Source: Rhodoferax sp. OV413 | Lineage (GTDB): Bacteria; Pseudomonadota; Gammaproteobacteria; Burkholderiales; Burkholderiaceae_C | Assembly (NCBI GenBank): GCA_945861785.1 | Contig: CAMAWD010000020.1 | Span: 1 to 64,000, forward strand | Length of the DNA: 64,000 nucleotides | Reading direction: 5' to 3' | Shown: positions 1-64,000 of the stretch, piece by piece | Layout of the letters: every line of letters starts with the position of its first letter | Numbering within the stretch: position 1 is the stretch's first letter | The notes under the pieces: generated by a model | Databases searched by the model: none | Seen by the model: only the letters and a program-made list of their open reading frames with translations | What the model was told of the DNA's origin: nothing | Made by a program: the position numbers and the translations under genes

Positions 1-2
1 AC

Positions 3-143
3 ATGCAGCAGGCAGCGCGCTGCAGTGACTACACGGCCTACATGTACCTGGGCGACCTGATGGAGTTCGGCGCCACGGAGCAGATGTTCTTCAAGCCGGC
101 GCGCAAAGAGACCGAAGATTACATTACCGGCCGTTTTGGTTGA
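3..143 (+). CDS. pstB: Phosphate ABC transporter ATP-binding protein PstB, C-terminal end (truncated by window edge)
   Basis: Frame 3 reads ...[39 protein letters not shown], a PstB-type C-terminus; directly followed by phoU. Confidence 0.85.
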
Positions 144-161
144 TCAGACAGGAGCAGCACA

Positions 162-863
162 ATGAGCGACAAACACCTTTCCAGCCAGTTCGACATTGAA
201 CTGACCGCCGTTTCCACCCGTGTCATGGAGATGGGTGGCCTGGTGGAGTCCCAGATCCGCACCGCCGTGTATGCATTGGCGCAGTTCAGTTCACAGGCCG
301 CCAGCCAAGTGATGGAGGGCGAGCCCCGGGTCAATTCGATGGAGGTGGAAATCGACCATGACCTGTCTTCCATCATCGCCCGGCGCCAACCCACCGCGCG
401 CGACCTGAGGTTGTTGATAGCTATTTCCAAGACCACCGCGAACCTGGAGCGCGCGGGCGACGAAGCCGAGAAGATTGCCCGGATGGTCAAGTCCATCATC
501 GACAGCGGGTCGTCACGCGTACTCCCTGCGTCTGAACTGCGCACGGTGGCGGACCTGGCCGCCGCCCTGCTGCGCAAGGCACTTGACGCGTTTGCCCGCC
601 TCGACGTGACCATGGCCCTGTCGATCCTGAAAGAGGACGACGTGATCGACAAGGAGTTCGACGGTTTCGTGCGCAAACTCATCACCTACATGATGGAAGA
701 CCCGCGCACCATCTCTCCCAGCCTCGATTTGCTGTTTGTCGCCAAGGCGATCGAACGCATTGGCGACCATGCCAAGAACATCGCAGAGTTCACCATCTAC
801 GTGGTCAAGGGCACCGATGTGCGGCATACACCGATGGCACAGATCGAGTCCGTGGTCCGCTGA
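162..863 (+). CDS. phoU: Phosphate signaling complex protein PhoU
   Basis: 233 aa ORF (MSDKHLSSQFDIELTAVSTRVMEMGGLVE...), typical PhoU sequence, between pstB and phoB. Confidence 0.95.
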   Translation: MSDKHLSSQFDIELTAVSTRVMEMGGLVESQIRTAVYALAQFSSQAASQVMEGEPRVNSMEVEIDHDLSSIIARRQPTARDLRLLIAISKTTANLERAGDEAEKIARMVKSIIDSGSSRVLPASELRTVADLAAALLRKALDAFARLDVTMALSILKEDDVIDKEFDGFVRKLITYMMEDPRTISPSLDLLFVAKAIERIGDHAKNIAEFTIYVVKGTDVRHTPMAQIESVVR

Positions 864-901
864 CCGATGGTCCGGACACGACGCAGCAACACACAGAACC
901 C

Positions 902-1600
902 ATGAGAAAACTCCCCCGGATATTGATCGTCGAGGATGAACCGGCAATTGCGGAGCTGATCGCCGTGAACTTGCGCCACAACGGCTTCCAGCCGATCTGG
1001 GTGGCGGATGGCGACATGGCGCAACGCGAGATCAGCGAAGTGTTGCCCGATGCGATCCTGCTCGACTGGATGTTGCCGGGCCACAGCGGCTTGCTGCTGG
1101 CCAGGCGGTGGCGGGCAGACCCGCGAACCAAGGCAGTGCCAATCCTGATGATCACCGCGCGGGGCGATGAGCCCGACAAGATCGCCGGCCTCGACGCTGG
1201 CGCGGACGACTACATCACGAAACCATTCTCGACCCAGGAGTTGCTGGCGCGTATCCGCGCGGTATTGCGGCGACGCGCCCCGGAGCAGGTGGCCGACAGC
1301 GTCGCCATTGGCGAGTTGCGCCTGGATGCCGCGACGCACCGGGTGACCCACCGTGCCCAGCCGCTCAAGCTCGGCCCGACCGAATACAAGTTGCTGCATT
1401 TCCTGATGAAACACTCCGAGCGGGTGCACAGCCGTGGCCAGTTGCTGGACAAGATCTGGGGCGACCACGTGTACATCGAGGAGCGCACCGTCGATGTGCA
1501 CGTCAAGCGCTTGCGTGAGGCACTGGGAGACGCCGGGGTGATGGTCGAGACCGTGCGCGGCGCCGGCTACCGACTGACTTCGCAGCCGCAATCAGCCTAG
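902..1600 (+). CDS. phoB: Phosphate regulon response regulator PhoB (OmpR family)
   Basis: Receiver domain (ILIVEDEPAIAELI...LLDWMLPG...KPFS) plus winged-helix DNA-binding domain. Confidence 0.95.
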   Translation: MRKLPRILIVEDEPAIAELIAVNLRHNGFQPIWVADGDMAQREISEVLPDAILLDWMLPGHSGLLLARRWRADPRTKAVPILMITARGDEPDKIAGLDAGADDYITKPFSTQELLARIRAVLRRRAPEQVADSVAIGELRLDAATHRVTHRAQPLKLGPTEYKLLHFLMKHSERVHSRGQLLDKIWGDHVYIEERTVDVHVKRLREALGDAGVMVETVRGAGYRLTSQPQSA

Positions 1601-1625
1601 GGATGCGCGTGGCGACAATCGACGC

Positions 1626-2960
1626 ATGATCTGGCGCGTCTTCCGGTTTTTTCTGTTCCAGTTGGCAGGCGGTATTCTGGGTTACCGGATGGCCTTGGGC
1701 GTGCATCCCCTGGAAGGCGCCGTTGCCGGGATGTTCGTTGCCAGCGCGTCGTGGGTGGCCTGGGACCTGACCCGCGCCCAAAGGCTCTTCCGGTGGCTGC
1801 GTGAGGGCGACATAACCAACCCGCCGGCGGTCGCCGGGTTGTGGGGCGAGGCCGCAGACAGGGTCCGCCGGCTGCTGCGCACCCGTGACCGTGCGCTGCA
1901 TGAAAGTGAAGCACGGCTGCAGGAGTTCCTGGCCGCGATCCAGGCGTCTCCCAACGGGATCATCCTGCTGGACGGCGGGGGCCGGATCGAGTGGTGCAAC
2001 CAGACCGCGGTCGAGCATTTCGGGCTGGACGCGCGCCGCGATCTGCAGCAGCACATCGGCAACCTCGTGCGGGACCCGCAATTTGCCGCCTACCAGGCCG
2101 GTGGGGATTACGCGCACGATGTGGCCATCCCCGGGCCAGCCAGTACCAGCAGTCGCCCGGTGCGTCTGTCGGTGCATCTCCACCGGTATGGCGAAGGCCG
2201 CAAGCTGATGATGTCGCGCGATATCACGACCCTGGAGCAGGCTGATGCCATGCGGCGCGACTTCGTGGCCAACGTGTCGCATGAAATCCGGACACCCCTG
2301 ACAGTCCTGGCCGGTTTTGTCGAGACCATGCAGTCCCTTGCGCTCGGCGATGCGGATCGCCAGCGCTACCTGGGCCTGATGGCGCAGCAGGCGCAGCGCA
2401 TGCAGTCCCTGGTAGACGACCTGCTGACCCTCTCCAGGCTGGAAGGCAGCCCGCCGCCCGGCATGGACGAGTGGGTCGACGTGCGCCAGATCATGGAGCA
2501 TTGCACCCTGGAGGGGCGCAGCCTGTCTGAGATGATGGCGCCCCAGGGGCATGTCCTGACTGCCTTGATGGCACAGGATTGCGCTGTCGCTGGCTCCCGC
2601 TCGGAGCTCTTTAGCGCGGCGGTGAATCTCGTCAACAACGCGGTGCGTTACACGCCGGCCGGCGGGAACATCCAGCTCCTGTGGCGTATTCTGGAAGATG
2701 GCCAGGGCGAGTTCTCGGTCACAGACAGCGGGCCCGGTATCGCCCCCGAGCATTTGCCGCGCATCACCGAGCGCTTTTACCGTGTGGACCGAAGCCGGTC
2801 GCGTGAGACCGGGGGAACTGGCTTGGGCCTGGCCATCGTCAAACACGTGGCGCATCGGCATGGCGCGCAATTGCGCATCGACAGCACCCCTGGACGGGGT
2901 TCGACGTTTGCCATCGTGATCCCGGCCAGCCGCATCCGCGCTGCCAGCGCGCCGGCCTGA
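1626..2960 (+). CDS. phoR: Phosphate regulon sensor histidine kinase PhoR
   Basis: PAS region, H-box (VANVSHEIRTPLTVLAGFVETM), N/G boxes (NLVNNAVRYTP, GGTGLGLAIVKHV); follows phoB. Confidence 0.95.
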   Translation: MIWRVFRFFLFQLAGGILGYRMALGVHPLEGAVAGMFVASASWVAWDLTRAQRLFRWLREGDITNPPAVAGLWGEAADRVRRLLRTRDRALHESEARLQEFLAAIQASPNGIILLDGGGRIEWCNQTAVEHFGLDARRDLQQHIGNLVRDPQFAAYQAGGDYAHDVAIPGPASTSSRPVRLSVHLHRYGEGRKLMMSRDITTLEQADAMRRDFVANVSHEIRTPLTVLAGFVETMQSLALGDADRQRYLGLMAQQAQRMQSLVDDLLTLSRLEGSPPPGMDEWVDVRQIMEHCTLEGRSLSEMMAPQGHVLTALMAQDCAVAGSRSELFSAAVNLVNNAVRYTPAGGNIQLLWRILEDGQGEFSVTDSGPGIAPEHLPRITERFYRVDRSRSRETGGTGLGLAIVKHVAHRHGAQLRIDSTPGRGSTFAIVIPASRIRAASAPA

Positions 2961-2967
2961 CGCTTTG

Positions 2968-4665
2968 TCAGGGACTGGTCCGGCGCAAGAGCAACACGTC
3001 GTCCGCTTTGTCTGAAGGCCGTCGGACAGTGGCTTGGAGCTGCCACTGGTTGTTGTTGACTTGGCCTTGCAAGCCGAGGCGGGTGTCGGCACTGACGAGC
3101 AGCCAGGGGCACCGCGCCTGGTGTGAATTGCTCAGAATCTTGAAACCGCCGTGGTACTGGAAGGCTGCAATCTGCTCACGGCTGAGCCCGATTTCCTGGA
3201 TGCATTCGGGTGTGCCGACCACCGTGCTGACGTTGCGCACGACCACGGTGTAGCTGCGCACAAAGTCCAGCAAGGGCATCCAGAGGGTCATGAGCAGCAC
3301 CCAGCACAGCGCCGCGCCGCCTGCGGGCAGCACCATGCTCTTCCAGATGGCCGCACGGTGGCGGCCGACGCGCCAATGAACCAGCCAGCCCCAGACCAGC
3401 GTTGCAGCCAGTGCCACAAGGAACACAGGCAGGGAGAAAACGGCCTCGAATCCGGGTGCCTGCCGCAGCACATTGGCGGCCGGCTGTTTCGGAAAGCCGG
3501 TTTGCATGGCAATCCAGACGACCCAGATCACGACACCGCAGCCGGTGAAGAACAGCAGGGTGAACCAGTCGATCAGGGCGGCTACGCTGCGCTGCAAGGT
3601 TGGAAGGGCGAACGCGGCCAAGGTGGCCAGGGCGGGCAACGCGAGCAGCAGGGCGCGGTCTGCGGGTTTGGTTGTCAGCGTAGCGGTCAGGGTGACCGCG
3701 GCGAACCACAGCGGCAGTGCCAGGTGCAGGTTGACCGAACGGGTGAAGATCTGGAAACGCCAGCGCCACAAGGTCCACAACACCAGCGGCCAGGCCGGCC
3801 AGGTGAACCACACCAGCAGGCGGCCCAGGGTGCGCCAGTCCTTGCTGCCGGCGTCCTGGGGCAACAACACGCGCCAGCGCCAAAGGTCCAGCGCAGTGGC
3901 TACGGCGATCACCGCCAGGGTGGCGACCGCGATGGCGGCCACGGCGCGCCATCGATTGTCCGTTGCGTCGTCCCGAACGGCCAGTACATGCAGCAGGGCA
4001 CTGCCCAGGCCGAACAGTGCGGCAAGGGATGGGGCGCCACTCAGGGCGAGGCCGCACAGGCCCAGAAGGGTGGCCACCTCGGGCAATCCGCGCCGCTGGC
4101 CGATGGCAGCGACGCCGTAGAACGCCACCGCCGCGAAGCACAGTTGCGCCACGCTGGTGGTGATTTCGTGGCCCAACTGGGCCAGGCCGAGACAGGCTAT
4201 CAGCGCCAGCAGGCCGCCGTCGGCGATGGCACGTGCATAGTCGGATGGTCTGGCTTCGCCACCGAAGGCGAACGCGACCGGTTGGGCCTGCGGCTTGCGT
4301 GCCAGGAAGTAGGCGGCATACCAGGCGGCCACCATGGCCATCCCGAGCAGCACGAAAAATGGCAACCGGGCGGCCGCTGCCGGGTCCATCCAGCCGCCAA
4401 AGCCTTGAATCGCCAGGGCTCCCAGCCAATAAGGCAGCAGGCCGTCGGCCTCGGGGCGCAGGCCCAGAAGCATCGGGTCCGTCCAGGGCGTCTGCCCGCG
4501 CGCCATCTCCAGCATGTACCCAAAGGACGCCATGTCGGCACTTTTCCACGGGGCCCGGCCGATCAGCCCCGGCAGCGCATAGGCGATGCAGAAAAGCAGC
4601 AGGGCCGCCCTGGGCAGGCGCTGGACTGCGCCCTGGGCAACGATGGCGGGAGTGGGTTTGTTCAC
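2968..4665 (-). CDS. Multi-pass integral membrane protein, glycosyltransferase-like, unknown function
   Basis: Long ORF (track 2968..4983) with many hydrophobic segments; GTG start at 4665 (VNKPTPAIVAQGAVQRL...) removes the non-membrane N-terminal extension. Confidence 0.7.
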   Translation of the reverse strand: MNKPTPAIVAQGAVQRLPRAALLLFCIAYALPGLIGRAPWKSADMASFGYMLEMARGQTPWTDPMLLGLRPEADGLLPYWLGALAIQGFGGWMDPAAAARLPFFVLLGMAMVAAWYAAYFLARKPQAQPVAFAFGGEARPSDYARAIADGGLLALIACLGLAQLGHEITTSVAQLCFAAVAFYGVAAIGQRRGLPEVATLLGLCGLALSGAPSLAALFGLGSALLHVLAVRDDATDNRWRAVAAIAVATLAVIAVATALDLWRWRVLLPQDAGSKDWRTLGRLLVWFTWPAWPLVLWTLWRWRFQIFTRSVNLHLALPLWFAAVTLTATLTTKPADRALLLALPALATLAAFALPTLQRSVAALIDWFTLLFFTGCGVVIWVVWIAMQTGFPKQPAANVLRQAPGFEAVFSLPVFLVALAATLVWGWLVHWRVGRHRAAIWKSMVLPAGGAALCWVLLMTLWMPLLDFVRSYTVVVRNVSTVVGTPECIQEIGLSREQIAAFQYHGGFKILSNSHQARCPWLLVSADTRLGLQGQVNNNQWQLQATVRRPSDKADDVLLLRRTSP

Positions 4666-4711
4666 GGCGTCAATACGCGCTGGACGGAGATGCGGGCTCC
4701 AGGAACGAGAA

Positions 4712-4739
4712 AGGGCAGCGCGGTTGCCCGGGCTGCCCT
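4712..4739 (-). terminator. Rho-independent terminator downstream of rpmE2
   Basis: Minus strand AGGGCAGC-N12-GCTGCCCT followed by TTCTCGTTC. Confidence 0.6.
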
Positions 4740-4760
4740 GACGCACCGCCAGCGCAAGGT

Positions 4761-5018
4761 TTACTTGGCGGCAGGTTTCCCGAAGCGGTTGCGGAACCTC
4801 TCCACGCGGCCACCCATGTTGTCGACCGACTTTTGCGTGCCGGTGTAGAAGGGGTGGGATTCGCTCGAGGTGTCGAGCTTGTAGAGGGGCAGATCGCGGC
4901 CGTCTTCCATCTTGATCATTTCCTTCGTGTTGGCGCAGGAGCGGGTCACGAACTTGAAATTGTTGGAGAGGTCCACGAAGCACACGTCGCGGTAGTTGGG
5001 ATGGATGCCGGATTTCAT
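4761..5018 (-). CDS. rpmE2: 50S ribosomal protein L31 type B
   Basis: [28 protein letters not shown]...; 85 aa; cysteine-poor L31 type B pattern. Confidence 0.93.
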
Positions 5019-5143
5019 GGTGTTTCCTTCAGTTGCGTCAGCCGCGCCAGGCCTTGCGCAAGCCATTGCGCAATCAAAACCAAGCGTACTTTTCGCGGTA
5101 AAGCCTGCGATTATGGCACGCCTTGCGTGCCCGCCAGCCGTGT

Positions 5144-6406
5144 TCAGCCGCCCCGGCGCATCTGGTCGAAGAACTCGACGTTGCTCTTGGTGGCCTTCAT
5201 CTGCTTGAGCACAAGTTCCATCGACTCGACCTCGTCCATGTTGTACAGAAATTGGCGCAGGATACGGGTTTTTTGCAGGATGTCGGGTGCCAGCAGCAAT
5301 TCTTCGCGGCGGGTGCCGCTGCGGTTGAGCTGGATCGAGGGGAACACGCGTTTTTCGTAGAGGCGCCGGTCGAGGTGAATCTCGGAGTTGCCGGTGCCCT
5401 TGAATTCCTCGAAGATGACTTCGTCCATGCGGCTGCCGGTGTCGACCAGCGCGGTTGCGATGATGGTCAGGGAGCCGCCCTCCTCGACGTTGCGGGCAGC
5501 GCCCAGGAAACGCTTGGGGCGCTGCAGCGCATTGGAGTCGACGCCACCGGTCAGCACCTTGCCGGAAGACGGCACCACGTTGTTGTAGGCACGCGCCAGG
5601 CGGGTGATCGAGTCGAGCAGGATGACCACGTCTTTCTTGAGTTCGACCAGGCGCTTGGCGCGTTCGATCACCATTTCGGCCACGTGCACATGCCGTGCTG
5701 CGGGCTCGTCGAAGGTCGAGGCGATCACCTCGCCCTTGACCGTGCGTTGCATTTCGGTCACCTCTTCGGGCCGCTCGTCGACCAGCAGGACCATCATGTG
5801 GCTGTCCGGGTAGTTGGCCGAGATGGCATGCGCAATGTGCTGCATCATGACCGTCTTGCCGCTCTTGGGCGGGGCCACCAGCAGGGCGCGCTGGCCTTTG
5901 CCGATCGGGGCGATGATGTCGATCACACGGCCCGTCACGTTTTCGTCGCCCTTGATGTCGCGCTCGAGCTTCATCTGCTCTTTGGGGAACAGTGGCGTGA
6001 GGTTTTCGAACATCACCTTGTGTTTGTTGTCTTCCGGGCCGCCGCCGTTCACCCGGTCGAGCTTGTTGAGCGCGAAGTAGCGCTCGCCATCTTTGGGTGT
6101 GCGCACCTCGCCTTCGATCATGTCCCCGGTGTGCAGGTTGAAGCGGCGCACCTGGCTCGGACTGATGTAGATGTCGTCGGTGCTGGCGGTGTAACTTGTG
6201 TCGGGGCTGCGCAGGAAACCGAACCCGTCGGGGAGAATCTCCAGCACACCATCGGCGATGATCTGTTCACCGGTGCGCGCGCGCTTCTTGATGATGGCGA
6301 ACATCAGCTCCTGCTTGCGCATGCGGCCGGTGTTTTCGATCTCAAGCTCCTCGGCTTGCTTGTGGACTTCAGACACATGCAGTGCCTTGAGTTCGTTTAA
6401 GTGCAT
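5144..6406 (-). CDS. rho: Transcription termination factor Rho
   Basis: 420 aa starting [25 protein letters not shown]; Walker A APPKSGKT; canonical Rho. Confidence 0.97.
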
Positions 6407-6567
6407 GGAATTGCCAGACAGGGTGTGGGGGTGGAAACGACGGACAAAATCAAAGCGTTGGGGGGGAGGGAGGCCAGGCGAGACGGATGCCAGGACCACG
6501 CTGTTCATTACCGGGAACTCGAACCGCAACCACTTGGGCTGCGGTGAACAGAAAAGATTATGACAGC

Positions 6568-6597
6568 AAAAAGGGCCGCGAAGTGGCTCCGCGGCCC
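6568..6597 (-). terminator. Rho-independent terminator downstream of trxA
   Basis: Minus strand GGGCCGCG-GAGCCACTT-CGCGGCCC followed by TTTTTG. Confidence 0.8.
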
Positions 6598-6621
6598 GGC
6601 GAACGTGATCGGCCTGTGCGT

Positions 6622-6954
6622 TCAGGCCAGTTGCTGGTCTATGAAGGCGGTCAATTGGGATTTGCTCATGGCACCGACCTTGGTTGCCGCAAGCTGGCCG
6701 TCCTTGAACAACATCAGTGTGGGAATGCCGCGGATTCCGAACTTGGCGGGAATGTCGCGATTTTCATCCACGTTCATCTTGGCGACCTGGAGTTTGCCTT
6801 GGTAGCCGGTGGCGACTTCGTCCAGGATCGGGGCGATCATCTTGCACGGGCCGCACCATTCTGCCCAGTAGTCGACCAGCACCGGATGTTTTGACTGAAG
6901 CACATCGGCTTCGAAAGAAGCATCGGACACGTGTTTGATGAGTTCGTTGGCCAT
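6622..6954 (-). CDS. trxA: Thioredoxin
   Basis: [19 protein letters not shown]...[20 protein letters not shown]. Confidence 0.96.
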
Positions 6955-7035
6955 GGCAGTTCCTTGGTTGTTTCGGTACAGGTACAGTGGGGAAATTGTG
7001 ACAGAAACCAACTCCCACTACCGCCAGCAGGTGTT

Positions 7036-9561
7036 ATGGATGACATAGCCACAAACCATCATGCGGTCCGCTCCTGGCAATTTGTCATGGATGCCGTGGT
7101 GCGGGAAATCGGTGCACGCGGCGTGCATGCCTCGCAGACCATTGTGCTGGTTCCCTTTGCCCAGCTGATACCGATTGCGCGCAATGCGTGGGTCCGGGCG
7201 ACGAACCATGGCAGTGGCGCTTCGGCCTTCCTGCCGCGTTTCGAATCGACGATGAACTGGGCCCGGAGCCTGGGGGCCCAGCCCCCGGGCGGAGATGACC
7301 TGCGCATGGATGCGGCGCATGACCTGCTCACAGCGGCGTCGCTGATGGCCCGCGCCGGGCAGGGACGCAGGCTTTCCGACCTGGCCGGCAGGCTGGTGGA
7401 GACTGCCTGGGGCCTGGCCCGCGTGGCGGCGGCCGTACCACCTGCGTCGCGGGCAGCGTGGGGAACCCAGCGTGCTGCGCAACTCGATGAAACGTCCCGG
7501 GATGCGGTTCTCGAAATGGAGGCCTGGCTGGGTCGGATCGCTGTTGCATGGGCTGCCAGTTCCAGTTACGGCACCGACGTCCTGTTCGATGCGAAGGTCG
7601 GTTTTCTGGTTGTGGTGGAAGGTTTTCAGCCCGAGCCCCTGCACGCCGCGTTGTGTTCCCTGTGGGCCGATCGGAGCATGGCAGTGTGCTTGCCACGTGA
7701 CGGGGCGCCAGGCACGCGCCATTTGCACCGCGCGCTGGATGCCGAGGACGAAGCGCAAAGGGCAGCGTCCTGTGTCGTCGCGCATTTGAACGTCGGGCGG
7801 GCCCCGGTGGCCCTGGTGGCGCAGGACCGCCTTCTCACGCGCCGCGTGCGTGCGATGCTGCAAGGTCGCGGCGTGGCGGTGCGCGACGAAACCGGCTGGA
7901 CGCTTTCCACCACCCGCGCCGCTGCGACCGTGATGGCCTTGTTGCGTGGCGCCGCCTGGAACGCGTCCTGCGACGCGATCCTGGAATGGGCCAAGGATGC
8001 GCCGGCCATGGATGCACAGGAACTGGCGGGCTTCGAATCGGGTTTGAGGCGATCCGGGGTGGCCGAATGGCATCGGGTGCGGCTGGACGGCCCGGTCCGC
8101 GATGCGATCAATGCCATGCGCGCCGGCCTGCAGGCCGCGCGACCGCTGTCGCAGTGGCTGGTCGACGTGCGCAGCGCACTCGAGACAGCCGGGCAATGGC
8201 GTGGTCTGGTGGGTGACGTGGCCGGGCAGGCCGTGATCGATGCGCTGCGATTGCGGGAGGGCAGCGAGGCTGAGTTTGCCGCCATGGGCCGGGCCGTGGA
8301 CCACGGCGCGTTCGTCGCCTGGGTGGGGCAGACGCTGGAGTCCGGCAGTTTTGTTCCACCGCACCCTGCGTTGGCGCAGGTGGTCATTCTTCCGATGAGC
8401 CAGTTGCTGGGGCGCGCACCAGGCGCCGTCGTGCTGCCAGGCTGCGACGAGATCCACTTGCCAGCAGCACCTGAGCCGGCGGACGTCTGGACTCCGGTGC
8501 AGCGCAAGCTGCTTGGACTGCCGTCGCGCGAGGACATGGCGCAGGCCAGCCGTGCCGCCTGGCAACATGCGCTGCAGTCGCCATGCCTGGACCTTCTGTG
8601 GCGCCAGAGTGAAGCCGGCGAGCACCTGATGCCAGCGGTATGGATACTGGAACTGTTGCAACACCACCCGGTAGACGGGCCGGACGCGCGCGCGCTCAGG
8701 CGCCTTGTGGTGCGTCCCGGCCACATGCCGGCACCGCAGGCGGGGCCAGCGCGTGTACCGCGCCTGTCTGCCAGCGGTTATGACGACCTGCGCAGCTGTC
8801 CATACCGCTTCTTCGCCCTGCGCCTGCTTGGACTGCAGGAGCACGACGAACTCGATACCGAGGTGGACAAACGCGACTTCGGCAACTGGCTGCATTTGCT
8901 GCTGCGGTATTTTCACGAGAGTCTGCGCGACCTGCCGGCGGCCACCGCGCAAGACCGCGCGCTCCTGATGGACGCGGCGGCCGAACGGGCAACCGCCGAG
9001 ATGGCATTGACCGAGGCCGAATTCATGCCTTTTTCCGCAACCTGGCCGCGGGTTCGCAGCGCCTACCTGGCTTGGCAGGCGGCGCATGCGTCCGCAGGCG
9101 CACGCTTCGAACAGGCGGAACTGGCGCTGGAGCAGCGCCTGGGCGACGTCACGCTGGTCGGGCGTGTCGACCGGATCGACCGTTTGCCCGACGGCAGCCG
9201 GCTTGTGATCGACTACAAGACCGAATCCCGCAGCCGGACAGCGGCGCGCCTGAAAGACCCAGCCGAAGACACGCAACTGGCTTTCTATGCCGCCCTGCTG
9301 GAAGACGATTCCCCCGCCGCCATGTACCTGAGCGTCGTGGAAAGCGACGCCACCAGGGCCTTCGAACAGCCCGACATCGTCGGCCTGCGCGACCAGCTGG
9401 TCGAGTCCATCCAGCATGACATGCAACGCATCGCGCAGGGCCACCCGATGCCGGCGCTTGGTGCCGGCTCGGTTTGCGATTTTTGTGCGGCGCGGGGTCT
9501 GTGCCGCCAGGACTTCTGGGCCCCGTCCGCACCAGACCCGATGGGCCACAACGATGCCTGA
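7036..9561 (+). CDS. AddB-like / PD-(D/E)XK nuclease family protein of a helicase-nuclease complex
   Basis: About 841 aa; C-terminal nuclease motif (LVIDYKT) and Cys motifs SCPYRFF and VCDFCAARGLC; overlaps the UvrD-like helicase gene. ATG at 7036 chosen over 6931. Confidence 0.85.
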   Translation: MDDIATNHHAVRSWQFVMDAVVREIGARGVHASQTIVLVPFAQLIPIARNAWVRATNHGSGASAFLPRFESTMNWARSLGAQPPGGDDLRMDAAHDLLTAASLMARAGQGRRLSDLAGRLVETAWGLARVAAAVPPASRAAWGTQRAAQLDETSRDAVLEMEAWLGRIAVAWAASSSYGTDVLFDAKVGFLVVVEGFQPEPLHAALCSLWADRSMAVCLPRDGAPGTRHLHRALDAEDEAQRAASCVVAHLNVGRAPVALVAQDRLLTRRVRAMLQGRGVAVRDETGWTLSTTRAAATVMALLRGAAWNASCDAILEWAKDAPAMDAQELAGFESGLRRSGVAEWHRVRLDGPVRDAINAMRAGLQAARPLSQWLVDVRSALETAGQWRGLVGDVAGQAVIDALRLREGSEAEFAAMGRAVDHGAFVAWVGQTLESGSFVPPHPALAQVVILPMSQLLGRAPGAVVLPGCDEIHLPAAPEPADVWTPVQRKLLGLPSREDMAQASRAAWQHALQSPCLDLLWRQSEAGEHLMPAVWILELLQHHPVDGPDARALRRLVVRPGHMPAPQAGPARVPRLSASGYDDLRSCPYRFFALRLLGLQEHDELDTEVDKRDFGNWLHLLLRYFHESLRDLPAATAQDRALLMDAAAERATAEMALTEAEFMPFSATWPRVRSAYLAWQAAHASAGARFEQAELALEQRLGDVTLVGRVDRIDRLPDGSRLVIDYKTESRSRTAARLKDPAEDTQLAFYAALLEDDSPAAMYLSVVESDATRAFEQPDIVGLRDQLVESIQHDMQRIAQGHPMPALGAGSVCDFCAARGLCRQDFWAPSAPDPMGHNDA

Positions 9562-12500
9562 AAACCAGCCGGCGCCAGCCTACGAACACAACGGTCGTCC
9601 GGTGTCTGCCGAGGACTTCTATGTGATCGCCTGCGATCCCCGGCGCAGTGTGGCCGTCGAGGCGTGTGCCGGGGCTGGCAAGACCTGGATGCTGGTGTCG
9701 CGCATCGTGCGGGCGTTGCTCGAAGGCATGGACGCAGCCGAGCCGTTTGCGCGCGTGGCCCCGCACGAGATCCTCGCGATCACCTTCACCAAACGCGCGG
9801 CCAACGAGATGCGGGAAAGGCTCTACCAGTGGCTGCAGGAGTTTGCCGGTGCCAGCGAACAAAAACTGGCAGCCGAGCTGCGCATGCGAGGGGTGCGCGC
9901 GCCACAGGATGGCAAGACACTGCAGGTGTTGGGCCAGCAATTGGCAAAGCTGTACGGTCGGGTTCTGGAGACCGGGCGGCTGGTCCAGATCCGGACTTTC
10001 CACAGCTGGTTTGCGGCCTTGCTCAAGGCCGCGCCGCTGGCAGTCCTTCACAGGCTCGGCCTGCCGGTCAACTACGAACTCCTCGAGGACGACGTTGCGG
10101 CGACGGCGCTGGTGTGGCGGCGCTTCTACCAGGCGCTGGTGGACGACCCGGAGCGCCGGCAGGACTTCTTGGCGCTGGTGCGTGTGCACGGGCGTTCGCA
10201 GACCGAAAAAGCGCTTTCGATGGCGCTCGACAAACGCATCGAGTTTGCCTTGTCCGACGCGGCAGGCCTGGCCGAGGCATCCGTGCAATCTTTCGCGGAC
10301 TTTTTCCCCGAGCTGGCCGGTTATGCCGCACCTGCCGATGCCGTGTGTGATCCGCTCGCCCGCGCGCGCTGGTTGGCACGCGCGGCGTTGCTGGGCCGGG
10401 AGGCCAACAAGACACCGCAAAAGGCCGCCCAGGCGATCCTGGACGCTTTGGCCCGCGCTGACCAGATCGCAATGCCGGATGCGGCCACGGAAGCGCTCGC
10501 CGTGTTGCGCAAGGGCTTCTTCATAGCGGATGAAGACCGGCTGAACCAGAATCTGGTGAAGTTCGCACCCGCGCAGGAAGCCGCCCAGGAACTGGTCCGT
10601 TTGTGTGCAGCCACGCGGCAACACGAGGCCTGGTTGCACCAGCAACGCATGGTGCGCCTGAGCCGGGTGCTGATCGGCCAATACGCGGCGCTCAAGCGGG
10701 AACGGGGCTGGGTCGACATGACCGACGTCGAACGCGCTGCGTTGACACTGTTGTCCGACCCGGTGCTCTCGGGCTGGGTCCAGGAGCGGCTGGACGTGCG
10801 GGTGCGCCACCTGCTGATCGACGAGTTCCAGGACACCAATCCGCTGCAGTGGCAGGCCTTGTCGTCCTGGCTGGGCAGTTACGCCGGGGCGCGCGGCACT
10901 GCGCCCAGCGTGTTCATCGTGGGCGATCCCAAGCAGAGCATTTACCGGTTCCGGCGTGCGGAGCCCCAGGTTTTCAGGGCCGCCCAGGTGTTCGTCACGA
11001 CCGTGCTCGGTGGCGATCGCCTGAGCTGCGACCATACCCGGCGCAATGCCAGGAGTGTGATCGCCACTGTCAATGCGACGATGACAGCGCCAGGCACCGT
11101 GGAGGATTTCGACGGATTCCGCGCACACACCACGGATTCGGTCGCGAGCGGCATGGTGGCCTCGTTGCCACCGATTGCGCGCGGTTCAACGCGTGATGAC
11201 GGGACGTCTGAAGGCGGGCCACCGGTGGCGGGCGCCACCTGGCGTGACAGCCTGACCATGCCCCGCGAAGTGGCCGAGGAGACGCTGCGTACGCGCGAGG
11301 CGCGCCAGGTCGCGCGGTGGATCGCATCGCGGGTTCACGCTGGGGCCGCGCCGCGCGACGTGATGGTTCTTTCGCGCCGGCGCGCCGGCCTGCTCCCGGT
11401 GCAGGTCGAACTGCGCGCGCTGGGTGTTGCCGCGCAGATCGGCGAGAAGACTGCGCTGATCGACTGCTGCGAAGTGCAGGACATGGTGGCCCTGCTGGAC
11501 GTGCTGGTGTCGCACCAGCATGACCTGTCTTTGGCGCGGGTGCTGAAATGCCCCTTGTTCGGGCTCGACGACACCGCCCTGTTGCGACTGGCGCTGCTGG
11601 ACCCGACCCGCAAGACAGCCTGGTTCGACCTGCTGCAGCGCAGCTGGCCGCTCACCGATCCGCTGGGCGAGGTCGGGCCGGTGCTCTTGCGCTGGTGTGG
11701 CTGGGTGCGTGCCTTGCCGCCGCATGACGCGCTGCAGGCGATCTACAGCGACGGCGATGTGCTGGCCCGTTACGCGGTGGCGGCGCCTGTCACACAGCGC
11801 CCGGCAGTCCTGGCCAACCTGCGTGTTTTGCTCGAGACAACTTTGCTGATTGGCGGTGGGCGTTACACCACGCCGTATGCGTTCGTGCGGGCGCTCAAGG
11901 CTGGTGGTGTGCAAGCGCCTGCGGCTCTGATCGACAACGCCGTGCGCCTGCTGACCATCCACGGCGCCAAGGGGCTCGAGGCCGAGGCGGTGGTGCTGCT
12001 CGACACCGATACCCCGCAGCGGGCGGCCGAGACCATGGGCGTGCTGGTGGATTGGCCCGGCCACGCCGCGCGCCCCGAACGGATGGTGTTCGTGGCGAGT
12101 GAACGCCGGCCGCCGGCGTGTGCGGTGGACCTGCTCGAAGTCGAATATTCACAACGCCGGCGCGAGGAACTCAACGCGCTGTACGTGGCGTTGACGCGCG
12201 CCCGCGACACCCTCATCGTTTCCTCCATCGAGCCCCACCGCGAAGCGCCGGGCAGTTGGTGGCGACGGCTGGGTGGAGTCGCGGACCGCCGGCTGAATCT
12301 GCCCGGCCCTGTGCCGGTGGCGCGTGTTGCAGATGTTGGCGTGGACGGCTGCATGGTGATGGAGTTGCTGCCGCTCGATGCCACGGAGCCTGGCCCGCCG
12401 AGCGCTGGCGCGGTGGCGCCAGGGGACGCCGACGAAGACACACCGCGGGCGCGATTGGGCAAGGCCATGCACCGCTTGCTGGAGTGGGGCGGGTTCGCGC

Positions 12501-12886
12501 CGGCGCAGGTCGACGCCGTGGCACGGGAATTTGCACTGACGGTGGAACAATCCCATGAGGCTGCCGCGATGGCCAAGCGGATTCTTGAAGGCGAAGGTGC
12601 CTGGTCCTGGGACGACCAACTGGTGGATTGGCAGGCAACCGAAGTAGACCTGGTCCATCAAGGCCTGTTCCTGCGGCTGGACCGGCTGGTGCATCGCCGC
12701 GAACCCGGGCAGTGGTGGGTGCTGGATTTCAAGTCCGCACGCAACCCCCAACTGCAGCCGGACCTGGTGGCGCAACTGCGGGCCTACCGGTCTGCGGTGC
12801 AGGTGATTTACCAGCAGGCCGTCGTGCGTGCCGCCTTTCTTGCCGCCGATGGTTCCATGATCGTCCTCGCGGATGATCCGCAATAG
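9554..12886 (+). CDS. UvrD/AddA-like helicase-exonuclease subunit
   Basis: Walker A (EACAGAGKTWMLVSRI), motif II (LLIDEFQDTNPLQWQAL), SF1 motifs, C-terminal nuclease (WWVLDFKSA); start ATG overlaps the end of the upstream gene. Confidence 0.9.
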   Translation: MPENQPAPAYEHNGRPVSAEDFYVIACDPRRSVAVEACAGAGKTWMLVSRIVRALLEGMDAAEPFARVAPHEILAITFTKRAANEMRERLYQWLQEFAGASEQKLAAELRMRGVRAPQDGKTLQVLGQQLAKLYGRVLETGRLVQIRTFHSWFAALLKAAPLAVLHRLGLPVNYELLEDDVAATALVWRRFYQALVDDPERRQDFLALVRVHGRSQTEKALSMALDKRIEFALSDAAGLAEASVQSFADFFPELAGYAAPADAVCDPLARARWLARAALLGREANKTPQKAAQAILDALARADQIAMPDAATEALAVLRKGFFIADEDRLNQNLVKFAPAQEAAQELVRLCAATRQHEAWLHQQRMVRLSRVLIGQYAALKRERGWVDMTDVERAALTLLSDPVLSGWVQERLDVRVRHLLIDEFQDTNPLQWQALSSWLGSYAGARGTAPSVFIVGDPKQSIYRFRRAEPQVFRAAQVFVTTVLGGDRLSCDHTRRNARSVIATVNATMTAPGTVEDFDGFRAHTTDSVASGMVASLPPIARGSTRDDGTSEGGPPVAGATWRDSLTMPREVAEETLRTREARQVARWIASRVHAGAAPRDVMVLSRRRAGLLPVQVELRALGVAAQIGEKTALIDCCEVQDMVALLDVLVSHQHDLSLARVLKCPLFGLDDTALLRLALLDPTRKTAWFDLLQRSWPLTDPLGEVGPVLLRWCGWVRALPPHDALQAIYSDGDVLARYAVAAPVTQRPAVLANLRVLLETTLLIGGGRYTTPYAFVRALKAGGVQAPAALIDNAVRLLTIHGAKGLEAEAVVLLDTDTPQRAAETMGVLVDWPGHAARPERMVFVASERRPPACAVDLLEVEYSQRRREELNALYVALTRARDTLIVSSIEPHREAPGSWWRRLGGVADRRLNLPGPVPVARVADVGVDGCMVMELLPLDATEPGPPSAGAVAPGDADEDTPRARLGKAMHRLLEWGGFAPAQVDAVAREFALTVEQSHEAAAMAKRILEGEGAWSWDDQLVDWQATEVDLVHQGLFLRLDRLVHRREPGQWWVLDFKSARNPQLQPDLVAQLRAYRSAVQVIYQQAVVRAAFLAADGSMIVLADDPQ

Positions 12887-12893
12887 GCAGACC

Positions 12894-14159
12894 ATGAAGA
12901 CAGCGATCGTGATCGGAGGTGGCCCTGCAGGCCTGATGGCCGCGCAAGAAATGTCCGCGGCAGGTGTGGAGGTGAACCTCTACGATGCCATGCCCTCGGT
13001 GGGACGCAAGTTTCTGTTGGCGGGCAAGGGCGGGCTGAACCTGACGCATTCTGAACCGGCTGGTGTGTTCAACGCGCGTTTCGGCCCGCGCCAGACCCAA
13101 CTCGCGGAGATGCTGCAAACTTTTGGCGCAGCGCAGGTCCGGGACTGGGCGCAGGGCCTGGGGGTGCCGACCTTCGTTGGAACGTCGGGCCGGGTATTTC
13201 CCTGCGACTTGAAAGCCGCCCCCTTGTTGCGCCACTGGCTGCACCGGTTGCGGCACCCGCAGGCAGGAGGCAAACCGGTCACCTTCCACATGCGCCACAA
13301 GTGGACCGGCTGGGGGCAGGGTGATGGCAGTCGCCCGTGCGTGCATTTCGCCGCGCCGCAGGGCACGGTGCAGGCGCAGGCGGATGTGCTGGTGCTCGCC
13401 CTGGGCGGCGGCAGTTGGAGCCGCCTGGGGTCCGACGGCGCCTGGGTGCCGGGCTTGCGCGAGCGCGGTGTGGACGTGGCGCCGCTGTTGCCCGCGAACT
13501 GCGGCTTCGATGTGCGCGGCGGATGGAGCACGCATTTCTCGGAGCGCTTTTCGGGTCAGCCATTCAAGTCGGTGGCGATTCGCTGGGCCGGGAGCCAGGA
13601 CGGCGCGCTGCTCGAGCGCAAGGGAGAGTTCGTCGCCACTGCCACCGGCCTCGAAGGCAGTCTTGTGTATGCCGCTTCGCGCTGGCTGCGCGAGGAGATA
13701 TCGCGGCTCGGCTCTGCCACGCTGTACCTGGACCTGCTCCCCGCGCTGTCTGCGCAGCGCGTGTTGTCGGAGGTGGCCCACCCGCGCGGGTCGCGCTCGC
13801 TGTCCAGCCACTTGAAGAGCCGTCTGGGCATTGATGGCATCAAAGCCGGCATCCTGCATGAACTGCTTGCCAAAGATGCAATGCACGATGCGACACAACT
13901 CGCCTTGGCGATCAAGTCACTGCCAATCACACTGGAACGCGCCCGGCCCATTGACGAGGCGATCAGCAGCGCCGGCGGCGTGCGGTTCGAAAGCCTGACT
14001 GCAGGCCTGATGGTGTCGGGCCTGCCGGGGGTGTTCTGTGCCGGGGAAATGCTCGACTGGGAGGCGCCCACGGGAGGTTATCTGCTGACCGCGTGCCTGG
14101 CGACCGGGCGTGCTGCCGGGTTGGGTGCGGTGGCCTTTGTGCAGGCCGAGGGTCGTTAG
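12894..14159 (+). CDS. NAD(P)/FAD-dependent oxidoreductase (HI0933/TIGR03862-like flavoprotein)
   Basis: N-terminal dinucleotide fold (TAIVIGGGPAGLMAAQEMSAAG), C-terminal GVFCAGEMLDWEAPTGGYLLTACLATGRAAG. Confidence 0.88.
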   Translation: MKTAIVIGGGPAGLMAAQEMSAAGVEVNLYDAMPSVGRKFLLAGKGGLNLTHSEPAGVFNARFGPRQTQLAEMLQTFGAAQVRDWAQGLGVPTFVGTSGRVFPCDLKAAPLLRHWLHRLRHPQAGGKPVTFHMRHKWTGWGQGDGSRPCVHFAAPQGTVQAQADVLVLALGGGSWSRLGSDGAWVPGLRERGVDVAPLLPANCGFDVRGGWSTHFSERFSGQPFKSVAIRWAGSQDGALLERKGEFVATATGLEGSLVYAASRWLREEISRLGSATLYLDLLPALSAQRVLSEVAHPRGSRSLSSHLKSRLGIDGIKAGILHELLAKDAMHDATQLALAIKSLPITLERARPIDEAISSAGGVRFESLTAGLMVSGLPGVFCAGEMLDWEAPTGGYLLTACLATGRAAGLGAVAFVQAEGR

Positions 14160-14251
14160 AATTTGATGCACTAAACTGGCTTGCCAAACAGAGGCTCTGC
14201 TTTATGTCCTGCGATTCGACGATACCTTCGCAATTGGGTCCGGTCGACACC

Positions 14252-14392
14252 ATGCCCACTTCGCTTGGCGCGCCGGCCAGCCCTGCGCGGCCGCGCAGGG
14301 TGGAACCGTCGAGGCCATGGGCCGGCATTGTGCTGGTTGCGGTGATCGGGATGGTGATCGTTTACCTGGTGAGCCTCGCCACCCGCGCTTGA
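14252..14392 (+). CDS. Putative small single-pass membrane protein (46 aa)
   Basis: MPTSLGAPASPARPRRVEPSRPWAGIVLVAVIGMVIVYLVSLATRA*; one strong hydrophobic segment; below the ORF-track cutoff from this start. Confidence 0.35.
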   Translation: MPTSLGAPASPARPRRVEPSRPWAGIVLVAVIGMVIVYLVSLATRA

Positions 14393-14545
14393 ATTGGCCT
14401 GGGCGGCAGACGGGGCTTCCTCGTTCGAGAGGAAGTCGTCGAGTTGGTTGAATTCTGCTTCTGTGAGCGGGGTGGTCATGCCGGGAATCTTGGCACTGAT
14501 GGCGGCCGGCGGATATGATTCGCACCAATGTAACGGAGATCCAAA

Positions 14546-14707
14546 ATGATCAAGAAAACTTTTCTGCTGCTACTTTCAACCCTGTTGTTGGTCTCCCTGT
14601 TTGGTGGGATTGCCGGTTGCAACACTATTCAAGGTGCCGGCAAGGACATTGAGGGGGCCGCCAAAGCGATCAGGGACGGGGCGATGGAGGTCAAGAAGAA
14701 GCTGTGA
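14546..14707 (+). CDS. Entericidin A/B family lipoprotein
   Basis: MIKKTFLLLLSTLLLVSLFGGIAGCNTIQGAGKDIEGAAKAIRDGAMEVKKKL*; lipobox GIAGC and NTIQGAGKDI motif; 53 aa, missing from ORF track. Confidence 0.85.
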   Translation: MIKKTFLLLLSTLLLVSLFGGIAGCNTIQGAGKDIEGAAKAIRDGAMEVKKKL

Positions 14708-14874
14708 GCCAGAACCACGGTCATCCCATTTCGAATCGGCGGCGGGCGCAGCCTCAGGCTTAGCGGTTTGCGAGTTCGGCGGGTGGTGAGGCGCTTGTTC
14801 ATGGCCGCGAGTGAGGCACTGGGGCTGGCGCGTGGATAGGGCGGGCGTACCCAAGGTTGGGTACGCAGTCGGAC

Positions 14875-15120
14875 TCAAACCGCCTTTTTGTGCGAGCCGT
14901 CGCAGAGAGGTGCCTTGCCGCTGCCTTTGCACCCGCAAAAATAAACGGTAGTGCTTTCATTGGCGGTGTACTTGACCGGGGTGAACTCACCCGCAGCTTT
15001 ATGCGAGCCATCGCAGTACGGCTGATTCTTGCTTTGCCCGCAAGAGCACCACCAGTAGTCTTTGCCAGCTTCGACTTTCACCGGGAACGGGGTATCGCTC
15101 GCGCGAACGGGATTGGTCAT
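14875..15120 (-). CDS. CDGSH-type iron-sulfur protein
   Basis: Two CDGSH motifs: WWCSCGQSKNQPYCDGSHK and YFCGCKGSGKAPLCDGSHK. Confidence 0.93.
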   Translation of the reverse strand: MTNPVRASDTPFPVKVEAGKDYWWCSCGQSKNQPYCDGSHKAAGEFTPVKYTANESTTVYFCGCKGSGKAPLCDGSHKKAV

Positions 15121-15154
15121 GGAGTATTCCTTTATTGTTGAGTTGGTCCCTATC

Positions 15155-15451
15155 ATGTCACGTCCCGGGAGCATGGGCGGATTGGTGGGGCCGTGGAACA
15201 ACTGGGTAGATAGAGCCACAGGGGAAGTGCATGAGTCCTACACGATGCTCACGATCAGCGCCGATGGCCACCCGCTGATGGGCCGCATGCACAAGCCCGA
15301 TCCGAAACTGCCGGCTGATCAACAGGACAAACGCAGCGTGATTTCAATAGAGTTCGGGGATGCTGATCGGTGGCTGGAGGGGAGGGTGAACGAAGCGCAG
15401 GAGTTACTGCGCGTGCCAGCGTTGGAGTTGTTTGATGCGGGGCCAGCATGA
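15155..15451 (+). pseudogene. SOS response-associated peptidase (SRAP/YedK) C-terminal remnant, N-terminus missing
   Basis: GPWNNWVDRATGEVHESYTMLTISADGHPLMGRMHKPDPKLPADQQDKRSVISIEF... matches the C-terminal half of SRAP; catalytic N-terminus (MCGR...) absent. Confidence 0.7.
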
Positions 15452-15899
15452 CTGGCTCGCACACCCAAAAATGTTCCTCGGCCCAGGGCTGTCGTTTCGC
15501 GGCGGTCCGTGATCTGATGTCGAGGCCCACCCACGGGCTCCTGGGCAAAATTTCCAGCTCCTGTGCTGCGTATTTCAACAGGGTCTTTACCCGGTTCAAT
15601 CGGTCACGGGCGGTTTTCGATGTGGTCGGCAACGTCTGCAACCAGGCGCGAAACGCGTCGCCTTGGGCACGAGCAATCAGGTGAATGGGCGGATTGCCTG
15701 TCTGGCCCTCGAATAGCATGGGCGCCCGGCCACATGCCGCCGCGGAGTCCTGGGTGAGCGGCCTGGACTTTACCCAGCGCTCGTATACGTCCCGGAGCAC
15801 GGCACTTGGCAACGGTGTAGGGGGCGGAGGGGGAATTGCCAGCAAATCGGTGGCATTGCCCGTTGGGCTGTAGCCGAGCAGCAACTGCGCGCGCCGCAC
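15452..15899 (-). pseudogene. Tyrosine recombinase (phage-type integrase) N-terminal remnant, catalytic domain missing
   Basis: ORF 15255..15899(-): ...RAQGDAFRAWLQTLPTTSKTARDRLNRVKTLLKYAAQELEILPRSPWVGLDIRSRTAAKRQPWAEEHF resembles an integrase core-binding domain; reading then runs antisense through the SRAP remnant. Confidence 0.55.
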
Positions 15900-15948
15900 G
15901 GTCCCTTGAGCAACAGCCTCCCGATGGCTTTTGCTTGAATTAGTTGAC

Positions 15949-16036
15949 GAGCCTTGACCCCGGCACTGGCTCCACAGTTAGGGCTGCTTGGTTCCCCACC
16001 TGACCCGGTTGGCCGCTTTACCATGCGGGAAGGCCC
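15949..16036 (-). ncRNA. ffs: 4.5S RNA / bacterial small SRP RNA
   Basis: Minus strand contains GGTCAGGTGGGGAACCAAGCAGCCCTAACTGTGGAGCCAGTGCCGGGGTC, the SRP RNA domain IV pattern; ends GGGCCTT/AAGGCTC pair; located upstream of dnaX. Confidence 0.85.
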
Positions 16037-16121
16037 GTCGGGGCGGATTGTACGTCGTGCTGTTTACCGCAATTCGGCTGCAGGGGCATTTCGGGGTCGG
16101 TGCACTCACTAGAATCGCCGG

Positions 16122-17912
16122 ATGTCCTATGTCGTGCTGGCCCGCAAGTACCGTCCGAAGAACTTCATGCAGATGGTCGGGCAGGAGCACGTCGTTCGGG
16201 CCTTGACCAACGCGCTGGATTCGCAGCGTTTGCACCACGCCTACCTGTTCACTGGCACCCGGGGCGTCGGCAAGACCACGGTCGCGCGCATTCTGGCCAA
16301 ATCGCTGAACTGCACTGGCGCGGATGGCGCTGGCGGCATTACGTCGGCGCCGTGCGGGGTGTGCCACTCCTGCGCCGACATCGACGCCGGCCGGTTCATC
16401 GATTACACCGAGCTCGACGCTGCCTCGAACCGGGGTATCGACGATGTGCAGACTCTCCTGGAACAGGCGGTCTACAAGCCTGTGCAGGGGCGTTTCAAGG
16501 TCTTCATGGTGGACGAGGTCCACATGCTCACCGGGCCGGCGTTCAACGCCATGCTCAAGACGCTCGAAGAACCCCCCGAGTACCTCAAGTTCGTTCTCGC
16601 CACGACGGATCCCCAAAAGGTGCCGGTGACCGTGTTGTCGCGCTGCCTGCAGTTCAACTTGCGGCCCATGGCACCAGAGACCATCTGCGAGCATCTCGGG
16701 AGCGTACTGCGAGACGAAGGCGTGGCGGCCGACATCGCGTCGTTGCGCCTGCTGGCCCGGGCTGCACGCGGGTCGATGCGCGACGCGTTGTCCTTGACTG
16801 ACCAGGCCATCGCCTTTGGCGCCGGTGCGCTGGTCGAGGCCACGGTGCACCAGATGCTGGGCAGCGTGGACCGCAGCTACGTATTCCGCCTGATCACCGC
16901 CCTCGCAGCGGGCGACGGCGCGGCCGTGGTCGCCATCACCGACGACCTTCGACTGCTGGGCCTCAACCCGGCGTCTACGCTGGAAGAGATGGGCCTGGTA
17001 TTGCAGCGCATGGCGGTGCTCCAGGTGGTGCCAGGCGCGGTCGACGAGACCGACCCGGAGTCTGGTGAAATGGCCCGGCTGGCGGCCTTGATGCCGGCCG
17101 ATGAGACCCAGCTTCTCTACAGCATGTGCCTGCACGGCCGTGGTGAACTGGGGCTGGCACCAGATGAATACGCCGCGCTGACCATGGTCCTGTTGCGTCT
17201 GTTGGCGTTCAAGCCCGCAGCTGCCGCCACGCGGCCGGCGGAAAAAAAAACTCTGATTGACGCTGCGCCGCGGGTTGCGGCGCCCACAATACGGCCCGCT
17301 GCGACGGCCACTGCACCCCGCCAGAGCCTGCCTCCAGGCCAGGTGTTGCCGGTTGTAGTGTCGAATCGCACTTTGCCGTCGGCCGGTGGCATGGCTGGCT
17401 CCGAGACGCCGGCCGCCAGGCCCGATGCCCAGCCGCAAACCCGGGTGCTGGCGGTGCCGGTGCGTGTGCAGGCCGACTCACGCTCCGAAGCCGCCGCCGG
17501 CCAGGGCGCCCAAGCGACGCTGATCCCGACAGAGGAGGGCGCGTTCTGGCATGCCACTGTGATTCAACTCGTCGGCGCAGACGCGATAACAGCGCTTGTG
17601 CGCGAACTGGCGCTGCAATCCCAACTCATCGCCCGCGATACCGACCAATGGTTGTTGCGGGTTGAGCGCGAGTCGCTCAACCAGCCCACCTCCCGGGACC
17701 GCCTGTCCCAGGCCTTGCAAGGCCTGGGGCACCAGGTGCGCCTGGTGGTTGAAATCGGGCGGGTGACAGACAGCCCAGCACGCCGAAATTCCGCAGCTGC
17801 AGCCGAACGGCAAATGGCCGCCGAACGGATCATTTTCGAAGATCCGTTGGTTCAGGCCATGGTGCGTGATTTTGGGGCGAAAATCGTGCCCGGAAGCATC
17901 AAGCCGCTCTAA
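16122..17912 (+). CDS. dnaX: DNA polymerase III subunits tau/gamma
   Basis: MSYVVLARKYRPKNFMQMVGQEHVVRAL...GTRGVGKTTVARILAKSLNC; zinc-binding Cys cluster; followed by ybaB-recR. Confidence 0.97.
   Translation: MSYVVLARKYRPKNFMQMVGQEHVVRALTNALDSQRLHHAYLFTGTRGVGKTTVARILAKSLNCTGADGAGGITSAPCGVCHSCADIDAGRFIDYTELDAASNRGIDDVQTLLEQAVYKPVQGRFKVFMVDEVHMLTGPAFNAMLKTLEEPPEYLKFVLATTDPQKVPVTVLSRCLQFNLRPMAPETICEHLGSVLRDEGVAADIASLRLLARAARGSMRDALSLTDQAIAFGAGALVEATVHQMLGSVDRSYVFRLITALAAGDGAAVVAITDDLRLLGLNPASTLEEMGLVLQRMAVLQVVPGAVDETDPESGEMARLAALMPADETQLLYSMCLHGRGELGLAPDEYAALTMVLLRLLAFKPAAAATRPAEKKTLIDAAPRVAAPTIRPAATATAPRQSLPPGQVLPVVVSNRTLPSAGGMAGSETPAARPDAQPQTRVLAVPVRVQADSRSEAAAGQGAQATLIPTEEGAFWHATVIQLVGADAITALVRELALQSQLIARDTDQWLLRVERESLNQPTSRDRLSQALQGLGHQVRLVVEIGRVTDSPARRNSAAAAERQMAAERIIFEDPLVQAMVRDFGAKIVPGSIKPL
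17241..17261 (+). promoter_or_regulatory. Candidate slippage/frameshift site producing short gamma DnaX
   Basis: gAAAAAAAAActctgattga: A9 run (17242-17250), with TGA stops immediately after in both alternative frames. Confidence 0.6.
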
Positions 17913-17989
17913 CGGGCAAGTGACCACTGCATGCCGTCGCGCAAGCGTCCCGGCCGACTCCAACGACCCACCAGACACAAAGGAAACAC

Positions 17990-18322
17990 ATGTTCAACAA
18001 AGGACAACTCGCTGGCCTCATGAAGCAGGCTCAGGCCATGCAGGACAACCTGAAGAAAGCCCAGGACGAACTCGCCAATGTCGAGGTGACCGGCGAGTCC
18101 GGCGCCGGGCTCGTCAAGGTGCTGATGACCTGCAAACACGATGTTCGCCGGGTCACGATCGATCCCAGCCTGTTGGCGGACGACAAGGAGCTGCTGGAGG
18201 ACCTGGTTGCAGCGGCCTTCAACGCGGCTGTACGCAAGGCCGAGGAGACATCCAGCGAGAAGATGGGCAAGCTGACCGCCGGCATGCCCGGTCTGCCTGG
18301 TGGCATGAAGTTCCCGTTCTGA
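17990..18322 (+). CDS. YbaB/EbfC family nucleoid-associated protein
   Basis: [44 protein letters not shown]...; between dnaX and recR. Confidence 0.95.
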
Positions 18323-18368
18323 TGCCGGCCGGCATTCGCTGATCCGCGGCGCAGGCCCCCATCCCCGC

Positions 18369-18959
18369 ATGGCAGATTCGCACTCGCTCGAAGGATTGGT
18401 CCAGGCCTTGCGCCGGCTGCCAGGTATTGGCGTGAAGTCGGCGTCGCGGATGGCTTTTCACATGCTGCAGCATGACCGCGAAGGTGCGCGCCTGTTGTCG
18501 GCGGCGTTGGCGCAGGCTGCAAGTTTTGTACGCCATTGCGAGCGTTGCCACACCTTCACCGAAGCGGCTGTTTGCCGCACCTGCCTGGATCCGGGCCGTG
18601 ACGCTACCCGCCTGTGCGTGGTGGAGACCCCGGCCGACCAGTCCGCTGTCGAAAGAACAGGCGCCTACAAGGGCCTGTATTTCGTGCTGATGGGCAAGCT
18701 CAATCCGCTCGACGGTATCGGCCCGAAGGACATCGGCCTGAAAAACCTCTTCGATCGTGCTTGTGACGGCGTGGTGGCAGAGGTGATCCTCGCCACCAAT
18801 TTCACGGCCGAGGGTGAGGCGACAGCGCACGTCATCAGCGAGGTCCTGCGTGCACGTGGCCTGCAGATTACGCGACTGGCGCGCGGTGTCCCTGTCGGCA
18901 GTGAGCTGGAATACGTGGATCTGGGCACGATCGCCCATGCATTGGTAGACCGGCGCTGA
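18369..18959 (+). CDS. recR: Recombination mediator protein RecR
   Basis: [24 protein letters not shown]; Cys4 zinc finger; Toprim domain. Confidence 0.96.
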
Positions 18960-19125
18960 CCGGCTTTCTGGGCTGCTTGTTGGGGACCATGCTTGGTTTC
19001 ACATTGGCCTGTTGGTGTGTCCTGGTGTAGGTAGTTACCCGCCCGGGATCACCCCGATGCGGAATTCCCCGCGCTTTGGTAGCCTTGGAAAACACACAAC
19101 AACAAGTGCGAAAGAGAGACCCGGG

Positions 19126-20169
19126 ATGGATGGCGCATGGATCGAACGTCGAAATCTGTTGACTGGCGCCCTGCTGGCGCTGTCCGGGGTATGCGGCCGT
19201 TCTGCGCATGCACAGGCCAAGGACAGAACCCGCGTGGCGCTGGCCACCGGCGGCCGTGCCTTGCTCAATTGCCTTCCCGTGACCATTGCCGATCGGCTGG
19301 GGTATTTTGCTGCCGAGGGCCTGGAGGTCGAACTGCCGGACCACGGTGGCGGGTTGCGCGCGCTGCAGGCGGTTGTCGAAGGGCATGCCGACCTTGCGGC
19401 GGGCCCGTTCGAGCAGACCATCAGCCTCCAGGGGAGGAGCCAGCGCCTCAGCGCCTTTGTGATGCTGGGCCGGGCGCCCCAGGTGGCCCTGGGCGTATCG
19501 AACCGGACCATGCCGGGTTTCAAGAACATCGCTGAGCTCAAGGGGCGGCGGATCGGGGTCGCGATGGCTGGTTCTTCTTCGGCCATGGTGGCCGCGCTGG
19601 CCCTTGAGCGGGGCGGACTCAAGCCGCAGGATGTCCAGTTCCTGGAATTGGCGACTGCGGCTTCGGCGGTGGCGGCTGTCCGATCGGGGCAGGTGGACGC
19701 GATCAGCTACTGCGAACCGGTGATGACCATGCTCGAGCAGCGCGCCGATGTGCGCATTGCCGCGGACACGCGGTCCTTGCGCGGTGCCCAGGACTTGTTC
19801 GGTGGGCCGGTGCTGGGCTCCTGCCTGTACGCGCCTGCGGATTTCCTGAAAAAACACCCAGTTGCGACCCAGGCCTTGACCAACGCCGTGGTCCACGCGC
19901 TCAAGTGGTTGCAGACAGCCGGGCCGAGCGACATCATCAAGGTCGTCCCGGAGGCTTATCTGCTGGGTGACCGGGGTTTGTACTTGGCCGCGTTCAACAA
20001 GGTGCGCGATGCGATATCGGTGGACGGGGTGATTCCGGACGACGGCGCGCGCACGGCCCTGCGCACAATGCTGCGCCTGGACGCCGGTATTGCGGGTGAC
20101 AAAATCGACCTCGCCAAGACCTTCACCAACGATTTTTCGCGCAAGGCGAAAGAAAAATTCCGCGCCTGA
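19126..20169 (+). CDS. ABC transporter substrate-binding protein (NitT/TauT/NMT1-like)
   Basis: ERRNLLTGALLALSGVCGRSAHAQ signal-like N-terminus; SBP fold motifs (LPVTIADRLGYFAAEGLEVEL, VVEGHADLA). Confidence 0.8.
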   Translation: MDGAWIERRNLLTGALLALSGVCGRSAHAQAKDRTRVALATGGRALLNCLPVTIADRLGYFAAEGLEVELPDHGGGLRALQAVVEGHADLAAGPFEQTISLQGRSQRLSAFVMLGRAPQVALGVSNRTMPGFKNIAELKGRRIGVAMAGSSSAMVAALALERGGLKPQDVQFLELATAASAVAAVRSGQVDAISYCEPVMTMLEQRADVRIAADTRSLRGAQDLFGGPVLGSCLYAPADFLKKHPVATQALTNAVVHALKWLQTAGPSDIIKVVPEAYLLGDRGLYLAAFNKVRDAISVDGVIPDDGARTALRTMLRLDAGIAGDKIDLAKTFTNDFSRKAKEKFRA

Positions 20170-20179
20170 GCGTCCGGAC

Positions 20180-21835
20180 TCAGCGGTTCGCAACCTGAAC
20201 CGGTTTGCCGGTTCCAGTGCCCTTGCCGGCGCGGGCCTTGGCTGCCTTGCCCACCCCGGCCGTGGCCACTGCCGACTTGCCGGCGCGGGCAGCACCATAC
20301 AGCGTCACGGATTGGCCGGGCTTGAATGCCGAAGCCAAAGTGGTGCCATTCCATTCGGCAATGCTGGCCGCCGGCACCTTGTAGCGGCGCGCCAGACTTG
20401 CCACCGTGTCGCCCTTGACAGCCCGCACGCTGCGGCGTGCCAACAATGGCAGCGGGCTGAGTGTGAGTTGTGCGGTGTCCGCCACATGCCCGGTGACGTC
20501 CTGGCGCACCGATGCCGAACGCGCGACCAGCAGGGTCGACCCGGCCTTGATCATGACGCCGTTGGGGATGTTGTTGGTCGAGCGCAAATCCGGTTCGGAC
20601 ATTCCGACGCGTTTGGCGGCCTCGGCGGGTTTCATGTTTGCGGGTGCCCGCCAGGCGGTCCAGGTGGAGAGTTGCGAGTTCCCTTGCGCCAGCAGATTGG
20701 CGCTGAAAATTGCTGCGTTGTCCCACGGCAACAGGATTTGGGGCGTGCCGGCAGCAAGTATCACCGGGCGACTCAGCGAGGGATTGAGCGCCTTGAAGTC
20801 TTCCAGCTTTACTTCGGCAAGTCTGGCCGTCAGTGCGACATCGATGTCGCGGGTGAGCGTGACGCTCTGGAAATACGGGTGATTTTCTATGACGGGCAGG
20901 GTCGCGCCGAAGTTTTGTGGCGCGGACACCAGGTTCTTGATGGCCTGCAACTTTGGCACGTACATCCGCGTTTCAGCAGGCATCACGAGGTCGAGGTAAC
21001 CCGTACCCAGGTTGGCCCGTTGATTCTTGGCGATTGCCCTGCCTACGCTGCCTTCGCCCCAGTTGTATGCGGCCAACGCCAGATGCCAGTCGCCGAACAT
21101 ACCGTACAGCTTTTGCAGGTAGTCCAGTGCGGCCCGGGTCGACGCGAGCACATCGCGGCGGTCATCGCGAAATGCGTTCTGTTTGAGTTCGTAGGACTTG
21201 CCGGTGGCTGGCATGAACTGCCACATGCCCGCAGCCTTGGCACTGGAGACGGCTTGCGGGTTGAATGCGCTCTCGATGAATGGGAGCAGCGCCAGCTCGG
21301 TCGGCATATTGCGGCGCTCCAGTTCCTCGACGATGTGGAACATGTATTTGCTGGCGCGTTCGGTCATGCGGCCCATGGACTCGGGTCTGCTGGCGTACCA
21401 CTGCTCGCGGTCCCGGACCAGATCACTTTGCAGATCGGGCATTGCATAACCGCGGCGAATGCGCTCCCACAGATCGGGCGGTGGTGCCAGGGGCGCCACA
21501 TTCAGGGAGCCGGCAAAATGCACGCTCAATGGCGCCAGTGGCTGCAGCAAGGGGGCGGTGGCCACCGGCAAAGGCGGGCTTGGGGCAGCGGACGCCACCG
21601 GCAAAGGCGGGATTGGTGCAGCGGACGCCACCGGCAAAGGCGGGCTTGGGGCAGCGGACGCTACCGGAGCGTCAAGCTGCGGCGCAGCGTGGGTGCCGGC
21701 AGCCGCCGCCGGGGCGGACACCGGCGCTGCCGCGCCATCGGCGGCTGGCGCGTCAACGCTTGACACCGGGATGGTGGCGGAACATCCACTCGCCAGGACC
21801 AGCGCGGCAGCCGCGGCCAAGGACAAAAAATTCAT
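20180..21835 (-). CDS. mltD: Membrane-bound lytic murein transglycosylase D-like, with LysM motifs
   Basis: LPTELALLPFIESAFNPQAVSSAKAAGMWQFMPATGKSYEL; lipobox (ASGC) and C-terminal LysM-like region. Confidence 0.88.
   Translation of the reverse strand: MNFLSLAAAAALVLASGCSATIPVSSVDAPAADGAAAPVSAPAAAAGTHAAPQLDAPVASAAPSPPLPVASAAPIPPLPVASAAPSPPLPVATAPLLQPLAPLSVHFAGSLNVAPLAPPPDLWERIRRGYAMPDLQSDLVRDREQWYASRPESMGRMTERASKYMFHIVEELERRNMPTELALLPFIESAFNPQAVSSAKAAGMWQFMPATGKSYELKQNAFRDDRRDVLASTRAALDYLQKLYGMFGDWHLALAAYNWGEGSVGRAIAKNQRANLGTGYLDLVMPAETRMYVPKLQAIKNLVSAPQNFGATLPVIENHPYFQSVTLTRDIDVALTARLAEVKLEDFKALNPSLSRPVILAAGTPQILLPWDNAAIFSANLLAQGNSQLSTWTAWRAPANMKPAEAAKRVGMSEPDLRSTNNIPNGVMIKAGSTLLVARSASVRQDVTGHVADTAQLTLSPLPLLARRSVRAVKGDTVASLARRYKVPAASIAEWNGTTLASAFKPGQSVTLYGAARAGKSAVATAGVGKAAKARAGKGTGTGKPVQVANR
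21561..21659. repeat. 3 x 33-bp tandem repeat inside mltD (11-aa Pro/Ala repeat PVASAAPSPPL)
   Basis: Units at 21561-21593, 21594-21626, 21627-21659: gccaccggcaaaggcgggcttggggcagcggac with few mismatches. Confidence 0.9.
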
Positions 21836-22003
21836 GCGGTGCAGTCGATCAGGGGATGACTAGAATCGGCGTGCTGTACTGCCCAGGACGGTGTTCGCCC
21901 GGGTGGTGCGGCTGCCGGACTGGTGGCAGTCGGCATGAATTGGTGGCGCTCCTTCGAGGGCTTTTGGCAGTTCTCACCCGGCTGGGTAAGCAGATTCAGG
22001 TTC

Positions 22004-22873
22004 ATGAGCGTCCAAATTATAGGTTTGCAAGACTTTTTCCAGACGCCCCAAGGCCGCTACCTCAAGGGCTGGGAGCAGCAGCAGTTCGACCGCGTCGTGG
22101 CCGACATGTTCGGGTTTCATGCGCTCCAACTCGGTTTGCCGGACATCGACGCACTGCAGGCCAACCGAATGCCGCACCGCTGGTGCGCCTCCAACGTCGG
22201 GAGTTCGCCATCTGGTTGCCCCCCACCGTTGGGCAATGCCCGCCACCTTAGCACAGTGCGAGCGCCGGGTCAAAGCCATGGCGATGCGCCCACCGGCGTT
22301 GATCTGGTGTGCGATTTCGCGGCCTTGCCTTTCCCTGCCAACAGCCTTGACCTGGTGGTGTTGCCGCATGCGCTCGAACTCGATGCCGATCCGCATGCGA
22401 CCTTGCGCGAGGTGGAGCGGGTCCTTGTGCCGGAAGGCCGGGTGGTGATCTGCGGCGTCAATCCGGCCAGCCTGTGGGGTCTGCGGCAACGCCGGGCGCA
22501 TCTGTACCGGCGTTTTGGAACCGGTCAGCTGTTCCTTCCGAAAGAGGGCGAGTTCATTGGGTACTGGCGGCTGCGCGATTGGTTGCGCCTGCTGAGCTTC
22601 GAGGTCGAGTCCGGCCGGTTCGGCTGTTACCGGCCAGCGGTTCTGAGCGAACCGATGCTGGAGCGTTTCGCGTGGATGGACCGTGCAGGCCCGCGCTGGT
22701 GGCCGATTTTCGGCGCCCTCTATTTCATTGTGGCGGTCAAGCGGGTGCGCGGGATGCGCCTGCTCCCACGTGCGTGGAAAACACCGGCGACGCGCGCCGT
22801 GGCACCGGTCTCGGTGGCGAATCGGCACCCCGCTCCGCCCATGCCGCTGGACGCGGACGGAATCGTCCGATGA
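22004..22873 (+). CDS. Class I SAM-dependent methyltransferase
   Basis: [63 protein letters not shown]; overlaps rnhA start. Confidence 0.8.
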
Positions 22874-23316
22874 GGCGGGTGGAAATCTACACCGACGGTG
22901 CGTGCAAGGGAAACCCCGGGCCAGGCGGCTGGGGCGCGCTGCTGCTTTCGGGGCACTCCGAAAAGGAACTGTTCGGCGGTGAAGCCGCCACGACCAACAA
23001 CCGCATGGAACTCATGGCGGTGATCGAGGCGCTCACGGCACTGAAGCGGCCGTGCCATGTCTTGCTGTACCTCGACAGCGAGTACGTGCGCAAGGGCATC
23101 ACGGAATGGGTCGCGGGCTGGAAGGCGCGTGGCTGGCGCACCGCGACCAAGCAGCCGGTCAAGAATGTGGACCTGTGGCAACAACTGGACGCGCTGGTGG
23201 CTGGTGCCGGGCATCGTATCGAATGGCGGTGGGTCAAGGGGCATTCGGGTGACCCCGGCAACGAGCGGGCCGACGTGCTGGCCAACCGCGGCGTCGTCCA
23301 GGTCAAGGGCCGCTGA
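22870..23316 (+). CDS. rnhA: Ribonuclease HI
   Basis: [25 protein letters not shown]...[15 protein letters not shown]...[14 protein letters not shown]. Confidence 0.96.
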
Positions 23317-23363
23317 AATGCACTGCGCTGGGTCGGCCGCGTTGGTGACAGAGACTTTGTCAT

Positions 23364-23378
23364 CAAATGATACATTTG
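23364..23378. promoter_or_regulatory. 15-bp palindrome CAAATGATACATTTG upstream of the RND operon, candidate operator
   Basis: Perfect inverted repeat CAAATG-ATA-CATTTG in an AT-rich intergenic region. Confidence 0.4.
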
Positions 23379-23412
23379 TTCACGTGTTTGCGAATTGTCA
23401 ATGTAATGGAAA

Positions 23413-24978
23413 TTGAAACAAAAAATGGCTTCTAGAGTGATCTATTCGGTGGTGGCGGTGCTGGGAATCGCGGTTGCTTCGGGCGCAGCCTGGTGGTACC
23501 AGTCAAAACCCCAAGGCCCCAAGGAAATCACTGCCAGCGGCGCGGTTCCACCCTCAGTGGGGGCGTCGGGGCCAGCGGCTTCGGCCTCCGCGCCAAGAGC
23601 GGCAGGGGTCGAAGTGGCCAAAGTCGAGCGGGTCAGCTTGCGCGATGATGCCCAATCCGTCGGCTCGCTGCGTTCACGCCAGAGCGTGATGATGCGCCCC
23701 GAGGTTCCCGGGCGGGTGCGTGAAATCGGTTTTTCTGACGGTGCAGCCGTGCGCAAAGGCCAGTTGCTGGTGCAATTGGACGACACCCTGCAACGCGCTG
23801 AAATCAAGCAGGCCAAGGCCCAGGTGTCGATTGCACTGGCCAATTTCAAGCGCAACCAGGAACTCGTGGCCCAGAATTTCGTGGCCCAGCGGGTGCTGGA
23901 AGAAAGTGCGGCCAGCCTGCAGGTGGCAGAAGCCCAATTGGCGCTTTCCTGTGCCCGCTTGTCCCGCATGGCAATCATCGCGCCTTTCGATGGCACGGTT
24001 GGCATCCGCAACATCAACCTGGGCGATTTCGTCAAGGACGGTGCGGATCTGGTCAACCTGGAGGACATCGGCAGCATGTACGTCGATTTCCGGTTGCCAG
24101 AGCGGTTCCAGAACAAGCTGCGCCTGCGCCAGACGGTCGAGATGCAGCTTGACTCCATGCCGGGTCGCACTTTCAAGGCCACGGTCGAAGCCATCGACCC
24201 GCTGCTCGATGTGAATGGCCGCTCGGTGGGTGTACGTGCCATCCTGCCCAACACGCCGGGTGAAGCGATGGCGGGTGGTGGTGGGCGCCCAGGCGGGGCT
24301 GGTGCTGGTGGTGCGCAGCGCCCGGCGGGTGCGGCTTCGGCTGCCCGTCCTGCTGAAGCCCGTGCTGGTGCTGGTGCGCGGCCAGGCGCAACCCCGGGCC
24401 AACCGGGTCGTCCAGTAGCCGAGGCCGCCGGGGCTGAATCGGGCAAGGGCCGCCCGGTTGCTCCGGCACTTGACGCAGACGGGTGCCCGACGCAGGTGGT
24501 GGTGGCGCCTGCGGCGCCATCCGCGGCCCCGGCGGCCAGTGCCGGCGGGCCTGGCGCAGGCAACCCACGCCCCCTGCGCCCTGGCATGTTCGCCCGTGTG
24601 ACCACGGTGTTCGCCATCAAGGACCAGGCACTCACGGTTCCCGAAGAGGCGATTGTTCCCCAGGGTGGCAGGCAGTTTGTGATCAAGGTGGTACCGCCAG
24701 CGGACGTCCCGTCTGCGGCAGGCCGGCCGCTGCCGCCCGACACCAAGTTCGTGTCGCTGCGCCAGGAGGTCAAGCTTGGCGCGCGGCAGTTGGGCAGGGT
24801 CGAGATCACAGAGGGCGTGAATGAAGGCGAAACCGTGGTGGTCGCCGGCCAGCAGCGGCTGCAACGTGACGGCAGCCCGTTGCGCATCGTGGAACTCGGT
24901 CGCCCGCCCCAGGCTGGCGGGCCCGCCTCGGCGGCTTCGGGTGCGGCATCCGCTCCGGTTGCCGCCGCCAGCCGCTGA
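23413..24978 (+). CDS. RND efflux periplasmic adaptor subunit
   Basis: Membrane fusion protein motifs (PEVPGRVREIGFSDGAAVRKGQLLVQLDDTLQRAEI; APFDGTVGIRNINLGDFVKDGADLVNLEDI); true start may be 23425. Confidence 0.88.
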   Translation: MKQKMASRVIYSVVAVLGIAVASGAAWWYQSKPQGPKEITASGAVPPSVGASGPAASASAPRAAGVEVAKVERVSLRDDAQSVGSLRSRQSVMMRPEVPGRVREIGFSDGAAVRKGQLLVQLDDTLQRAEIKQAKAQVSIALANFKRNQELVAQNFVAQRVLEESAASLQVAEAQLALSCARLSRMAIIAPFDGTVGIRNINLGDFVKDGADLVNLEDIGSMYVDFRLPERFQNKLRLRQTVEMQLDSMPGRTFKATVEAIDPLLDVNGRSVGVRAILPNTPGEAMAGGGGRPGGAGAGGAQRPAGAASAARPAEARAGAGARPGATPGQPGRPVAEAAGAESGKGRPVAPALDADGCPTQVVVAPAAPSAAPAASAGGPGAGNPRPLRPGMFARVTTVFAIKDQALTVPEEAIVPQGGRQFVIKVVPPADVPSAAGRPLPPDTKFVSLRQEVKLGARQLGRVEITEGVNEGETVVVAGQQRLQRDGSPLRIVELGRPPQAGGPASAASGAASAPVAAASR

Positions 24979-25001
24979 ACGCCAGCCTGTAAGGACCCAC
25001 C

Positions 25002-28000
25002 ATGCAACTCGCTGAAACATCCATCCGACGCCCGGTATTTGCCTCGGTCCTGTCCTTGCTGATCATGCTGATCGGCGCAGTATCGTTCAACCGGCTTACG
25101 GTGCGCGAATACCCCAAGATCGACGAACCGGTCGTCAGTGTGCAGACCCGCTTCGGTGGCGCGTCGAGCGAGGTAATGGAAGGGCAGGTCACGAAGATCC
25201 TGGAAGACTCCCTGTCCGGTATCGAAGGCGTGGACGTGATCACCTCGATCAGCCGTCCCGAACGCAGCCTTATTTCGATCCGCTTCGCGCTCAGCCGCGA
25301 AGCCGACTCGGCCGCTGCGGATGTACGCGACAAGGTGTCCCGGGTGCGGCAACGGCTGCCCCAGGGTATCGACGAGCCGGTGATTGCCAAGGTCGAGGCC
25401 GACGCCTTCCCGGTGATCTTCATGGCCATGAGTTCGGACACACACAGTGCGCTGCAGTTGTCGGAAATGGCCAACCAGTTGGTCAAACCGGTGCTGCAGA
25501 CCGCGCCTGGTGCGGCTGACGTGACAGTGTTCGGCGAGCGCAAATTTTCGATGCGGATCTGGCTTGACCCGGACAAACTGGCCGCGTACCGCTTGACCGT
25601 ACAGGACGTGGAAGACGCACTTCGGCGCTCCAATCTGGAGGTGCCAGCGGGGCGAATTGAGAGTGCGCAGCGTGAGTTCAACGTCACGGCGGCGACGGAC
25701 CTGCGCCGACCGGCGGAGTTTCGCCAGGTGGTGATCCGGACGGTGAACGGCATGCCGGTGCGAATCGCTGACGTGGCACGTGTCGAGTCGGGGCCCGTCG
25801 ATGAACGTTCTGCGGTGCGCCTGAACGGCCGGGATTCAGTCGCCTTGGGTGTGATCCGGCAGGCTACCGCCAATCCGCTGGACCTCTCCGCCGGCGTTCG
25901 GCAACTGCTGGTCAAGGTGCAGAAAGACCTGCCGCCCGGCGTGACGATCGAAGTTGCCAATGACAATTCGGTGTTTATCGACCGCTCGATCAAGTCGGTG
26001 TACACGACCATCGGAGAAGCCGTGGTGCTGGTGGCCCTGGTCATCCTGATTTTCCTGCGGACATTCCGTGCCTCGATCATTCCGCTGCTGACGATCCCGG
26101 TGGCCCTGATCGGCACCTTCGCACTCATGGCGTTGGCCGGCTTCAGCATCAATACGCTCACACTATTGGCGCTGGTGCTGGCGATCGGGCTGGTGGTCGA
26201 CGACGCGATCGTGATGCTGGAGAACATCTACCGACATATCGAGGAGGGCATGACGCCGTTCCAAGCCTCGATCAAGGGCGCGCGAGAAGTAGGTTTTGCC
26301 ATCGTCGCGATGACCATGACCCTGGTGGCGGTGTATGCGCCCCTGGCATTTGCGCCAGGACGTACCGGGCGGCTCTTCACCGAGTTTGCGCTGGCGCTGG
26401 CCGGCGCCGTTGTGGTGTCTGGCGTGGTGGCGCTCACGCTGTCACCGATGTTGTGCTCGGTGCTGCTGCGCCACAATCCGAACCCGAATTTCTTTGACAA
26501 GGGCATGGAGCGGTTGTTGCAGGCGCTCACCCGAGGCTACGCAAACCTGTTGGCATTGACCTTGAAAGTACGTTGGGTGGTGGTGCTGGTGGCCATCGGC
26601 AGTGGTGTACTGTCATGGTCGGTGCTTGGCGAGATCAAGCGCGAGTTGTCGCCGATCGAAGACCGGGGCGTGGTGCTGGCGCAGGTGAACGGTCCGGACG
26701 GCTCGACACTCGATTACACCAACCGCTATGCAAGGGCGATCGAACGGGTGGGCGAGACTTATCCGGAGTTCGACAAGATCTTCTCCACCATCGGAAACCC
26801 GACAGTCGCACAGGGCAACATATTTTTTCGCACCGTCCCCTGGGAGGACCGCAAGCGCACCACACTCGAAATGGCGCGCGAGATGACGCCGCGCATTGCC
26901 GGCCTGACCGGCGTGACGGCCTTCCCGATCACGCCGCCCTCGCTGGGCCAGGGTTTTACCCAGCGCCCCATCAACTTCGTGATCATCACGTCGGACAGCT
27001 ACCAGAATCTGGCCCAGACCGTACGCACCTTCCAGGACGAGTTGGCCAAGAACCCCGGGTTCGTGCAGGTCGACACGGATTTGCGCCTGAACAAGCCCGA
27101 GATTCGCCTCGAGGTCGACCGTGAGCGCGCGGCCGACATGGGGGTGGGCGTGGATGCAATTGCGCGCGCCGTCGAGACCATGTTGGGTGGCCGCCTGGTG
27201 ACACGTTACAAGCGCGAGAGCGAGCAGTACGACGTGATCGTGCAGACCAGCCCGTCCGGCCGCAACACGCCCGATGACATCGAGAAGATATTCGTTCGTG
27301 GCAAGGGCGATGCGATGATTCCCCTGTCGGCGCTTGTCAAGCTGCGCGAGATCGTGGTGCCCAGGGAGTTGAACCACTTCGGCCAGCGCCGCTCGGCCTC
27401 GATCACGTCCAATCTGTCCGCGGATTACTCGGTCGGCGAAGCCCTGGACTTCATGGACGCCACGGCGCGCAAGGTGCTCAAGCCCGGTTATGCCACCGAC
27501 CTGAACGGGTCGAGCCGCGAGTTCCGCAAGTCCGCTGATTCCCTGACGCTGGTGTTCATTCTTGCGCTGTTCTTCATCTTCCTGGTGCTGGCCGCGCAGT
27601 TCGAGAGTTTCGTGGACCCGTTCGTGATTTTGTTGAGCGTGCCACTCTCGATGGCGGGGGCCCTGATGGCGTTGAAGTGGTCGGGGGGCACCTTGAACGT
27701 GTTCAGCCAGATCGGGCTGATCACGCTGGTGGGCCTGATCACCAAACATGGCATTTTGATCGTCGAATTTGCCAACCAACTGCGTGAGCAAGGGCTCGAC
27801 ACGGTGGCCGCCATCAAGAAATCGGCCACACAACGGCTGCGCCCGATCTTGATGACCACCGGCGCCATGGTGCTGGGTGCACTGCCGCTGGCCCTGGCAA
27901 CCGGGGCCGGTGCCGAGAGCCGGCGTCAGATCGGCTGGGTCATCGTGGGCGGGATGAGCCTGGGCACGCTGCTCACGATTTTCGTGGTGCCCACGATGTA

Positions 28001-28109
28001 CACCCTGCTGGCGCGCAGGCACGCACCGGGCGCCAAGAAGGAACCGGCCTTGCCGGTGCACACCCCTGGCGCCGCTGCGTTGCCACACCGGGACCTGGTG
28101 GTCGAATAA
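25002..28109 (+). CDS. RND efflux permease (AcrB/MdtB family)
   Basis: 1035 aa; MQLAETSIRRPVFASVLSLLIMLIGAVSFNRLTVREYPKIDEPVV; GLVVDDAIVMLENIYRHIEEG. Confidence 0.95.
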   Translation: MQLAETSIRRPVFASVLSLLIMLIGAVSFNRLTVREYPKIDEPVVSVQTRFGGASSEVMEGQVTKILEDSLSGIEGVDVITSISRPERSLISIRFALSREADSAAADVRDKVSRVRQRLPQGIDEPVIAKVEADAFPVIFMAMSSDTHSALQLSEMANQLVKPVLQTAPGAADVTVFGERKFSMRIWLDPDKLAAYRLTVQDVEDALRRSNLEVPAGRIESAQREFNVTAATDLRRPAEFRQVVIRTVNGMPVRIADVARVESGPVDERSAVRLNGRDSVALGVIRQATANPLDLSAGVRQLLVKVQKDLPPGVTIEVANDNSVFIDRSIKSVYTTIGEAVVLVALVILIFLRTFRASIIPLLTIPVALIGTFALMALAGFSINTLTLLALVLAIGLVVDDAIVMLENIYRHIEEGMTPFQASIKGAREVGFAIVAMTMTLVAVYAPLAFAPGRTGRLFTEFALALAGAVVVSGVVALTLSPMLCSVLLRHNPNPNFFDKGMERLLQALTRGYANLLALTLKVRWVVVLVAIGSGVLSWSVLGEIKRELSPIEDRGVVLAQVNGPDGSTLDYTNRYARAIERVGETYPEFDKIFSTIGNPTVAQGNIFFRTVPWEDRKRTTLEMAREMTPRIAGLTGVTAFPITPPSLGQGFTQRPINFVIITSDSYQNLAQTVRTFQDELAKNPGFVQVDTDLRLNKPEIRLEVDRERAADMGVGVDAIARAVETMLGGRLVTRYKRESEQYDVIVQTSPSGRNTPDDIEKIFVRGKGDAMIPLSALVKLREIVVPRELNHFGQRRSASITSNLSADYSVGEALDFMDATARKVLKPGYATDLNGSSREFRKSADSLTLVFILALFFIFLVLAAQFESFVDPFVILLSVPLSMAGALMALKWSGGTLNVFSQIGLITLVGLITKHGILIVEFANQLREQGLDTVAAIKKSATQRLRPILMTTGAMVLGALPLALATGAGAESRRQIGWVIVGGMSLGTLLTIFVVPTMYTLLARRHAPGAKKEPALPVHTPGAAALPHRDLVVE

Positions 28110-28128
28110 CGCTGGACATGCCGGCGCG

Positions 28129-29424
28129 TCAGAGCGCGCCGTCGAACACCATCACGTCCAGCTCATCACCAGGCGCCACATGGCCTTGGTCGTGGTGCAG
28201 GACGATCAGCCCGTTGGCCTGCACCATCGAGCTCAACACGCCTGAACCCTGGTTGCCAGTGGTCGCCACCCGCAGGATGCCCTGCGCGTCGCGGGTTACG
28301 GTCCCGCGCTGGTATTCAGTTCGACCGGCCTTTTTCCGGATGGCTTCGGTGCTGCGAGCGCGCAACAAGGGCGGGGCCGCATGGCGGGCGCCCATCATCT
28401 GCAGCAGTGCCGGGCGAACAAACGCCAGGAAAGTCACCATGACTGCGACCGGGTTGCCGGGCAGGCCGAACAGGATGGCCGACCGGCCCTCGGGCGCGGC
28501 GATCCGGCCCACGGCCATCGGCCGTCCTGGCCGCATGGCGATGCGCCAGAATGCAACACCGCCGCTGGCGCCGGCCAATTTTTTCATCATCGCCTTGGTG
28601 TAATCGGCCTCCCCCACACTGACGCCACCGCTGGTGATGATGGCATCGGCCTGTCGGGCGGCCGCCACGAACGCTTCCTCCAGGGCGGCGGGCTCGTCGC
28701 GGACCACCCCCAGGTCGATCATCTCGATGCCCAGGCGGCGCAACAACCCGAAAACCGTGTAGCGGTTGCTGTCGTAGACCGCACCAGGGCGGGCTGGCTC
28801 GCCCAGGCTCAGGATCTCGTTGCCGGTGGAAAAATAGGCGACACGCAGTCGGCGCACTACGCGCACCCTGGCCACGCCCAGGCTGGCGATCAGCCCCAGT
28901 GCCGCGGGCCCGAGCAGATCACCGCGTGCGAGCGCCGCTTGCCCCTGCAGCAGGTCTTCGCCCAGACAACGCCGGTTGTCGCCCTGGCGGACCACTGCGG
29001 CCGCAAGCGTGACCGTAGCGCCGTTGAGTTGGACCAGTTCCAGTGGTACGACCGTGTCAAGTCCGGGTGGCATCACGGCGCCCGTGGTGATCTTGACGGC
29101 TTCGCCGCGGCCGACCGCAGTGCTCCAGACATCCCCTGCCAGCGTGCTGCCGACCACCTTCAGCACGAGCGGCACGCCATCCGCCAGCGCAGCGCCATCG
29201 AAGGCAAACCCGTCCATGGCCGAGTTGTCATGCGGCGGCACGCTGATCGGGGACACCAGGTCCTCCGCCAAAACCCGTCCGAGTGCCTCGAATACCGTTG
29301 CTTCCTCGGTTTCGATGACCGGTTCCACCAGACGCTGCAGGAACAGGTTCACGTCGGATGCGCGCAGGCTGTGCGGGTCGTAACCCTGAAGTTGGGCGGC
29401 TATCTGGTCGATTGAAGGGCTCAT
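28129..29424 (-). CDS. moeA: Molybdopterin molybdotransferase MoeA
   Basis: VSPISVPPHDNSAMDGFAFDG; TSGGVSVGEADYTK; MRPGRPMAVG. Confidence 0.95.
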   Translation of the reverse strand: MSPSIDQIAAQLQGYDPHSLRASDVNLFLQRLVEPVIETEEATVFEALGRVLAEDLVSPISVPPHDNSAMDGFAFDGAALADGVPLVLKVVGSTLAGDVWSTAVGRGEAVKITTGAVMPPGLDTVVPLELVQLNGATVTLAAAVVRQGDNRRCLGEDLLQGQAALARGDLLGPAALGLIASLGVARVRVVRRLRVAYFSTGNEILSLGEPARPGAVYDSNRYTVFGLLRRLGIEMIDLGVVRDEPAALEEAFVAAARQADAIITSGGVSVGEADYTKAMMKKLAGASGGVAFWRIAMRPGRPMAVGRIAAPEGRSAILFGLPGNPVAVMVTFLAFVRPALLQMMGARHAAPPLLRARSTEAIRKKAGRTEYQRGTVTRDAQGILRVATTGNQGSGVLSSMVQANGLIVLHHDQGHVAPGDELDVMVFDGAL

Positions 29425-29486
29425 GGATGTAATGCCTGCTGCTCGCCGGCCAGCACCACGCCGCTGATCTGCGATCGGTCAAGCAT
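29421..29486 (-). pseudogene. mobA: mobA N-terminal stub (21 codons)
   Basis: Minus strand ATGCTTGACCGATCGCAGATCAGCGGCGTGGTGCTGGCCGGCGAGCAGCAGGCATTACATCCATGA = MLDRSQISGVVLAGEQQALHP*; ISGVVLAG resembles the MobA N-terminus; sits between moaA and moeA. Confidence 0.55.
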
Positions 29487-29488
29487 TT

Positions 29489-30616
29489 TCAGCCACCGAT
29501 GTAACTCATCTCGACACGGGGTGCTGGCGCCCCGGCAAGAGAGTTGCGCAATTCAGAATAACGGTCTGACCGTGCACCCCAGATGCCGGCCAGTGCCGAA
29601 GCGAGGTCGGCGTCATCGGCGCCCGAGCGCAACAGGCCGCGCAGGTCGTGTCCCTGCGACGCAAATAGGCACAGGTACAACTTGCCCTCGGTCGAGAGGC
29701 GGGCGCGGTTGCAGTCACGGCAGAACGCCTGCGTCACGCTGCTGATCACGCCGATTTCGCCCAGGGCTGGATCGAAGCGACCGTTGGCGTCAGCGTAGCC
29801 CCAGCGCTGCGCGGTTTCGCCCGATGCCGTTGCCTCCAGCGGCACCAGCGGCATTTCGGATTGAATCAGCCTCACGACCTCGGCCGATGGAAGCACCTCG
29901 TCCATGCGCCAGCCGTTGGTGGATCCGACGTCCATGTATTCGATGAAACGCAGCACCGCACCGCTGCCACGAAAGTGCCTCGCCATCGGAAGGATCTCGC
30001 GCGCGTTCGTGCTGCGTTTGACCACCATGTTGACCTTGATCGGGCCCAGGCCCGCCGTGCGCGCGGCCTCGATGCCCTGCAGCACCTGCTGCACCGGAAA
30101 ATCCACATCGTTCATGCTGCGAAACACGCTGTCGTCCAACCCGTCCAGGCTGACCGTGACGCGTTGCAACCCGGCGTCTTTCAGTGCGCGGGCCTTGCGC
30201 GCCAGCAGCGACCCGTTGGTGGTCAGGGTGATGTCGGGGGCTTGCCCGTCGACCGTCCTGAGCCGGGCCAACTGCCCGATCAGCACTTCGATGTTCTTGC
30301 GCAGCAGGGGTTCACCGCCGGTGAGACGGATCTTGCGCACGCCGTGGGCCAGGAATATCTTCGCCAGCCGCGTGATCTCCTCGAAGCTCAACAGGGACGC
30401 ATGCGGCAGGTAGACATGGTCCTTGTCGAAAACTTCCTTGGGCATGCAGTAGCTGCAGCGGAAGTTGCAGCGGTCGGTGACACTGATGCGCAGGTCACGC
30501 AGCGGGCGTCCCAGTGCGTCAGCGAGCAGGCCGTTGGGAACCACGGGCGTGGTCGGCAACTGGACCGCGCGCGCAGTGTTGCGCAGGTCCACCAGGGGGA
30601 TGACTCGGTCAGACAT
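29489..30616 (-). CDS. moaA: GTP 3',8-cyclase MoaA
   Basis: Radical SAM CxxxCxxC ([10 protein letters not shown]), [20 protein letters not shown]-terminal [22 protein letters not shown]. Confidence 0.96.
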
Positions 30617-30639
30617 GTGCAGATTTTGCACCAGCAATG

Positions 30640-31401
30640 TCAAGCACAGCGCCCGCCATCCACTTCGAGGCAGACACCATTGATGAAAGATGCCTCGTCG
30701 CTGGCGAGGTACAGGGCGGCGTTGGCAACGTCGAGCGCGGTGGAAAAGCGCCCCAGGGGGATCGTCGACAGGAACTTGGCACGGCGGGCGTCGTCGAGCG
30801 GCCCACCAGCGAACTCCGTGGACAGGCCGGTGTCGGGGTTGAACACCGGGTTGATGCAGTTCACCCGGATGTTGTCGGGCCCGAGTTCCGCCGCGAGCGA
30901 TTTGGACAGCGTGATGGCGGCTCCCTTGGAGGCGTTGTACCAGGTCAGGCCGGGCCGGGGCCGCAGCCCGGCCGTGGAGGCGATCGTGATGAAACTTCCG
31001 CCACCCTGGGCCCGAAACACCGGCGTGGCGTGGATGGTGGCCAGGTACAGGCTTTTGACATTGACCGCGAAGCAGCGGTCGAACTCCTCCTCGCTGACCT
31101 CCAGTGCCGGGCGGTTGCGGTGGGTCCAGCCGGCGTTGTTGACCATCACGTCGAGCCGTCCATGGCGCTGCACGGCAAACGCGACCAGGGCCTGCATGTC
31201 GGCGCTGCGGGTGACGTCCGCGGCGCAGAAAGCGGCGTCGCCGCCGTTGGCACGAATTGCAGCGGCCACTTTTTCACCGGCCGCGGCCTGGATGTCGTTG
31301 ACGATCACCCGGGCGCCTTCGGCAGCGAGCCGCTGGGCGATGCCTTCGCCGATACCGCCGCCGGAGCCGGTGACGATGACTACCTTGTTCATGACGCGCA
31401 T
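30640..31401 (-). CDS. SDR family NAD(P)-dependent oxidoreductase
   Basis: [34 protein letters not shown] active site. Confidence 0.9.
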
Positions 31402-31458
31402 GGTTTGTTCCTTACAGAGTGGGCCGCCGCCCCGCAGCGCGGGGCGACAGGCAGTGGG

Positions 31459-32892
31459 TCAGCCGTGGCGGATTGCCACCGTCTTGAGCGCAGTGAAACC
31501 GTACAGGGCTTCAAAGCCTTTCTCGCGCCCGTGGCCCGAGGCCTTGAAGCCGCCGAATGGCAACTCGACGCCGCCGCCGGCGCCGTAGTTGTTGATGAAC
31601 ACCTGGCCGCTGCGGATGCGTTTGGCCACGCGGAACTGCCGCCCGCCGTCGCGGGTCCAGAGGCCGGCGACAAGGCCGAACTGCGTGGCATTGGCCAGTT
31701 CGACCGCATGGTCCTCGTCGCGGAATGGCATTGCCGCCAAGACCGGCCCGAAGACTTCCTCTTGCGCCAGCCGGTGCGTGACCGGTACGTCCCGCAGCAG
31801 GGTGGGGGCCTGGTAGAAACCGGTGTCGGGCGCCTCGTCGGCGATCTGGCCCTGCGCCACCATCGGGATGCCTGCCACCTGTGCGTCGCTCAGGAAATCC
31901 CACACGCGCTGCTGCTGGCTCTGGCGGATCAGTGGCCCGAGGTCGAGGTCCATGGCGGCCGGACCTGCCCGCAGCTTGGAAAATGCTTCGCCAAGCCGCA
32001 CCAGAAGGGGCTCGTAGACCTGCTCGTCCACCAGCAGGCGCGAACCCGCAGAGCAGGTTTGCCCGGAGTTCTGCACGATGGCATTGACGATGGCCGGAAT
32101 GGCTGCATCGAGGTCGGCGTCGGCGAAGACGATCTGGGGGCTTTTGCCGCCCAGCTCCAGCGTGACAGGGCAGTGGCGTTCGGCGGCAAGCTGCTGGACC
32201 AGCGTCCCGATCCTGGGGCTGCCGGTGAAGCTGATGTGGTCGATGCCGGCATGGCGTGCCAGCGCGTCACCGACCTCATGCCCGTACCCGGTGACGATGT
32301 TCAGTGCGCCGGCCGGGAACCCGACCTCGGCGGCAAGTTGGGCGACCCGGATCAGCGACAGGCAGGCGTCCTCGGACGGCTTGACCACGCACACGTTGCC
32401 GGCCGCCAGCGCGCCGCCGACACTGCGCCCGAAGATCTGCATCGGGTAGTTCCACGGGATGATGTGCCCGGTAACGCCGTGGGGTTCGCGCCAGGTCAGC
32501 ACGCTGTAGCCGTCCAGGTAGGGAATGGTTTCGCCGTGCAGCTTGTCGCAGGCACCTGCGTAGAACTCGAAATAACGGGACAGGGCGGCTGCGTCGGCGC
32601 GTGCCTGCCTGGTGGGCTTGCCGCAGTCGCGCTGTTCGAGCAGCGCCAGTTCTTCTGCATGCTCGGCCACCTTGGCCGACAGCCGCATCAGCAAGCGGCC
32701 ACGTTGCACGGCGGTCACTTTGCTCCAGACAGAGTCCATGCATTGCCGTGCGGCGCGCACAGCCATGCCGAGGTCTTCTGCATTGCTGCGCTGGATCTGA
32801 TCGAAAGCTTGTCCGTGGGACGGGTCGATGACGGCGATCGTGCGCCCGGAGCACGAGGGCACCGGTGCATTGGCGATGAAGTTGAGTTGCAT
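31459..32892 (-). CDS. Aldehyde dehydrogenase family protein
   Basis: LELGGKSPQIVFADADLDAA; NSGQTCSAGSRLLV; EEVFGPVLAAMPF. Confidence 0.92.
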   Translation of the reverse strand: MQLNFIANAPVPSCSGRTIAVIDPSHGQAFDQIQRSNAEDLGMAVRAARQCMDSVWSKVTAVQRGRLLMRLSAKVAEHAEELALLEQRDCGKPTRQARADAAALSRYFEFYAGACDKLHGETIPYLDGYSVLTWREPHGVTGHIIPWNYPMQIFGRSVGGALAAGNVCVVKPSEDACLSLIRVAQLAAEVGFPAGALNIVTGYGHEVGDALARHAGIDHISFTGSPRIGTLVQQLAAERHCPVTLELGGKSPQIVFADADLDAAIPAIVNAIVQNSGQTCSAGSRLLVDEQVYEPLLVRLGEAFSKLRAGPAAMDLDLGPLIRQSQQQRVWDFLSDAQVAGIPMVAQGQIADEAPDTGFYQAPTLLRDVPVTHRLAQEEVFGPVLAAMPFRDEDHAVELANATQFGLVAGLWTRDGGRQFRVAKRIRSGQVFINNYGAGGGVELPFGGFKASGHGREKGFEALYGFTALKTVAIRHG

Positions 32893-32963
32893 CCGGGCAT
32901 TTTCCTTCAATCGGGCGGGCAGGTGGGGTGAATGCACTCCCAAAGTGCATCACCCGCAAACAG

Positions 32964-32982
32964 AAAAGCCCGCGATGCGGGC
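32964..32982 (-). terminator. Rho-independent terminator downstream of hppA
   Basis: Minus strand GCCCGC-ATC-GCGGGC followed by TTTTCTGTTT. Confidence 0.6.
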
Positions 32983-33030
32983 CAAACTGGGATCCCCCGC
33001 CCACAGGCGCGGGGGTCGGCCACGCACAGC

Positions 33031-35217
33031 TTATTGCGAAGCTGCGCTTGCCGGTGCTGCGGCGACTGCCGGTGCAGCAACGGCCGGTGCAGCAACTGCC
33101 GGTACAGCGGCCGGCGCCGTGATTGCCGCCGGGGCGCTTGCCGCAGGGCTGGCGGCGCCTGCCTTGGGTGCGTGGATCTGCATCATCAACGGCACGATCA
33201 GCAGGGCCACGATGTTGATGATCTTGATCAGCGGGTTGATGGCGGGGCCGGCGGTGTCCTTGTACGGGTCACCAACGGTGTCGCCGGTCACGGCTGCCTT
33301 GTGGGTTTCGGAGCCCTTGCCACCGTGGTGGCCGTCTTCGATGTACTTCTTGGCGTTGTCCCACGCGCCGCCGCCGGTACACATGGAGATCGCCACGAAC
33401 AGGCCGGTCACGATGGTGCCCATCAGCAGGCCGCCGAGCGCCGCCGGGCCGAGGATCAGGCCGACCAGGATCGGTGCCACCACGGGCAGCAGCGAAGGGA
33501 TCATCATTTCCTTGATGGCCGCAGTGGTCAGCATGTCGACCGCCCGGCCGTACTCGGGCTTGGCAGTGCCTTCCATGATGCCCTTGATCTCGCGGAACTG
33601 GCGACGCACCTCAACCACCACCGAGCCGGCAGCGCGGCCGACGGCCTCCATGGCCATGGCACCGAACAGGTAGGGAATCAGGCCGCCGATGAACAGGCCG
33701 ATGATGACCATGGGGTCGCTCAGGTCAAAACTGATGGACTTGCCGTAGGCTTCCAGCTTGTGCGTGTAGTCGGCAAACAGCACCAGCGCGGCAAGACCGG
33801 CTGATCCGATGGCGTAACCCTTGGTCACCGCCTTGGTCGTGTTGCCCACGGCGTCCAGCGGGTCGGTGACATCGCGCACGCTTTTCGGCATTTCGGCCAT
33901 TTCGGCAATACCGCCAGCGTTGTCGGTGATCGGGCCATAGGCGTCGAGCGCAACCACGATACCGGCCATGCTCAGCATCGATGTGGCTGCGATCGCGATG
34001 CCGTACAGGCCGGCCATCTGGAACGAGACCCAGATCGCGATACACACGAAGATCACTGGCCAGGCGGTGGAACGCATCGATACACCCAGGCCGGCAATGA
34101 TGTTGGTACCGTGGCCGGTGGTGGATGCCTGGGCAATGTGCTTGACCGGGGCGTATTGGGTGCCGGTGTAGTACTCGGTGATCCAGACCAGTGCGGCGGT
34201 CAGCACCAGGCCGACGGCACAGGCGCCAAACAGGCGCATCTGCGCGCCGGTGCCACCCAGGGCGTTGTCGGCAATGATGGCGTTGGTGACAAAGTAGAAC
34301 GCAATCAGCGACAGGATGCCGGCAACCGCCAAACCTTTGTACAGGGCTGGCATCACGTTCTTCATGCCGGGTGATGCCTTGACGAAGAAGCAGCCGATGA
34401 TCGATGCGACGATCGACACCGCGCCAAGTGCCAACGGGTAGACCACGGTGCTGTTGCCAGCGCCGGTGACGAGAAGCGCCCCCAGCACCATGGTGGCAAT
34501 CAGGGTCACCGCGTAGGTTTCAAACAGGTCGGCGGCCATGCCGGCGCAGTCGCCGACGTTGTCACCCACGTTGTCGGCGATCACGGCCGGATTGCGTGGG
34601 TCATCCTCGGGGATGCCGGCTTCGACCTTGCCCACCAGGTCGGCACCAACGTCCGCGCCCTTGGTGAAGATGCCGCCGCCAAGACGGGCGAAGATGGAAA
34701 TCAGCGAGGAGCCAAAGGCAAAACCGATCAGGGGGTTGAGCTTGGCGGCGGTCGCTGCGCCTTCGGGAACCAGGAACCAGTAGAACGCTGTCACGCCCAG
34801 CAGGCCCAGGCCCACCACCAGCATGCCGGTGATGGCGCCACCGCGGAACGCGACGTCCAAAGCCGGGCCGATACCTTTGGTGGCCGCCTGCGCCGTACGC
34901 ACATTGGCACGCACCGACACGTTCATGCCGATGAATCCGCACGCACCCGAGAGCACAGAGCCGACCACAAACCCGACAGCGCTCATGCCGTCCAGGAATA
35001 TGGCAATCAGGATCGCGAGCACCACGCCGACCATGGTGATGGTCTTGTATTGGCGCGCCAGATAGGCCGCAGCCCCGGTCTGGATCGCCGCCGCAATTTC
35101 CTGCATACGTGGATTGCCGGCATCCTGCGCAAGGATCCAGCTGCGCGCCCAAAAGCCGTAAACCACGGCAATCAGCCCGCAAAGTAGTGCCATCATCAGC
35201 ACCGAGTTGCCTGTCAT
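33031..35217 (-). CDS. hppA: Membrane-bound ion-translocating pyrophosphatase
   Basis: [55 protein letters not shown]; many TM segments; Ala-rich C-terminal tail. Confidence 0.96.
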
Positions 35218-35456
35218 AGTCAATCACTCCTCATCCGAAGATGTCACAGTTTCGCGTATGGGGGCACAACGCACGCGAGGCCCCCGCTGCGTTGCTTCCT
35301 CAGGCGTCCTGTGCAGGAGCCGATTGGCCAACGCCGGAACTGTAACAACAAAAGTCCTGCTTTTTGAAAGTCGCAAGGAGCGCGTCAGCAAAATAAGGGT
35401 TAATACTTAGTTCCCGAATTTTTTCGATCCAACCCCTCACAAGCGAACCATCCACC

Positions 35457-35993
35457 ATGTCCCTGGACAACGTAACCCCCGGAAAAAACGTGCCCGATGC
35501 CTTCAACGTCATCATCGAGATCCCGATGAACGCCGATCCGGTCAAGTACGAAGTGGACAAGGCGACCGGCGCCATCTTCGTGGACCGCTTCATGAGCACG
35601 TCCATGCATTACCCCACCAACTACGGTTACGTGCCCAAGACCATCAGCGGCGACGGGGATCCGGTCGACGTGCTGGTCATCACGCCCGTGCCGCTGATCC
35701 CGGGCGTGGTGGTGACCTGCCGGCCGATCGGCATCCTGAAGATGCAGGACGAGGCGGGTGAAGACGGCAAGGTGCTTGCAGTGCCGGTCGACAAGATCCT
35801 GTCGATCTACACCCAATGGCAGAAACCCGAAGACCTGAACCCGTTGCGGCTCAAGACGATCGCCCATTTTTTCGAGCACTACAAAGATCTGGAAGTCGGC
35901 AAGTGGGTCAAGATCCTGGGCTGGGAAGATGCGGACTCGGCCCGCAAGGAAATCATGGACGGCATCGCCAACTACAACCGCCAACATCCCTGA
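35457..35993 (+). CDS. ppa: Soluble inorganic pyrophosphatase
   Basis: [57 protein letters not shown]. Confidence 0.97.
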
Positions 35994-36187
35994 AGGTGGT
36001 CTGGCCGGCTGCCGATGCAGCCGGTTTCAGCGCTGCGGGTCGGGAAAGACCAGACCATGCAGGCCGCCCTTGCGCTGGAGGCGCCAGGGCGTTGGTTGTG
36101 GAGTCACCCGAGCGACTTCCGTCGCGGGCGGTGGATTTGCATAATCCGCCTGTCGTCCCCCTTGGACTTACCTGATACGGAACCACC

Positions 36188-36850
36188 ATGACGCTCAAAC
36201 TCTGCGGATTCTCTGCCAGCAACTACTACAACCAGGTGAAACTGCAACTGCTGGAAAAGCAGTTGGACTTCGAGGAAGAGATGGTGCGCACCGGTTCTGT
36301 CGAGCCGGCGCTGCTGGCCCGCTCGCCAATGGGCAAAGTCCCGTTCCTCGACACGCCCCACGGCTGCATTTCGGAGTCGATGGCCTGCGCCGAATACATC
36401 GAAGCCGCGTACCCCCAGTTTCCACTGCTGCCCGCCGATCCTTTTGCGGCCGCCAAGGTGCGGGAGCTTCTGGTGTACCTGGAACTGCACCTGGAACTCG
36501 TGGCGCGCGAGTTGTACGCAGAAGCATTTTTCGGTGGCAAGGTCGGTGATGAAACCAAGGAACGGGTGCGTAAACTGCTGCTGCGTGGCGCCGCGGGCTT
36601 CGGCCGGATCGCCCGATTTGCGCCGTTTGTCGCGGGTGCCAGTTTTACACTGGCCGACTGCGCGGCGGTGGTGCACCTGCCGATCGTGTCGGGGGCGAGC
36701 AAGCTGATCTACGGGGAAGACTTGCTGGCGGCTCTGCCGGTCAAGGACTACATCCGGTCGCTCGGGGAGCGGGCGTCGGTGCGCAAGGTCAACGACGACC
36801 GCAAGGCCGATACCCAGCGCATGCTCGCCGCGCAGCGGCCGGCCACCTGA
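36188..36850 (+). CDS. Glutathione S-transferase family protein
   Basis: MTLKLCGFSASNYYNQVKLQLLEKQLDFEEEMV...SPMGKVPFLDTPHGCISESMACAEYIEAAYP. Confidence 0.88.
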   Translation: MTLKLCGFSASNYYNQVKLQLLEKQLDFEEEMVRTGSVEPALLARSPMGKVPFLDTPHGCISESMACAEYIEAAYPQFPLLPADPFAAAKVRELLVYLELHLELVARELYAEAFFGGKVGDETKERVRKLLLRGAAGFGRIARFAPFVAGASFTLADCAAVVHLPIVSGASKLIYGEDLLAALPVKDYIRSLGERASVRKVNDDRKADTQRMLAAQRPAT

Positions 36851-36853
36851 ACG

Positions 36854-38074
36854 TCATTTGGCGATGGACTTGAACGGGTTGCGCTGCTCGAGTTCTCCGA
36901 TGTAGCGCTCCATGCCGTTGCTCTCGCGGTCCAGGAACTGCTGCACCGCATCGGCAAACGCCGGGTGTGCCAGCCAGTGCGCGCTGCGCGTCTTCACCGG
37001 CAAAAGGGCCCGCGCCATCTTGTGTTCGCCCTGGGCCCCTCCTTCGAAACGGTCGAAACCATTGGCGATGCACCACTCCAGCGGCTGGTAATAACAGGCT
37101 TCGAAATGCAGGCAATCGACGCGTTCCAGTGCCCCCCAGTAACGGCCATAGGCCACTGCACCGCTGTCCGGGGCGGTGTCGGGATCGTTCAGCGCTACCA
37201 GGCTGCTTGCGATCGGTTGGCCGTCACGCTGCGCCACGAACAGCAACCAGTTTTCCGGCATGGCCTGCGCCATGTGGTGGAAAAAATCCCGGCTGAGGTA
37301 CGGCGCGTTGCCATGTTCGTAGTAGGTGCGCTCGTAGCAGCGGTAAAAGAAGTCCCAGTCGTGGGCGCTGATAGCACCGCCGCGCGCGCTTCGAAACCCG
37401 ACGCCTGACTGTGCCACCTTGCGCCGCTCCTGGCGGATTTTTTTGCGCTTTTCCTGGCTCAGCGACATCAGGAAAGCATCGAAATCGCGGTACCCGCCGA
37501 CTGGAGCTGTCCAGTGGAACTGCACGTTGTGGCGCACCATCATGCCGGCCGCCACACAGGCGAGCATGTCGGCGTCACTGGCAAACAGGATGTGCAGCGA
37601 CGACAGTCCTGCGGTCTCGCACCAGCCGATCACCGCTTTCACGAGTGCCAGCCGCACGCCAGCGTCGCGCGCCAGCAGCCTCGCGCCTGGAACCGGCGTG
37701 AAGGGCGGTGCAATCAGCGCCTTGGGGTAATACGCCAGCCCATGCTGGTGGTAGGCGTTCGCCCAGGCATGGTCGAACACGTATTCGCCGTAGGAGTGCG
37801 CCTTCAGGTAGAGCGCACATGCGCCATGCAGTTCCCGAGCGGGCGGGTCGCCCGCTTGCGTGGCCCGGTTGATTTTCCACAGGGTGATGAAGCTCGGCGT
37901 CCATCCGGTCTTGGTGGACGCGCTGGCGCTTTGGTGCATCGCCGCCAGGTATTCGTGGCGCATGAACGGGTTGGCCTGTTCCTGGCACGCAAGCAGGCTG
38001 TTCCACAGTACCGGGTCGATGTCCAGGGGCGAATCGAGCACCTCGATGACATAATCATTTTCATTTGCAATCAT
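36854..38074 (-). CDS. GNAT-superfamily N-acyltransferase (DUF482/peptidogalycan-like)
   Basis: NPFMRHEYLAAMHQSAS...YFEACYYQPLEWCIANGFDRFEGGAQGEHKMARALLPVKTRSAHWLA-type pattern. Confidence 0.8.
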   Translation of the reverse strand: MIANENDYVIEVLDSPLDIDPVLWNSLLACQEQANPFMRHEYLAAMHQSASASTKTGWTPSFITLWKINRATQAGDPPARELHGACALYLKAHSYGEYVFDHAWANAYHQHGLAYYPKALIAPPFTPVPGARLLARDAGVRLALVKAVIGWCETAGLSSLHILFASDADMLACVAAGMMVRHNVQFHWTAPVGGYRDFDAFLMSLSQEKRKKIRQERRKVAQSGVGFRSARGGAISAHDWDFFYRCYERTYYEHGNAPYLSRDFFHHMAQAMPENWLLFVAQRDGQPIASSLVALNDPDTAPDSGAVAYGRYWGALERVDCLHFEACYYQPLEWCIANGFDRFEGGAQGEHKMARALLPVKTRSAHWLAHPAFADAVQQFLDRESNGMERYIGELEQRNPFKSIAK

Positions 38075-38167
38075 GCCACCAGCCCTTGGCGCCTTGTGTT
38101 GTCCGGCAGTCGGGCCCAGGCGTCTGACGGGGCATCCGGCGCCTCTGCAAATTCAGTGTGACTTGTC

Positions 38168-40248
<2,081 letters not shown>

Positions 40249-40374
40249 GGCGCTGGTTTTCGGGACGCCCGGGCAACTCAGATCGACCGCAGGCCGGGGC
40301 TGCTGGACAGACCGGCAGCCTGCACCAGTTCCGGCAACAATTACCGCAGTACAGCGCCACCGGGAACGCCGGGT

Positions 40375-40779
40375 TCATGGCATCAACCGGTGGTAGACGG
40401 CACCCACCCACGTGCCGGCACACAGGACCAGGCTCAGAAGGACCGCGGCGCTTCCCATGTCTTTCGCGCGCTTGGACAAGGCGTGCCACTCAGGCCCTAT
40501 GCGGTCAATCGCAGTCTCGATGCCGGTATTGAGCAACTCCACGACCAGGACCAGCACGACCGTGCCGACAAGCACGGCCCGGTCCATCCAGCCATTGCCT
40601 ACCCAGAATGCCGCTGGCACCAGCACCATGGCAGCCAGCGCTTCCTGGCGAAAGGCTGTTTCGTGCCAGCCTGCGCGCAGCCCTTCGATGGAGTAACCGG
40701 TGGCATGCCACATCCTTGACAGGCCGGTGCGGCTCTTTTGGGGATTCGATGGCGGATCTGGGCTTGGCGTGGGGTGCAT
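40375..40779 (-). CDS. dgkA: Diacylglycerol kinase
   Basis: GLRAGWHETAFRQEALAAM...VLVVELLNTGIETAIDRIGPEWHALSKRAKDMGSAAVLLSL. Confidence 0.92.
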   Translation of the reverse strand: MHPTPSPDPPSNPQKSRTGLSRMWHATGYSIEGLRAGWHETAFRQEALAAMVLVPAAFWVGNGWMDRAVLVGTVVLVLVVELLNTGIETAIDRIGPEWHALSKRAKDMGSAAVLLSLVLCAGTWVGAVYHRLMP

Positions 40780-40807
40780 GGAGACCGGTGTACTGTTTGC
40801 CTGGGAT

Positions 40808-41362
40808 TCAGGTGCCCGCATTGTCACTGCTGACCAGGCGCGTACCGGCCCAGGCGTCGTGCCAGAACTGCCCTTGGGGGTGAAATCGGCTCAACAGCGC
40901 CCAAATCACGATCCAGCCGATGGCCAGCACGGCGGACTCAGACGCCCGGACGTCCATCGGCGCGACGATGGCCAAGGGTGGCAGGAACCAGATCCAACTC
41001 AGGACATAACGCAGCAGCGCCCGCTGCTGGGTGACTGCGTGCCCCGCTTTGTCGACAATCCGGATTCGCCAGGTCTTCATGGCCAATGTCTGGCCCTTGG
41101 CCCAGAACCAGGTGAAGTAGATCCCGAAGATCACGAACAGGAATGCCTGCAGCGCGTGCCGGTTGTCCATCGCGTTGCGGGTCTGGCTGAGGGCGGAAAA
41201 CAGGTAAGCTGCAATGAACATGACACCGAACAGAAGCATGCCCTCGTACAACCAGCAGGCCATGCGCCGTGCCAGACCCGGTGGCGTGGGGTTGATCGGG
41301 GTGGCCGGCCCGCTGGCTGTTCTTGCTGCTGACGGGGACCCGGCGTCCTTGGCCTGTGCCAT
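40808..41362 (-). CDS. RDD family membrane protein
   Basis: PGLARRMACWLYEGMLLFGVMFIAAYL...GQTLAMKTWRIRIVDKAGHAVT; start at 41362 avoids the overlap. Confidence 0.8.
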   Translation of the reverse strand: MAQAKDAGSPSAARTASGPATPINPTPPGLARRMACWLYEGMLLFGVMFIAAYLFSALSQTRNAMDNRHALQAFLFVIFGIYFTWFWAKGQTLAMKTWRIRIVDKAGHAVTQQRALLRYVLSWIWFLPPLAIVAPMDVRASESAVLAIGWIVIWALLSRFHPQGQFWHDAWAGTRLVSSDNAGT

Positions 41363-41366
41363 GCGC

Positions 41367-42071
41367 TCAGGGAGGGCTGCCAGGCGCAGAGGCCGGCTTG
41401 GCATTGCGGGGGGCCGGCGGTGTGTCGCGGGTGACGGGCAACCTGGGCTTGGAGCTACGGGCCGCGCTGGCCGCATCAGAACGCGTCACCGGAACGGCGG
41501 CCAGCTTCTTGGGATCGACTGGTTTCAGCGCCGGCGCGGCACCTGAAGGCAGGTGACTGCCGCTTGCAAGTTGTTGTTTTTGTTCAGGGCTGAGCGCCTG
41601 GTAGGCCTTCCACTGGGCCTTCTTCTCGTCGTTGGACAACTGCTTTGTCTGGGCAAAATTCAAACGCGCCTGGCTGCGCTGAACCGGGCTGAGATTGACC
41701 CACTCGCTCATGTGGCCATGCAGGGTGGCGCGCTCGGTCGGGGACAGTCTGTCGAAGTTGCGAGACAGTGCGATCCATTTGCGTTTCTGTCCTTCACTGA
41801 TGCTCGCCCAGGAGGGCGCCAGAGGTTGCAAGGCAGACTGCTGGGTGGGCGAAAGTTCGGCCCATGCGGGCTTGGCAACAGTGCTGCCAGTGCTTGATCT
41901 TGCGGGGGCCACCTTGGCAGCGGAAGAGGGCGTCGACCCCTGGGCCACTGCGGTCCCGGGCATCAGGACGAGGCCGACCACGGCATGCATCAGGCACAAC
42001 TTGCCGGCCAACCCGGACCGCGCGCGGCCACCCAAGTCACGCCCCCACCAGGAACCGGCCGGTAAAGTCAA
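41367..42071 (-). CDS. DUF3106 family exported protein
   Basis: Repeated LSPxQ/LSPEQ helical motifs (WAELSPTQQSALQPLAPSW...WVNLSPVQRSQAR...YQALSPEQKQQLA); N-terminal signal-like segment. Confidence 0.78.
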   Translation of the reverse strand: MTLPAGSWWGRDLGGRARSGLAGKLCLMHAVVGLVLMPGTAVAQGSTPSSAAKVAPARSSTGSTVAKPAWAELSPTQQSALQPLAPSWASISEGQKRKWIALSRNFDRLSPTERATLHGHMSEWVNLSPVQRSQARLNFAQTKQLSNDEKKAQWKAYQALSPEQKQQLASGSHLPSGAAPALKPVDPKKLAAVPVTRSDAASAARSSKPRLPVTRDTPPAPRNAKPASAPGSPP

Positions 42072-42514
42072 CGTACCTGCGCCTGGTTCTGGCCGATCTG
42101 GACGAACCGGGCAAAGCCAGGGTCCGCGTAGGCGGCGGGGGGGAGATCGTCCACCAGAAGTGCTGAATCAACGGCGGCGAGTTCACGGGCTGCCCGCTCA
42201 TTCTGGATCACATTGATCGATATGAGGCCAATTACCAACACCAGCAAAGGCAAAGCCGAGGCCAGGCCGCTCCACCAACTGATTTTGTCGTCGTCTGCGC
42301 CACCGAGCACAGCGCTACCGCCAGCGGAATACGCCCAGGCTGCTGGCGCGCGTTGTGGAAGCTTGCGCTTGTCCAAGGCCAGCATGCGCGCGGCTTTCAG
42401 GCGTTGGTTGACGTCGTGGGGCAGATTTTCGGCACCCTGCGACAAGCGGGCAGCTACCTGCAGACCGTAACGATCTTGCAGGACTTCGGTTTGGTGTCGA
42501 TGTAAGTTCGTCAT
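42068..42514 (-). CDS. DUF3619 family single-pass membrane protein
   Basis: MTNLHRHQTEVLQDRYGLQVAARLSQGAENLPHDVNQRLKAARMLAL...; TM segment LASALPLLVLVIGLISINVI; coupled to sigma gene. Confidence 0.8.
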   Translation of the reverse strand: MTNLHRHQTEVLQDRYGLQVAARLSQGAENLPHDVNQRLKAARMLALDKRKLPQRAPAAWAYSAGGSAVLGGADDDKISWWSGLASALPLLVLVIGLISINVIQNERAARELAAVDSALLVDDLPPAAYADPGFARFVQIGQNQAQVR

Positions 42515-43107
42515 AGTGATATTCCTTTTGCCCGCAGCGCCTTGCTCAAAGCCAACACTGCCCTGGAGCAGTGCACCTTGACACTGCCCTCGGAACAACC
42601 CATGGAAGCTGCCGTCTCGGCAACATCCATCTCTTCCCAGTAACGCATCAAGAACGCTTCTCGTTGACGGCCGGAAAGGAGTTGCACCGCGGATTCGATT
42701 TCCCGCAAGATCTGTGCCCGCCGGGTCGTGTCCTCGGCACTCTCTGTCTGTTGCGAGTCCTCGACCCCGGAAAAAGTTTCAAGCAAATCGAAATCCCCGT
42801 CATCACCCGGTGATTCGAAGTCGCTCATGTTGGAGAAGAGGGCGTTGCGGGTCTTGTTGCGCCGAAACCAGTCCAATGTGCAATTCACCAGGATCCGCTG
42901 GAACAACATCGGCAATTCGGCCGCCGGCTTGTCGCCGTAATGCTCGGCCAGCTTCATCATGCTGTCTTGCACGATGTCGAGTGCGGAGTCTTCGTTGCGC
43001 ACGTGATAAACAGAACGCTTGAAGGCGCGCTTTTCGACGCTCTTCAGAAACTCGGATAGTTCTTGTTCAGTTGCCAAAGGGGTAGGACCAGGGACATGCA
43101 CCGACAA
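42511..43107 (-). CDS. RNA polymerase sigma factor (ECF/sigma-70 family)
   Basis: Region 2 (AFKRSVYHVRNEDSALDIVQDSMMKLAEHY) and region 4 (LSGRQREAFLMRYWEEMDVAETAASMGCSEGSVKVHCSRAVLAL). Confidence 0.9.
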   Translation of the reverse strand: MSVHVPGPTPLATEQELSEFLKSVEKRAFKRSVYHVRNEDSALDIVQDSMMKLAEHYGDKPAAELPMLFQRILVNCTLDWFRRNKTRNALFSNMSDFESPGDDGDFDLLETFSGVEDSQQTESAEDTTRRAQILREIESAVQLLSGRQREAFLMRYWEEMDVAETAASMGCSEGSVKVHCSRAVLALSKALRAKGISL

Positions 43108-43373
43108 AGACTTGCGTCAGACCCGATCCGGCCGGCGCATGGTGTGCATTTGCTACAAATTATGTCATCCGCAACGGCATTTGCCCGAAATCGGAGCACC
43201 CCACTTTGTTGCAATGCGATAATCCCAGTTGCAATTCAAACGGCAAACGGGTCATGGTCTGGCGCAAAATTCGATGCGCCTGTGGCTTTGACCCCAAGTT
43301 CCGACGCGACTTCACAAGAGTTTGCGAAGGGGCACCCTAGGTCTTTCGTCAGAGAAATTCACAAAGGTTGATC

Positions 43374-45173
43374 ATGGAAATCTCCAAAGCCGAGCTGGCC
43401 TCGGCAGCAGCAGCAGTCACGCCCTCGCCACGTCCCCCCACCCAGGCCCCTGGCCCGGAACTTCGCGGCGCGGAAATACTGGTCAAGGCCCTGCAGGCCG
43501 AAAACGTCAAATATGTCTGGGGTTACCCAGGTGGGGCGGTGCTCCACATCTACGACGCCTTCTACAAGCAGGACACCATCCAGCATATTTTGGTGCGCCA
43601 CGAGCAGGCAGCGGTCCACGCGGCCGACGGTTACGCCCGGGCCACCGGCGATGTAGGGGTTGCACTGGTCACGTCCGGCCCCGGCGTCACGAATGCAGTC
43701 ACCGGCATTGCCACCGCCTACATGGACAGCATCCCGATGGTGATCATTACCGGGCAGGTTCCCACCGCAGCAATCGGGCTCGATGCGTTCCAGGAGTGTG
43801 ACACGGTGGGTATCACCCGGCCGATCGTCAAGCACAACTTCCTGGTAAAGGACGCCCGGCACTTGGCCGACGTCATGAAAAAGGCCTTCCATATCGCGCG
43901 CACCGGCCGTCCCGGGCCGGTCGTGGTGGACATTCCCAAAGACGTCTCGTTCAAGAAGGTTCCCTACGAGGGGTATCCAAAATCAGTCGAGATGCGCTCC
44001 TACAACCCGGTGCGCAAAGGGCATGGCGGGCAGATCCGCAAGGCGCTGCAACTGTTGTTGACCGCCAAGCGCCCATACATCTATACCGGTGGCGGCGTGT
44101 TGCTGAGCAATGCTTCGGCCGAGTTGCGCACGCTGGTCGACATGCTGGGTTATCCATGCACCAACACCCTGATGGGCCTGGGGGCGTACCCGGCCAGCGA
44201 CCGCAAGTTCCTTGGCATGCTCGGAATGCACGGCACGCTTGAGGCGAACAGTGCCATGCAGAACTGCGATGTGCTGCTGGCCGTCGGAGCCCGTTTTGAC
44301 GATCGGGTGATCGGCAACCCCAAGCATTTTGCCCAGAACGAGCGCAAGATCATCCATATCGACATCGACCCGTCGAGCATTTCCAAACGCGTGAAGGTCG
44401 ACATCCCGATCGTGGGCGATGTCAAGGATGTGCTGGGCGAGATGATCGCCATGGTCCGCGAAAGCAACTTGCGGCCGGACGCCAACACCCTTGGCGCCTG
44501 GTGGGAGACGATCGAGGCCTGGCGCAAGCGCGACTGCCTCAAGTACGACCATGGCAAGGGCGACGTGATCAAGCCGCAGTACGTCGTGGAAACCTTGTGG
44601 AACATGACCAAGGACGTGGATACCTACATCACCTCCGACGTTGGGCAGCACCAGATGTGGGCCGCGCAGTATTACCGTTTCGACGAACCCCGGCGCTGGA
44701 TCAACTCGGGTGGCCTGGGCACGATGGGTGTGGGTATCCCGTACGCGATGGGCATCAAGATGGCCAAGCCTGAGAGCGAGGTGTTCTGCATCACCGGCGA
44801 AGGTTCGGTGCAGATGTGCATTCAGGAGCTCTCCACCTGCCTGCAATACAACACGCCCATCAAGATTGTTTCGCTGAACAACCGGTACCTTGGCATGGTG
44901 CGGCAGTGGCAGCAAATCGATTACGAAGGCCGCTACAGCCACAGCTACATGGACGCCCTGCCCGATTTCGTCAAGCTGGCGGAGGCCTACGGCCACGTCG
45001 GCATGCTGATCGAAAAGCCTCAGGATGTGGAGCCGGCCCTGCGTGAAGCACGCAAGCTGAAGGACCGCACGGTTTTCATGGACTTTCGAACCGATCCGAC
45101 CGAAAACGTCTTTCCGATGGTCAAGGCCGGCATGGGCCTGACCGAATTGCTGCTGGGTTCGGAAGACCTTTAG
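43374..45173 (+). CDS. ilvB: Acetolactate synthase large subunit
   Basis: GAEILVKALQAENVKYVWGYPGGAVLHIYDAF; TPP-binding and FAD motifs; followed by ilvH and ilvC. Confidence 0.96.
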   Translation: MEISKAELASAAAAVTPSPRPPTQAPGPELRGAEILVKALQAENVKYVWGYPGGAVLHIYDAFYKQDTIQHILVRHEQAAVHAADGYARATGDVGVALVTSGPGVTNAVTGIATAYMDSIPMVIITGQVPTAAIGLDAFQECDTVGITRPIVKHNFLVKDARHLADVMKKAFHIARTGRPGPVVVDIPKDVSFKKVPYEGYPKSVEMRSYNPVRKGHGGQIRKALQLLLTAKRPYIYTGGGVLLSNASAELRTLVDMLGYPCTNTLMGLGAYPASDRKFLGMLGMHGTLEANSAMQNCDVLLAVGARFDDRVIGNPKHFAQNERKIIHIDIDPSSISKRVKVDIPIVGDVKDVLGEMIAMVRESNLRPDANTLGAWWETIEAWRKRDCLKYDHGKGDVIKPQYVVETLWNMTKDVDTYITSDVGQHQMWAAQYYRFDEPRRWINSGGLGTMGVGIPYAMGIKMAKPESEVFCITGEGSVQMCIQELSTCLQYNTPIKIVSLNNRYLGMVRQWQQIDYEGRYSHSYMDALPDFVKLAEAYGHVGMLIEKPQDVEPALREARKLKDRTVFMDFRTDPTENVFPMVKAGMGLTELLLGSEDL

Positions 45174-45313
45174 GGCCGCCCGAACAACCAGACTTCCGCC
45201 CCCGGGTGGCGTATTGGCGGGCCGAGCCCGCCCGAACCAACCCAGATGAGTCTATTGCCTGCCAAGCCCGGTTGTTACCGCAACCAGGGGAGGGCAGCGA
45301 AAAGAGGAATCCC

Positions 45314-46844
<1,531 letters not shown>

Positions 46845-46870
46845 GCAAGGAACCGTCGGTTGCAATGCCC

Positions 46871-46890
46871 AGGGCCACTTCGGTGGCCCT
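46871..46890 (+). terminator. Hairpin terminator after ilvC
   Basis: AGGGCCAC-TTCG-GTGGCCCT (8-bp stem, UUCG loop) followed by GCTTGTTGGT. Confidence 0.65.
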
Positions 46891-47039
46891 GCTTGTTGGT
46901 GGTGATCGGTCGCATCGCCAGCGGCCGGCCTTGACTTACACTGGCCTTGCGGTCAAGTGGCGGCATATCGTCCGGGCCGGGGCCAGACCGGTCGGAAAAA
47001 TATCAATCGCGCCCACAATGCGGGCTGGAGGGTTTCGTG

Positions 47040-47849
47040 ATGCCGGACGCTGCAGATTCGGAATTGGGAGAGGGGGCCATGGTGGCGCGCAAGCGCCGCA
47101 AGGGGCTCTACATACTGCCCAACCTTGTGACATTGGCGGCGCTTTTTGCCGGGTTTTATTCGATTGTGATGGCCATGAACGGCCGCTTCGACATGGCTGC
47201 CATTGGCGTCTTCTGCGCGATGGTGCTCGATAGCCTGGACGGTCGGGTCGCGCGCATGACCAATACCCAGAGCGCCTTTGGCGAGCAGATGGATTCCCTC
47301 TCGGACATGGTGTCGTTCGGCGCCGCACCCGCCCTGATTTCCTACGAATGGGCTTTGCGGGGCCTGGGGCGCTGGGGCTGGATCGCCGCCTTCGTGTATT
47401 GCGCGTGCGCGGCGTTGCGGTTGGCGCGTTTCAATGTCAATACGGGTGTGGTCGACAAGCGCTATTTCCAGGGGCTGCCTTCTCCTGCGGCAGCGGCGAT
47501 CCTGGCCGGTTTCATACTGCTGATGACCGAACTCGGGGTCAAGGGCCCCGAAGTGGCGTGGCCGATGTTCGGCCTGGCGCTGTACGCCGGCCTGACCATG
47601 GTGACCAACCTGCCGTTCTACAGCTTCAAGGACGTCGGCATGAAGAAGAGCGTGCCGTTTGCCGTGATTGTTCTGGTGGCGCTTGGCATTGCTGCAATCA
47701 GCATTGACCCGTCATCGGTCCTTTTCGGCGTGTTTGTAGCCTATGCAATGAGTGGGTACGTGGTGTACGTGTGGCGCAAGGCCAAGGGCATGCAGACCAG
47801 TGTGATCAGCACCTCGACCGACGAGCCGGATGAGCGCGGGCTGCACTGA
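47040..47849 (+). CDS. pssA: CDP-diacylglycerol--serine O-phosphatidyltransferase
   Basis: GLYILPNLVTLAALFAGFYSIVMAMNGRFDMAAIGVFCAMVLDSLDGRVARMTNTQSAFGEQMDSLSDMVSFG (CDP-alcohol phosphotransferase motif). Confidence 0.95.
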   Translation: MPDAADSELGEGAMVARKRRKGLYILPNLVTLAALFAGFYSIVMAMNGRFDMAAIGVFCAMVLDSLDGRVARMTNTQSAFGEQMDSLSDMVSFGAAPALISYEWALRGLGRWGWIAAFVYCACAALRLARFNVNTGVVDKRYFQGLPSPAAAAILAGFILLMTELGVKGPEVAWPMFGLALYAGLTMVTNLPFYSFKDVGMKKSVPFAVIVLVALGIAAISIDPSSVLFGVFVAYAMSGYVVYVWRKAKGMQTSVISTSTDEPDERGLH

Positions 47850-47900
47850 AAGGGCGTCAATTGGGCCGCTGGGGGCATTTTTGTGTGCTACATTTCGGTC

Positions 47901-47957
47901 ATGAAACAAATCGTGCTAGTGCTACTACTGCATCGCCAATACGGGCGGATACGGTAG
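47901..47957 (+). CDS. leu operon leader peptide (LeuL-like, 18 aa)
   Basis: ATGAAACAAATCGTGCTAGTGCTACTACTGCATCGCCAATACGGGCGGATACGGTAG = MKQIVLVLLLHRQYGRIR*; Leu/Val-rich with CTA codons; upstream of leuA terminator. Confidence 0.75.
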   Translation: MKQIVLVLLLHRQYGRIR

Positions 47958-47974
47958 CTTGCGCTAATCGATTC

Positions 47975-48012
47975 AACGGCTCGTATGCACCAGCAACGAG
48001 CCGTTTTGTTTT
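47975..48012 (+). terminator. Attenuator terminator upstream of leuA
   Basis: AACGGCTCGT-N11-ACGAGCCGTT perfect 10-bp stem followed by TTGTTTT. Confidence 0.85.
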
Positions 48013-48089
48013 GGGTTGCTGGTTTCGTGAAATGAAGGAACCATGATGTTGATGCAACCCACGACCCAACCACCGATCAGGAGCATGCG

Positions 48090-49628
48090 ATGAGCGAAAA
48101 ACTGGTGATATTTGACACAACCCTGCGTGATGGCGAACAGTCTCCCGGGGCATCCATGACCCGGGACGAAAAGCTGCGGATTGCCAGGCAACTGGAGCGG
48201 CTGAGGGTCGACGTGATCGAAGCCGGATTCGCCGCAAGTTCGAATGGCGACTTCGAGGCGGTGCGTGCAATTGCCCACGCGATCAAGGATTCGACCGTTT
48301 GCTCGCTTGCGCGGGCAAACGACAAGGACATCGCCCGTGCTGCGGCCGCGCTCGAGGGAGGGAACAGTGTGCGGATCCACACGTTCATCGCGACGTCGCC
48401 ACTGCACATGGAGAAGAAACTGCGCATGACGCCGGACGAAGTCTTCGAGCAGTCGGTCCAATCGGTTCGTTTTGCCCGCAACCTGGTGGGCGATGTGGAG
48501 TTCAGTGCCGAGGACGGTTACCGCAGCGACCCGGATTTCCTGTGCCGTGTGTTCGAGGCCGTCATCAAGCAAGGCGCCACCACCATCAACGTGCCCGACA
48601 CCGTGGGGTATGCAATTCCCGAGTTGTATGGCAATTTCATCCGGGATCTGCGTGAGCGCGTGCCCAACAGCGACAAGGCGATCTGGTCGGTGCATTGCCA
48701 CAACGATCTGGGCATGGCCGTGGCGAACTCGCTGGCCGGCATCAAGATCGGCGGGGCGCGCCAGGTCGAGTGCACGATCAACGGTCTGGGCGAGCGCGCC
48801 GGCAATTGCTCACTGGAAGAGGTTGTGATGGCGGTGCGCACCCGCAGAGACTATTTCGGCCTTGACATGCGTATCGACCCGCAGCACATCCTCGCGACAA
48901 GCCGCATGGTGAGCCAGACCACTGGTTTTGTGGTTCAACCGAACAAGGCGGTGGTTGGCGCGAACGCGTTTGCCCATGCTTCGGGTATTCACCAGGACGG
49001 CGTGCTCAAGGCCCGCGACACCTACGAAATCATGCGCGCCGAAGACGTGGGCTGGGCCGCCAACAAGATCGTGCTGGGCAAGCTCAGCGGGCGCAATGCC
49101 TTCAAGCAACGGTTGGTGGAATTGGGCGTGTCCATGGAGAGCGAGTCCGACATCAATACCGCGTTTGCACGTTTCAAGGAATTGGCCGACCGCAAGAGCG
49201 AGATATTCGACGAGGACATCCTGGCCCTGGTCAGTGATGAAAGTGTGACGCACGAAAACGAGCATTACGGGTTCGTGTCCCTGTCGCAACACAGCGAAAC
49301 CGGCGAGCGCCCGCATGCGTCCATCGTGTTCACCGTGCAGGGCAAGGAGACGCATGGTGATTCGGACGGCAATGGCCCGGTCGATGCGTCGCTGAAGGCC
49401 ATCGAGGCGCACGTGCACAGCGGCGCCGAGATGGTGCTGTATTCGGTCAACGCCATCAGTGGCTCGACCGAAAGCCAGGGCGAGGTCACAGTGCGACTGC
49501 AGAGCAGCGGCAGGATCGTCAACGGTGTCGGGGCCGACCCGGACATCGTCGTTGCATCGGCGAAAGCCTACCTGAGTGCACTCAACAAGCTGCACAGCAA
49601 GGCCGAACGCGTGCTTGCGCAAGGCTAG
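48090..49628 (+). CDS. leuA: 2-isopropylmalate synthase
   Basis: [47 protein letters not shown]; regulatory C-terminal domain. Confidence 0.96.
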
Positions 49629-49719
49629 TTTGGAGTCAGCACCCGGCCGTACTTTAAAAAAGTCATGCAAGTAATTGATCTGATGTGACTTTCTTGTTTA
49701 AACTCGGGCTACCGAACGG

Positions 49720-49755
49720 CCGGCGCGCAAACCCTGTGCGCCGGGCGTACTTTTT
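49720..49755 (+). terminator. Putative terminator after leuA
   Basis: CCGGCGC-N11-GCGCCGG then gcgtacTTTTT; U-tract offset from stem. Confidence 0.4.
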
Positions 49756-49772
49756 ATGAGCCGAGGTACCCA

Positions 49773-50783
49773 TTGAACAAGACCCTGCGTTGTATTGCCC
49801 TGGCTTTTTTGTCCCTGTCCCTCTGCGCATCAGCCGTTCAGGCAACCACCGCAAAGCGTGAACCAGCCAAGATTTCCAAGAAACCCATCGTCAAGAGTGT
49901 CAAGGTTGCCAAGCGTTCCCCGGCAAAGGCGGTGGTTGCCAGCTCCAAAAGACGTTCTGTCGTCATGGCTGCAGTGCCGGCCCGGCCTTCATTTGGCCAA
50001 ATGGCTGGCCTGCACACGCACCACGATGCCCTTGACCTCAAGTCCAGTGTGGCGCTGGTGATTGACCAGGACACCCGCGAAGTACTGTTCAGCAAAAACG
50101 ACCAGGCCGTGCTGCCTATCGCATCCCTTACCAAGCTGATGACGGGCCTGGTCGTGAGTGAGGCGCGCCTTCCGATGGAGGAGGTCATCGTGATTTCCCA
50201 GGACGACGTCGACACTGAAAAGGGCAGCCGGTCCAGGTTGCGGGTGGGCGCCGAGTTGACCCGCGGTGAGTTGATGCACCTCGCCCTCATGTCCAGCGAG
50301 AACCGGGCTGCCCATGCCTTGGGCCGAACCTACCCCGGGGGCCTTGCGACCTTCGTTGCGTTGATGAACACCAAGGCGCAGAGTCTGGGTATGGCCGATA
50401 CGCGTTACGTGGAACCAACCGGCTTGTCGAGCAAGAACCAGTCCAGCGCGCAAGACTTGGCGCGCCTGGTGAACGTGGCCTACGGCAACCCGACGATGCG
50501 CGAGTTGTCGACCTCGCCCCGCCATGATGTCGAGATCGGCAACAAGACCTTGCAGTTCAACAATACCAACCGGCTGGTGAGCAACCCCGCGTGGCAGATC
50601 GGCCTGCAGAAAACCGGTTACATCTCCGAGGCCGGTCGTTGCCTGGTGATGCAGGCAACCGTGGCAGGGCGCAAATTGATCATGGTGTTCCTGGACTCCA
50701 CCGGCAAGTTTGCGCGGCTGGCGGATGCCGAGCGGGTGCGGCGCTGGGTTGAGTCCGCTGCGCAAGCCAAGCCTGTGGGCTGA
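49773..50783 (+). CDS. pbpG: D-alanyl-D-alanine endopeptidase (PbpG/PBP7-like)
   Basis: TTG start; signal peptide; LPIASLTKLMTGLVV (SxxK), SSENRAAHALGRTYPGG (SxN), LQKTGYISEAGRCLVM (KTG). Confidence 0.93.
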   Translation: MNKTLRCIALAFLSLSLCASAVQATTAKREPAKISKKPIVKSVKVAKRSPAKAVVASSKRRSVVMAAVPARPSFGQMAGLHTHHDALDLKSSVALVIDQDTREVLFSKNDQAVLPIASLTKLMTGLVVSEARLPMEEVIVISQDDVDTEKGSRSRLRVGAELTRGELMHLALMSSENRAAHALGRTYPGGLATFVALMNTKAQSLGMADTRYVEPTGLSSKNQSSAQDLARLVNVAYGNPTMRELSTSPRHDVEIGNKTLQFNNTNRLVSNPAWQIGLQKTGYISEAGRCLVMQATVAGRKLIMVFLDSTGKFARLADAERVRRWVESAAQAKPVG

Positions 50784-50789
50784 CGAGTT

Positions 50790-51581
50790 TCAGGGCCGGT
50801 TGGCGGCCGGCGCAAAACCGAGCGTGTCGCAGATCTGCTTTGCAGTGGCCTGCAGTTGGCTGAGCCAGGCGTCGTCCAGCCGACCCGCGGGCGCTGAAAT
50901 CGACAGCCCTGCCACCAGTTTGCCCTGGTCATCGTAGATGCCGCAGGCCATGCAGCGCACGCCAAGTTCCAGTTCCTCGTTGTCCTGCGAAAAACCCGAC
51001 TGCCGCACCTTGGCCAATTCGCGTTCCAGCGCCGGCAACTGCGTGATGCTGTTCTTGGTTTGCCCATGCAGACCGGTGCGGGTGGCGTAGGCGCGGATGC
51101 GCGTCGCGTCATCGGCCGCCAGGAACAGCTTGCCCACGGAGGTCAGGTGCAGTGGCGCGCGCCCGCCTATGGCACGCACCACCTGCATGCCGGAGCGTTC
51201 ACTGTAGGCGCGCTCCACATAGATGATTTCATCGCCTTGGCGCAGGCTCAAATTGACCGGCTGCTGGATCTTCTTGTGCAATTCACGCATCGGTGCGAGC
51301 GCGGCGTCGCGCACGTTCAACCGGCCCTTCACCAGGTTGCCCAGCTCCAGCATTCGCATTCCCAGCCGGTAACTGCCAGGCTGCGACCGCTCCACGAAGC
51401 GACCAATGGCAAGGTCATTGAGAATGCGGTGCGCCGTCGACGGATGCAAACCAGTCTTCTCGCTGATTTCCTTGAGCGAAATCGCGTCCTCGCGCGAAGC
51501 CAGCACGTCCATCAGCGCGAACATGCGTTCGATCACCTGGACTGCAGGCGTCGCCAGGCTGTCCGGATCGGATTTCTTCAT
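50790..51581 (-). CDS. IclR family transcriptional regulator
   Basis: [51 protein letters not shown]; IclR effector domain. Confidence 0.93.
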
Positions 51582-52357
51582 GTTGGCACCCCGGCGGCTG
51601 GCGCAGCAACATTGCCTGCCAGGTCAGAATCGGTCCAGATGCCATCTTGCAGGCGCTGCTGCGGGGAGAATCTTGCTTTGTAGTTCATCTTTGGACTGGC
51701 CTCGATCCAGTAACCCAGGTAGAGGTGGGGCAGCTTGAGCTCGCGCGCCCGTTCGATCTGCCACAACACGTTGAAGGTGCCATAACTGGCGGTCCGGTCG
51801 GGCTCGTAAAACGTGTACACGGCCGACATGCCGTCTTCCAGCACGTCCAGGATAGACACCATGCGCAGGGCGCCGGCGTCGGGGCTGTTGGCTGGTTCGC
51901 GGAACTCCACCAGGCGTGAATTGACCCGGCTCTGTAGCAGGAACTGGGTGTACTGCTCGACACTGTCGTGGTCCATGCCTCCGCCTGCGTGCCGGCCGTT
52001 CTGGTAACGCAGGTACAACTGGTAATGCTCGGGGACGAAACTGAGGCGGGTGATGCGTGTCTCGAGCGTGTTGTGCTGCTTCCAGGCGCGGCGCTGGCTG
52101 CGGTCCGGCTGAAATCCGTTCACGAGCACCCGCAAGGGGGTGCAGGCCTGGCAGGTGCCACAGTGTGGCCTGTAAGTGAAGAGTCCGCTGCGCCGGAAGC
52201 CCTGGCTGACCAAATCGGAGTAAGTCGCGTTGTTGATCAGGTGGCTGGGTGTGGCAACCTGGGACCGTGCCTGTTTGCCGCTGAGGTAGCTGCAAGGGTA
52301 GGGCGCGGTTGCGTAAAACTGCAGTGTCTGGAGGGGGAGGTCCTTGAGATGTGTCAC
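51578..52357 (-). CDS. bpt: Aspartate/glutamate leucyltransferase (Bpt; annotated also as arginyltransferase)
   Basis: GTG start; [66 protein letters not shown]. Confidence 0.93.
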
Positions 52358-53121
52358 TTGATCGTGGGCTTGTCTGGCAGGATTGATTGCCAGTATAGAG
52401 GCTCGAAAAACCACGGCGGCGGGTCGGCTTCCTGCCCCGCGCGCGACAAGTCCAGAAACCGGGCCCGGGACATTTCACCCGCACCCAGCGACGCGAGATG
52501 GCGCGTGTTTTGCTGGCAATCTATCAGGCCGATGTGCTGCACCCGGCAAAAGGCGGTCAGCGCTGCCAGCGCGATTTTCGATGCATCGGTCTGCAGGCTG
52601 AACATCGACTCGCCGAACACCGAGCGCCCGATCGAGACGCAGTAAAGGCCCCCGACCAGTTTCCCGTCGACCCAGGTCTCGGCGCTGTGCGCAAACCCGG
52701 CCTGGTGCAATTTGACATAGGCACGCTGCATCCGGGGCAGGATCCAGGTCCCCCCGGAAGCGGTCTCGCGGGTGCCTGCGCACAAGCGGATCACATCCGC
52801 AAACGCGGTGTCGAAACGCACCTCGCAACCCGGCTGCGCCTGAAAACGCTGCAGTGTCTTGCGCAAGGAGCGGTGCAGGCGGAACGTGTGCGGCAGCAAC
52901 ACCATGCGCGGGTCAGGGCTCCACCACAGGATCGGTTGGCCCTCGCTGAACCAAGGGAAGATGCCACTGCTGTAGGCCCGCAACAGCGTGGGCACGTCGA
53001 GCGCACCGCCTGCGGCAAGCAGCCCCGGGGCCTCGGATTGCGGGCCCCAGGCATCCTGCACCTCGGGGAAGGCGTCGCCGGGTTCAAGCCAGGGCAGTGG
53101 TGGTCGGGGCTTTGCGCGCAT
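52354..53121 (-). CDS. aat: Leucyl/phenylalanyl-tRNA--protein transferase
   Basis: [68 protein letters not shown]; start at 53121. Confidence 0.95.
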
Positions 53122-53359
53122 GCGTGCGACTTTAGCGGACTGGGGGGGAGTCGATGCGGGGCCAGGGCCCGGCGCGTTGTCGGTGGCGGCGCCCAACACC
53201 GCTGCCAGAAACACAAAGCGAACATGACTTCATGTAAAAGTCGACACTGTCAGTGGCTTCCGGCCTACAATCAAACCGGTCTGGGGAGACCGATCGAAAG
53301 TCGCGTTCGGTGTCTTCGCATAGCAACGCAAATTTGCAATAGATCGAGGAGAGAAAAAT

Positions 53360-54343
53360 ATGAGGAGACGTTCTTTCGCCGTCGCAGGCTCACTGGTGGC
53401 CGGCGGGCTCTTGACCCGCGCCGGTGGCATCGGGGCCCAACAGGCCTATCCCAACAAGCCGATAAGGATCATCACCCCCTACGCGTCGGGAAGCAGCGTG
53501 GACGCCGTGGCACGAATGGTTGGCGCGAAGTTGTCCGAGAGCCTGGGCCAGCCGGTCCTGATCGAGCCCCGCCCGGGTGCAAATACCATCATCGGTTCCG
53601 AGGCCCTGGTCAAGTCCCCGCCCGATGGCTACACGCTGTTGTGCATATCCACCACCCATGTTCTCAATGGACTTCTGATTCCGAACCTTCCGTACGACAC
53701 GATCAGGGACTTTGCGCCGGTTGCGACCATTGCCAGCAGCGAACTGATTTTGGTGGGCAGTCCGAAGCTCGCAGCCAACAACGTCAAGGAGCTGGTCGCA
53801 CTGGGCAAAACCAAGCAGGGGCAAATCACATACGCAACCTCCAGCGCCGGGGGGCCGACCCACGTCGCGGCCGAATTGTTCAGTTCCATGACGGGGGTCA
53901 AACTGCAGCATGTGCCATACAAAGGGTCGGGGCCCGCTGTCAACGACCTTCTCGGCGGGCATGTGGATATCGGCTGGACCTCGCCAATCGCCGTCATCCA
54001 ACTCATCAATGCCGGCAAACTCAAGGGTATAGCCATCTCCGGCGACGCCCGTGCCCCGACCTTGCCGCAGGTTCCCACCTTCACGGAATCCGGTCTTCCA
54101 GGCTTCGACATGCGGTTCTGGTATGCGCTGCTGGCGCCCGCCAATACGCCCAGGGACATTCTCAGCAAGCTGTCTGCCGAGGTCGCGAAAATTGTCGTTA
54201 CGCCTGAAATAAAGGAAAAGCTGGCCGGCCAGGGGGCAGACCCGTTTGTGTCGAATCCCGATCAGTTCGCCGCCGTCATCAAGGCCGACAGTGCCCGCTA
54301 CGAGAAGGTCATCAAAGGCGCGAATATCAAGATGCCAGAGTGA
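53360..54343 (+). CDS. Bug/TctC family tripartite tricarboxylate transporter substrate-binding protein
   Basis: YPNKPIRIITPYASGSSVDAVARMVGAKLSESLGQPVLIEPRPGANTIIGSEALVKSPPDGYTLL. Confidence 0.93.
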   Translation: MRRRSFAVAGSLVAGGLLTRAGGIGAQQAYPNKPIRIITPYASGSSVDAVARMVGAKLSESLGQPVLIEPRPGANTIIGSEALVKSPPDGYTLLCISTTHVLNGLLIPNLPYDTIRDFAPVATIASSELILVGSPKLAANNVKELVALGKTKQGQITYATSSAGGPTHVAAELFSSMTGVKLQHVPYKGSGPAVNDLLGGHVDIGWTSPIAVIQLINAGKLKGIAISGDARAPTLPQVPTFTESGLPGFDMRFWYALLAPANTPRDILSKLSAEVAKIVVTPEIKEKLAGQGADPFVSNPDQFAAVIKADSARYEKVIKGANIKMPE

Positions 54344-54398
54344 GCGGCGTGTTGGTTCCGTTTCTCCCCTGGGTCCCAGGGTCGCTGCAAGGCGAAAA

Positions 54399-55103
54399 AT
54401 GCAAGCACCGCAGATGCCTGACCTGAAACGCATTTTCGCCAACTGCGGCAACGCCGTCATGGTCAACTTGACGTTCAACTCGCCCAATCTGGTCGAGTAC
54501 CTGGCCAGCCTCGGCTTCGAGGCGGTGATGCTCGACTGCGAACACACATCGGCTTCGGTGGAACGCGTCGAGGAATTGGCGCGCGCGGCGCGTGCGGCAG
54601 GTATCGCAGCGATAGTGCGGCCGGAAAAGCTCGACGAGGCTCTGATCACGCGTTATCTCGACTGCAACATCGCCGGCATCATGGTGCCGCATGTCGATGA
54701 CGCCGCGGCTGCCCAGCGCATTGTCGATATCGTCCGTTATGCGCGGCCGAACGACTACCAGGACATCGTGATCGTCGCCATGCTCGAGTCGGCCGCGGCC
54801 GTCGCCAACATTGACGAAATCCTCGCGGTCGAGGGCATCGACGTATTTTTCCTGGCGCGCGTCGATCTGTCCAAGAGCCTTGGTTACCGTGGCGACAAGC
54901 GGCACCCCGAAGTGCGCGCCATGGTCGACAAGTTGATCGCGCGCATCCAGGCTGCTGGTCGTCACGCCGGTGCCGCAGGAGACTACGACATGGTGCCGGA
55001 AATCGCCGCGCAGGGCGTGCGGCTGATCTTCGTCGGCACCAAGAGCCTGATCGAACCGGGCGCGCGCGCCTATCGCGAGATGGTGTCTCGCGCTGGCAAG
55101 TGA
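54399..55103 (+). CDS. HpcH/HpaI aldolase/citrate lyase family protein
   Basis: LVEYLASLGFEAVMLDCEHTSASVERVEELARAARAAGIAAIVRP...VFFLARVDLSKSLGY. Confidence 0.88.
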   Translation: MQAPQMPDLKRIFANCGNAVMVNLTFNSPNLVEYLASLGFEAVMLDCEHTSASVERVEELARAARAAGIAAIVRPEKLDEALITRYLDCNIAGIMVPHVDDAAAAQRIVDIVRYARPNDYQDIVIVAMLESAAAVANIDEILAVEGIDVFFLARVDLSKSLGYRGDKRHPEVRAMVDKLIARIQAAGRHAGAAGDYDMVPEIAAQGVRLIFVGTKSLIEPGARAYREMVSRAGK

Positions 55104-55115
55104 CGCGCGGAATCC

Positions 55116-56156
55116 ATGGTCACCAGCGGGTCCTACGCCGCGTACCGCAATGACTGGCTCGCGCTGCACCACGAAGAGGCGCTCGATCCCGAGCGGCCCA
55201 TCATCGACGCGCACCACCACATCTGGGACTCGCCGCGCCCGCGCTACATGTTCGAAGACATGCTCGGCGATCTGAATGCAGTTCGGCACAACGTTGTTGC
55301 CACTGTCTACGTCGATTGCCGGTCGATGTACCGGGCCGACGGACCGTCCGAACTGCGTTGCGTGGGCGAGGTGGAGTTCGCCAATGGCGTCGCGGCGATG
55401 GGTGCAAGCGGCGCGTATGGCAAGACGCGGGTATGCGCCGGCATCGTCGGGTTCGGCGCACTGCATCTGGGTGTGCGCGCGCAACCGGTACTCGAAGCCC
55501 TGGTGCTTGCGGGCGGTTCGCGCTTGAAGGGCGTTCGGCATATCTCAGCATGGGATGCAGATCCCGCACTCGGCCTTCCCAATCCGGATCGTCCGCCCGG
55601 GCTGCTCGCGGACAAGGCTTTCCGCGAGGGGTTCGCGTTGCTGCGTCCCCTGGGTCTGCGCTTTGATGCCTTCCTGTACCAGACCCAGATTTCCGAACTG
55701 ACCGATCTGGCCCGGGCATTTCCGGATACACCCATCGTTCTGGACCATGCGGGCACACCGCTCGGCATAGGCCGTTATGCGGGGCGCAGAGAGGAACTGT
55801 TCGTGGACTGGAAAACAGCGATAGCCGATCTTTCGAGCTGCCCGAACGTGGCTATCAAGCTCGGGGGGCTTGGCATGGTCGTTGGCGGATTCGGATTCAA
55901 CACCCGCCACCGGCCACCAACCTCGCTTGCGCTGAGCGAGGCCTGGAAGCCGTACATCGAAACCTGTATCGAAGCCTTTGGAAGCCGCCGCTGCATGTTC
56001 GAAAGCAATTTCCCGCCAGACCGGGCCACCTGCAGTTATGGCGTGATCTGGAATGCCTTCAAGCGCATGGTCGCCGGAGGCAGCGAAGATGAGAAGGCCG
56101 ATCTGTTCGCACGGACTGCCGACCGTTTTTATGACCTCGGGATGCTGGGGACCTGA
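55116..56156 (+). CDS. Amidohydrolase family protein
   Basis: RPIIDAHHHIWDSPRPRYMFEDML...PIVLDHAGTPLG...CMFESNFPPDR. Confidence 0.88.
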   Translation: MVTSGSYAAYRNDWLALHHEEALDPERPIIDAHHHIWDSPRPRYMFEDMLGDLNAVRHNVVATVYVDCRSMYRADGPSELRCVGEVEFANGVAAMGASGAYGKTRVCAGIVGFGALHLGVRAQPVLEALVLAGGSRLKGVRHISAWDADPALGLPNPDRPPGLLADKAFREGFALLRPLGLRFDAFLYQTQISELTDLARAFPDTPIVLDHAGTPLGIGRYAGRREELFVDWKTAIADLSSCPNVAIKLGGLGMVVGGFGFNTRHRPPTSLALSEAWKPYIETCIEAFGSRRCMFESNFPPDRATCSYGVIWNAFKRMVAGGSEDEKADLFARTADRFYDLGMLGT

Positions 56157-56218
56157 ATAGTTATTGCAGGCATCGCCGACGACAGGCTCCGTGGAGACTG
56201 CTTTTCTGCAGCGCGACC

Positions 56219-57163
56219 CTACCCCGCGCCGAGAGCCTTCAGCACCTTGCAGGTGGCTTCAAGCTCGGCGGCGCTGAATGCTTTGAGCCGGGAGGCTTCA
56301 AAGGCGGCCGCGCGCTGGCGGCGCAACGCAACGTTGTCGCGCCCTTTGGCGGTCACGCCCCAGCAGCCATCGGGACCGGGCGTCGCGTAACCCGCGGCGA
56401 TCAATGACCGCACGGCCTCCTCGGCCCCTTGTGGGCTGACGTAGCCCTTGCGCGCGATGGTCTCCAGCCGCGCGCCAGGGTAACGCTCGATCAGCGACAA
56501 CACGCGCCCCTGGCTGACGGAGAGGCCGAGCGCTTCCCGTTCGGGTTCGAAGCCATGCGACAAACACGTAAAAGCGTCCCACAACAGTCCGAGCATGGTG
56601 GTATGGTCGGTGCCGGACCCGGCCTGTACCGCGCCATTTTCGGCCTCCCCGCCAAGGACGGGGTAGTCCACCGCGAGCCCAAAGCGTCCATGTGAAAACA
56701 GCAGGGGCTCCCGCTGCGCGCGTGAATACCGTTCCACCTTGCCGAGCCACACGAAGTGGTCACCGGCGTCGATCACGGCATGTTTTGTGCACTCGAAGGT
56801 GGCCGAGGCTCCGGGAAGGCAAGGCGCCCCGCCTACGCCCGGGTGCCACTGCACGCCAACGAACTTGTCCACCCCGGAGCGCGCGAAACGGCTCGCCAGC
56901 TCCATCTGGTCGGACGCCAGCACGTTGATCGCAAAACAATCAGCCTTCTCGAACAGTGACAGGCTTTGCGAACTCTTGCCGATTGACCAGAGTATGAGTG
57001 GCGGATCCAGCGATACCGACGAGAAGGAATTCGCCGTCATGCCGGCGAGCTGCCCGTCGCACTGCGCGGTGACAATGGTGACGCCCGTCGCGAAGTGCCC
57101 CAGCGCACGCCGGAAGCCGCGTGGGTCATCGATGGGGCTGCCGATTTCTATAGCTGAGGACAT
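56219..57163 (-). CDS. Flavin reductase domain fused to C-terminal MarR-like winged-helix domain (C1-HPAH-like reductase component)
   Basis: RRALGHFATGVTIVTAQCDGQLAGMTANSFSSVSLDPPLILWSIGKSSQSL (flavin reductase) then SVSQGRVLSLIERYPGARLETIARKGYVSPQGAEEAVRSLIAAGYATPGPDGCWGVTAKGRD. Confidence 0.85.
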   Translation of the reverse strand: MSSAIEIGSPIDDPRGFRRALGHFATGVTIVTAQCDGQLAGMTANSFSSVSLDPPLILWSIGKSSQSLSLFEKADCFAINVLASDQMELASRFARSGVDKFVGVQWHPGVGGAPCLPGASATFECTKHAVIDAGDHFVWLGKVERYSRAQREPLLFSHGRFGLAVDYPVLGGEAENGAVQAGSGTDHTTMLGLLWDAFTCLSHGFEPEREALGLSVSQGRVLSLIERYPGARLETIARKGYVSPQGAEEAVRSLIAAGYATPGPDGCWGVTAKGRDNVALRRQRAAAFEASRLKAFSAAELEATCKVLKALGAG

Positions 57164-57173
57164 GCGGGCATTG

Positions 57174-58373
57174 TCACCGGACTGCCGCCACGGCGTGGCG
57201 CTTGGTGTCGCCCCCTGATTCCTCGAATGCGCCACGCAGGTCCAGGTAGTGGTCCATCGCCTCGCCAGTGTCGCCGAAGATGCGGTCAATCGCTATCACG
57301 CGTTTCAGGTAGTGTCCAACCACGTATTCGTCGGTGATGGCGATGGCGCCATGCAACTGTACCGCTTCTTCGGCGGCCCGGCGTCCGGTGCGGCCGACCC
57401 AGGCCTTCGCTGCGGCAGTGGCCTCGGGTGCGCCGGACTCGTTGTGGGCGCATGCGTGGGCCGCCAGCAGGCACAAAGCGCGCGTCTCTTCCTTGGCCAC
57501 GTACAGGTCGGCAATGCGATGGCGTAGCGCCTGGAAGCGCGCCAGCGGCTGGCCGAACTGCTGGCGGTTCTGAAGGTATTCGATGGTGCAGGCGAGCGCG
57601 CCTTCGAGGCAGCCGACCGCTTCGCCCAGCAGGGCAACGGTGCCGAGCGTGTGTACCCGTTCCATCGGTCCAGCCGCGCCATGCAACTCGCCCAGGATGT
57701 CCTGCGTACCGATCCGCACGTTCTCGAGCTTCACCTCGGCGGCACGTCGGCCATCGATCGTGCCGTACGGCCGCAATGTCACACCGGGTGCAGTACGGTC
57801 CACCACAAAGAGCGTGATCCCTTCCCTGCCATGCCGCAGTCCGGCAGTGCGCGCACTGACCACCAGCGTGTGCGCGGACGCCGCACCAAGCACCACGCTC
57901 TTGTGGCCTGTCAGCACAAAGTCATCACCGTCGCGCAGGGCCTGTGTCTGTACATCGAACAGGTCGTAGCCGCTTTGCGGTTCGGCGCTGGCAAAGGCCA
58001 GCAGGGTCTGCCCGGCGATCACGCCGGGCAGAATGCGTGAGCGCTGCGCTGCTGTTCCCGCCGCCGCGATGCTCATGCCGCCCAACACCACAGTGGCCAG
58101 ATAAGGCTCGACAGCGAGCGCCCTGCCGAAGGCCCGATGCAGCAGGAACAGATCGAGAGCATCGCCACCTGAACCGCCTTCGCTCTGCGGCAATGGCAGG
58201 CCCAGCCAGCCCATGCGCGCATAGTCCTGCCACTTGTCCGCATCCAGTTCCGTGCCGGAGGCCAAAATTCGCTGGCGCTGCTGGAAGTTATAGGCCTTTT
58301 CCATATAACGCGCCGCCGCATCCTCCAGCATGGATTGCTCGGGGCTCAATTCGATCTGCAGCGAAATGCTCAT
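57174..58373 (-). CDS. Acyl-CoA dehydrogenase family protein
   Basis: MSISLQIELSPEQSMLEDAAARYMEK...LGLPLPQSEGGSGGDALDLFLLHRAFGRALAVEPYLATVVLGG. Confidence 0.88.
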   Translation of the reverse strand: MSISLQIELSPEQSMLEDAAARYMEKAYNFQQRQRILASGTELDADKWQDYARMGWLGLPLPQSEGGSGGDALDLFLLHRAFGRALAVEPYLATVVLGGMSIAAAGTAAQRSRILPGVIAGQTLLAFASAEPQSGYDLFDVQTQALRDGDDFVLTGHKSVVLGAASAHTLVVSARTAGLRHGREGITLFVVDRTAPGVTLRPYGTIDGRRAAEVKLENVRIGTQDILGELHGAAGPMERVHTLGTVALLGEAVGCLEGALACTIEYLQNRQQFGQPLARFQALRHRIADLYVAKEETRALCLLAAHACAHNESGAPEATAAAKAWVGRTGRRAAEEAVQLHGAIAITDEYVVGHYLKRVIAIDRIFGDTGEAMDHYLDLRGAFEESGGDTKRHAVAAVR

Positions 58374-58431
58374 GAAAGACCTCCGCCCTCGGGGCAGCGG
58401 TGCGAGCACCTTCGGAGTGGCCAGACCTTGC

Positions 58432-59613
58432 TCATGGAAACAGCCCCTGCGCGATGACATTGCGCATGATCTCGCTCGATCCGCCCGAAATGGTCGACTT
58501 GCGCCAGAACAGATAGAAGGGCGTCGCCGTGGTGGCGAACTCCGGGCCTATGGGTTCTTCGGTCCAACCCGTGCGCAGGATCTCGGGGTGGAAAGGCACG
58601 GCGTATTGCCCGGCGGCTTCGCTCATCATCGCCAACATTTCCTGCTGCAGTTCCGTCCCGCGCAGCTTGAGCATGGCTGCCTCGATGCCTTTGGTCTTGG
58701 ATGGATCGTTGATGATGGAAAGCAGGATCACCTCAAGCGCCCGCATATGGATTTCGAGCCAGCCCAGGCGCTCGCGGAAGCGCGTGTTTTCGATCAGAGG
58801 GCGGCCATTGCGCAGCGTGGCGCGGGCAATCGCGGTCAGGCGCGCGAAATGCGCCTTGCATTTCCAGATGCCGGCCGCCGAGATGCGCTCGTGCCCGAGG
58901 AAAATCTTCATCAGAGCCCAGCCCTTGCCTTCCTCGCCAACGCGACAGGAGACAGGTATGCGCACCTTGTCGAGAAACAGTTGGTTGAGCGAATGCATGC
59001 CGTCCAGGCCGATGATGGGCCGGATGGTGATGCCGGGCGTCTTCATGTCGAGCAGCAAGATGGTGATGCCCTCCTGCTTGGGTCCGTCGCTGCTGGTACG
59101 AACCAGCAGGAAACACCAGTTTGCCCAGTGCGCGGCGGTGGTCCAGATCTTGTTGCCATCGACCACGTAGACATCACCATCGCGATAGGCCGGGCACTTC
59201 AGGCTTGCCAGGTCCGAGCCCGAGTTCGGCTCGGAAAGGCCCTGGCACCACAGATCGCTGCCGTCGAGGATGCGCTGCAGATGTCTTTGCTTCTGTTCCT
59301 TGGTGCCGGCGGCCATCAGCAGCGCGGCCACTTGATTGAGCCCCATCATCACCAAGATCGGCGCGCCTGCCTTTGAGCACTCGTCCTCGAAGATGTATTT
59401 CTGCATCGGCGTCCAGCCCGGCCCGCCATATTCCCTCGGCCAGCCAGAGCCGCTCCAGCCGCGCTCGTGCAGCGCGCGCTGCCAGCCATCAAGTTCTGCC
59501 TTGGAAAGGTAGTAACCGGCGTGGACCCGTTCGGCCAGCGCCGGGCTGAGCTTGGCCGACAGGAAGCCGCGCACCTCCTGTCGGAAATCGTCGAGTGTCT
59601 GGGTTCCGTTCAT
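58432..59613 (-). CDS. Acyl-CoA dehydrogenase family protein
   Basis: WCQGLSEPNSGSDLASLKCPAYRDGDVYVVDGNKIWTTAAHWANWCFLLVRT. Confidence 0.92.
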   Translation of the reverse strand: MNGTQTLDDFRQEVRGFLSAKLSPALAERVHAGYYLSKAELDGWQRALHERGWSGSGWPREYGGPGWTPMQKYIFEDECSKAGAPILVMMGLNQVAALLMAAGTKEQKQRHLQRILDGSDLWCQGLSEPNSGSDLASLKCPAYRDGDVYVVDGNKIWTTAAHWANWCFLLVRTSSDGPKQEGITILLLDMKTPGITIRPIIGLDGMHSLNQLFLDKVRIPVSCRVGEEGKGWALMKIFLGHERISAAGIWKCKAHFARLTAIARATLRNGRPLIENTRFRERLGWLEIHMRALEVILLSIINDPSKTKGIEAAMLKLRGTELQQEMLAMMSEAAGQYAVPFHPEILRTGWTEEPIGPEFATTATPFYLFWRKSTISGGSSEIMRNVIAQGLFP

Positions 59614-59684
59614 GGCCTTGCGCCGTCCCGCTCCGGATACGAATCCATCATTTTGCTTTGCCTTCGGCGAAGTGGTGTTCGGTT

Positions 59685-59954
59685 CTAGTCGATCGCACCG
59701 GACTTGCGCAGGTCGAAGCTTACTTCCTTCATGCTCGGCGCCGAGGCGATGCCGTTGCCCATGAACAGCAGCGTGTACCCGTCCGGTGCTGCGCGCGACA
59801 CGGCTGCCGCGCCGATATTGCCGCTCGCGCCGCCGGGCGCGTAAGGCACGATGATGCGGATCGGCCGGTCTGGAAATTCGGCCAATGCCAGCATGGGCAT
59901 CCAGCCGATCCAGGCGACCAGGGTGGCTGCAACCGCTGCAAAAGCCTTTTTCAT
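59685..59954 (-). pseudogene. Truncated Bug/TctC family substrate-binding protein
   Basis: MKKAFAAVAATLVAWIGWMPMLALAEFPDRPIRIIVPYAPGGASGNIGAAAVSRAAPDGYTLLFMGNGIASAPSMKEVSFDLRKSGAID*; 89 aa where intact Bug proteins are about 320 aa. Confidence 0.75.
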
Positions 59955-60033
59955 GGGGGTGTTCCCTGCTTTATCGAACGTTGAAGAAACATGCAATGGC
60001 GAGGCGCAGGCTGCTGACAACGGCCAGCCGCCA

Positions 60034-61212
60034 TCAGGCCGCTTGTTTATACGACTTCGTCAACGCATCCAGCCGGGGCATGACCTCCGTCGCGTACAGG
60101 GTCAGGCTGTCGCAGATCTCGTCGTGTGCCATCGGGCTGCCGAGTTGCACCAGCAGGTTGCCAAAGCCGCCGACCGAGTCGTAGAAGGTCTTGATCTGTC
60201 CGTAGACCTGGTCGGGCGTACCTGCGAAGAGCACGTGGTTGATGATCTGCTCGCGCGGCGTCGGCGGGTTGGACATCGGAGTGCCGTCAGGCAGCGTCGT
60301 GTTGCGGTGGGTGCTCGTCGCGCCGGCCCTGAGTACACGCGCGTTGTCCGCCGGCGGCAGCATCCCCGGCGGGTTGATGAAGCGCGGATCGATCCGTGTC
60401 GACGTTTCGTTGAAGCGCAACAGCTTGCGCGCGCGCTCGTGCGCGGTCTTCTCGTCGCGGGCCACCACGACCTGGCCCAGGTAGCACAGGCGATCGAGCG
60501 GCGCCGGCTTGCCGTGGACGCGCTGGTACTCCTCGCGGTAGGCAGGGAAACAGGCGCGGGCGGCACGCGCGACCGCGGTGATGGCAATGACGTAGCCGCG
60601 CTGTGCCGCCTCGCGGGCCGTGTGCGGTGAAAGGGTTGTCATCCAGATCGGCGGCGTCGGCTGCTGGTAGCAGCCGGGGATGACGTTCAGGTAGCGGTAG
60701 TTGTAGCTGTCGCCCTCGTAGCTCATCGGGCCGTCCTTTTTCGACAGCGCGGCGACGATGAGGTTGTGCGCCTCCCAGTACCGGTCGCCCGACGTCACGG
60801 GGTTGGCGTTGGACATGTACAGCTCGAACGTCGAGCCCTTGATCAGGCCCAGTTCCAGGCGCCCGCGCGACAGCACGTCGACGTACGCAGCCTCCTCTGC
60901 CACGCGGTACGGGTCCATGCGGTTCATGATCGGCACGCCCAGCGCCAGCAGACGCGCGCGCCGCGTGTGCGTGGCGAGCACGCCCAGCGTCATCAGCGCC
61001 GAGACGCTCATGCAGGTGTAGGTGGCATGGTGCTCGTTGGTCATGATGTTCATGCCCAGTTCGTCGGCGAGCTTGCACTCGACGATGTACTCGCGCAGCA
61101 GACGGTGCGCTATCTCTGGATCGACGAGACTGCTTGGCGCGGTGACCTTGGGTGGCACCGGTTCGTCCCATGCCGGCGCGTAGGACTGTTCCGAGAAGTA
61201 CCAACTTTGCAT
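60034..61212 (-). CDS. LLM class (luciferase-like) flavin-dependent oxidoreductase
   Basis: LADELGMNIMTNEHHATYTCMSVSALMTLGVLATHTRRARLLALGVPIMNRMDPYRVAEEAAYVDVLSRGRLELGLIKGS. Confidence 0.92.
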   Translation of the reverse strand: MQSWYFSEQSYAPAWDEPVPPKVTAPSSLVDPEIAHRLLREYIVECKLADELGMNIMTNEHHATYTCMSVSALMTLGVLATHTRRARLLALGVPIMNRMDPYRVAEEAAYVDVLSRGRLELGLIKGSTFELYMSNANPVTSGDRYWEAHNLIVAALSKKDGPMSYEGDSYNYRYLNVIPGCYQQPTPPIWMTTLSPHTAREAAQRGYVIAITAVARAARACFPAYREEYQRVHGKPAPLDRLCYLGQVVVARDEKTAHERARKLLRFNETSTRIDPRFINPPGMLPPADNARVLRAGATSTHRNTTLPDGTPMSNPPTPREQIINHVLFAGTPDQVYGQIKTFYDSVGGFGNLLVQLGSPMAHDEICDSLTLYATEVMPRLDALTKSYKQAA

Positions 61213-61242
61213 GATCGATTTCTCCAGTGGGTGCCTGCGCGC

Positions 61243-62049
61243 TCAGCGCCCAGCGAAGGTGTTGACGAAGTGTTCCAGCGCGCTGGTGAACTGCCCGGGC
61301 TGCTCGATCTGCGGATAGTGGCCCGCGTTCTCGATCACTGCCATTTGCGCGCCGGGTATGGCCTGCTGCCACTTGCGTCCATAGTCGACCGAGACGACGC
61401 GGTCCTGCGCGCCCCAGATAAGCTGGGTGGGAACGTTGATGCGATGCAGCCGATGATGCATGTGCTTGCTGTGCAGCGTGGGCGCCCAGCCGAACAATCC
61501 GAAGGACGCTTGGTTGCGCGCCAAGATCACGGTCTCGTCCTCGGACAGATGCCCATAGGTCGGGCTGCGCAACTTTTCATCGTGGTAGATCCACTGCGCC
61601 TGCTGGTACTGCGGCCAGGAAAAAAGGTCGGTGATGTCGCGCGTCATTGGCTCGCTGAACTTGGCGCCCAGCGTGTCGACCAGGCACAACGCGGAAATGC
61701 GGGCGGTGTCCTTGACCGCGATTTCGGCTGCCAGCCAGCCGCCGAACGACAATCCGACAACAACCAGATCGTCCAGACCCAGTGCACTTATAAGGTCGAG
61801 GTAGAAATACGACAGGTCATCGACCGACTTCATGTATTTGGGCAGTGCCGAGCGGCCGAAGCCGGGACACGAAGGCGCAATCACACGGTACCGCGCGGCC
61901 AGTGCCGCAACATAGGGCGCGCGCGCGTCGAAGCCGTCGCCAGGATGCAGCAGGAGGACCGGGCGCCCTGCTCCGCCTTCCCACAGTTCAATGTCTGTGC
62001 CGGAGATCTGGATTTGCCGGGTCTGGCCGGGGCCTGTCTGGGTATTCAT
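61243..62049 (-). CDS. Alpha/beta hydrolase
   Basis: PVLLLHPGDGFDARAPYVAALAARYRVIAPSCPGFGRS; nucleophile elbow VVGLSFGGWLA; NAGHYPQIEQP. Confidence 0.9.
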   Translation of the reverse strand: MNTQTGPGQTRQIQISGTDIELWEGGAGRPVLLLHPGDGFDARAPYVAALAARYRVIAPSCPGFGRSALPKYMKSVDDLSYFYLDLISALGLDDLVVVGLSFGGWLAAEIAVKDTARISALCLVDTLGAKFSEPMTRDITDLFSWPQYQQAQWIYHDEKLRSPTYGHLSEDETVILARNQASFGLFGWAPTLHSKHMHHRLHRINVPTQLIWGAQDRVVSVDYGRKWQQAIPGAQMAVIENAGHYPQIEQPGQFTSALEHFVNTFAGR

Positions 62050-62121
62050 GGGGTCCTCAGGCGTGTCTCGTCAATGTCTCATGATACATTATATGATGTG
62101 ATTCCTGATTAGAAGGACATC

Positions 62122-62955
62122 TTGTCGACAACGCCACTTCCATCGCCGCAGACACTCCAGCTCGAACAGCACGGGCGTGTCACGGTCGTCTGGCTTAACC
62201 GGCCCGACAAGCTCAACGCGATCAGCCGCCTGATGCTGGACGAGATCGTTGCGGTGCTGCGCGCCCTGGCGCAGGACGACGCGACGCGCGTCATCGTCCT
62301 GGCCGGACGCGGTGCCTCGTTCTGTTCAGGCTTCGATATCGAGCGCGGTGGTCCCGGCTTTGGCTGGGCCCCCGACCCGGTCAGCGATGCGATCGGTCTC
62401 GAGAACCGGCTGGGCCACTTCCTCGAGGTCTGGGACAGTCCCAAGCCGGTGGTTGCCGCGGTGCATGGCAACTGCCTGGCGGCCGCAACCATGCTTTGCA
62501 CGCTTGCCGATCTGACCATCGTGGCGAGCGACGCACGCATTGGGTATTCCACGATACCGCTGGGCGGCGGATTCCTCGAGCCGCTCTGGGTGCATCTGGT
62601 CGGTCCCAAGCGGGCCAAGCAGATGGCCCTGATCCCCGGGCACACCATCAGTGGCGCCACGGCCGCCGATTGGGGGTGGGCCAACTACGCGATTGCTCCA
62701 GAGCGCCTGCTGGAAGAGGCGCTGGATGTGGCAACCCGCATGTCGCGCCTTCCCCCGGACGTCGCGCGATTGCGCAAACAGGCCATCAACCGCATGGTCG
62801 AACTGACCGGCTTCCGGGAGGGCCTGCGCATGGGCGCCCAGACCGATGCCGTTTTGCACCAGTCTCCCGCCGTGCAAATGCTGCGCAGAGTGATCGGCGA
62901 ATGTGGCTTGAAGGAGGCTGTCCATCGCTTCCAAGCCGGTGAGTTGGAGAATTGA
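62122..62955 (+). CDS. Enoyl-CoA hydratase/isomerase family protein
   Basis: TTG start; GRVTVVWLNRPDKLNAISRLMLDEIV...VIVLAGRGASFCSGFDIERGG...KPVVAAVHGNCLAAATMLCTLADLTIVASDARIGYS. Confidence 0.9.
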   Translation: MSTTPLPSPQTLQLEQHGRVTVVWLNRPDKLNAISRLMLDEIVAVLRALAQDDATRVIVLAGRGASFCSGFDIERGGPGFGWAPDPVSDAIGLENRLGHFLEVWDSPKPVVAAVHGNCLAAATMLCTLADLTIVASDARIGYSTIPLGGGFLEPLWVHLVGPKRAKQMALIPGHTISGATAADWGWANYAIAPERLLEEALDVATRMSRLPPDVARLRKQAINRMVELTGFREGLRMGAQTDAVLHQSPAVQMLRRVIGECGLKEAVHRFQAGELEN

Positions 62956-62985
62956 GATGCCACACAGAGCGGCAAGGGTGATGGA

Positions 62986-64000
62986 ATGAGCAACGTGGAG
63001 CTTGAAGCGTTCTCCGAATGGCTTGAGCATTTATACGACCCTCGCTCGGTTGCCGTGGTCGGCGCTTCAGATGACATCAAGCTACCGGGCGGCCGAGTGC
63101 TTCAGTTTTTGCTTGGCTACGGCTACAAAGGCGCGGTCTATCCTGTCAATCCAAACCGCGCCGAGGTGCAGGGACGCAAGGCCTACAGGTCGTTGCTGGA
63201 GTTGCCCGAGCGCGTGGACTGTGCCATCGTGCTCGTATCTGCGGCGGCTTCGGTCGGCGTGCTCGAACAATGCGCTGCGCTGAAGGTGCCGGTGGTCATG
63301 TTCGGGAATTCGGGCTTTGCCGAAACCGGGCCCGAGGGTGCCGTGCTTCAAGCCAGGGTCAGCGAGATCGCCCAGGGAGCAGGCATTCGCCTGATCGGGC
63401 CGAACACCAACGGCATCATCAATTCCCGCAACGGCTTCACCGCGACTTTCTCCCCGGTATTGGACCAGCAGGGCCTGGTACTCCACGACGGCCCGGTCGC
63501 GATCGTGTCGCAGAGCGGCGCGGTAGGGGCGTCCCTGTACTACGACGGCCAACGCTCAGGGCTACCGGTCGGCCGCTTGTATAACTCGGGCAACGAGATC
63601 GGCATCACGCTTGAGATGGTGGTGGATGCCATGCTCGACTCCCCGGCGAACATCACCACTGTGTTGTGTTACGTCGAGGGCTTGCGCCGTCCGGACCTTT
63701 TCGTGAAGGCTGCGCGCAAGGCCACGCTGCTCGGAAAGCGCATTGTGCTTCTGAAGAGCGGCGTGACCGCTGCCGGCGCCCAGGCCGCGGCCGCGCATAC
63801 GGCCAGCCTGGCAGGGGAAGACCGCGTGTATGACGGCGTGCTGCACCAACTGGGCGTGGCACGCGCGCGCGGCTTTGCCCACCTGCTCGATATCGGGCGC
63901 GTGCTCGTGGCCTACCCCCGCCCCTTCGGCCGACGGGCGTCAATTGCCTCGATCTCGGGCGGGGTTGGCATCATGCTGACTGACGCGCTGGAGCGTGCCG
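62986..64000 (+). CDS. NDP-forming acyl-CoA synthetase / CoA-binding protein (runs off window)
   Basis: LYDPRSVAVVGASDDIKLPGGRVLQFLLGYGYKGAVYPVNPNRAEVQGRKAYRSLLELPERVDCAIVLVSAA; VAIVSQSGAVGASLY. Confidence 0.9.
   Translation, partial: MSNVELEAFSEWLEHLYDPRSVAVVGASDDIKLPGGRVLQFLLGYGYKGAVYPVNPNRAEVQGRKAYRSLLELPERVDCAIVLVSAAASVGVLEQCAALKVPVVMFGNSGFAETGPEGAVLQARVSEIAQGAGIRLIGPNTNGIINSRNGFTATFSPVLDQQGLVLHDGPVAIVSQSGAVGASLYYDGQRSGLPVGRLYNSGNEIGITLEMVVDAMLDSPANITTVLCYVEGLRRPDLFVKAARKATLLGKRIVLLKSGVTAAGAQAAAAHTASLAGEDRVYDGVLHQLGVARARGFAHLLDIGRVLVAYPRPFGRRASIASISGGVGIMLTDALERA

Follow-up and report, generated by a model that had tools for sequence, protein, structure and literature searches.

A conserved A9 run in dnaX of Comamonadaceae as a probable slippage site for two clamp-loader proteins

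We have identified in the dnaX genes of a Comamonadaceae clade a run of nine A's that is, as comparison of sequences suggests, quite probably a selected recoding site, through which one gene would yield two clamp-loader proteins, chiefly by slippage of RNA polymerase. The initial annotation of a single dnaX gene had proposed that this lineage makes tau and gamma by slippage on the A9 tract. This proposal is supported by the preservation of the run, by the preservation of stops in both shifted frames and by the position of the run between domains, from which we infer three things: that RNA polymerase is the main slipping machine, that gamma accumulates and that it is useful to the cell.

Slippage of bacterial RNA polymerase on nine A's is established in vivo (PMC5009743). 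In the proposed mechanism, the polymerase would slip on the 9-bp rA:dT hybrid and release mRNAs differing in the number of A's. Messages with A9 or A9+3n would be translated into full-length tau; in those with other numbers, whichever the shifted frame, translation would reach a stop a few codons on. The resulting gamma-like product, ~377-379 aa long, would keep ATPase domains I-II and domain III and be devoid of the polymerase-binding domain.

The A9 run in dnaX and its predicted products

The window, i.e. the whole 64-kb stretch of DNA that was analysed, encodes DnaX on the forward strand (16122-17912, +; 596 aa for the full-length tau product; NCBIfam TIGR02397, E=2.5e-117). The closest solved structure is that of E. 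coli DnaX (8giy/8gj0, E~1e-111). Pfam domains were assigned to residues 20-183 (DNA_pol3_delta2), 188-235 (ATPase lid) and 239-364 (DNA_pol3_gamma3); ATPase domains I-II and domain III, residues 1-364 (16122-17213, +), are common to tau and the predicted gamma. Only tau contains the polymerase alpha-binding domain V, residues 483-592 (17568-17897, +; Pfam DNA_pol3_tau_5, E=1.2e-9). The gene is followed by ybaB (17990-18322) and recR (18369-18959), and immediately upstream of it lies a divergent gene for the small bacterial SRP RNA (15943-16039, -; RF00169, 60 bits). An ilvH leader RNA is also present in the window (45245-45312, +; RF02993, 84 bits).

The run occupies positions 17242-17250 (+) in the phase (G)AA AAA AAA A(CT), codons 374-377 being GAA AAA AAA ACT in the context GCG GAA AAA AAA ACT CTG ATT GAC. 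Direct reading thus bears out the initial annotation, which had put an A9 tract at codon ~374 of 596, at the junction of the ATPase part and the variable C-terminal part: domain III ends at residue 364 and domain V starts at 483. Located after the former and before the latter, the run sits where a gamma protein should end; DnaX constructs of ~370 residues were used for the E. coli clamp-loader structures. The lengths of ~377-379 aa that it predicted for the truncated products of either slip agree with the sequence as well. In the +1 frame (one A lost or two gained) a TGA at 17254-17256 (+), one codon on, would end a predicted gamma-like protein of 377 aa (...EKKL*), and in the -1 frame (ribosomal -1 shift, or a transcript with one extra A) a TGA at 17258-17260 (+), three codons on, would end one of 379 aa (...EKKNSD*).

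Distribution of the run and of the flanking stops

The A9 is the sole run of at least eight A's on either strand of the window. However, its mere presence in one genome is compatible with chance, since at least two A8 matches occurred in 19 of 100 trials with the shuffled window and isolated A9 runs number ten in the genome as a whole (7.1 Mb). The excess over chance lies in conservation across relatives: the 588 kb of clade DNA sampled around dnaX contain 142 runs of A9 or T9, and 141 of these are the dnaX site.

The dnaX genes compared came from named public contigs and from three taxonomic levels around the window's genome, namely its genus, its family and its order, the named relatives being Rhodoferax, Limnohabitans, Hydrogenophaga, Comamonas, Curvibacter, Xylophilus and further Comamonadaceae. 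A tree was built on the N-terminal 360 residues, so that the site itself was excluded. In one supported clade, 156 of 164 dnaX genes have an in-phase run, A9 in 154 and A10 in two (an earlier version of the tree had 144 clade genes with 140 carriers). Among 45 dnaX genes of the same family outside the clade, neither an A9 run (0/45) nor an in-phase A_AAA_AAR (0/45) was found. A short A9-bearing fragment (L057) was kept out of the tree, due to its length, and out of both counts. The run in 156/164 clade genes and in none of the 45 others indicates a single gain within the family and maintenance afterwards. One A9-bearing dnaX from a genome of another family (L093, f40) was set aside as likely contamination, as it is on a 3-kb contig and groups within the Comamonadaceae clade. 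Conservation in relatives, which the initial annotation had named as a check, is thus high, and the synonymous codon AAG that would break the run is absent among the 141 genes counted.

The same applies to the flanking stops, the second feature it had named. Among the 156 carriers, a stop is present within 12 codons in the -1 frame in 153, in the +1 frame in 152 and in both frames in 149, whereas stops in both frames are expected in 7% of cases from positions elsewhere in these genes and in 15% when the codons behind the run are recoded synonymously. In 138/156 the +1 stop comes at the earliest codon possible, i.e. at the codon position of the window's TGA at 17254-17256, against expectations of 2.7% and 62%. 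These +1 stops derive mostly from CTG-A, CTA-A, CTA-G, TTA-A and TTA-G and never from CTG-G; the base after CTG is A in 92 of 93 cases and never G (TGG). CTA and TTA make up 3% of leucine codons elsewhere, yet they are the source of many +1 stops. The nearby stop is missing from a few members, with a distant +1 stop in L003, L142 and L313 and a distant -1 stop in L290, L310 and L311.

Polymerase slippage and its alternatives

Slippage of the polymerase gives transcripts in both shifted frames, so both stops are needed, whereas with -1 shifting by ribosomes the +1 stop would serve no purpose. The strongest competitor is nevertheless -1 ribosomal frameshifting of the E. coli type on A_AAA_AAA, in which case the +1 stop and the A's beyond the heptamer would be incidental; we consider it rather unlikely as the main source of gamma. 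The heptamer, made up of the end of GAA and the two AAA codons, is in phase in all carriers, and the -1 stop is close by in nearly all of them, in agreement with such a shift. A need for the -1 stop alone does not match the conservation of the +1 stop, which is usually the nearer of the two. The first and the ninth A are invariant, although they are outside the minimal frameshift heptamer and although the residues encoded there vary (E/Q before the run and T/S/K after it, only with codons that spare all nine A's), and AAG, the second codon of the E. coli site, never occurs in the A9 set.

The accessory signals of ribosomal frameshifting were also sought. No Shine-Dalgarno-like stimulator was found ~10 nt upstream of the run in the window, and such motifs are not enriched in the clade (2.8% vs 9.2% and 6% vs 8% background), while the E. 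coli gene was positive. The Rfam dnaX frameshift element (RF00382) had no match in the window or in L002 but scored 96.8 bits in E. coli. Preservation of both stops, the lack of Shine-Dalgarno enrichment and the lack of an RF00382 match make slippage of the Thermus type a better fit than frameshifting of the E. coli type. A perfect local inverted repeat, GCGCCGC-GGGTT-GCGGCGC, is located 15 nt past the run (17265-17283, +). It was rejected as a stimulatory stem-loop, the window folding no better than shuffled sequences (z = -0.37; clade mean z ~-0.4 to -0.5), and is probably incidental in GC-rich DNA; the folding test, which is weak in such DNA, is itself uninformative, as the E. coli dnaX element was not singled out by it either.

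The tRNA complement was considered too, because a review ties the presence of two lysine tRNAs to slippage instead of ribosomal shifting in T. thermophilus (PMC5009743). Both tRNA-Lys(UUU) and tRNA-Lys(CUU) are encoded in five complete A9 genomes. However, both isoacceptors also occur in two genomes without A9, and one A9 genome (G278) has a single tRNA-Lys; the argument was therefore dropped as decisive and regarded as permissive only. A tRNA-Lys query matched no ordinary tRNA-Lys in the window's own assembly, which is probably an assembly gap. At L319/L378 (G000:C62, ~23-26 kb) 16 or more tRNA genes form an array, one of them an atypical tRNA-Lys(CUU), with no ordinary tRNA-Lys seen elsewhere in that assembly.

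Eight clade members are without A9 or A10 (L218, L390, L391, L408, L392, L296, L240 and L254), and some of these speak for the ribosome. In genus g207 (L218, L390 and L391) the A9 is replaced by in-phase A_AAA_AAG, the heptamer of E. coli, with a -1 stop three codons on and +1 stops 7, 9 and 39 codons on; a G-rich Shine-Dalgarno-like motif precedes the site by 15 nt. This genus has apparently switched from polymerase slippage to ribosomal frameshifting, which, with three genomes, we take as a lead. L408 has A8 and likewise a -1 stop three codons on. In L392, from a single-contig genome (G486), the run is A8 and is immediately followed by a TGA in the zero frame, and its congener L207 has A9; tau of L392 may require a shift, or a sequencing error may be involved. 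L296 has an N within the run, and no run of A's is present in L240 or L254. In L254 a G8 lies ~11 codons beyond domain III and could serve as an alternative homopolymeric slip site.

Two further families of Burkholderiales also point towards a -1 shift. All seven distinct complete sites of family f50 read CAA AAA AAA ACT, and a -1 stop comes immediately after. Of the dnaX genes read in family f8, somewhat fewer than half have (C/G)AA AAA AAA ACT GA in phase within their tau-specific part, 14 genes in all (L094, L095, L335, L336, L338-L340, L343, L345, L346, L351, L353, L359 and L361), always with an immediate -1 stop. The in-phase A9 motif is shared with the Comamonadaceae clade, but the +1 stop is not fixed in f8 and f50, and the f8 site is mostly further on, ~100-160 codons past domain III (285 in L359). 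A9 thus appears to have arisen in dnaX several times within Burkholderiales, with at least two layouts of stops; for the layout of f8 and f50, ribosomal shifting and slippage are equally probable. In the Comamonadaceae clade, where we favour slippage, -1 shifting of ribosomes on A_AAA_AAA could add to gamma alongside it.

It is highly improbable that the two AAA codons are kept without any recoding, whether by chance or because the protein needs an EKKT patch. At the residue level EKK(T/S) is conserved, and the roughly ten A9 runs of the genome show that such runs do arise. However, both lysine codons of the slip site are AAA in all carriers counted (282/282; AAG in none of the 141 genes), while lysine codons elsewhere in the same genes are AAA 842 times and AAG 1330 times (39% AAA) and the AAA share in eight conserved lysine columns of the N-terminal part is 14-56%. 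Not one of the 123 residue columns with full conservation uses the same codon in all genes, and median identity at four-fold sites across the clade is 54%. Against this background, protein-level selection cannot account for the run, nor could it place stops in both frames; moreover, the genus that lost A9 (g207) kept a frameshift heptamer and not the peptide. Equally hard to credit is that gamma, if made, is a product of partial cleavage of tau by proteases, comparable to the proteolytic gamma of Caulobacter (PMC5009743), a route that would render the homopolymer and the out-of-frame stops superfluous, or that the run is a DNA-level phase-variation tract, for which the A8 and zero-frame stop of L392 might be cited but which does not agree with a constant length of nine in 154/156 genomes.

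Comparison with known systems

If the run is a slippage site, it bears on the importance of gamma outside E. coli and on how often slippage of RNA polymerase is put to use, points raised earlier (PMC1088944, PMC4066793); slippage that leads to truncation is hard to detect with gene-prediction screens (PMC1088944, PMC4066793). The site is kept family-wide in common freshwater and soil bacteria, many of which are cultured, and the apparent swap in g207 would be a natural experiment with one protein outcome and two machines. With even chances, in our estimate, gamma has been maintained in one family while the mechanism that makes it turned over: A9 would have been gained once at the base of the clade and exchanged for A_AAA_AAG in g207, with separate gains of A9 in other Burkholderiales. 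We found no description of dnaX slippage in Comamonadaceae in the literature searched, which was mainly open-access.

The E. coli dnaX (RF00382) resembles the Comamonadaceae gene in having an in-phase A heptamer, a near -1 stop and a short gamma, predicted in our case, from the tau gene. It differs in its Shine-Dalgarno-like stimulator and its Rfam element, neither of which had a match at the Comamonadaceae site; the latter has A_AAA_AAA within A9 instead of A_AAA_AAG, and retains the +1 stop. Another arrangement was described by Antonov et al. (2013; PMC3711429), who predicted slippage in reversed dnaX genes with A7-A10 runs, where tau needs a shift. The zero frame of those genes encodes gamma, whereas that of Comamonadaceae encodes tau, G486 (L392) being a possible exception.

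The closest parallel is dnaX of T. thermophilus, in which transcriptional slippage occurs on an A9 (Larsen et al. 2000, via PMC1088944 and PMC5009743). Further hallmarks of this type are mRNAs that vary in their number of A's and similar amounts of tau and gamma. Both systems have A9 on the sense strand, tau in one ORF and stops nearby in the two other frames, and most complete Comamonadaceae genomes checked also share the two lysine tRNAs. Unlike T. thermophilus, the bacteria in question belong to another phylum, the origin of their site inside Burkholderiales is independent and slippage in them is predicted from sequence. Comamonadaceae dnaX would accordingly represent a new, independent case of the known Thermus-type kind.
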